From Blastococcus sp. (lineage in GTDB: Bacteria; Actinomycetota; Actinomycetes; Mycobacteriales; Geodermatophilaceae), in contig JAODNN010000048.1 in assembly GCA_025465355.1 (NCBI GenBank), positions 1 to 32,207 of the forward strand: a DNA stretch of 32,207 bases, given 5' to 3'. Shown here piece by piece: positions 1-32,207 of this stretch. Within the stretch, counting starts at the first letter, position 1. Every line of letters starts with the position of its first letter. The notes below the pieces were generated by a model. The model saw only the letters and a list, made by a program, of their open reading frames with translations. It searched no databases and was not told the DNA's origin. A program made the translations under genes and the position numbers.

Positions 1-397
1 TGTCCTTGCACTCCTCGAGGGACGCCTTGACGTCCTCGAAGCGCGGGTTGGAGAAGGACAGCGACATCGAGCCGCTGAAGTCCTCGATCGGGGAGATCTC
101 CTCGAGGATCTCGGCGAGGCCGCCGACCGCGTCGGCCTGCTCCTCGGGCGAGAGGGTGGCCCGCCACTCGGGGCTGCCGATCAGCCAGTCGAAGGACGCC
201 GTCTGCAGCGCAAGCAGATCAGGAACCTCGAGAGGCTCCTTGATCTTGGCGAACGAGACGCGGAGCGGGGCTCCGGGGATCTTCTGCAGATCGGTCTCGG
301 CGGTGTGGGTGCCGGGTTGCGGCGACTGCGGGGTGGTGCGGGTGGTGCCGGACTCAGTGGTGCGGGGGTTGATGCTGGTGGGGCGAGAGCCTGCCAA
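1..397 (-). CDS. rpoB: RNA polymerase beta subunit, N-terminal part (cut by window edge)
   Basis: This is the first ~132 codons of the beta subunit of RNA polymerase, read on the minus strand and running off the left edge. The translation contains [28 protein letters not shown] and [14 protein letters not shown], which match the conserved start of actinobacterial RpoB. I chose the TTG at 395-397: it gives MAGSRPT..., it corresponds to the TTG start of the mycobacterial protein, and GGAAGGA lies 6 nt upstream of it. An in-frame TTG at 410-412 and an ATG at 482-484 are alternatives without comparable ribosome-binding sites. Residues 2-30 are the usual variable Thr/Pro-rich lead. The gene lies downstream of the mce operon on the same strand but has its own promoter. 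The rifampicin-binding region lies outside the window. Confidence 0.95.
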
Positions 398-597
398 GAT
401 GCGTCCTTCCAAGGACCTCACGACGTGCGGGCGGTGGGTGCGGGTTCGTCCTGGGTCGTCGTCGGTTTCGGCGGGGCTGTCCATCTGGCCTGTCAGGGCC
501 CTGTCCGAAGGCCAATCACGGGTGACCGGGACCGCTCCCGGGCACCCCTGGTGACCCGTTTCGGCGGGCAAGCAGTCAGAGGGCAGCGCAACAGGAG

Positions 598-626
598 ACC
601 CTACCCCTGCTCGGGCCCGCTGTCCA
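598..626 (-). promoter_or_regulatory. Probable rpoB promoter (-35 TGGACA, 17 nt, -10 TAGGGT)
   Basis: On the minus strand TGGACA (621-626) is followed after exactly 17 nt by TAGGGT (598-603). This fits the housekeeping sigma consensus of actinobacteria (TTGACA-17-TAnnnT). Transcription would start near 590 and leave an rpoB leader of about 190 nt. That leader contains a small GC hairpin (arms 526-531 and 536-541). The promoter call is from sequence only. Confidence 0.65.
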
Positions 627-721
627 CGTCGCGGGGGCCGGTGCGACCGGCGCCACACTCCGCGGGACGCGAGACGGGGCAGCAGGGGCTGCCGGGCCGT
701 GCGCTCGCGCCCATGATGCCA

Positions 722-740
722 GCCGCGGGCCTTCCGCGGC
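722..740 (-). terminator. Possible terminator of the mce operon
   Basis: A perfect 7-bp inverted repeat (GCCGCGG / CCGCGGC) with a 5-nt loop lies about 55 bp after the stop of the last mce gene and upstream of the rpoB promoter. There is no T-run, as is common in high-GC actinobacteria. The rest of the 398-793 gap holds the rpoB promoter and leader; I see no gene there. Confidence 0.4.
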
Positions 741-793
741 ACTGCCACGCCGACGGCTTGTGGATGCCGGTCCGTCCGCCGTCCGCCCCCCGG

Positions 794-1585
794 TCAGGAG
801 GTGGTCAGCACGGTGAGCTCGTTGATCTTCCAGGTCCCGCCCACCTTGACGACGCCGATCTGCACGGTCCTGGTGCAGGACTGCGCACCCTCGGGAGTGA
901 CGGTGCACTCCGAGCCCGGCGGGGCCGCCTGCTTGCCGCTGTTCACGGACTTGAGGACCTGCTGCCCGAAGACGACGAGGGTCGCGGTGTCCTGGCCGTC
1001 GTTGATCTGCTGCAGCCCGACGTCCTGCACGACGTAGCTCGTGGTCGCCGACACCTGCTTGTAGGTGTCGATGATCCCGCCCTGCGAGAGATCAGTCTTG
1101 AACTGGTCGTGCAGGGCACCGGTGAGGACGCCGAGCTGGCGGCGCACGCTGCCGTCGGGGTCGTGGTAGTCGAACGCGTAGAGCGTCTGGATGTTGCTCT
1201 TCGCCGCGCTGAACACGGTCGCGTCCACATAGCGCGGGTGCATCCGGTCCAGGAGCAGCCAACCGGCGCCGGCCGCGGTGACCACGCAGAGCAGCGCGAG
1301 CACCAGCGCCAGGACCGGGCGCCGGCCACGCGTGGTCGCCGTCTCAGCAGCGCTCGTTCGGCCGGTCCGGGCCGACCGTGCCGTCACTGCGTCGCGCTTC
1401 CGCCCCGTCACAGGAAGGTCCGCGGTCAGCGTGTCCGCCGTCCGCGCCCCCGACCCCGTCGCGGCCTCGGCGTCCTCGCGCTCGCGCCGGCTGCCGGCCA
1501 CACGGGGACGTGGCGTCGGACGCGCCGACGCGCCGGGGCGTGGCCGTGGCGTCGGGCGCGGCCGGTCGTCAGGGATGTCATTCAT
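794..1585 (-). CDS. Mce-associated membrane protein (second, distal)
   Basis: A 263-residue single-pass membrane protein and the last gene of the mce operon. Residues 1-90 are a cytoplasmic-type tail rich in Pro, Arg, Thr and Ala, with repeated RPTPRPR-like stretches. A transmembrane helix follows at about 91-112, then an exported domain with the pattern of Mas/Mam proteins (VDATVFSAAKSNIQTLYAFDY, then GVVKVGGTWKINELT near the end). Such proteins are encoded beside mce genes and are thought to stabilise or assist the MCE complex. Their exact role is unresolved, and nothing here identifies a ligand. Two Cys residues in the final third could form a disulfide. The ATG at 1583-1585 lies 7 bp after the preceding stop, so translational coupling is likely. 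Confidence 0.85.
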   Translation of the reverse strand: MNDIPDDRPRPTPRPRPGASARPTPRPRVAGSRREREDAEAATGSGARTADTLTADLPVTGRKRDAVTARSARTGRTSAAETATTRGRRPVLALVLALLCVVTAAGAGWLLLDRMHPRYVDATVFSAAKSNIQTLYAFDYHDPDGSVRRQLGVLTGALHDQFKTDLSQGGIIDTYKQVSATTSYVVQDVGLQQINDGQDTATLVVFGQQVLKSVNSGKQAAPPGSECTVTPEGAQSCTRTVQIGVVKVGGTWKINELTVLTTS

Positions 1586-1592
1586 GCCCGCG

Positions 1593-2237
1593 TCACCGCC
1601 CCGTGATCCCGGAGAGCAGCCATCGACCGTCGACCTTCTTCATCTGCACCTCGATGCGGAAGCGCAGCACCTGCGCCTGCGGGCCTGCCTTGCTCTTCTG
1701 GGTCGTCTCGATGACCAGCACGACCGTGGCGCTGTCCGGATCCGCCCGGGTCACGCCGGCCCCGATGATCTTGGTACTGACCACCGCCTGCGCGTCGGTG
1801 AGCGACTTCCGGCTCTGGTTGAGCCTGTCCGTGGTCTCTTTGACGAGGCTCCCGGTCGCCAACCGCTGGACCTGCCGGATGTCGTCGTCGAGCGTGAGGT
1901 AGTCGAAGGACGTCAGATCGACGACTCCGGAGCGCGCCGCCTCCAGCGCCCCGACGTAGTCGGCGGTGCGGATGGACGACGTGGCCGGCCGCGTGAACCA
2001 GAGAAAGCCCGCTCCCGCCAGGAGCAGCACCAGCACGACCGACAACGCCGGCACGAGCGGGAACGTGGGACCGCCCCGCCGTGGGGCGTCTTCGGCGCCG
2101 TCCTCTGCCGCTGCGCTCGCCCGCTCCGCGGCACGCTCCCGGCGCCGCCGCCGTTTCGAGGCGGCGTCGTCGTCGCCCGAGACGTCGGCCGGCCGCTCCG
2201 ACTCCGGGGCGGCGGTGGCTGCGCTGTCGCTGGTCAC
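1593..2237 (-). CDS. Mce-associated membrane protein (first, proximal)
   Basis: A 214-residue protein with the same plan as its downstream neighbour. A charged tail contains an Arg run (about residues 29-33), a transmembrane helix follows at about 59-81, and an exported domain of about 130 residues ends VDGRWLLSGITGR. The family (Mas/Mam) is defined by this architecture and by its place at the end of mce operons; the function is probably accessory. The reading frame stays open upstream to 2405. I place the start at GTG 2235-2237 because AAGGAG lies 10 nt upstream and the longer version would overlap mceF by about 95 bp in a low-complexity reading. The gap from mceF is 73 bp, the largest within the operon. 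Confidence 0.85.
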   Translation of the reverse strand: MTSDSAATAAPESERPADVSGDDDAASKRRRRRERAAERASAAAEDGAEDAPRRGGPTFPLVPALSVVLVLLLAGAGFLWFTRPATSSIRTADYVGALEAARSGVVDLTSFDYLTLDDDIRQVQRLATGSLVKETTDRLNQSRKSLTDAQAVVSTKIIGAGVTRADPDSATVVLVIETTQKSKAGPQAQVLRFRIEVQMKKVDGRWLLSGITGR

Positions 2238-2310
2238 CCGCAAGGTTCTCCTTGTCCTGTCAGGGGCCCGTCGTGTCGTGGCCGGTCGCGGCGAGAGAGC
2301 CGGGACGGCG

Positions 2311-3573
2311 TCATCCGACGGTCTGGGCGAAGGGGTTGGCGTGCAGCAACTGTGCCAGCAATCCGTCGAGGACCGAGGTGAGCGCCCCGGTGCCGGGGGC
2401 ACCACCCGTTGCGCCGGCTCCGGCCTGTCCCCCGGAGCGGTCGATGTTCTGCGCGCCGCGGATGTCGGAACCGGCCTCGCCGGGGTTGCCTGCGGGTGGC
2501 ACGCCGTTGACGACCTTGCAGGCGACGCGGTCGGCGTCCAGGTTGGCGACGGCGGCCGGGCTGCGGGTCTGGGCAGTGGAGACGTACCCCGTGGTGCAGG
2601 CGCGCGGGTTGTCGCTGTTGAGCACGAACCCGAAGTGTGCCCGCATGGTGCCGCTGTCGTTGCGGACGACGCTGAACCCGCCGGACACGACGTCGGGATA
2701 GGTGATCAGCATCTGCTGGACGCCGCTGAGCCGGGGGATGGTCACCTTGTTGAGGATGTCCAGGTTGCGGACCAGTGAGCCCAGCCCCGGGCCGGCGTTC
2801 TGCACCAGCTGCTGCAGCGCGGCACTTGCATCGGGTGCGTTGACGACCAGGGTGCGGATGTCGTGGTCGCTGGACACCAGGGTGTCGCTGACCAACCGCA
2901 GGTCGGCGGCCCACTGGCGGATCGCCGAGCGGCTGTCGGTCTGCGTCGTGAGGACCGTCTGCCCGTCCCTGATCAGCCGCAGTGTCTGGGGCAGCGACTT
3001 CTCGGCCCGGGCGAGCAGCAGGTCGCCGTTGTCGATCAGCCGGCCGAGGTCGTCGCCGGAGCCGGCGAAGGCCTTGCCGAGCTCGTCGACCACGATCCGC
3101 AGCTTCTCCTGGTCGATCGAGGTACTCAGCTTGTCGAGGTTGAGCATGAGCTGCTCGACGGGGACCGGGATGCCGGTGCGGTCCTGCGGGATGACCGACC
3201 CGTCCTTGAGGTAGGGCCCCTTGTTGTGCTTGGGACGGAGGATGACGTACTGCTCCCCGACGGCGCTGCGCGTCGCGACGAAGGCGTCGGTGTCCGCCGG
3301 GATGGGGTCGGCGTCGGGCTTGATCTGCATCACGACCCGGACCCCGTCGTCGACCAGCTTCATGTCGCTGACCCGCCCGACCGCGACGCCCCGGTAGGTG
3401 ACCTCGGCGTTGACGAAGATGCCGCCCGAGTCGCGGAAGTCGGCGGCGACGTCGTAACCGCTGCCGAGGATGAGCCGGTCCAGTCCGACGTAGTTGAAGC
3501 CCAGGTAGGACATGCCCACCAGCGCGACGACGAGGAACAGGCTCAGCTGGACCTTCGTCCTGCGAGCGATCAC
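2311..3573 (-). CDS. mceF: MCE family protein MceF
   Basis: A 420-residue MCE subunit. It has an N-terminal signal-anchor helix (about 9-29), one MCE/MlaD domain (about 39-115, with GGIFVNAEVTYRGVAVGRV and VGEQYVIL), a long helical region with heptad-like pattern (about 130-300), and a Gly/Ala-rich C-terminal tail. In the known model six MCE proteins form a ring plus a helical tunnel that carries lipid from the outer envelope to the YrbE permeases. As the sixth member this would lie at the distal position of that set. It starts at GTG 3571-3573, overlapping the mceE stop by 4 bp (GTGA). An open frame upstream to 4074 is only the shadow of mceE. Confidence 0.93.
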   Translation of the reverse strand: MIARRTKVQLSLFLVVALVGMSYLGFNYVGLDRLILGSGYDVAADFRDSGGIFVNAEVTYRGVAVGRVSDMKLVDDGVRVVMQIKPDADPIPADTDAFVATRSAVGEQYVILRPKHNKGPYLKDGSVIPQDRTGIPVPVEQLMLNLDKLSTSIDQEKLRIVVDELGKAFAGSGDDLGRLIDNGDLLLARAEKSLPQTLRLIRDGQTVLTTQTDSRSAIRQWAADLRLVSDTLVSSDHDIRTLVVNAPDASAALQQLVQNAGPGLGSLVRNLDILNKVTIPRLSGVQQMLITYPDVVSGGFSVVRNDSGTMRAHFGFVLNSDNPRACTTGYVSTAQTRSPAAVANLDADRVACKVVNGVPPAGNPGEAGSDIRGAQNIDRSGGQAGAGATGGAPGTGALTSVLDGLLAQLLHANPFAQTVG

Positions 3574-4847
3574 TTCGTCACCCCCGTGATCTGCAGGCCC
3601 GCCACGCCGCCCTGCTTCTTCGAACTGGGCACCTGCCCGACGAGGTTGCCCGGCAGCGTGGGGATGCCCAGCGTGTTCGCCTTCGCGGAGCCGCCGGACG
3701 AGCCGACCTGCTGGTTGCCCGGTGGCGTCCCTGCCTGTCCGCAGGCGTTCCCAGGGGTAGGCAGATTCAGCTTCAGTGCGCCACTGGCCGGGTCGATCGC
3801 GTACCGGCAGAGCGTCTGGGTGAGGTCGAGCTGGAGCGCCGCCGTCATGTTCGTGAACAGGGCGTAGCCGCCGGTCCGCATGTCCTGCCGGTAGTTGAGC
3901 GGCTTGTCGGGGTTCTTGGGCGACCCGGTCACCGCGCTCGCCGGGAAGGGATAGGTCAGCAGCAGGTCCAGCGAGCCGGCGAGGTCCGGTCCGGCTGCCG
4001 CGAGCTGGGTGAGGATCGGCTGCAGCTGCTTCAGGTCCTCGACGGTGTTCTGGGCCGACTGGTTGATGATCCACGTGCCGACGTTCCCGAGCCGGGCGAG
4101 GCTCTTCAGCATCGTCACGAGCAGGTCGCGCTGCTGGTTGAGGACCTTCAACCCGGGGCCGATGGTGTCCAGCGCCGTCTCGATCGTCTGCGTCCGCTTG
4201 GCGAGCGTGCCCGCGAGAGCGTTCACGCTGTCCAGCGCGCGGTTGATCTCCGACTTCTGGCTGTCCAGGCCGCCGATGAAGGTGTCCAGCTCGGTCAGGG
4301 TCTTGCGGACCCCCGACTCGCGGCCCTGCAGTGCGACTCCCAGCTCGTGGTTGATCGTCTGCAGCTGCGCCAGACCGCCGCCGTTGAGGACCAGCGACAG
4401 CGCACCGAGCAGCTCCTCGACCTCGACGTTGCGGTTGGTCCGGGAGAGCGGGATCACTGCTCCGTCGCCCAGTCGGCCCTGTGCCTTCTCGTTTCCGGGG
4501 GCGGCCAGCTCGACGTACTTCTCCCCCAGCAGCGAGGACTGCTGGATCATCGCGACCGCATTGGCCGGCAGGGCGACACTCCGGTTGACCAACAGGGTGA
4601 CTTCCGCGGTCCAGTCCTTGTCCAGGGCGATGTCGGTGACCCGACCGACCGGGACGTCCTTGACCCGCACGCCGGACTGCGGCACCAGGTCCAGGACGTC
4701 GAGGAACTTCACCTTCACCGTGAGGGGCTGGTCGCCGGTGTCGGCGCCACCGGGCAGGGCGAACGAGTAAGCCCCCCGGAAGCCACAGCCGGCGAGCATC
4801 AGCAGGCCGAGCCCCAGCGCGAGCAACCGCGTCAGCCGCCGGTTCAC
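3570..4847 (-). CDS. mceE: MCE family lipoprotein MceE
   Basis: A 425-residue MCE subunit that is also a lipoprotein: a signal peptide ending in the lipobox LAGC, with Cys21 as the predicted lipid-modified residue. The MCE domain spans about 42-116 (VLDLVPQSGVRVKDVPVGRV, LLGEKYVEL). It is followed by about 180 residues of amphipathic helix rich in Leu, Asn and Gln, and a C-terminal region with a Ser/Gly-rich linker. The fifth MCE gene of actinobacterial operons (LprK-type) is regularly a lipoprotein, so position and lipobox agree. The ATG at 4845-4847 overlaps the mceD stop by 4 bp (ATGA). The membrane anchor probably fixes the hexamer to the outer face of the cytoplasmic membrane. Confidence 0.94.
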   Translation of the reverse strand: MNRRLTRLLALGLGLLMLAGCGFRGAYSFALPGGADTGDQPLTVKVKFLDVLDLVPQSGVRVKDVPVGRVTDIALDKDWTAEVTLLVNRSVALPANAVAMIQQSSLLGEKYVELAAPGNEKAQGRLGDGAVIPLSRTNRNVEVEELLGALSLVLNGGGLAQLQTINHELGVALQGRESGVRKTLTELDTFIGGLDSQKSEINRALDSVNALAGTLAKRTQTIETALDTIGPGLKVLNQQRDLLVTMLKSLARLGNVGTWIINQSAQNTVEDLKQLQPILTQLAAAGPDLAGSLDLLLTYPFPASAVTGSPKNPDKPLNYRQDMRTGGYALFTNMTAALQLDLTQTLCRYAIDPASGALKLNLPTPGNACGQAGTPPGNQQVGSSGGSAKANTLGIPTLPGNLVGQVPSSKKQGGVAGLQITGVTK

Positions 4848-6094
4848 TTGGTGCCTCCCTGGACGGTCTGCAGCCCTACGACCGTGCCACCGGAGCTGGC
4901 GGAGCCTGCTCCCCCGCCGAAGACGGCGGTGAGCAGTTCCTGCAGGTCCGGGACCTTGTTGTGGTTGAGGTCGTCGGGTGTGCCGTCGGCGTTCGCGTCG
5001 CCGGACAGCAGCCGTGCGCAGATCGACTCCGGCGTGGTGGGCAGCGGAACCGCGGGCACGCCCTGCTTCTGCACCGGCAGGTCGGCGATCGTGACCCGCC
5101 CGGTCGCGGCCAGCACCTGGCAGACGATCACCTCGGGACTGGTCGAGCCGACCGAGTTGTCCCGGGTGTCGAGCGTGCCGTAGTCCGGGTTGTACGCGTG
5201 GGACAGGTTGCCGAGCGCCGCCGGCGCCACGTCGAGCACCTCGGCCAGCGCCGTCCGCTGCTGGACCAGCGCCAGGGTGACGTCGGCCAGCCGGTTGACG
5301 TTGGTGCTCAGCAGCGCCGTGTTGCTCCGGACGAAGCCGGCGACGTCCCCCAGCGCCTTGGACAGCAGCGAGATGGCCGCGGCGAGGTCCTTGCGTTCGG
5401 CGGCCAGCTGGTCGGCCACGGCCGCGAGGTTGGTGTTGAACTGTCCGACCTGCGCGTCGATCGAGGCCAGCGCGCTGGTGAAGACCTGCAGGTTGTCCAG
5501 GGACGAGAAGAGGTCGTCCCGGTGCTCGGCGAGGGTCTCGACGGCCTTCGAGAAGCCGGTGAGCGTGTGGTTGAGTGCCGTCCCGTTGCCCTGCAGGTTG
5601 GCCGCGCCGGTGTTCACCAGGTCCGAGAGCGCGCCGTTCTTGTTGGCTCCGTCGGGCCCCAGCGCGGAGGACAGGGTGTCGAGGGCGCCGTAGACCTGGT
5701 CGAGCTCGACCGGGGTGGCGGTGCGCTCGAGCGGCACCGTGGCACCGTCCTTCATCTTGGCGCCGCCGTCGTAGACCGGGGCGAACTGGACGTAGCGGTC
5801 CGACACCAGCGACGGCGCGAGGACGACGGCGGCGGCGTCGGCCGGGACGGCGTACTGGTCGTCGAGCAGCATGTCGACGCGAACCCGGTCACCGAGCGGG
5901 ACGACGTCGGTGATCGTTCCGACGGCGATGCCGAGAATCCGGACGTCGGAGCCCGGGTAGAGCCCCACGGTCTGCGTGAAGTAGGCCGTCACCCGGTACT
6001 GGCCGGCCGGACGCAGGATCGTCCAGCCCAGGGCAGCGAGAAGCACCACCACGGCCGCGGCCGCGACGCCCCGCTGGAGTCTGCCGCTCATCAC
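4844..6094 (-). CDS. mceD: MCE family protein MceD with C-terminal calcium-loop-like motif
   Basis: A 416-residue MCE subunit with a signal anchor at about 9-27, an MCE domain at about 34-107 (GLYPGSDVRILGIAVGTI, VSDRYVQFAPVY) and a helical stretch at about 130-290. It is unusual in its C-terminal part: residues 366-383 read D-x-N-x-D-G-x-x-D followed by D-x-N-x-N-x-x-x-D. This resembles the tandem calcium loops of thrombospondin type-3 or dockerin repeats (codons at 4946-4999). A short helix and a Gly/Ser tail follow. Calcium binding is inference from the spacing of acidic residues. The gene overlaps mceC and mceE by 4 bp each, so the operon is tightly coupled. Confidence 0.93.
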   Translation of the reverse strand: MMSGRLQRGVAAAAVVVLLAALGWTILRPAGQYRVTAYFTQTVGLYPGSDVRILGIAVGTITDVVPLGDRVRVDMLLDDQYAVPADAAAVVLAPSLVSDRYVQFAPVYDGGAKMKDGATVPLERTATPVELDQVYGALDTLSSALGPDGANKNGALSDLVNTGAANLQGNGTALNHTLTGFSKAVETLAEHRDDLFSSLDNLQVFTSALASIDAQVGQFNTNLAAVADQLAAERKDLAAAISLLSKALGDVAGFVRSNTALLSTNVNRLADVTLALVQQRTALAEVLDVAPAALGNLSHAYNPDYGTLDTRDNSVGSTSPEVIVCQVLAATGRVTIADLPVQKQGVPAVPLPTTPESICARLLSGDANADGTPDDLNHNKVPDLQELLTAVFGGGAGSASSGGTVVGLQTVQGGTK

Positions 6095-7119
6095 TTGCCC
6101 TTCGCGCAGGTCACCGGCAGCGGGGTCTGCGCCGCGCCGCCGCAGAGCACGCCGCCGACCACGCCGGGCAGCAGGTTGTCGACGAAGCTGTCGAACCAGC
6201 GGCCGTTCCCGAGCGTGTTGGTGAAGACGCGGACGAAGGGCGCCAGGTTGTTGATCGTCTGGGACAACGCGCCCCTGTTGCGGTCGAGGATGTCGGTCAC
6301 GGTCGACAGCTGCTGGAGCGCGGGGGTGAGCGCCGTCCGGTTGTCGGCGACCAGGCCCGACAGCTGCCGGGAGAGTTCCTGGGTGCTGTTGAGGATGGAG
6401 TCGATCAACGCCCGGCGTCGCTGGACCTCGGTGAGCAGTGTGTTGGAGTCCAGGATCAACTGGGTGAACTCCCCGTTCCGGTCGGCGAGGACCTGGGTGA
6501 CCTTTCGGGTGGCCGACAGCAACTGGCCGAGCTGGACGTCACGGGAGGCGATCGTGTCCGACAGCCTGGACAGTCCGGCCAGCGAGGAACGGACCTCGGC
6601 AGGGGTGTCGGCGAAGGTCTTCGACAGCACCTCGAAGGAGCTGGCCAGCTGCTTGGTGTCGATGCTGTCCACGGTCGACGACAGGTCGGCGAAGGCCTGG
6701 ACGACGTCGTAGGGGGACGCCGTGCGGCTCTTCGGGATCATCGACTTCGGGTCGAGAGCGTTCTCGCCGCGGGGCACCAGGGCCAGGTACTTCGCGCCCA
6801 GCACCGTCTCGATCTTGATGGCGGCCTCGGACTGGTCACCCACGAAGGCGTTCTTGACTCGGAACGCCACCGTGACCGCGCCGTGCTCGAGGGCCAGGCT
6901 GTCGACCTTGCCGACCTTCACACCCGAGACCCGGACCGGGTCGTCGGGCTTGAGACCGGCCGCCTCGGAGAACTGCGCCTTGTAGACCGTCCCGCCACCG
7001 ATCAGCGGGAGCGACTGCGCGTTGAACGCGAGGAACACCAGCGCCGCGATCACCGTCAGGCTGACCGCCCCGATGATCACCGGGTTGCGGTCGCGGAACG
7101 GCTTGGACTCCCGGGCCAT
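6091..7119 (-). CDS. mceC: MCE family protein MceC
   Basis: A 342-residue MCE subunit with a short basic N-terminus, a transmembrane anchor at about 13-33, an MCE domain at about 45-117 (AGLKPDDPVRVSGVKVGKV, VLGAKYLALVPRG), then about 200 residues of predicted helix ending in a Cys-containing tail (VLCGGAAQTPLPVTCAKGK). It would form one sixth of the MCE ring and tunnel. The start ATG at 7117-7119 shares one base with the mceB stop (TGATG). The open frame reaches 7233, but the extra residues are Arg-rich shadow sequence. The stop overlaps mceD by 4 bp. Confidence 0.93.
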   Translation of the reverse strand: MARESKPFRDRNPVIIGAVSLTVIAALVFLAFNAQSLPLIGGGTVYKAQFSEAAGLKPDDPVRVSGVKVGKVDSLALEHGAVTVAFRVKNAFVGDQSEAAIKIETVLGAKYLALVPRGENALDPKSMIPKSRTASPYDVVQAFADLSSTVDSIDTKQLASSFEVLSKTFADTPAEVRSSLAGLSRLSDTIASRDVQLGQLLSATRKVTQVLADRNGEFTQLILDSNTLLTEVQRRRALIDSILNSTQELSRQLSGLVADNRTALTPALQQLSTVTDILDRNRGALSQTINNLAPFVRVFTNTLGNGRWFDSFVDNLLPGVVGGVLCGGAAQTPLPVTCAKGK

Positions 7120-8189
7120 CAGCCGCACCCCTTCTGTCCGTTGGCGAGCCCGCTGCCGGCCGGTTCCGTGAACCCCGTGGGCTTGCCGTCGGGGCCGGTG
7201 ACGGGCAGGACGACGTAACCGCTGGAGGAGCACAGGAAGAAGTTGAACCAGCTGCCGTTGACCGCCGTCCGGGTGATCAGGTCGATCTTCATCGGTGCGA
7301 GCTTCAGGAAGTTCTCCAGCACCGTCCGGCTGTCGCTCAGGTTCTTGGACAGCTGGCCGACCCCCTTGATGTCGGCGGCCAGCGGAGGCCGGGCGTCGGC
7401 CAGCAGCCCGCTGGTGGACGTGGCCAGCGAGTCGATGGTCTGCAGCGAGTCGAAGATCGCGGTCCGGTCGTGGGACAGACCGGTCACGAACTGCTGCATC
7501 TGGACGATGAGGTCCGACAGCTTCTGGTCCCGCGCCGCCACGGACCCGAGCACGGTGGTCAGGTTGTCGATCACCTGTCCGATGACGGCGTCCTTGTCGG
7601 CCAGCGAGCCGGTCAGGGAGGCGACGTGGGACAGCAGGCTCTGCACCGTGCCGCCCTCGCCCTGGAACACCTGGATGATCTCGAAGGACAGCCGGTTCAT
7701 GTCCGCGGGGGACAGCGCCTGGAGCAGCGGGCGGAACCCTCCGAACAGCACGGTCAGATCGAGGGCCGGCTTGGTCTGGGCGAGCGGGATCACGCCGTTC
7801 TCCGGCAGCGTGCGGCCACCCGAGCCGGATCCCTCGGTGAGCGCGATGTAGCGCTGACCGACGAGGTTGCGGTAACGGATGGTCGCCTGCACCCCTGCCG
7901 GCACCGGGACGTCGCCGGAGACCTGCAGCCCGACCTGGGCGACCGGCCGGTCCTTCCCGGGCGCGAGCCCGATCGAGGTGACCTGCCCGACGCGGACCCC
8001 CGCGATCCGGACCTCGTCCCCCTTCACCAGCCCGGCGACGTCGGTGAACTGCGCGCGGTAGTCGATCTGCTTGCCGTAGCCGGAGTTGGTGATCGTGCTG
8101 ATCAGCACGTAGCTGGCCATGACGGTGACCAGCGCGAAGACGACCAGCTTGGTCAGCGGTCCGGCCAGACCCCGCAACTGCCCCTTCAT
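7119..8189 (-). CDS. mceB: MCE family protein MceB
   Basis: A 356-residue MCE subunit. The anchor helix is at about 13-31 (LTKLVVFALVTVMASYVLI), the MCE domain at about 43-118 (VAGLVKGDEVRIAGVRVGQV, LVGQRYIAL), and the helical region at about 140-310. The C-terminal part contains SWFNFFLCSSSGY, a segment typical of MceB/MceC-type proteins. The ATG at 8187-8189 overlaps the mceA stop by 4 bp (ATGA). The frame is open upstream to 8696, but that region is the shadow of mceA. The function is that of one subunit of the lipid-transport hexamer. The transported lipid cannot be read from the sequence. Confidence 0.93.
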   Translation of the reverse strand: MKGQLRGLAGPLTKLVVFALVTVMASYVLISTITNSGYGKQIDYRAQFTDVAGLVKGDEVRIAGVRVGQVTSIGLAPGKDRPVAQVGLQVSGDVPVPAGVQATIRYRNLVGQRYIALTEGSGSGGRTLPENGVIPLAQTKPALDLTVLFGGFRPLLQALSPADMNRLSFEIIQVFQGEGGTVQSLLSHVASLTGSLADKDAVIGQVIDNLTTVLGSVAARDQKLSDLIVQMQQFVTGLSHDRTAIFDSLQTIDSLATSTSGLLADARPPLAADIKGVGQLSKNLSDSRTVLENFLKLAPMKIDLITRTAVNGSWFNFFLCSSSGYVVLPVTGPDGKPTGFTEPAGSGLANGQKGCG

Positions 8190-9553
8190 CGCAACATCAC
8201 CTGAGTCCCCCGCAGCAGCGGGGCCATCGTCGTGACTGCGAGGTCGGAGACCTTCCTCGGGTCCGTTCCGGTCTGATAGCCCAGGATGCTGCGCACGAAG
8301 TCCAGTTCCGCTGTCGATCCGGCCAGGGAGAAGGGCACCGACTTGCCCGACGTGGGGTTGGGGTTCCCGGCGCCCGGCGGCACGTCCTTCGGCCCGCTGC
8401 CGCCGAGGCAGTGCGGGTTTCCGGTGGTCGGGTTGTCCTTCGAGTTCACCCCGTCGTTCGTGGCGTTCGGGCAGTAGTACTCGCCGTGCTGGGCGGCCGT
8501 GATGATCGCGTCGATGTTGGTGAGACCACGGCAGTCGGGGCCGTTCGTGGCGCCGTACCTCGGCTGGTCCCCGGGGACGTACGGATTGCGCGGGGGCAGG
8601 GTGACCACGATGTTCAGGTTCAGCGCCGGGTCGCCGTCGGCACCGAAGGCCTGGCTGATCATCGGGTTGAACCGGGTCAGTCCGTTGAGCAGGCACGGGT
8701 ATTCCGGGGAGTACTTCGCGAAGACCCCGAGCACCGGCCGGGACGTGGCGGCGAGTGAGATCAGGTTGCGCTCGTTTGCCTCGAGGAAGCCTGCGGTCGT
8801 ATTCGCCGAGCTCGCCCCGACGGTGAAGGTGCGCCGCAGCTGCGCCGCCTGGTCCACCACAGTGCGGTTGGTGACGGCGAGGTTGTCCAGGACGGCGAGC
8901 AGGTCGTCAGCCGCCGACGAATAGGTGTCCGCGACGTCGGCCAGACCGGAGATGTCCGCCTTGAGCTGCGGGAGCACCGTGTTGATCTGGCTCGTGTACT
9001 GGCCGGTGTCGACCAGGTTCTGCCCCAGCGCGTTCCCTCTGCCGCGGAGCGCGTTGGCCACGGCGCCCAAGGTGTACGAGAGGTCCTGGGGCTGGACGGC
9101 CTTGAGCAACGGCAGCATGTCGTCGATGACCTTCTGCAGCTCGATGGCGTTGCGGGTGCGGTCCTGACCGATCACGTCACCGCCGGCCAGTCGTGCCGAG
9201 CCCGGGTGGTCCGGGGGGACCAGCGACACGAACCGCTCGCCGAACAGGGTCTTGGGCAGCAGCCGGGCGGTGACGTCGGCCGGGATCTGCGGGAGGTAGG
9301 CGGGGTCGATGGCCAGGTCGATGGTGGCGCCGTCGGTGCTCGCCGAGATCTTGCGGACCTCGCCGACGATGACCCCACGGACCTTGACGTCCGAGGCCTC
9401 CTGCAGCTGGTTGCCGGCCGTGTCCGTCTTCAGCGTCACCAGGGCCACGGTGGTGAAGGCCTTGTTGTAGCTGGCCACCGACAGACCCAGCAGCAGGGCC
9501 AGGACGACGAGGAATGCCAGCCCCTGGACCCGGCGGCGGATCACCTTGCTCAT
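8186..9553 (-). CDS. mceA: MCE family protein MceA
   Basis: A 455-residue MCE subunit, the first of the six and the longest here. Transmembrane anchor about 11-29; MCE domain about 36-115 (SDVKVRGVIVGEV, LFGERFVSLVPP); helical region to about 300; then the C-terminal domain typical of MceA proteins, with LLNGLTRFNPMISQAFGADG and a Pro/Asn/Gly-rich Cys-containing segment. The ATG at 9551-9553 lies 7 bp after the yrbEB stop. Within MCE systems this subunit is expected near the YrbE permeases. The presence of all of mceA to mceF in canonical order with no frame breaks suggests a working transporter. Confidence 0.94.
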   Translation of the reverse strand: MSKVIRRRVQGLAFLVVLALLLGLSVASYNKAFTTVALVTLKTDTAGNQLQEASDVKVRGVIVGEVRKISASTDGATIDLAIDPAYLPQIPADVTARLLPKTLFGERFVSLVPPDHPGSARLAGGDVIGQDRTRNAIELQKVIDDMLPLLKAVQPQDLSYTLGAVANALRGRGNALGQNLVDTGQYTSQINTVLPQLKADISGLADVADTYSSAADDLLAVLDNLAVTNRTVVDQAAQLRRTFTVGASSANTTAGFLEANERNLISLAATSRPVLGVFAKYSPEYPCLLNGLTRFNPMISQAFGADGDPALNLNIVVTLPPRNPYVPGDQPRYGATNGPDCRGLTNIDAIITAAQHGEYYCPNATNDGVNSKDNPTTGNPHCLGGSGPKDVPPGAGNPNPTSGKSVPFSLAGSTAELDFVRSILGYQTGTDPRKVSDLAVTTMAPLLRGTQVMLR

Positions 9554-9560
9554 CGCCGGT

Positions 9561-10430
9561 TCACCCCGCGATCCGGACGGTCGTCGTCGATCCCCAGATG
9601 GCCAGGGAGAGGAAGAGGTCGATGATGTTGATCGCGACGATGGAGAACCGGACGGCCCGGCCCACGGCCAGCCCCACACCCGCGGGACCACCGCCGGCCC
9701 GGTAGCCGTAGTAGCAGTGGGTCAGGATGATCACGACCGCGAACACCAGCACCTTGAGGAACGACCACAGCACGTCCTGCGGAGGCAGGAAGAGGTTGAA
9801 GTAGTGGTCGTACGTGCCGGCGGACTGCCCGTAGGCCTTCGTGGCGATGAGGCGGGTGGCGAAGTAGCTGGTCAGCAGGCCCAGCACGTAGAGCGGAATG
9901 ACGGCGATGAAGCCGGCGATGATCCGCGTGGTCACCAGGAACGGCAGCGAGGGCACGCCCATGACCTCGAGGGCGTCGATCTCCTCGTTGATCCGCATGG
10001 CGCCGATCTGGGCGGTGAAGCCGCAGCCGACGGTCGCCGACAGCGCCAGCCCGGCGACCAGCGGCGCGATCTCGCGGGTGTTGAAGTAGGCCGAGAGGAA
10101 CCCGGTGAACGCCGACGTGCCGAGCTGGTTGAGGGCGGCGTACCCCTGCAGCCCGACTTCGGTGCCGGTGAAGAAGGACAGGAACGCGATGACACCGACC
10201 GTGCCGCCGATGACCGCGAGCGCCCCGCTGCCGAAGGTGACCTCGGCCAGCAGCCGCATCGTCTCCTTCTTGTACCGCTTGACGGTGCGCGGGGTCCAGG
10301 CCAGCGCCCGGCCGTAGAAGCCGAGCTGGTCACCGAGGTCGTCCAGGGTGTCCAGCGGACGCCGGTAGACCTTGCGCACCACCCGGCGGGTGCCGACCTT
10401 GACCCGGTCGAGGGGCGACAGGAGCGCCAT
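9561..10430 (-). CDS. MlaE/YrbE-family permease, second (YrbEB)
   Basis: A 289-residue integral membrane protein of the MlaE permease family, with about five hydrophobic segments between residues 61 and 285. The family signature EEIDALEVMG is at 149-158, the cytoplasmic coupling segment that contacts the ATPase. A basic, hydrophilic N-terminus of about 50 residues precedes the first membrane helix. In MCE importers two YrbE proteins form the permease dimer below the MCE ring. The ATG at 10428-10430 has AAGGGG about 6 nt upstream and shares one base with the stop of the first permease. Confidence 0.94.
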   Translation of the reverse strand: MALLSPLDRVKVGTRRVVRKVYRRPLDTLDDLGDQLGFYGRALAWTPRTVKRYKKETMRLLAEVTFGSGALAVIGGTVGVIAFLSFFTGTEVGLQGYAALNQLGTSAFTGFLSAYFNTREIAPLVAGLALSATVGCGFTAQIGAMRINEEIDALEVMGVPSLPFLVTTRIIAGFIAVIPLYVLGLLTSYFATRLIATKAYGQSAGTYDHYFNLFLPPQDVLWSFLKVLVFAVVIILTHCYYGYRAGGGPAGVGLAVGRAVRFSIVAINIIDLFLSLAIWGSTTTVRIAG

Positions 10431-11245
10431 CAGTGCCCCTTCGGCGGAACGAGCTGGAAGTAGATCGCGGTGATCACGAAGTTCACGGCGAACAGCAGCA
10501 GGAACGTGACGACCACGGACTGGTTCACCGCGTCACCCACGCCCTTGGGGCCACCCCCGGCGCGCAGGCCCTTGAAGGAGGCCACGATCGACGCGATCAG
10601 CCCGAAGATGAGGGCCTTGATCTCCCCGGACCAGAAGTCCTGGACCTGCGCCAGCGCGCTGAACGAGGCGAGGTAGGCGCCCGGCGTGCCGCCCTGCAGG
10701 ATCACGTTGAAGAAGTAGCCCCCGGCGACACCGACCACGCTGACCAGCCCGTTGAGCAGGACGGCGACCAGCATGCAGCCGAGGACACGGGGGACGACGA
10801 GGCGCTGGATCGGGCTGATGCCCAGCACCTCCATCGCGTCGATCTCGTCGCGGATCTTCCGCGCACCGAGGTCAGCGCAGATGGCCGAGCCACCGGCCCC
10901 GGCGATCAGCAGAGCGGTCACGATCGGGCTCGCCTCACGGAGCACTGCCAGCACCGACGCGGACCCGGTGAACGACTGCGCACCCAGCTGGCGGGTCAGC
11001 GAGCCGAGCTGCAGGGCGATCACCGCGCCGAACGGGATCGCCACCAGTGCGGTCGGCAGGATCGTCACGCTGGCGATGAACCAGGTCTGCTGGATGAACT
11101 CGCGGATCTGGAAGGGCCGCTTGGGCAGGGCCCTGATGGTGTCCAGCGCGAAGGCGAACAGGTTGCCGCTCGCTGCGAGCGGGCGCGTGGGCGAGAACTT
11201 GCCGTCCAGCAGGCCCGGGGCCGCCGGCTTATCGGTCGCCGTCAC
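10430..11245 (-). CDS. MlaE/YrbE-family permease, first (YrbEA)
   Basis: A 271-residue MlaE-family permease, partner of the following gene. The signature RDEIDAMEVLG is at 132-142 and hydrophobic segments fill residues 55-265. The motif FKGLRAGGGPKGVG before the last helices is typical of YrbE proteins. It starts at GTG 11243-11245, overlapping the mceG stop by 4 bp (GTGA), which ties permease synthesis to the ATPase. The role is translocation of lipid across the cytoplasmic membrane together with YrbEB and MceG. Confidence 0.94.
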   Translation of the reverse strand: MTATDKPAAPGLLDGKFSPTRPLAASGNLFAFALDTIRALPKRPFQIREFIQQTWFIASVTILPTALVAIPFGAVIALQLGSLTRQLGAQSFTGSASVLAVLREASPIVTALLIAGAGGSAICADLGARKIRDEIDAMEVLGISPIQRLVVPRVLGCMLVAVLLNGLVSVVGVAGGYFFNVILQGGTPGAYLASFSALAQVQDFWSGEIKALIFGLIASIVASFKGLRAGGGPKGVGDAVNQSVVVTFLLLFAVNFVITAIYFQLVPPKGH

Positions 11246-12378
11246 CCCTCACCCCCCTGACGCGGCAAGGTGGCGGTAGCGGTGCGACTGGTCCCGTCGC
11301 CGCCGTTCTCGGGCCCCCAGTGCCTCCCGCCTGACCCCTGGGTGGGCTCGTAGGCGCCGGAGTCGGCCTTGGCCAGCAGGTCCTCGGGGAGTGACGCGCG
11401 GATGGCCGCGGCGGTGTCCTGGTCGAACTCGTGCAGCATCCGCGCGACCCGCTCCTGGCGGCGGCGCTGCGCCTTGCGCTCGGGCAGACCCTCGGTCGGC
11501 TCCAGCTGCGGCGGAACCGCCTCTCCGCCGGAGGCACCCTTCGGGCCGACACCGTTGTGCGAGTCGCCGCCGCGGGCCTCCAGCGCGGCCATCTCCGCCT
11601 CGACCTGGGCGACGTCCTTCTCCTCGCTCATGCCGATCGGCCCCTCGCGCCGGCCGTTGAGGAACTGCCGGACCACCGGCTCCTGCGAGGTGAGCAGCTG
11701 CTCCCGTGGGCCGAACATCACGAGGTTCTTGCGGAACAGCAGGCCGAGGTTGTCGGGCACGGTGCGCGCGGTGCCGATGTCGTGGGTGACGATGAGGAAG
11801 GTCGCGTCGATCTGCGCGTTGAGGTCGACGATCAGCTGGTTGAGGTACGCGACGCGCACCGGGTCGAGCCCGGAGTCGGGCTCGTCGAAGAGGATCACCT
11901 CGGGGTCGAGGACCAGGGCCCGCGCGATGCCGGCCCGCTTGCGCATACCGCCGGAGATCTCACCCGGGAGCTTCTCCTCGGTCCCGGAGAGGCCGACCAT
12001 CTCCATCTTCTCGAGGACGATGCTCTTGATCTCCGACTCGCTCTTCTTGGTGTGCTCGCGCAGTGGGAAGGCGATGTTGTCGTAGAGGTTCATGGAGCCG
12101 AAGAGCGCGCCGTCCTGGAACAGGACACCGAAGAGCTTCCGGGTCTCGTAGAGCTTGTGCTCGCTACAGGTGACGATGTCGACGTCGTTGAGGACGATCG
12201 AGCCCCGCTCCGGCTTGAGCAGCCCGACCAGCGACTTCAGGAAGACCGACTTCCCGGTACCCGACGGCCCGAGCAGGACGGAGATCTCACCAGGGGGCAG
12301 CGTCAGCGTGACGTCACTCCAGATGTTCTGACTTCCGAAGGACTTGGTGAGTCCCTCGACCTCCACCGCGACGCCCAC
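11242..12378 (-). CDS. mceG: ABC transporter ATPase MceG (Mkl)
   Basis: A 378-residue ATPase that should energise the MCE importer. Visible motifs: Walker A GPSGTGKS (37-44), Q-loop Gln88, signature SGGMRKRAGIARAL (from 142; the MRKR form is typical of MlaF/Mkl proteins), Walker B ILFDEPDSGLDP (from 162) and H-loop His199. A charged C-terminal extension of about 130 residues follows, as in mycobacterial Mkl, where it is thought to matter for stability or permease contact. Start: GTG 12376-12378, with GGAGGGA 9 nt upstream; the open frame to 12495 is an Arg-rich upstream reading. It is the first gene of the operon. Mkl lies between rplL and rpoB in Mycobacterium too, so this is the ancestral locus. 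Confidence 0.94.
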   Translation of the reverse strand: MGVAVEVEGLTKSFGSQNIWSDVTLTLPPGEISVLLGPSGTGKSVFLKSLVGLLKPERGSIVLNDVDIVTCSEHKLYETRKLFGVLFQDGALFGSMNLYDNIAFPLREHTKKSESEIKSIVLEKMEMVGLSGTEEKLPGEISGGMRKRAGIARALVLDPEVILFDEPDSGLDPVRVAYLNQLIVDLNAQIDATFLIVTHDIGTARTVPDNLGLLFRKNLVMFGPREQLLTSQEPVVRQFLNGRREGPIGMSEEKDVAQVEAEMAALEARGGDSHNGVGPKGASGGEAVPPQLEPTEGLPERKAQRRRQERVARMLHEFDQDTAAAIRASLPEDLLAKADSGAYEPTQGSGGRHWGPENGGDGTSRTATATLPRQGGEG

Positions 12379-12525
12379 GTGTGCCCGTCCCTCCGCTCCG
12401 GCTGCGCTACCGGTTCCCCGCCCCGCCGCAAAGGCGAGCCCCGGCAGTCTGCGGCGTAACGGTCCCGTCCGCATCCGGACGCCTGTGTGCCGCATCTACT
12501 GGTGGGTAACGACGACGCCTGCGAC

Positions 12526-12555
12526 AGGTTACGTGTGTCACGCGGTTTCCGTGAC
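12526..12555 (-). promoter_or_regulatory. Candidate mce operon promoter with overlapping operator
   Basis: On the minus strand a -10-like TAACCT (12526-12531) lies just downstream of a perfect inverted repeat, GTCACG-N7-CGTGAC (12537-12542 and 12550-12555). The repeat covers the expected -35/spacer region, as a repressor operator would. No good -35 hexamer is visible. The implied leader to the mceG GTG is about 140 nt. No regulator gene is encoded next to it. Nothing else is seen in 12379-12651. Confidence 0.35.
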
Positions 12556-12651
12556 CCGGATCTCCCCTATCCCTCCGTCGGGCGGCGGATACGCACCGTT
12601 CGGGGACACGTCACCGCGGTCGACCGTCAGTGGACGGGGACGGGGGTTGCG

Positions 12652-14416
12652 TCAGGGCCATGCGCTGTCGGACCTCACCGGTGCGGCCACGAGCCGTCCA
12701 CGGGGGCCGCCCGCAGGCATCCGCTCCGGCGTGCCGACGTCGGTCTCCGCGGGAAACGCCTCTGGCACCGAGCGCGCCCCGGCGTCCGTAGCGGACTCCC
12801 GTGCCAGCAGCCAGACCAGTGCGAGCCCGGCAATGACCAGCATGGCGAGCAGTCCCGCGATCACGGTCGGCGACCACGCCGCCCAGCCGAAGAACCGGTC
12901 GACGGCGTCGCCCCACGAACGACCACGGTCGGCGTAGTAAAGGCGGAACCCCAGCATGGCGCCCTGCACGGTGATCCCGAGACCGGCCAGGGCAACCCCC
13001 GGAAGGAGCCATGCGGACGGTAGCCGGGCGAGGCGCACGAGCCCGACTGCGAAGAAGACGGCGACCGGAACGAGCAGCACGAACAGATACCGCCCCTGGA
13101 GGCCAGGCAGGTTGTGGGACTCCAGATGTGCCCGGTAGGCCGAGGTGAAGAGAACTCCGGTCGCGGATCCCACCCCCAGCAGCATGACCAGCCGGTCGGC
13201 CAGCCGCTGCCGCGACACGACTCCGGCCACGCAGAGGACCGTGAAGAGAGCCGCCAGACAACCCGTGAAGGCATTGACCGCCGGGGCGTGGAACACCCCG
13301 AGATCGCCGAAGAAGGACCACCGGATCCGGCCGACGAACACCCGGAGGAACTGCAGAACGCTCATCGGTTCGGCGGAGCCCTTCGGGACCAGGTAGGCCG
13401 CGGGTTGGATCCGGCCGAAGCCCACCACGTTGAGTGCCCACCACCATCCCCCCAGTACGAACGCCAGGCCCAGGACGCCCGCGGTGGCGGTGAGTGCGGG
13501 ACGTCCCCAGGTACGCAGCGACCCAGGCCGGGCGCGGGAGTACGCGATTGCGATCGCGAAACGGGACGCTCGGCAGCAGGGCCAGCGCCGTGCCCTTGGT
13601 CCAGAAGGCCACGGCGATCGCGACGGACAGCGCGAGAAGGCGCCGCCGCGAGGGCCCCGAGCAGGTGATCTTGAGCAGCAGCGCCCAGATCACCGAGGTG
13701 GCAGCGATCGTCATCCCGTCGTTCGACACGGCTCCGGCGATGTACCGCACCTCCGGGATGAATAGGGGGACGAATGCGGCGATCCTCCCCACCGACTCCC
13801 TGCCGGACAATTCCCTCGCCGCGACGTAGCAGCAGACCGGGACGGTCGCAGCGACCATGAACGCCGAGATGGCCCGCAACAGAAAGATCGCGCGGTCGTA
13901 GCGCCATTCCCCCGCCCCGGCGAGGTCGTAGACGGCTGCCGCGATGCCGTAGTAGCCCGGCGGGTGCTGGGTCATCTGGTCGATGGGCCCACCCTGCTCG
14001 GGCCCGTGGTCGAGCTCGCGGAAGGACTTCCGGTCGGCGACCCCGGTCGGTACGACGTCGGTGAACGACGGCGCGCCCGGAGGGAAGGCGGCGGCCCCGG
14101 GCAGCACCGTCCTGGGCCCACCTGCGATGGCGCCGGAGAGCTGCAGCGCGCGCAGCGTCTCGTCTTCGATGCGTACATCCCCCGGTCGGGGCCAGCCTCC
14201 CCCCTCCGCGACCCGCACCACGCTGTTGACGTGCTGCAGCTCGTCCGGCGCGCGGAAGTCCGGTACCAGGACCGCCCACAGCAGGCTCGACAGGAACAGC
14301 AGGACCGACGCCAGCGCCACCGTCGCCGGTATCCGTCGTCGCAGCCCCGACACCGCTGTGTCGATGTCCCGACGCTGCGCGGAGGGACCCCCGTCCGGTG
14401 GGCGGTGGAAGAGCAA
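12652..14416 (-). pseudogene. DUF2142 / GT-C-like membrane protein, frameshifted
   Basis: A polytopic membrane protein in two reading frames. The first part (from about 14416) has an early helix, then LVPDFRAPDELQHVNSVVR, HPPGYYGIAAAVYDLAGAGEW and AVSNDGMTIAATSVIWALLL. These are typical of DUF2142 proteins, relatives of GT-C glycosyltransferases in which acidic residues of the first loop are important. Around 13552-13580 the homologous reading jumps by one base, from ...ALALLPSVP into FAIAIAYSRARPGSLRTWG..., and continues with at least six more helices to the TGA at 12652. One surplus base, for instance in the TTT of CCCGTTTCGC, would explain it. It could be a real null mutation or a sequencing error. 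The start is TTG 14414-14416; a GTG about 21 codons later is possible. It would act on cell-surface polysaccharide or lipid-linked sugar, by inference. Confidence 0.75.
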
Positions 14417-14576
14417 GGCTCGGTCTCACTTCCCGCCGGGTGAGCCCGGCATGTATGCGCAAGACGGCGCCGGGGGCTCGGCTTTCGCAGGTCCCGGCGC
14501 GTCAGTGGTCGGCTCACCGGCGATTCTCGCCTGCGGACGGCGCGACGTCGGTTAACCGGACTGGGCGCGGCGTGCA

Positions 14577-14612
14577 GCAGGGGCCGCCCTCCCGGAGGAG
14601 GACGGCCCCTGC
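14577..14612 (-). terminator. Strong hairpin terminator after rplL
   Basis: A 16-bp stem (arms 14577-14592 and 14597-14612) with a 4-nt loop. Read on the minus strand the loop is UCCG closed by C-G, an extra-stable UNCG tetraloop, and the only imperfection is one G·U pair. It lies 125 bp after the rplL stop and can end the secE-to-rplL transcription unit. No T-run follows. Confidence 0.7.
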
Positions 14613-14656
14613 GACGTGCGGTGGTGCTTCCCGGTCAGACCGGGTACGGCCTCGCT

Positions 14657-14713
14657 TTGAAAGGACCCCCTGCCCCCCACCACTCGCACGCTCGCGGCGG
14701 GACCCTGCAGGGA
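14657..14713. repeat. GC-rich hairpin element after rplL (member of a local repeat family)
   Basis: This stretch lies 24 bp from the rplL stop. It reads GAAAGGACCCCC, then a C-rich run, CGCACGCTCGCGGCGGGACCC and TGCAGGG on the plus strand. It closely resembles, in the other orientation, the element after rplK, and is related to those after nusG and the EAL gene. Its function is unknown; it may be a transcript-end or protein-binding element. Confidence 0.45.
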
Positions 14714-14736
14714 GCCTGAGGCAGCGGAGCCCTACA

Positions 14737-15129
14737 TCACTTGACGGTGACGGTGGCGCCGGCGCCCTCGAGGGCGGCCTTGGCCTTCTCCGCGGCGTCC
14801 TTGGCGACCTTCTCCAGGACCGGCTTCGGCGCGTTGTCGACCAGGTCCTTGGCCTCCTTGAGGCCGAGCGAGGTCAGCGTGCGCACCTCCTTGATGACCT
14901 GGATCTTCTTGTCGCCGGGGCTCTCGAGGATGACGTCGAACTCGTCCTGCTCGGCGGCCTCCTCAGCGCCACCGCCACCGCCGCCGGCGGCGGGGGCGGC
15001 CGCGACGGCCACGGGGGCAGCCGCGGTGACGTCGAAGGTCTCCTCGAACTGCTTCACGAAGTCCGACAGCTCCAGGAGGGTCATCTCCTTGAACGCGTCG
15101 AGCAGCTCCGTGCTGGAAAGCTTGGCCAT
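14737..15129 (-). CDS. rplL: 50S ribosomal protein L7/L12
   Basis: A 130-residue protein with the three parts of L7/L12: an N-terminal dimerisation domain (about 1-50) that binds L10, an Ala/Gly-rich hinge (about 38-58, with a run of six Gly) and a C-terminal domain (about 60-130, [21 protein letters not shown]...[13 protein letters not shown]) that contacts elongation factors. The length is normal for actinobacteria. The ATG at 15127-15129 has a purine-rich GAAGGAGA site upstream. It lies 17 bp after rplJ, and the pair is normally co-transcribed and autoregulated by the L10–L12 complex. Confidence 0.97.
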
Positions 15130-15146
15130 GTCTGTCTCCTTCTGGG

Positions 15147-15803
15147 TCAGTCGGTGGTGGCCGCAGCCGGGGACTCAGCGTCCGCGGTGGCAGCGTCGGT
15201 GTCGGGGGTGGTGTCAGCAGCAGCGGTGTCGTCCGCGGCGGCCTCCGCAGAGGGCGCCTCCGCGGCAGGAGCCTCGGCAGCCGGGGTGTCGGCGGCCTTC
15301 TTCTCCTCCAGCGCGGCGACCAGGCGGGCGACCTGGGACAGCGGGGCCTGGAACAGCCCGGCAGCCTTGGTGAGGTTGCCCTTCATCGCGCCGGCGAGCT
15401 TGGCCAGGAGCACCTCACGGCTCTCGACGTCAGCGAGGCGGGTGACCTCGCGGGCATCGACCGTGCGGCCCTCGACCACGCCGCCCTTGACGACGAGCAT
15501 CGGGTTGGCCCGCGCGAAGTCACGGATCGCCTTGGCCGCCTCGACCGGGTCACCCTCGATGAAGGCGATCGCGGTCGGGCCGCTGAGCAGCGGGGCCAGG
15601 TCGGAGAATCCGACCGAGTCCGCCGCCCGCTTCGTCAGGGTGTTCTTGACGACGTTGTAGCTGCTGCCCTCACCGAGGGAACGACGCAGCTGGGTCAGCT
15701 GCGCCACGGTCAGCCCGCGGTACTCGGTGAGCACCGCCGCACTCGAGTTCTGAAAGAGCTCGGTGATCTCGTCGATCACCGCGGCCTTCGCCTGCGTGGG
15801 CAT
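15147..15803 (-). CDS. rplJ: 50S ribosomal protein L10
   Basis: A 218-residue L10 that anchors the L7/L12 stalk to 23S rRNA. The N-terminal core has [20 protein letters not shown] and [12 protein letters not shown], the C-terminal helix carries the L12-binding region, and an Ala/Glu/Asp-rich tail of about 45 residues follows, as in other actinobacteria. Start: ATG 15801-15803 ([12 protein letters not shown]), with GAGAGGAGG directly upstream. The open frame to 15833 would include ten additional residues without a ribosome-binding site. A long structured leader precedes it. Confidence 0.96.
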
Positions 15804-15909
15804 GGGCCTCCTCTCGTCTGTCGGGGCGACCACCGGCCGATGCGCGACGACGGACGATCAACGGCCCGGAGACGAGGAACGCCCCGGCGCAGGGCGCACG
15901 GGGCGAGAA

Positions 15910-15980
15910 CCGGACGACGAGCGTCCGGCGATCGAACCGTCCACCTGCGCGGGTCGCCCGGAATCGGGACCTTCGATCGC
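15910..15980 (-). promoter_or_regulatory. Probable autoregulatory L10 leader RNA
   Basis: Upstream of rplJ the leader can fold into a 7-bp hairpin (15910-15916 / 15922-15928, loop 5 nt). Next to it is a 9-bp perfect stem GCGATCGAA / TTCGATCGC (15928-15936 / 15972-15980) enclosing about 35 nt with further pairing potential. In many bacteria the L10–L12 complex binds such a leader to repress rplJL translation. This assignment rests on position and structure, not on a sequence model match. Confidence 0.5.
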
Positions 15981-16024
15981 ACGCGGACGTACGACGACCA
16001 GCGGTCTTGGGGGGAACAGAGGCA

Positions 16025-16055
16025 AGGGTACGCGACCGATCTGGACGACCGGTAA
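16025..16055 (-). promoter_or_regulatory. Possible rplJL promoter
   Basis: Minus strand: -10-like TACCCT (16025-16030) and -35-like TTACCG (16050-16055), spaced 19 nt, longer than ideal. It lies after the rplA terminator and before the structured leader, where an rplJ promoter is expected. Confidence 0.35.
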
Positions 16056-16098
16056 CCGCCCGGGCGATCGGCCCGATCCGGCGACCGCGGAACGCCGA

Positions 16099-16129
16099 GG
16101 GCCCCGCAGCGGCGTGCGCTGCGGGGCCC
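16099..16129 (-). terminator. Hairpin terminator after rplK–rplA
   Basis: A perfect 13-bp stem (GGGCCCCGCAGCG / CGCTGCGGGGCCC) with a 5-nt loop, about 75 bp after the rplA stop. A smaller hairpin (CACCCC / GGGGTG, 16162-16183) lies between it and the stop. This is consistent with termination or attenuation between rplA and rplJ. Confidence 0.65.
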
Positions 16130-16201
16130 GGCGAGGCGACTGTCGGCCCCGTCCAGAGGCTCACCCCGAGCCTGCGAGGGGTGCGGAGGACGGGTCCTCT
16201 T

Positions 16202-16921
16202 TCAGGCGGTGGGCTCGTCCACCGTCAGGTTGCGCGTGCGGTTCGGGTCGACCTGGATGCCCGGGCCCATCGTCGTGGAGATGGTGACCTTCTTCAGGTA
16301 CCGGCCCTTGGCCGACGACGGCTTGGCCCGCAGGACCTCGTCGAGGGCGGCGGCGTAGTTCTCCACGAGCTTGGCCTCGTCGAAGGACGCCTTGCCGATC
16401 ACCAGGTGCAGGTTGGCCTGCTTGTCGACGCGGAAGTTGATCTTCCCGCCCTTGATGTCGTTGACCGCCTTGGTGACGTCGGGGGTCACCGTGCCGGTCT
16501 TCGGGTTCGGCATCAGGCCACGGGGGCCGAGGATGCGGGCGATCCGGCCCACCTTGGCCATCTGGTCAGGGGTGGCGATCGCCGCGTCGAAGTCCAGGAA
16601 ACCGCCCTGGATGCGCTCGATCAGGTCGTCGGAGCCCACGACGTCGGCACCGGCGGCCTCGGCCTCGGCTGCCTTGTCACCCGTCGCGAAGACGATGACG
16701 CGGGCCGTCTTGCCAGTGCCGTGCGGCAGGTTGACGGTGCCGCGGACCATCTGGTCGGCCTTGCGCGGGTCGACGCCCAGGCGCATGGCCACCTCGACGG
16801 TGGCGTCGTACTTCGTCGGCGAGGTCTGCTTCGCCAGGCCGGCGGCCTGGAGCGGGCTGTACAGACGCTCGCGGTCGACCTGCTCGGCCGCCTTGCGGTA
16901 GTTCTTGCCGTGCTTCGCCAT
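16202..16921 (-). CDS. rplA: 50S ribosomal protein L1
   Basis: A 239-residue L1 of normal length. It carries the signature region [27 protein letters not shown] and the [21 protein letters not shown] segment. L1 forms the mobile stalk by the E site and can repress its own operon by binding mRNA. Start: ATG 16919-16921 ([11 protein letters not shown]), with GAGAGGA 7 nt upstream; the frame is open to 16990 but that is untranslated sequence. It lies 131 bp after rplK, and the gap contains a hairpin. Confidence 0.97.
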
Positions 16922-16996
16922 GAGACGTCCTCTCGCGGGGTGTTCGCCCCCGTCGGTGTGGTTCGCAGGCCCGGCGACAGGCCCTCCCACAGGTGG

Positions 16997-17041
16997 CCTC
17001 CTCCCGGGACCCGCCGCGAGCTTGCGGGGGTGGGGAGGAGG
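16997..17041 (-). repeat. GC-rich hairpin between rplK and rplA (repeat family member)
   Basis: Arms CCTCCTCCC (16997-17005) and GGGAGGAGG (17033-17041) enclose a second pairing CCCGC / GCGGG around GAGCTT. The element begins 12 bp after the rplK stop. It shares the core GGGACCCGCCGCGAGC with the element after the EAL gene and, inverted, with that after rplL. It may be an attenuator or a 3'-end stabiliser. Confidence 0.5.
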
Positions 17042-17052
17042 AGGTCCTTCTG

Positions 17053-17481
17053 TTACTTGACCGTGATTCCCATCGACCGGGCGGTGCCGGCGATGATCTT
17101 CTCGGCCTGGTCGAGGTCGTTGGCGTTGAGGTCGGCCATCTTGGTCTGAGCGATCTCGCGGACCTGGTCACGGGTGACCGTGGCGACCTTGGTCTTGTGC
17201 GGCTCGCCCGAGCCCTTCTCGACACCGGCGGCCTTGAGCAGCATGCGCGCTGCCGGCGGGGTCTTGGTGACGAAGGTGAACGACCGGTCCTCGTAGACGG
17301 AGATCTCGACCGGGATGACGTTTCCGCGCTGCGACTCCGTCGCGGCGTTGTACGCCTTGCAGAACTCCATGATGTTGACGCCGTGCTGGCCGAGCGCCGG
17401 ACCCACGGGCGGGGCGGGGGTGGCCGCACCGGCGTTGATCTGGAGCTTGATGACCGCGGTCAACCGCTTCCTGGGGGGCAT
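17053..17481 (-). CDS. rplK: 50S ribosomal protein L11
   Basis: A 142-residue L11. The N-terminal domain has the Pro-rich factor-binding segment [21 protein letters not shown], and the C-terminal rRNA-binding domain has [14 protein letters not shown] and [15 protein letters not shown]11 binds the GTPase-associated centre of 23S rRNA, target of thiopeptides, and is needed for stringent-response activation. The ATG at 17479-17481 has GGAAGA upstream. The gap to nusG is 93 bp and contains a hairpin. Confidence 0.97.
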
Positions 17482-17534
17482 GTCTTCCTTCTTCTTCCTT
17501 CGTGGTCTGGGATGGAACGGCTCCGGTGCAGGGT

Positions 17535-17561
17535 CCCGGCCCGAGCGGAGCGAGGGCCGGG
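17535..17561 (-). repeat. GC-rich hairpin between nusG and rplK
   Basis: Arms CCCGGCCC (17535-17542) and GGGCCGGG (17554-17561) with an 11-nt GAGC-type loop. It begins 13 bp after the nusG stop, which is directly followed by a GACCCCGG-like lead, as in the related elements after other genes here. Whether it terminates transcription or is read through within the operon is unknown. Confidence 0.5.
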
Positions 17562-17574
17562 GGGCACCGGGGTC

Positions 17575-18495
17575 CTAAATCTTGCTGACCTGCGTGAACG
17601 ACAGCTCGACGGGCGTCTCGCGGCCGAAGATCGAGACCAGCACCTGCAGCTTCTGCTGCTCGGCGTTGATCTCGTTGATCGTGGCGGGCAGCGTGGCGAA
17701 CGGCCCGTCCATGACGGTGACGGACTCCCCGACCTCGAAGTCCACGACCGCGACGGGCGCGGCCGTCGACGTGGCGGCGTCCCCGCCGCTGGCCCGAGCC
17801 GCCTGGGGGGTGGTGGCCGGCACGAGGATCTTCACGACCTCGTCGATGGTGAGCGGCGAGGGGCGCGAGGTCGCACCCACGAAGCCGGTGACGCCGGGGG
17901 TGTTCCGGACAGCGCCCCACGACTCGTCGTTGAGCTCCATGCGGACGAGCAGGTAGCCGGGCAGGACCTTGCGGTTGACCTGCGCGCGCTTGCCGTTCTT
18001 GATCTCGGTGACCTCCTCGGTGGGCACCTCGATCTGATAGATGTAGTCCTCGACGTCCAGGGACTGGATGCGCGCCTCGAGGTTGGTCTTCACCTTGTTC
18101 TCGTAGCCGGCGTAGGAGTGGACGACGTACCAGTCGCCGGGGGCGATCCGCAGCGCCTTGCGCATCGCCTCCACCGGGTCCTCGTCCTCGTCGGCAGCGG
18201 GCTCGTCCGCGGCGATGTCCGAGCTCTCCGCCGGAGCGGCCAGCGGGTCGCTCGCGAGGGTGTCGGGATCGCCGCTCTCCACCTCCGGGGCCTCGTCGGC
18301 GACCTCGCCCTCGGCAATAGGGGCGCCTGCGGCGATGTCGGCGGTGTCGCTGGAGCCCTCGGCGGCACCGGTCTCACCGGCGCCGGTCTCGAGGTCGGCG
18401 GAACCACGGACGTCCATGCGGGCGTCGTCGAGGTCGGTGGCGGTGGCGCCTTCGACCGAGGTGTCGGTCTCGAAGGGCTCGCGGGGGTCGGTCAC
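17575..18495 (-). CDS. nusG: Transcription termination/antitermination protein NusG
   Basis: A 306-residue NusG, much longer than the about 180 of E. coli. Residues 1-115 are an acidic, Ala/Asp/Glu-rich, low-complexity extension. The NGN domain covers about 121-220 ([44 protein letters not shown]) and the KOW domain about 253-306 ([21 protein letters not shown]). A flexible Ala/Thr/Ser linker of about 27 residues separates them. It links RNA polymerase to Rho or the ribosome. Acidic N-terminal extensions are usual in actinobacterial NusG, but this one is long. The GTG at 18493-18495 has GGAAGAGA upstream. It lies 45 bp after secE. Confidence 0.96.
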
Positions 18496-18540
18496 GGGGA
18501 TCTCTTCCTTGTCAGGTTGCGGTGTCGCTGGGCGGGTGGG

Positions 18541-19095
18541 TCAGCCGAAGACGGCGAGCACGCCCTTGGCGAAGAGCAGGTCCAGTCCGGCCACCAGCGC
18601 GACGATGAACGCCACGAAGACGATGACCACCGTCGTGTACGTGATCAGCTCACGGCGGCCGGGCCAGATGACCTTGCGCAGTTCGGCGACCACCTCGCGG
18701 AGGAACCGCCGCACCGAACGCCGTTGCCGGGCCTCGGTCCGCGCACGCTCGGCGGCGGCCCGGGAACGGGTGCCGGCGCCCGCACGGTCGGCGGGGCCGG
18801 CGGACGTGCGGGCGGCCCGCCGGGAACGGATCGGCGTCTCGTCGTCCTCGTCGGCGTCACCGACGGTGATCCGTCCACGCCGGCTCTGCCGGTCTCCCGC
18901 CCGACCCGCCACCACCTTGTCCTCGTCGGCCTCCGCCTCGGCGGCGACTTCGTCCTCGGCCGCCTCCAGCTCCGCGGCGTCGTCGACGCCGGGGGCCGCA
19001 CGGTCGAGCTGCTCGTCGGTCAGCTCGGCGTCGGAGACCGCATCGGGCCCGGAGACAGCAGCGCCGTCCTCGCGTCCCGGCTTCTCGTCGCTCAC
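18541..19095 (-). CDS. secE: Preprotein translocase subunit SecE with long N-terminal extension
   Basis: A 184-residue protein whose last ~55 residues are the SecE domain: an amphipathic helix [24 protein letters not shown] (129-152) followed by one transmembrane helix (about 151-172). The first 125 residues are a low-complexity acidic then Arg/Ala-rich extension without a recognisable fold. SecE clamps SecY in the Sec translocon. The GTG at 19093-19095 has only a weak GAGGCG site; no better in-frame start is seen that keeps the domain whole. The order tRNA-Trp–secE–nusG is standard in actinobacteria. Confidence 0.95.
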
Positions 19096-19189
19096 TGCGC
19101 CTCGCTCGCCTCGTGGTGGTGGCCCCTCGTGCGAGAGGCCCTTCGATCGCTCACATCTTTCGCGTCTTTCGGTACCCGCCGTGCGGTGG

Positions 19190-19262
<73 letters not shown>

Positions 19263-19339
19263 AGTGCCCTTGAAGGGGCCCGGGACCGCCTGCCTCACCA
19301 CGGCAGCGCCAAGCCTCGCTAACGATCCGGGGCACGCCG

Positions 19340-19543
19340 GTGGCGGGGTCAGCTGCCCCAGTCCCGGCCAGTGTACGGGACGGGCGCCTCCGTCAGCCAA
19401 CGTCCCACCGACCGGACGCCCCGGTGGTGCTCGGTGACGGGGAGCGCCTCTTCGACAACCTCGGCGACGCGCTCGACGGCCGGCGCTGCGTCGAGTTCGC
19501 GCCGTCCCGATCGGTCACCCACGTCCGGCTGCGTCACCGCTGA
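19340..19543 (+). pseudogene. C-terminal fragment of a RibD_C/dihydrofolate-reductase-like protein
   Basis: An open frame of 67 codons whose second half (from about 19415) reads APVVLGDGERLFDNLGDAL and ends SRSVTHVRLRHR. This is the characteristic C-terminal end of RibD_C family reductases (HxxPVLLGxGxRLF...VTHxRYR). The catalytic N-terminal ~140 residues are absent; upstream sequence is unrelated and leads into the tRNA-Trp 5' region. It is best read as the remains of a deleted gene. The stop is 26 bp before the aminotransferase gene. A GTG (19340) opens the frame but has no convincing ribosome-binding site. Confidence 0.55.
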
Positions 19544-19569
19544 TCGCCCGTCTTTGACACCATGGACCC

Positions 19570-20823
19570 ATGACCGCCGTCTCGTCGGAGTCCGCCGCCC
19601 CGTCCACCGAGCTGCCGCCCGCGCAGCGCCGCATCTCGCGCCGCATCGCCGCGATCGCCGAATCGGCGACCCTGGCCGTCGACGCCAAAGCCAAGGCACT
19701 CAAGGCGGCCGGCAAGCCGGTGATCGGCTTCGGGGCCGGCGAACCTGACTTCCCGACGCCCGACTACATCGTCGAGGCAGCCGTCGCCGCGTGCCGCCAG
19801 CCCGCCATGCACCGCTACACCCCCGCCGGCGGCCTGCCCGCGCTGAAGGAGGCGATCGTCGCCAAGACGGCCCGCGACTCGGGACTGCAGGCGACGCCGG
19901 CGAACGTGCTCGTCACCAACGGCGGCAAGCAAGCGGTCTACGAGGCACTGGCCACGATGCTCGACCCGGGCGACGAGGTGCTGCTGCCGGCCCCGTACTG
20001 GACCACCTACCCCGAGGCGATCCGCCTGGCCGGCGGGGTGCCGGTGCCGGTGGTGGCCGACGAGCAGAGCGGTTACCTGGTGTCGGCCGTCCAGCTCGAG
20101 GCGGCACGCACGCCGCGGACCAAGGCACTGCTGTTCTGCTCGCCGTCCAACCCGACGGGGGCGGTGTACCCGGCCGAGCAGGTCGAGGAGATCGGCCGCT
20201 GGGCGCTGGAGAGTGGCCTGTGGGTGCTCACCGACGAGATCTACGAGCACCTGACCTACGGCGGTGTCACCGCCCCGTCGATGCCCGTCCTCGTCCCCGA
20301 GCTGGCCGACCGGTGCGTCGTCGTCAACGGGGTGGCCAAGACCTATGCGATGACCGGCTGGCGGGTCGGCTGGGTCCTCGGCCCGGCCGATGTGGTCAAG
20401 GCCGCGACCAACCTGCAGTCGCACGCGACGTCCAACGTGGCCAACGTCTCCCAGGCGGCCGCGATCGCGGCGCTCACCGGAGACCTGTCGGCGGTGGCGA
20501 CGATGCGGGAGGCGTTCGACCGCCGGCGGACGACCATCGTGTCGATGCTGCGCGAGATTCCCGGGATCGCCTGCCCGGAGCCGCAGGGGGCGTTCTACGT
20601 CTATCCGTCGGTCAAGGGGCTGCTGGGCCGGACGATCGCAGGGCGGGTCGCGCAGTCCAGTGTCGAGCTCGCCGAGCTGATCCTCGACGAGGCCGAGGTG
20701 GCCGTCGTCCCCGGCGAGGCATTCGGCACGCCCGGGTACGTCCGGATGTCCTACGCCCTCGGCGACGCGGACCTGGTCGAGGGAGTCAGCCGCCTGCAGC
20801 GGCTGCTCGGCTCGGCCGAGTAG
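19570..20823 (+). CDS. Pyridoxal-phosphate aminotransferase (aspartate/aromatic type, class I)
   Basis: A 417-residue fold-type I aminotransferase. Visible: [11 protein letters not shown] (53-63), substrate/PLP loop [11 protein letters not shown] (117-127), SPSNPTG (191-197; Asn194), [10 protein letters not shown] (221-230; Asp222 and Tyr225 contact PLP), catalytic Lys257 in [16 protein letters not shown], and an Arg-containing GYVRMSYA near the end for the substrate carboxylate. The class Iβ pattern fits AspC/AspAT of actinobacteria (oxaloacetate + glutamate ⇌ aspartate + 2-oxoglutarate), though prephenate or aromatic activity cannot be excluded. It sits alone on the plus strand, between the translocon/ribosomal block and the convergent hadB-like gene (5 bp gap). 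Confidence 0.92.
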
Positions 20824-20827
20824 CCCG

Positions 20828-21256
20828 TCAGCGGGGCAGGCGGACGGTCGCCCGGGCGAGGGAGAGGACCTTCTCGCCGCCGCTGGTCACGGTGAGGTCG
20901 ACGCGAACCCGGTCGTCCTCGAGCAGCGCTCCGACCGTGCCGCGGACCGTCACCTCGGCCCCGGCGTCGTCGTCCGGGACGACGACCGGCCGGCTGAACC
21001 GCACCTGGTAGTCGACGACCGCCCCGGGATCACCGACCCAGGCGGTCACGACCCGAGCGGCGAGCGCCATGGTGAACATGCCGTGGGCGATCACGTCGGG
21101 GAGGCCGACGTCGGTCGCCACCCGCTCGTTCCAGTGGATGGGGTTGAAGTCGCCGGAGGCGCCGGCGTAGCGAACGAGGTCGGCGCGGGTGACCGAGAAG
21201 ACCTGTTCGGGCAGCTCCGTGCCGACGGCGACGTCCGTGGCACTGATCGTGGTCAT
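20828..21256 (-). CDS. MaoC-like (R)-hydratase, HadB type
   Basis: A 142-residue single hot-dog-fold protein with the hydratase-2 motif YAGASGDFNPIHWNE. The catalytic dyad would be Asp36 and His41, the same numbers as in mycobacterial HadB. GLPDVIAHGMFTMAL follows. In Mycobacterium HadA–HadB dehydrate (3R)-hydroxyacyl-ACP in FAS-II. The locus (rpmG–hadA–hadB before tRNA-Trp–secE) is the same here, but hadC is absent. The ATG at 21254-21256 overlaps the hadA-like stop by 4 bp, suggesting a heterodimer. It converges with the aminotransferase gene with only 4 bp between the stops. Confidence 0.88.
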   Translation of the reverse strand: MTTISATDVAVGTELPEQVFSVTRADLVRYAGASGDFNPIHWNERVATDVGLPDVIAHGMFTMALAARVVTAWVGDPGAVVDYQVRFSRPVVVPDDDAGAEVTVRGTVGALLEDDRVRVDLTVTSGGEKVLSLARATVRLPR

Positions 21257-21699
21257 GCGGTCCCCCGGGCCACGAGCATCGAGGTGGCCGAGCAGACCGC
21301 CTCGCCGTCCTCGGTGGCGACGTCGACCCGAGTGGTCAGCAGGTCGTTGCCGGCGATGCTGCGGACGGCGTCGATGGTGGTGGTGGCGACGAGTCGGTCG
21401 CCGGCCCGGATCGGGCGGTGGTGGGTGAACCGCTGCTCGCCGTGGACGACCCGGCTGTAGTCCAGCTCGACCTCGGGATCGGTGAGGACGACGTTGGCGG
21501 CCTCGAGGGTCAGCACGATCGCGAAGGTGGGCGGCGCGATGACGTCGGGATAGCCGGCCGCACGGGCGGCCTCCGGGTCGCGGTGGACCGGGTCCTCGGA
21601 GCCGATCGCGGTGGCGAACTCGGCGAGCTTGGCCCTGCCGACCTCGTAGACGGCGGAGGGCGGGTAGCTGCGCCCGACCAGTGCCCGGTCCAGCGCCAT
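21253..21699 (-). CDS. MaoC-like dehydratase N-terminal-type protein, HadA type
   Basis: A 148-residue hot-dog protein of the FAS1-like dehydratase type. It has KLAEFATAIGSEDPVHRDPEAARAAGYPDVIAPPTFA and the later HGEQRFTHHRPIRAGDRL, which match HadA/HadC. It lacks the Asp/His dyad at the usual place, so it probably supplies the substrate-binding half of a heterodimer with the HadB-like partner. The ATG at 21697-21699 has GGGAGG about 9 nt upstream. It is 36 bp downstream of rpmG and likely co-transcribed. The physiological substrate is unknown. Confidence 0.88.
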   Translation of the reverse strand: MALDRALVGRSYPPSAVYEVGRAKLAEFATAIGSEDPVHRDPEAARAAGYPDVIAPPTFAIVLTLEAANVVLTDPEVELDYSRVVHGEQRFTHHRPIRAGDRLVATTTIDAVRSIAGNDLLTTRVDVATEDGEAVCSATSMLVARGTA

Positions 21700-21734
21700 G
21701 CCGCCGCCCTCCCCGCGTCTACGAATGTGTCAGG

Positions 21735-21899
21735 TCAGCGGGTCTCGCGGTGCAGCGTGTGCTTGCGGTCCCGCGGGCAGTACTTCATCAGCTCGAGCCG
21801 GTCGGGGTCGTTCCGCCGGTTCTTGCGGGTGATGTAGTTGCGGTTCTTGCACTCCTGGCACGCCAGGGTGATCTTCGGACGGACATCGGTGGCTGCCAT
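21735..21899 (-). CDS. rpmG: 50S ribosomal protein L33 (with only three of four zinc-ligand cysteines)
   Basis: A 54-residue L33: [20 protein letters not shown]... [28 protein letters not shown]. Zinc-binding L33 has two CxxC pairs. Here the first is present (CQEC) but the second is CPRD, so the fourth Cys is Asp, with a nearby His as possible substitute. Start: ATG 21897-21899, with AGGAG upstream; the frame stays open to 22025 only because it reads through tRNA-Met. Location beside hadA is conserved with mycobacterial rpmG2. Confidence 0.94.
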
Positions 21900-21963
21900 T
21901 GGAGCGCTCCTAGCCTTGTGCGGACATTGCCTTGTACGACGTGGCGGCGGATGCCGACACCAT

Positions 21964-21990
21964 GACGGACCCCGGTGCGCGGGGTCCGTC
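21964..21990 (-). terminator. Hairpin terminator after tRNA-Met
   Basis: A perfect 10-bp stem GACGGACCCC / GGGGTCCGTC with a 7-nt loop, 6 bp beyond the tRNA-Met 3' end. It separates the tRNA transcripts from rpmG. Confidence 0.75.
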
Positions 21991-21995
21991 AGGAG

Positions 21996-22069
21996 TAGCG
22001 GTGACCGGACTTGAACCGGTGACACAGCGATTATGAGCCGCTTGCTCTACCAGGCTGAGCTACACCGCC
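21996..22069 (-). tRNA. tRNA-Met (anticodon CAT)
   Basis: A 74-nt cloverleaf on the minus strand: acceptor GGCGGTG / CACCGCT (first pair G·U), D-arm GCTC...GAGC, anticodon loop CTCATAA and T-arm ACCGG-TTCAAGT-CCGGT. The anticodon could in principle be modified for Ile2; the overall look is elongator Met. No encoded CCA. Confidence 0.93.
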
Positions 22070-22127
22070 GGGCTGACCCTGCGGCCCGGTCTCGCGACAG
22101 GACCGGCCGGTCAGTCTGTTGTTTCAG

Positions 22128-22200
22128 AGCCCCTTTACGGAATCGAACCGTAGACCTTCTCCTTACCATGGAGACGCTCTGCCGACTGAGCTAAAGGGGC
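22128..22200 (-). tRNA. tRNA-Thr (anticodon GGT)
   Basis: A 73-nt cloverleaf on the minus strand: acceptor GCCCCTT / AAGGGGC, anticodon loop ATGGTAA (GGT, decodes ACC/ACT) and T-loop TTCGATT. It lies 58 bp upstream of tRNA-Met and is probably co-transcribed. No encoded CCA. Confidence 0.95.
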
Positions 22201-22256
22201 ACGCTCAAAGAGCCGACGGGAACTCTACCCGACGCTCGTCGGCCTCCCCGCAGGGA

Positions 22257-22274
22257 CCCGCCGTGAGCGGCGGG
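22257..22274 (-). terminator. Hairpin after the EAL gene (repeat family member)
   Basis: A 7-bp stem CCCGCCG / CGGCGGG with a 4-nt loop, set in a larger GGGACC...GGTCCC context, 19 bp after the EAL gene stop. The wider sequence resembles the elements after rplK and rplL. Confidence 0.55.
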
Positions 22275-22292
22275 GGGCCGGGAGGTCCCTTC

Positions 22293-24833
22293 TCAGGTCC
22301 GGACGAACAGCCGCCGGTGGGTGGCGCCCGGCGCAGCCACCCGGACGCCGGTACGCGCCAGCAGCCAGCTCTCCAACCGGTCATCGGCCAGCGGCCGGCT
22401 GACCAGGAAGCCCTGAAGCTTGTCGCAGCCCATCTCGGTGAGCAGGTTGCGGGTGAGCTCGTCCTCGACCCCCTCGGCGACGACCCGCAGGCCGAGATTG
22501 TGGGCCAGCTCGATGATCGAGCGAGCGATGAACGACTCGCCCTGGCTCGTCGACATCCCGAGCACGAAGGACTTGTCGATCTTCACCTCGTCGATCGGCA
22601 GCTGGCGAAGCTGGGACAGCGAGGAGTAGCCGGTGCCGAAGTCGTCCATCGACAGTCGCAGACCCAGCGCATGCAGGTCGGCGAGGACGGTGCTGTCACG
22701 CACGGAGTCGTCGACGACGCTGCCCTCCGTGAGCTCCAGGGTGAGCAGTTCGCCGGGCACGCCGTGTCGCTGCAGCGCCCCCCGCACCCGGGAGACGAGA
22801 TCGGGCTCGGTGAGGCAGTGCACCGACAGGTTCACCGCGACCGAGAGCGCGATGTCGTCGTCCAGCCAGCGCCGGCAGCGCAGGAGGGCGAGGTCCAGGA
22901 CGTGGTCGGTGAGCGCCCCGATCCGGCCGATCTGCTCGGCCAGGTGAATGAAGTCCTCCGGCGGGATGGCCCCGTAGCGCGGGTGCGCCCAGCGGACCAG
23001 CGTCTCGACCGAGACGATCTCCCAGGACTTCGCCTCGATGATCGGCTGGAAGACGACGCTGATCTGCCCGTCGGCCATGGCCTGCTCGAGTTCGGTGCCG
23101 AGCTGGAGCCGGCGGAGACTCTGCTGGTCCAGGACGGGGTGGTAGCTGGCGACACCGCCGGAGTCGGCGGCGGCAAGCAACGCGACGTCGGCGCGCTGCA
23201 TGAGCATGCCCGCGTCCGTCCCGTGCACGGGGGCAGCCGCCACCCCGATGGTCAGCGTGACCTCCAGATCGAGACCCGCCACCCGGACACGGGTCGCGGC
23301 GGCCTCGCGCAGCCGGCGGGCGGCGCGTTCGGTGGCGGCGAGCGACAGACCCGGCAGGAGGACGGCGAACTGCTCGCCCTCCATGCGCGCCAGCAGCGCC
23401 TGCGGGGGCGCGTGCTCGCGCAGCAGGCCGGCGGTGACGAGGAGGAGTTCGTCACTGGCGGCGTGCCCGAGAGTGTCGGTGACCTCGGTGTAGTTGCCGA
23501 GGGCGGCGAGGATCAGCCCGGCACGCGCGGCGACCGGCCCGGCCGACAGCAACTGCTCGATCTCGTCGGCCAGCCGTTGCCGGTTGGGCAGCCCGGTCAA
23601 CCGGTCGTGGTCGGCGTCGTAGCGGATCTGGGTCAGCAGTTGCTGCTGACGGATCGCGGCGTTGACGTGGGTGAGCATCGAGTCGAGCGCGGCGCGGTCG
23701 CTGTCGGCGAAGAAGACGACGTCGCTGCGACGGTCGCAGACCTCCAGGTATCCAGGCTCGCCGGCAGCCGTCATGACCGAGGCGCCGAGCAGGTCGGAAA
23801 CCCCGCGGCGGGCGAGCGCCGCGGCCTCCTCGTCGTCCGCCCTCCCCGCCGACACGAGGACCGGCCCCTCGGTCGCGGCGACCGCGCGCCGGCGAAAGAC
23901 GTCGTCAGGGTCCCCCGGCCCGTCGTACCAGACCGCGCCGTTCTCGGCGGAGACGACCAGGCGCGGCTCCTCGTCGAGGTAGGGCGGCAGCCAGAGCGCG
24001 ACACGCTCGGCGTTGAGCAGCTCGCGGACGGCCTCGACGATCTGCAGCGTCCCGGCCTCGTCGGGTGAGACCTCCTCGACCCGGCGGGCGAAGTCGTAGA
24101 CGCGCTCCACGCTGGTGCCGTCGCGGGCCACCTTGCCGAAGCGCCGGAAGAGCAGTCCCACGACGCTCAGCACGGGGAGGATGAGCAGCCACGACCAAGG
24201 GCTCAGCGAGGACAGCAGCAGCGCGATGGTCGCCACGACCACCAGCACCGGCGAGACGACGGCGATCGGCACCAACTGGTCACGCCACATCTGCGGGCCC
24301 GGGTATCCCGCAGTGACGATGATGGCGACGCTGACCATCAGCGCGCCGACGAGGTCGGACACCATCACGGCCACGATCAGCTCGAACCAGCGCAGCGGAT
24401 GGGCGAGCGGGGCCGCCGGCAGGACCTGGAGGACGGCGACCGCCACGGAGCCGTGCACGGTCATCGTGGCGACGTTGAAGACGAACTTGGGCGGCGAGTA
24501 GCCCTGGATCAGCATCAGGACGGCGATGCCGACGACCCAGGCCAGCGTGGCCCACGTACCGCCGACCTCGACGAGCGCGATCGTCAGCGCCAGCTCGGCC
24601 AGCGACCAGGAGTGGGTCTGCCGCCGGAACTCCACGTGCATGGAGATCGATTCACAGACCAGGAACAGCCCCGCCATGAGCAGCGTCGCGACGGGGCGGA
24701 ACGGCGTGACCGATGCCGGGAGCACGGCCGCCGCGAGAGCGACCGCCACGACGGTTCCACCGATGGCGAGCGTCCATGCGCGACGCGTGGCCGACGCAGA
24801 TGCCGCCGGCGCATCGATCTCGGGCTCGGTCAA
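22293..24833 (-). CDS. Membrane-anchored GAF–GGDEF(degenerate)–EAL cyclic-di-GMP protein
   Basis: An 846-residue signalling protein. Residues 20-232 hold about seven hydrophobic segments (MASE-like sensor), about 255-400 fit a GAF domain, about 405-560 the GGDEF domain and about 575-830 the EAL domain. The GGDEF active-site loop reads MEGEQF (484-489), so cyclase activity is probably lost. The EAL domain keeps its key residues: Glu610 in ETLVRW (ETL in place of EAL), Asn668, Glu700, Asp730/Asp731 in DDFGTG, Lys751, Glu787 in AEGVE and QGFLVSRPL. It should hydrolyse c-di-GMP, with the GGDEF part perhaps sensing GTP. The start is TTG 24831-24833 with no clear Shine-Dalgarno; a TAGCCT -10 lies 40 bp upstream. 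Confidence 0.92.
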   Translation of the reverse strand: MTEPEIDAPAASASATRRAWTLAIGGTVVAVALAAAVLPASVTPFRPVATLLMAGLFLVCESISMHVEFRRQTHSWSLAELALTIALVEVGGTWATLAWVVGIAVLMLIQGYSPPKFVFNVATMTVHGSVAVAVLQVLPAAPLAHPLRWFELIVAVMVSDLVGALMVSVAIIVTAGYPGPQMWRDQLVPIAVVSPVLVVVATIALLLSSLSPWSWLLILPVLSVVGLLFRRFGKVARDGTSVERVYDFARRVEEVSPDEAGTLQIVEAVRELLNAERVALWLPPYLDEEPRLVVSAENGAVWYDGPGDPDDVFRRRAVAATEGPVLVSAGRADDEEAAALARRGVSDLLGASVMTAAGEPGYLEVCDRRSDVVFFADSDRAALDSMLTHVNAAIRQQQLLTQIRYDADHDRLTGLPNRQRLADEIEQLLSAGPVAARAGLILAALGNYTEVTDTLGHAASDELLLVTAGLLREHAPPQALLARMEGEQFAVLLPGLSLAATERAARRLREAAATRVRVAGLDLEVTLTIGVAAAPVHGTDAGMLMQRADVALLAAADSGGVASYHPVLDQQSLRRLQLGTELEQAMADGQISVVFQPIIEAKSWEIVSVETLVRWAHPRYGAIPPEDFIHLAEQIGRIGALTDHVLDLALLRCRRWLDDDIALSVAVNLSVHCLTEPDLVSRVRGALQRHGVPGELLTLELTEGSVVDDSVRDSTVLADLHALGLRLSMDDFGTGYSSLSQLRQLPIDEVKIDKSFVLGMSTSQGESFIARSIIELAHNLGLRVVAEGVEDELTRNLLTEMGCDKLQGFLVSRPLADDRLESWLLARTGVRVAAPGATHRRLFVRT

Positions 24834-24872
24834 CGGTGACCCGGTTTTCTCGGAGTGGGAAGGGCGGCGCCG

Positions 24873-24878
24873 AGGCTA
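24873..24878 (-). promoter_or_regulatory. Possible -10 element for the EAL gene
   Basis: Minus-strand TAGCCT (TAnnnT class) lies 39 bp before the TTG start, with a weak -35 region. It would give a short leader and make the EAL gene independent of the micro-ORF further upstream. Confidence 0.3.
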
Positions 24879-24922
24879 ACAGCGTGGCGCCCGGTGACCG
24901 ACCGATTGCGCACCGAACGGGC

Positions 24923-24939
24923 GCGGTTCCCCGAACCGC
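24923..24939 (-). terminator. Hairpin after the (RSSRWS)4 micro-ORF
   Basis: A perfect 7-bp stem GCGGTTC / GAACCGC with a 3-nt loop, beginning 23 bp after the micro-ORF stop. There is no T-run. It may end the micro-ORF transcript before the EAL gene. Confidence 0.45.
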
Positions 24940-24962
24940 CCCGAGCCCGTCCGGCGGACCGA

Positions 24963-25064
24963 TCAGCTCCAGCGCGAGCTACGGCTCCAGCGCGAGCTAC
25001 GGCTCCAGCGGGAGCTACGGCTCCAGCGGGAGCTACGCGTGGTTGCGGTGGTGTGGGTGCTCAT
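24963..25064 (-). CDS. 33-codon Arg/Ser/Trp hexapeptide-repeat micro-ORF (unrecognised)
   Basis: A short open frame on the minus strand: ATG (25062-25064), a Thr-rich lead of about nine residues (MSTHTTATT), then four near-perfect copies of RSSRWS, the last followed by TGA (24963-24965). AGGAGG, a full Shine-Dalgarno core, stands 4 nt before the ATG, the best ribosome-binding site of any non-ribosomal gene in the window. The product would be strongly cationic (eight Arg), with Trp every sixth residue, no signal peptide and no acidic residues. I do not recognise a family. It could be a membrane- or nucleic-acid-active peptide, a leader peptide, or a chance reading of an 18-bp tandem repeat. 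The flanking hairpin and good ribosome-binding site argue against chance. Confidence 0.45.
   Translation of the reverse strand: MSTHTTATTRSSRWSRSSRWSRSSRWSRSSRWS
24966..25037. repeat. 18-bp tandem repeat, four copies
   Basis: Four head-to-tail 18-bp units of the type GCTCCAGCGSGAGCTACG. Units 1-2 have C and units 3-4 have G at the variable position. Each G-type unit contains the small inverted repeat GCTCC-AGCG-GGAGC, so the array could form a row of mini-hairpins. It lies wholly within the micro-ORF on the minus strand. Confidence 0.9.
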
Positions 25065-25236
25065 GACGCCTCCTGATGGGCATGACTGACTGCGGAAAGA
25101 GCGGCAGCCACCAACGCGCGGGGGCAGAGCGTCGTTCAGTACGGACCGCGCAGGAGACATTGCTTCCCGTCACCCGAAGGAGCAAGCACCGAAGATCACG
25201 ATGGTGTGACGCGCCCTCGCGTCGTCACTTTCTGTC

Positions 25237-25256
25237 ACATTTGTCGTACCAAATGT
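25237..25256. promoter_or_regulatory. AT-rich palindrome and GTCAC repeats, candidate operator
   Basis: ACATTTG-N6-CAAATGT is a perfect 7-bp inverted repeat in an unusually AT-rich patch. GTCAC occurs three times within about 35 bp around it (starting near 25224). It lies 22 bp after the stop of the large unknown gene and about 170 bp upstream of the micro-ORF. Operator and terminator roles are both possible. I see no other feature in 25065-25236. Confidence 0.35.
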
Positions 25257-25278
25257 CACCGATTCGGGTGGCGGAACG

Positions 25279-27357
25279 TCAGCGGGGAAGGACGCGGGTC
25301 AGGCGGCGAGCGTCCGCCAGATCCCTCCGCAAGGGGCCCATGGCGTCCTGGATCGGTGCCAGCCAGTCGCTCTCGGGAGACGTCGGTGGCGCCGGCACAT
25401 GGAGCGCGCGGAGCGTCCGATCGAATGCAGCGGCCGCCTGGCGGGCGACAGCGCCGGCCGCCACCGTGCTCTCGGGCGGCAGGTCCGTGAGGGCAGCACC
25501 GGCCGCCTTCGATCGGTCGAAGACCATCCCCCGATCCGGCCCGTTGTCCCAGGTGCCGTCGGTTCCGAGCGCGATGGCCGCGTAGCCCTCGAGCACGCCC
25601 GCGACGATGCCGCCCCTTCCGGGCATCAGACCGACCGCCAGACCGATGGTTGCGTCCCAGAAGGCCTGCTTGCCCTCGGCCGCCCTCCGCTCGTCGAATC
25701 CGTGCATGGCGTACGACAGCCGCTGGCCGTACTCCTTCACCGCGAGGTAGGCGCTGGGTACCGCCACCGCGGGAAGGGGATGCAGCGGGCTGGTCCCGTC
25801 GAGGGTTCCCGGCCGGACGCGCGCCCAGGACGACAGCGCCGACTCGACGGTCGCGGCGGCGCCCCGGTCGAGGGTGAGGTAGCCGAGCCCGCGAAGGACG
25901 CGGCCACGGACCGCGGTCATCCGGCCGTCGACCCCCACGCCGAGGGCATCCGCGGCAACCTCGATGTGCGCGGCGACCGCCCGGCTCAACGCGGGCGCCA
26001 CGGCCGCCGCGGTCAGGGGGCTGACGGTCCAGTCGACCGGGTCGCCGTCCGCCAGTCCCGCGCCCAGTGCCTCCAGACCGGAGCGCACCACGGCCGCGCC
26101 CTCCTCCCCCGGGCCGGAGGCAGCCACATCGATCAAGTTGCTGAGGGCGACCCCGCCGTCGGTCCAGAATCTCGCGAGCAGCGTGTCCCACGCCCGAGGT
26201 GACCCGAGGAGAGCGAGAGCTGGTCCGGAGGCCCCGACGTCCGCGAGGCCCTGTGCGACGAGGGCGAGCGGGTCCGCCGCCCCGCCACCGGCGGGCAACC
26301 CCTGTGCTCGCTCCCGGGCCAGCAGCTGGCGGCCCCACTCCACGAGGATGTTCGGGCGAAGGGTGCGACCGATCGATGCGCTCGCTGCCACGACCGCGGC
26401 CATTCCTGCCGCAACGACGTCCGAGGCGCCGTACCCGTCGTCGGCACGGACGTAGACCGCCGCCACGACCTCGCCGAGCGGATCGCCGGGGCCCCCGCTC
26501 GGCCCGGCGGCAGCAAAGGCCGCGCCCAGGAGTCGGGCCACGGCCGAGGTGGACGTGAGCGCGTTGTAACCGAGAAAGCCCAGCAACCCCGCCACACCCT
26601 CCACCCCTAGCCCCACGAGGAAGGCGTTGGCGAAGGCCTGCATCCCGGAGAAATCGGCCACGCCCTCTGCACGGGCCTCGCGCTGCTCCGGTGTCAGCGA
26701 GCCGGTAACGAGCGCCACAGCGAGGGCCCGACCGCGGGCGGTCAGCTCCGCATCGCCCCATCCGGGCAGGGCTGCCGCCAGGTGGGCGACGACCCGATCC
26801 GCATCGCCGCGAGCACCCCGCCCGCCCACCACCCCGCAGTACCGGGCAAGGGCGCGCGAGGTGGCCGCCGCGTCGTCCGCCACCTCCGCCAGCAGGACCG
26901 CGTGCCGACGCCGCCGCGCCGCCTCCGCGGCCTCGAACTCCGCCACGATCGCAACGGCCTCGGGGGCGTCGGCCCTGACCATCAGCTCGGAGAACCGCAG
27001 GCTCCCGAGACCGGCCCGGGCCGCGCGGAAGTCCTCGTCCTGCTCCGCTCGGAGCCGGCCGACGCCCCGGCGGGCCTCCTGCAAACGCTCGACATGTGCG
27101 CTGAGCCGGCCCGCCGCGGAGAGGACGGCGGTGGAGCAGTCCCGCGCCAGCCCCGCCACCGTCGCCACCTGGGTGACGGCGGCCGTCGCGTCGTCCCCGA
27201 CCCAGCCGGGGGCCGCCGTAGCCGGACCTGCGAGCCGGTCGCCCAGCCCGGCGAGCCGGAAGGCGGCAGCCCGGACCTCCTGCACCAGCTCGTCCAGCGC
27301 TTCGACGTCGCCGGGAGGCATCTCCAGCGGAACGGGAGCAGGCACCGTGGTGGTCAT
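25279..27357 (-). CDS. Large Ala-rich protein of unknown function, likely ESX/WXG100-related
   Basis: A 692-residue protein that I cannot assign to a function. The first ~160 residues are helical and Ala/Arg/Glu-rich, with alternating hydrophobic positions, and contain GWVGDDATAAV, a WxG-type turn like that between the two helices of WXG100/LXG-type domains. The middle (about 230-290) is Gly/Ala-rich and hydrophobic. The C-terminal ~170 residues contain conserved-looking LKEYGQRLSYAMHGF-type and FWDATIGLAVGLMPGRGG segments and TDGTWDNGPDRG. There is no signal peptide. The organisation recalls actinobacterial proteins exported by type VII secretion, or uncharacterised DUF families near them; this is inference. 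The ATG at 27355-27357 overlaps the stop of the small upstream gene by 4 bp, so the two are a translational unit. No ESX machinery gene is present in the window. Confidence 0.7.
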   Translation of the reverse strand: MTTTVPAPVPLEMPPGDVEALDELVQEVRAAAFRLAGLGDRLAGPATAAPGWVGDDATAAVTQVATVAGLARDCSTAVLSAAGRLSAHVERLQEARRGVGRLRAEQDEDFRAARAGLGSLRFSELMVRADAPEAVAIVAEFEAAEAARRRRHAVLLAEVADDAAATSRALARYCGVVGGRGARGDADRVVAHLAAALPGWGDAELTARGRALAVALVTGSLTPEQREARAEGVADFSGMQAFANAFLVGLGVEGVAGLLGFLGYNALTSTSAVARLLGAAFAAAGPSGGPGDPLGEVVAAVYVRADDGYGASDVVAAGMAAVVAASASIGRTLRPNILVEWGRQLLARERAQGLPAGGGAADPLALVAQGLADVGASGPALALLGSPRAWDTLLARFWTDGGVALSNLIDVAASGPGEEGAAVVRSGLEALGAGLADGDPVDWTVSPLTAAAVAPALSRAVAAHIEVAADALGVGVDGRMTAVRGRVLRGLGYLTLDRGAAATVESALSSWARVRPGTLDGTSPLHPLPAVAVPSAYLAVKEYGQRLSYAMHGFDERRAAEGKQAFWDATIGLAVGLMPGRGGIVAGVLEGYAAIALGTDGTWDNGPDRGMVFDRSKAAGAALTDLPPESTVAAGAVARQAAAAFDRTLRALHVPAPPTSPESDWLAPIQDAMGPLRRDLADARRLTRVLPR

Positions 27358-27638
27358 TCGACGGTCGCCCGGCCGTAGGGCTTCAGGAGCGCCCGGTCCA
27401 GCTGTAACCGGGAGTCCGCCACCGCCGCGAAGGCCGAGCCCAGCCACTGCAGCTCAGCCGCCAGCGCCCGGCCGGCGGTCCGGTGGCTCTCCAGGAAGCC
27501 CTCGACGGCGGACTGCAGGCCCTCGCCGATCCGGGGTACGCCGTCCAGCCCGACCGCGATCTCCTCGGCGTCCCCGCTCGAGTTGCGCAACAGGTCCGCG
27601 AGTGCGAACACCTCCGGCGCGTAGATCTTGATCGTCAT
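27354..27638 (-). CDS. Small EspC/WXG100-like helical protein
   Basis: A 94-residue protein: MTIKIYAPEVFALADLLRN... then FLESHRTAGRALAAELQWLGSAFAAVADSRLQLDRALLKPYG. Its length, all-helical pattern and central break fit a helical hairpin of the ESX-secretion-associated EspC / WXG100-like class, although a literal WxG is absent. It precedes and overlaps the 692-residue gene, the usual arrangement of a small helical partner with its larger substrate. Start: ATG 27636-27638; the open frame to 27752 runs through the DnaA-box region and is unlikely to be translated. There is no Shine-Dalgarno, but CAAAAT (-10-like) lies about 7 nt upstream of the ATG, suggesting a leaderless message. Confidence 0.6.
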   Translation of the reverse strand: MTIKIYAPEVFALADLLRNSSGDAEEIAVGLDGVPRIGEGLQSAVEGFLESHRTAGRALAAELQWLGSAFAAVADSRLQLDRALLKPYGRATVE

Positions 27639-27677
27639 GCCGGCATTTTGACGGCCGGCACGGGGTGCCCGCAGGCG

Positions 27678-27763
27678 TCGTCCACAGGCCGGGCCACACC
27701 ACAGAACGTCACCCGATCGGGTGTCCACAGGATCCACAGGCGCCGTCCACAACTTGTGGACAC
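27678..27763. promoter_or_regulatory. Cluster of five DnaA-box-like sequences in a divergent promoter
   Basis: Within 86 bp there are TCGTCCACA (27678-27686), GTGTCCACA (27721-27729), GGATCCACA (27730-27738), CCGTCCACA (27743-27751) and, on the minus strand, GTGTCCACA (27755-27763). These match the actinobacterial DnaA box TTGTCCACA at 7-8 of 9 positions. The last two overlap as the palindrome GTCCACAA-C-TTGTGGAC (27745-27761). The cluster separates the EspC-like unit from the TadG-like gene. DnaA binding is inference; another regulator that recognises GTCCAC is possible. Confidence 0.45.
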
Positions 27764-27784
27764 CCGGCCGGGCTCACCTACGCT
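27754..27784 (+). promoter_or_regulatory. Probable leaderless promoter of the TadG-like gene
   Basis: TTGTGG (27754-27759) and TACGCT (27779-27784) are spaced 19 nt. The GTG start follows the -10 after only 7 nt, so transcription would begin at or near the start codon. The -35 lies inside the GTCCACAA/TTGTGGAC palindrome, so a protein bound there should block transcription. Confidence 0.45.
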
Positions 27785-27791
27785 GCCCCGC

Positions 27792-28223
27792 GTGCGTACC
27801 GAGGGACCGGCGGGCGAGCGCGGCTCGACGCTGCCGTTCATCCTCGTCGCCTGGACGGTCGCCGCCCTCATGGCGTTCGGCGCGATCGCCGCGTCGGACG
27901 CCTTCCTGGAACAGCAGGAGGTCCAGTCCGTCTGCGACGGGGCCGCACTCGCGGCGGCGAATCACGCCGACGAGGCGGTCGTCTACACCAGCGGCGTCGG
28001 CGCCCAGGTGCCCCTCACCCGCGCCCAGGCGCAGGCGGCGGTGGCCGACCAGCTCACCACCGGCGGAGCCCGGCTGGACTCGTGGTCGGCCGCGACCGAC
28101 GGCGCCGAGGTGACCGTCCGCTGCACGCGCTACGTGGACATCGCCTTCGGCTGGCTCTTCCTCGGCGGCCGGCCGCTCGAGCGCACGGCCACCGCCAGCG
28201 CCCGCGCGCCGACGGTTCCCTGA
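27792..28223 (+). CDS. TadG/TadE-like pilus-associated or secreted membrane protein
   Basis: A 143-residue protein with the layout of TadE/TadG-like pseudopilin relatives: a short N-terminus (RTEGPAGERGS), a hydrophobic helix (about 11-34, STLPFILVAWTVAALMAFGAIAA) and right after it QEVQSVCDGAALAAANHADEA, matching the D-G-AALAAA segment that follows the membrane helix in TadG-type proteins. The rest is an exported domain with two Cys. In actinobacteria such genes usually adjoin tadA/tadB genes; none is seen here, so it is an orphan in this window. Start: GTG 27792-27794, directly after a -10 element; the longer open frame from 27483 is antisense to the EspC-like gene. Ends at a strong terminator. 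Confidence 0.72.
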   Translation: MRTEGPAGERGSTLPFILVAWTVAALMAFGAIAASDAFLEQQEVQSVCDGAALAAANHADEAVVYTSGVGAQVPLTRAQAQAAVADQLTTGGARLDSWSAATDGAEVTVRCTRYVDIAFGWLFLGGRPLERTATASARAPTVP

Positions 28224-28230
28224 CGTGCAG

Positions 28231-28262
28231 ACGGCCCCCGACCGGAAGAGGTCGGGGGCCGT
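28231..28262 (+). terminator. Hairpin terminator after the TadG-like gene
   Basis: A perfect 13-bp stem ACGGCCCCCGACC / GGTCGGGGGCCGT with a 6-nt loop (GGAAGA), 7 bp after the stop. It lies 13 bp from the tRNA-Tyr 3' end and can serve both converging transcripts. Confidence 0.85.
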
Positions 28263-28274
28263 CGTACCGAGGCG

Positions 28275-28356
28275 TGGCGGGTGAAGGATTCGAACCTTCG
28301 TAGGCTAAGCCGACGGATTTACAGTCCGCTCCCATTGGCCACTCGGGCAACCCGCC
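28275..28356 (-). tRNA. tRNA-Tyr (anticodon GTA)
   Basis: An 82-nt class II cloverleaf on the minus strand with a long variable arm: acceptor GGCGGGT / ACCCGCC, anticodon loop CTGTAAA (GTA), T-arm GAAGG-TTCGAAT-CCTTC and discriminator A. No encoded CCA. Confidence 0.96.
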
Positions 28357-28441
28357 GTGCGGTGGTACCGAAGCAGCTTACAAGAACAGTGGACGGCCTT
28401 TCCGGAACCCTGGGCCGTCCACACCAGGGAAGGGAAGAGCC

Positions 28442-28933
28442 ATGGCAGACGCATCGTTCGACGTCGTCAGCAAGGTCGACCGCCAAGAGGTCGACAACGC
28501 CCTGAACCAGGCAGGCAAGGAGCTCTCGCAGCGGTTCGACTTCCGCGGCACGAACGCGACCATCGCCTGGGCCGGCGAGGAAGGGGTTGCGCTGCAGGCC
28601 GACACCGAGGAGCGCGTCGCGGCTGCCCTGGAGGTCTTCAAGGAGAAGCTGATCAAGCGAGGGATCTCCCTGAAGTCGCTGGACGCCGACGAGCCGCAGG
28701 CCTCGGGCAAGTCCTACAAGATCTCCGCCCACATCAAGCAGGGCATCGAGTCGGACAAGGCCAAGCAGATCGCCAAGCTCATCCGCGACGAGGGCCCCAA
28801 GGGTGTGCAGGCCCAGATCCAGGGCGACCAGCTGCGGGTCAGCGGCAAGAAGCGGGACGACCTGCAGGCCGTCCAGCAACTGCTGCGCGGGGCCGACCTC
28901 GACGTCGCGCTGCAGTTCGACAACTACCGCTGA
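28442..28933 (+). CDS. yajQ: YajQ-family nucleotide-binding protein
   Basis: A 163-residue YajQ/UPF0234 protein of normal length: two ferredoxin-like halves, with [21 protein letters not shown] at the N-terminus, [13 protein letters not shown], then [26 protein letters not shown] and LQFDNYR at the C-terminus. Members bind nucleotides, and in Xanthomonas a YajQ protein is a c-di-GMP receptor acting with a transcription factor. That makes the EAL phosphodiesterase 4 kb away noteworthy, though a link is inference. The ATG at 28442-28444 has GGGAAGGGAAGAG upstream. It diverges from tRNA-Tyr. Confidence 0.95.
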
Positions 28934-28963
28934 GCGGCGGCATTTCCCCAGGTCAGAGCACGT

Positions 28964-29077
28964 CTACAGCGCCTCGTTCCGCAGTGAGTCCGCACGAGCG
29001 CCCAGCGCGGCGGCCATGAGGTCGCCGGCTGCGGCGCGCGTGCGGTCCTCGGCCGTGGGCCACAGGCTCCGCGCGCC
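28964..29077 (-). pseudogene. Tyrosine recombinase (phage integrase) C-terminal remnant
   Basis: The minus strand holds a 37-codon stretch with an in-frame stop at each end: SLWPTAEDRTRAAAGDLMAA, then ALGARADSLRNEAL and a stop. This resembles the C-terminus of actinobacterial integrases, in which the catalytic Tyr segment is followed by H-L-x-P-x-x-E-D-R-T...LG..ADS-R. The Tyr itself and everything upstream are gone, cut at a TAG (29078-29080). It lies next to the toxin–antitoxin genes and suggests a decayed integrated element here. Confidence 0.45.
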
Positions 29078-29085
29078 CTAGCCCT

Positions 29086-29104
29086 GTCTTACGTTATGTG
29101 AGAC
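29086..29104 (+). promoter_or_regulatory. Candidate operator/promoter of the toxin–antitoxin pair
   Basis: GTCTTAC-N5-GTGAGAC is an imperfect inverted repeat (6 of 7 positions) that contains the -10-like TACGTT (29090-29095), 18 bp before the antitoxin GTG. Ribbon-helix-helix antitoxins usually bind such sites to repress their own operon. Confidence 0.45.
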
Positions 29105-29113
29105 GATCTTCTC

Positions 29114-29347
29114 GTGGCTGCGACGATCACGTTTCGCCCGGACGAGGACACCGCCCGAGCACTTGAGATCTTGACCCGTGACGGAACGCCGGTCTCCGCG
29201 GCCGTCCGCTTAGCTCTGCTGGCGGCAGCTGGAGAGCGAGCTCGTGCCGCGGTGCGAGAGGAGGCGGAGCAGCTCGCCGCCGATGAACAGGACCGAGCTG
29301 AGGCCGCGCAGGTGCTGCGGGACATGGAGACGCTGCGTGCGTGGTGA
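29114..29347 (+). CDS. Ribbon-helix-helix-type antitoxin
   Basis: A 77-residue protein. The N-terminal ~40 residues (ATITFRPDEDTARALEILTRDGTPVSAAVRLALL) look like a ribbon-helix-helix DNA-binding domain: a beta strand with alternating residues, then helix–TPVS–helix. The C-terminal half is a charged Ala/Glu/Arg helix ending RDMETLRAW, which would embrace the toxin. It starts at GTG 29114-29116 without a Shine-Dalgarno, probably on a very short leader. It overlaps the toxin gene by 11 bp, as is typical of co-regulated TA pairs. Confidence 0.8.
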   Translation: MAATITFRPDEDTARALEILTRDGTPVSAAVRLALLAAAGERARAAVREEAEQLAADEQDRAEAAQVLRDMETLRAW

Positions 29348-29648
29348 GGTCTTCCGGCTGCGTGCTCCGCGCGAGTCGCGTGGCCACGAGCAGACCGGCG
29401 CTCGCTACGCGGTCGTCGTCCAGTCCGACCATCTTCCCCTGTCGACGTGGCTTGTCGCACCGACTTCCACCTCAGCCCGCCCAGCAAGCTTTCGCCCGGA
29501 GGTCCAGGTCACCGGCCGTCCCACTCGAGTGCTCGCCGAGCAGACCGCCGCCATCGACGCCACTCGACTCGGCGACAGCGCCGGACACCTGACGTTCGAG
29601 GAACTCCGCCGCGTTGACGCAGCCCTGCGCCTCGTCCTCGACCTCTGA
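29337..29648 (+). CDS. MazF/PemK-family toxin (endoribonuclease)
   Basis: A 103-residue MazF/PemK-like protein. It has RGEVFRLRAPRESRGHEQTGARYAVVVQSDHLPLSTWLVAPTS, in which the RGEV strand and the ARYAVVVQSD strand match the MazF SH3-like core. The basic residues of the RGHEQ-x-GARY loop are where the RNA-cleavage site lies in the family. TRVLAEQTAAIDATRLG corresponds to the VLxDQIRxVDxxRL segment. It probably cleaves mRNA or tRNA and is held inactive by the adjacent antitoxin. Start: GTG 29337-29339 inside the antitoxin gene; the frame is open further upstream to 29244. A short GGGG/CCCC hairpin just after the stop (29652-29663) may be its terminator. Confidence 0.88.
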   Translation: MRGEVFRLRAPRESRGHEQTGARYAVVVQSDHLPLSTWLVAPTSTSARPASFRPEVQVTGRPTRVLAEQTAAIDATRLGDSAGHLTFEELRRVDAALRLVLDL

Positions 29649-29739
29649 CTCGGGGAGGTCCCCTTCGAGCCACCGGGACACCGTGGCTGATCGTCTATCA
29701 GGTCCAGAACCGGTCGCGAGCGAACCGTCAGGTCCGAGG

Positions 29740-30393
29740 CTACTGAACGCTGCTTAGGTGCTGCCCGGAGTTGCCGTCGACCGCCTGCGTAGAAGGCAGC
29801 ACCTCCTGCAGCGCCGCCCTCATGACGGCGCCCGACGCGCCTTCGCCCGTGCCGGCGGCGGCCACGGTTACAGCCGCGGCGAAGTCGCTGACCTGCATAT
29901 GGCGGTCCCGGGAGGCCCGGAGCAGCAGGGTCCAGGCGTGCTCGGCGTCGCAGTCGTGGACATCCATCAGCAGTCCCTTCGCCTGCTCGATCACCGCCCG
30001 GCTGTGCATCGCCTGCTGCATGCCTGCGATCTGCGCCTCGAGCTTCACGACCTCGACGGACTCCTCGTCGCCCGACCCGCGGTGATCGATGACCCGGAAG
30101 GTGGAGCACAGGCCGGTGAGCTCCAGCAGCCGCGTGACCGGCCACGGGACTCGCCGTAGCCACAACCGCTCACCCAGCCGGGCCTCGGCCTCTAGCAACG
30201 GGCGAAGCCCCGCGCAGCTCATGAACGTGACCCTGGACAGGTCAACGACAACATCTCTCGGCGGGTCCGCGCCGGCACACGCCAGCTGCGAACGCAAACC
30301 GGGCGCCGCTGTGCCGTCCACCTCACCGGCCACGTACAACACCGACATGGTGGACGGCGAGGGGGCCGGGTGAATTGTCGCTAGACACGTCAT
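29740..30393 (-). CDS. STAS–ANTAR fusion regulator
   Basis: A 217-residue protein with a STAS (anti-anti-sigma) domain at about 16-104 (VLYVAGEVDGTAAPGLRSQL, DVVVDLSRVTFMSCAGLRPLLEA) and an ANTAR RNA-binding domain at about 117-172 (MHSRAVIEQAKGLLMDVHDCDAEHAWTLLLRASRD). The STAS phospho-site, normally D-S-S-G, reads S-C-A-G (59-62), so the usual phosphorylatable Ser is Cys60. ANTAR domains prevent terminator formation by binding dual hairpins in mRNA. A STAS input would tie this to a partner-switching or other protein-contact signal. Start: ATG 30391-30393, with GGAATGGGA upstream; the frame stays open to 30597 but lacks a good site. It is the first of three ANTAR genes in a row. Confidence 0.85.
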   Translation of the reverse strand: MTCLATIHPAPSPSTMSVLYVAGEVDGTAAPGLRSQLACAGADPPRDVVVDLSRVTFMSCAGLRPLLEAEARLGERLWLRRVPWPVTRLLELTGLCSTFRVIDHRGSGDEESVEVVKLEAQIAGMQQAMHSRAVIEQAKGLLMDVHDCDAEHAWTLLLRASRDRHMQVSDFAAAVTVAAAGTGEGASGAVMRAALQEVLPSTQAVDGNSGQHLSSVQ

Positions 30394-30820
30394 GCGATCC
30401 CATTCCGTGCACATCGAATGTGTCGATGCGCCGCCGGGTCCGGGGCAACACAACGGCTCCACCTGCGGAGGAGCGTCCTTCCTAGCTGCCAACCTACGCT
30501 CTGGAGCGATCGATTCGCTACGTGTCGAGTCGATCACGTTCGGCGTTGCCGGCTGCCCCTCTGACGACGACGGCATCGGTCGAGGACGGACCGGCATGTA
30601 GAGGTAGCGGCCCGGGTGATCACGCGCAGGGCGCCGGGCCCGGGGGGTGCGCGATCAGCCGTAGCGCGGCAGGTGCACCGTCCCGGAGCGACCGGTTCAA
30701 CAACGCCGGTAGAGCGGCATGCGGGCCCAGTGTCCACCGTGTCCCGCGGGCGGGCCCGCAGTTGGCCTGCGGCTGGAGCTCCGGGACGTTCCCGGGTAGC
30801 GCAAACCGGGCCGGGGCGGC
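30394..30820 (-). other. Gene-free stretch between two ANTAR genes
   Basis: About 430 bp between the STAS–ANTAR gene and the GAF–ANTAR gene. Open frames here are short, lack ribosome-binding sites and show no recognisable domain. The part next to 30393 probably holds the promoter of the STAS–ANTAR gene. I see no convincing hairpin pair that would mark an ANTAR target. Confidence 0.5.
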
Positions 30821-31543
30821 TCAGGCAGTCACGAGGACCCGCGCGTCGAGCGAGCCGTCCACCAACGCCGTCGCGACGGCGGTCAACGTGACGCCGTTGC
30901 CTCGGGCGTGGGTGCGCATCCGGGTGAACGCCTCGGCCACGCTGATGTCGACCCGGGCGGCCAACAGCCCCTTGGCCTGTTCGATCAGCACTCGGCTGGT
31001 CAACGCGCCCTGCAACTGCTCGGACAGCAGGCCCTGCTCGCTCAAGGTGCGCTCGTGCAGCAGACCGATGGTGGCCACGTCGGCCATCGCCTGGGCGACC
31101 GCGACGGCATCTTCGTCCAGGGCAGCTTGCCGGTCGGTGAACAGGTTAAGCGCGCCGATCACCTGCCGTCGCAGCCGCATGGGCACGGCGTGCGTGCCGC
31201 CGAACCCGGCTTCCAAAGCGGCCGGGGTGAACCGTGGCCACCGGTCCCGCGCCTCGGCCAGGTCGACGTTGACGACGGGACGGCCGGTGGAGAAGCACTC
31301 CAGACACGGCCCTTCCTCGGCCTGCAACTCGAACAGCTGCAACAACCGCGACCTCTCCACGGTGGAGGCCATCAGCTGCAGGTTCCCGCGCTGGTCGGCC
31401 AGCATCAGACCGGCGGCATCGACCCCCAACAGCTCCACACACCTGTCGACCAGCATCTGCAGGAAGTCCACCGTGTCGAACTCGTCGACCAGGGTGTCCG
31501 CGAGCTCCACGAACACCTTCGCCAGGCGTGGGGACCCGTTCAT
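30821..31543 (-). CDS. GAF–ANTAR domain regulator
   Basis: A 240-residue protein: a GAF sensor domain at about 25-165 (LVDRCVELLGVDAAGLMLADQRGNLQLMAST, EEGPCLECFSTGRPV, AVPMRLRRQVIGALNLF) and an ANTAR domain at about 172-232 (SRVLIEQAKGLLAARVDISVAEAFTRMRTHARGNGVTL). The Cys pair in GPCLECF is typical of the actinobacterial GAF–ANTAR group. It would sense a small ligand or redox state and act as a transcription antiterminator. Start: ATG 31541-31543, with GGAAGGG upstream. It lies 54 bp after a paralogous GAF–ANTAR gene, probably in one operon. Confidence 0.9.
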   Translation of the reverse strand: MNGSPRLAKVFVELADTLVDEFDTVDFLQMLVDRCVELLGVDAAGLMLADQRGNLQLMASTVERSRLLQLFELQAEEGPCLECFSTGRPVVNVDLAEARDRWPRFTPAALEAGFGGTHAVPMRLRRQVIGALNLFTDRQAALDEDAVAVAQAMADVATIGLLHERTLSEQGLLSEQLQGALTSRVLIEQAKGLLAARVDISVAEAFTRMRTHARGNGVTLTAVATALVDGSLDARVLVTA

Positions 31544-31597
31544 CGTCTGCCCTTCCCTGGTGTCCAACGGCGCGCGACCGGGCACCGCTCTGGTGCG

Positions 31598-32207
31598 TCA
31601 GTACTCAAGAATCCGCCCCTCGTCATCGCTCCGGAACCGCACAACCTTCTCGAGCACGTCCCGGGCGAGGTCAAGGATCGGGCGCTCTGCGGCGAAGGCC
31701 CGGGCGCGGAGCAGGACCATCGCCTGGGCCAGCGTCACGCCGGCCTGCACGGACACCATGCCACTGGCCTGGTGGACCTCGGCACGATCCTCGATCACCG
31801 AGATCGCCCCCACGTCGGAGCCGTCCAGAGCGTCCTGCGCCTGCAGGTGCAGCAACATAGCCGTCGCGGCGTCGGCGAAGCACAACGCCTCCGCGAGCTC
31901 TGCGTCGGACAAGATCCCGGGCCGATCGCGATACAGGTCCAGCACTCCGAGCCGGATCCCGCCCACCTGCAGCGGGAAGGCGAAGATCGCACGGATTCCC
32001 GCCTCCAACGCCCCGGCGGAGAAACCCGGCCACCGCGCCGGGCCCGAACGGGACAGGTCGGGCTGCAGCACCGGCCGCCCGGTCCGGATGGAGTCCACAC
32101 ACGGGCCCTCCCCGAGAGTGAACTGCAGGTCCTCCATCGTCTGCGCCGGACCGTCGGTCGCCGCGACCGTCCCGGCCGGGCCCTTGTCGGTCATCAACAT
32201 GAGGCCC
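31598..32207 (-). CDS. GAF–ANTAR domain regulator, N-terminus beyond window
   Basis: The last ~203 codons of a paralogue of the next gene. The in-frame text at the window edge (GLMLMTDKGPAGTVAATDG) aligns with GLMLADQRGNLQLMAST of the neighbour, so the true start lies outside. GAF part: TLGEGPCVDSIRTGRPV (only one Cys) and AIFAFPLQVGGIRLGVLDLYRD. ANTAR part (near the end): EDRAEVHQASGMVSVQAGVTLAQAMVLLRARAFA, more divergent, with EVHQASGM in place of the usual VIEQAKGL. RNA binding may therefore differ. Upstream gene of a likely two-gene unit. Confidence 0.85.
   Translation of the reverse strand, partial: GLMLMTDKGPAGTVAATDGPAQTMEDLQFTLGEGPCVDSIRTGRPVLQPDLSRSGPARWPGFSAGALEAGIRAIFAFPLQVGGIRLGVLDLYRDRPGILSDAELAEALCFADAATAMLLHLQAQDALDGSDVGAISVIEDRAEVHQASGMVSVQAGVTLAQAMVLLRARAFAAERPILDLARDVLEKVVRFRSDDEGRILEY

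Follow-up and report, generated by a model that had tools for sequence, protein, structure and literature searches.

A tryptophan-repeat micro-ORF and its adjoining S-component-like receptor gene in Blastococcus and other actinobacteria

The micro-ORF and the receptor gene

The window analysed here is the whole stretch of 32,207 nucleotides, which is the entire contig C128 of a Blastococcus draft genome (4.9 Mb in 195 contigs). On its minus strand, a micro-ORF read from 25064 to 24963 encodes MSTHTTATTRSSRWSRSSRWSRSSRWSRSSRWS and stops at TGA. The sequence-only reading had described 33 codons with RSSRWS repeats, an ATG 4 nt from a Shine–Dalgarno sequence, a TGA stop and a hairpin 23 nt further on, and this description was exact. 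The features of the locus are as follows.

22293..24833, minus strand: receptor gene, 846 aa, with an S-component-like membrane domain, GAF, degenerate GGDEF and EAL (TTG start assumed)
24873..24881, minus strand: extended -10-like TGTTAGCCT, the likely promoter of the receptor gene (TGnTAnnnT is conserved in relatives)
24923..24939, minus strand: 7-bp hairpin GCGGTTC-ggg-GAACCGC with no T run, beginning 23 nt past the micro-ORF stop (read from the sequence)
24963..25064, minus strand: Trp-repeat micro-ORF, 33 aa, (RSSRWS)4, ATG to TGA (translation, Tandem Repeats Finder, relatives and codon test)
25062..25203, minus strand: conserved 5' leader (covariance model R1, positions 1-139, E 6.8e-36)
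25069..25074, minus strand: Shine–Dalgarno sequence AGGAGG, with the ATG 4 nt further on (read from the sequence)
25088..25109, minus strand: leader stem GGCTGC / GCAGTC, with two of six pairs changed on both sides and 89% of cells paired
25116..25151, minus strand: core hairpin of the leader, GCGCGG...CCGCGC, whose loop is highly conserved (leader alignment)

Tandem Repeats Finder scored the 18-bp repeat of the micro-ORF at 130 (4.0 copies, 98% matches) and the seven other tandem arrays of the window at 41-48. The product matched no NCBIfam model, and no signal sequence was visible in it by eye. The RNA of 25080-24900 folded with a z of -1.31, which was equalled or bettered by 22 of 200 shuffles and speaks against special stability.

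Structure prediction of the N-terminal 262 residues of the receptor gave a mean pLDDT of 91.6 and a pTM of 0.85. When the predicted domain was compared with the PDB, the nine best matches were S components of ECF transporters (RibU, ThiT and FolT), two of which we took to be such. Their probabilities were 0.98-1.00, with target TM-scores of 0.49-0.69 and E values never below 0.013, and BioY stood at rank 11. By its predicted fold, the N-terminal domain thus resembles ECF-transporter S components. Among 30 receptor sequences, the GGDEF motif was degenerate (EGEQF) and the EAL residues that we take to be catalytic were kept. The sensor was the most variable domain of the receptor, with a mean identity of 49% across 34 genomes, against 74% for GAF and 87% for GGDEF.

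Receptors with an S-component fold have been reported with GAF, PAS, GGDEF, EAL and kinase outputs (Partipilo and Slotboom 2024, PMC11109136). In the main text of that paper, protease and peptidase do not occur and tryptophan occurs once, on side chains of helix 1. The window receptor is like the receptors treated there, including the 5TMR sensor histidine kinases, in its ECF S-component-like membrane domain. It differs from the 5TMR kinases in that no 5TMR Pfam family was among the matches listed for it, and its similarity to MASE9 was weak and below the cut-off.

Peptide genes and leaders in Geodermatophilaceae

A loose peptide search of 98 genomes returned short frames with different but parallel repeats amid chance matches. 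An exact DNA pattern drawn from the 5' leader matched 65 stretches in named genomes, nearly all from Blastococcus, Geodermatophilus, Klenkia or Modestobacter; three of them (L054, L073 and L084) look like chance. One record titled Bacillus sp. AZ43 (L069) carries a typical Blastococcus-like leader and peptide, and its label is probably wrong. A leader covariance model of 139 positions was built from 64 sequences. Of 112 Geodermatophilaceae genomes, 101 contained a match to it, spread over 9 of 12 genera; the genome of the window had one. Across 397 genomes of the order, it matched 75, all of them Geodermatophilaceae.

We read the frame at the end of the leader model for 107 matches, a subset of those from the 112-genome search. 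In 99 of them, the leader begins an ORF of 18-42 aa with at least two Trp motifs. These ORFs start with ATG (94) or GTG (5), and all 99 stop at TGA; AGGAGG precedes 63, and a close variant the remaining 36. The sequence-only reading had looked to a missing ATG or Shine–Dalgarno sequence, or to frame-breaking copy numbers, as signs against its peptide. A start codon and an SD-like stretch are present in 99 of 99, and repeat number, which ranges from 2 to 5, shifts in 6-codon steps. Repeats are uniform inside one gene and different between species. Among the other eight matches, two are peptides too degenerate for the two-motif count (L177 and L194), one leader precedes nothing (L184) and three are weak partial matches (L196 and the second matches in L144 and L200). 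The last two (L185 and the second copy in L137) are second leader copies in two Geodermatophilus genomes, where a membrane-type ORF of 70-77 aa with a hydrophobic stretch replaces the Trp peptide. In one genus without the leader (G037), the peptides MSRNGRWGRNGRWGRNGRWGRS and MSRAGRWGRAGRWGRAGRWGR also precede such receptor genes. One metagenome-assembled genome, Blastococcus RYN_169 (G006), has two leader-peptide loci with differing repeats (L077 and L097), reflecting either duplication or mixed strains.

To examine synonymy, we took 92 distinct genes that contain exact runs of R-x-x-x-W-x and compared each repeat copy with its neighbour. Differences fell at 13 first, 8 second and 281 third codon positions, each of 1104. 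Counted by codon, 284 differences were synonymous and 5 nonsynonymous, whereas 23% synonymous is expected of random single changes. The Trp-repeat frame is coding and under strong selection, and the synonymous excess refutes the suggestion of a structured RNA with no more than a coding appearance. In the first repeat, R1 and W5 were present in 92 of 92 genes, partly by construction since the run itself is defined by R and W. G2 was found in 77 of 92 and K or R at position 4 in 88 of 92; position 6 was limited to G, S, T, N and A, whereas 14 residues occurred at position 3, which was free. Eleven listed Trp peptides outside the run definition, mostly of the Modestobacter type TWKWNR, kept the W and did not always keep the leading R. 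Judged by comparison with relatives, the micro-ORF is beyond chance and a real gene of a Geodermatophilaceae family, given that most of the family's genomes have homologous ORFs behind this leader and that repeat-copy differences are almost all synonymous.

The place of this gene is fixed. The receptor N-terminus lies downstream in 102 of the 104 leader-match records with enough DNA (the exceptions are L184 and L185). Two of these 102 are non-peptide copies (the second copy in L137 and the second match in L144), in which it lies 658-727 nt off. It begins 128-285 nt past the stop in every one of the 100 peptide records whose DNA extends far enough.

Between the two genes, 97 of 98 relatives carry TGnTAnnnT downstream of the stop codon of the peptide, 77 of them in strict form, and the strict motif occurs in 0 of 297 controls. 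This stretch also folds better than mononucleotide shuffles (median z -2.5, 59 cases). Since a sigma-70 promoter scan found no full site and a terminator scan found no site on the minus strand, our statements on promoter and hairpin draw on conservation. The -10-like motif together with the better-than-shuffle folding suggests that the receptor gene probably has its own promoter.

These features bear on whether the micro-ORF is a transcription attenuator, in which ribosome stalling on Trp or Arg codons would govern read-through into the receptor gene. Leader peptides of attenuators, for example trpL, have a short ORF with Trp codons, a Shine–Dalgarno sequence and a hairpin before the next gene, and the micro-ORF, whose Shine–Dalgarno sequence is strong, is alike in all of these. 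It differs in that the gene downstream is a signalling receptor with a promoter-like motif of its own past the peptide. Conservation is not limited to regulatory codons either, as the repeats also retain G2, K/R4 and a small residue at position 6. Moreover, the hairpin has no T run, and Trp arrays lie upstream of histidine kinase receptors as well (see below). We therefore disfavour the leader peptide sensing Arg or Trp supply that the sequence-only reading had offered, and consider an attenuator quite unlikely.

The leader itself has a mean identity of 74% across 34 genomes. Covariation cannot judge its core hairpin, because five of the six pairs never vary. The GGCTGC / GCAGTC stem shows limited signs of compensatory change. 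RNAalifold on 22 leaders gave double changes in 4 of 26 pairs, and little was gained from a hand-made structure, in which 3 pairs were changed on both sides, a number reached by 86 of 500 shuffles. In an Rfam 15 scan of the window and of 24800-25400, no family reached the gathering score for the leader; T-box, cobalamin riboswitch and ANTAR hairpins were candidates that we also considered for its identity. As the leader twice precedes a small membrane-type ORF of 70-77 aa, it can serve another gene, and it is probably a cis-regulatory 5' UTR.

Tryptophan repeats beside sensor genes across Actinomycetota

Outside the family, a tandem Trp array lies upstream of receptor homologues in 14 of 49 loci, compared with 0 of 1500 control windows taken from these loci; 35 of the 49 are without one, and the 49 include some with little upstream DNA (L240, L241, L247, L249 and L251). 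One conserved Trp column was found in 14 of the 1500 control windows, and two in none. This control is clean, whereas one drawn from Geodermatophilaceae is no clean null because it includes true peptides. Since a simple Trp score of at least 4 was reached in 10-12% of random windows, tandem-repeat and Trp-count tests were used instead.

The arrays upstream of homologues are of the types (GATWS)n, (GSSWR)n, (GLRWN)n, (GAGWR)n and (GSQWS)n, together with 8-residue repeats in small ORFs. The latter, (FADGGSWT)n and (DGNTWTFV)n, come from a different family of the order (L210 and L212), where they lie ahead of the receptor in small ORFs led by a Shine–Dalgarno sequence; neither repeat has Arg or Lys. 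By eye, the Trp motif occurs twice in four further loci (L211, L219, L225 and L236) and singly in some small secreted-looking ORFs (L220, L221, L223, L227 and L229). The large upstream ORFs that we scanned are subtilases: 10 of 10 and 9 of 10 in two sets, and 2 of 2 in the genome of the window. At other loci, the repeats usually form the tail of a subtilase, and here they stand alone. The fixed adjacent receptor gene, the conserved leader and these Trp-repeat tails at the same place in other actinobacteria are context that goes beyond the sequence-only reading. Some of the tails are like pentapeptide-repeat proteins (Pfam) in their 5-residue repeats, and one scores 25.1 bits against Pentapeptide_3, for which the cut-off is 27. 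The micro-ORF differs from these proteins in its period of 6, as do other repeats with a period of 8, and pentapeptide repeats usually have Leu or Phe where Trp stands here.

We also used the sensor domain as bait. Its profile had matches in 31 of 149 Actinomycetota genomes. A Trp-rich upstream ORF, defined by at least 10 Trp in the last 150 residues, was present in 21 of 29 sensor loci from other genomes and absent from 8, versus 60 of 2909 control windows. Ten of the sensor-domain receptors were scanned for their outputs, which were GGDEF-EAL in four and histidine kinase in six; both types also occur among three sensor genes without a Trp neighbour. In the genome of the window, Trp repeats adjoin four of six sensor genes: that of the window, one on C177 with a subtilase 4 nt before the receptor ORF, one on C113 whose Trp tail is cut by the contig end, and one on C92 where the subtilase lies after the sensor gene. 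None were found beside the sensor genes on C111 (L343) and C188 (L375).

In the reverse direction, such a receptor follows 15 of 22 usable Trp-tail genes (weakly in L301) and is absent after 7. These 22 remain from 30 loci after dropping five with no real Trp tail (L296, L303, L304, L305 and L307) and three with less than 1200 nt downstream (L291, L299 and L306). The loci of a second Trp-tail search were left out, and several of the genomes are also in the receptor-homologue set. The linkage of Trp repeats follows the sensor domain, with either output.

This linkage argues against intracellular c-di-GMP binding through the Arg and Trp residues, by which the peptide would act as a sponge or local receptor. 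Short Arg-rich c-di-GMP-binding peptides exist, and the neighbouring receptor is predicted from its domains to degrade c-di-GMP through EAL. Receptors of the kinase type, however, have the same kind of neighbour, and many repeats elsewhere are without Arg. We regard such a sponge as highly improbable.

Consistent with a partnership between peptide and sensor, the two change in step. Among 34 genomes (one record dropped), in statistics made without a species tree, repeat-unit distance correlated with sensor distance after GAF, GGDEF and leader were removed (partial 0.267, 5 of 1000 permutations). The repeat unit did not correlate with GAF (partial 0.024, 375 of 1000) or with the leader (partial 0.066, 211 of 1000). 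A version with 28 sequences was similar (partial 0.277, 10 of 2000). The repeat units thus appear to covary with the sensor and not with GAF or the leader, and the effect is modest.

Covariation of this kind also bears on whether the product is a free cationic peptide, antimicrobial, membrane-active or nucleic-acid-binding, that adjoins a receptor by chance. "Cationic peptide", as the sequence-only reading had it, is right as a description: the net charge of relatives is +3 to +9 (K+R minus D+E), and the Trp residues are regularly spaced. A chance neighbour is at odds with the fixed neighbour gene and the sensor-specific covariation, and also with the finding that sensor genes across the phylum show the same theme with repeats that are neutral or acidic (FADGGSWT, for example). 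We consider a free peptide of this sort very unlikely.

Proposed role and gene neighbourhood

Our computations show that the frame is coding, that its place is conserved, that Trp repeats are linked to the sensor whichever output it has, and that repeat and sensor covary. As the adjoining sensor gene changes in step with the peptide, the peptide is probably a partner or signal of the sensor. Our preferred reading, which we hold a little likelier to be right than wrong, is that the translated micro-ORF yields a small cationic Trp-repeat peptide that is the cognate partner of the S-component-like sensor of the downstream receptor. The peptide would most likely serve the sensor domain of this GAF-GGDEF-EAL protein as a ligand or modulate its activity, and the level or processing of the peptide would set c-di-GMP breakdown by the receptor. 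We infer physical binding, and export or membrane side and the sign of the effect belong to the same inference. The side of action is ambiguous, since the peptide has no signal sequence, yet the subtilase tails are expected to be extracellular.

On this reading, the micro-ORF would be the free-standing version of a pairing that is more widespread in actinobacteria, where a subtilase tail mostly carries the Trp repeats. What stays constant across lineages is repeated Trp in mostly polar surroundings next to one sensor fold, and the simplest reading of this is that the repeats act on the sensor. Extended to the phylum, Trp repeats that stand alone or form the tails of secreted subtilases would be dedicated, species-specific ligands of S-component-like receptors driving c-di-GMP enzymes or histidine kinases; we put this forward tentatively, as a possibility that we would sooner doubt than affirm.

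Peptide pheromones and their receptors can be encoded side by side. The present locus is alike in that a small variable peptide gene adjoins a variable membrane receptor domain with which it covaries; here, by contrast, the peptide consists of Trp units in tandem and has no signal sequence, and no adjoining maturation or export gene was identified. Literature searches found no description of such peptides, or of Trp-tail subtilases paired with these sensors. A peptide partner encoded beside its membrane receptor would be a known kind of arrangement, here with an unusual Trp-repeat anatomy. For many membrane sensor domains of c-di-GMP enzymes and histidine kinases, no signal is known. Our proposal supplies a specific candidate as partner to one large class of S-component-like sensors in actinobacteria. 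This candidate is encoded beside the sensor gene and is of synthesisable length, and its specificity could be probed with dozens of natural variants. The pairing would also explain a type of subtilase repeat tail, and it shows that ORFs of 20-40 aa can be conserved parts of signalling loci.

In a more specific version of the partner reading, the repeats would be a tandem-encoded signal, cut, for example by a subtilase or an Arg-specific protease, into identical short Trp peptides that the S-component-like receptor senses outside. The repeats are indeed uniform per gene and different between species, with position 3 free, they are carried by subtilases elsewhere, and they covary with the most variable domain of the receptor. 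Against this, the peptide has no export signal, any processing site is putative and no protease gene directly adjoins the micro-ORF, an M48 peptidase family lying further upstream in 16 of 45 records. We think such a cut and externally sensed signal unlikely.

Eight neighbour families recur around the locus: TadE/G-like, DUF520, two MaoC-type, M1 and M48 peptidases, an aminotransferase and one without a match. No known peptide-modifying enzyme family was found among these eight, one representative of each being scanned. This weighs against the peptide being a precursor of a post-translationally modified product, for example with Trp cross-links, which its short length and its repeated, species-variable Trp units would suit; we find that reading scarcely credible. 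TadE/G-like genes (34 of 45 records) and DUF520 genes (25 of 45) lie upstream on the opposite strand, the latter for example at L091:5044-5622 and in its relatives. DUF520 is the YajQ-type family, which has a link to c-di-GMP. In the window itself, three adjacent minus-strand genes (29740-30597, 30821-31585 and 31598-32200) have STAS or GAF domains; the ANTAR cut-off is reached by two of them and narrowly missed by the third.
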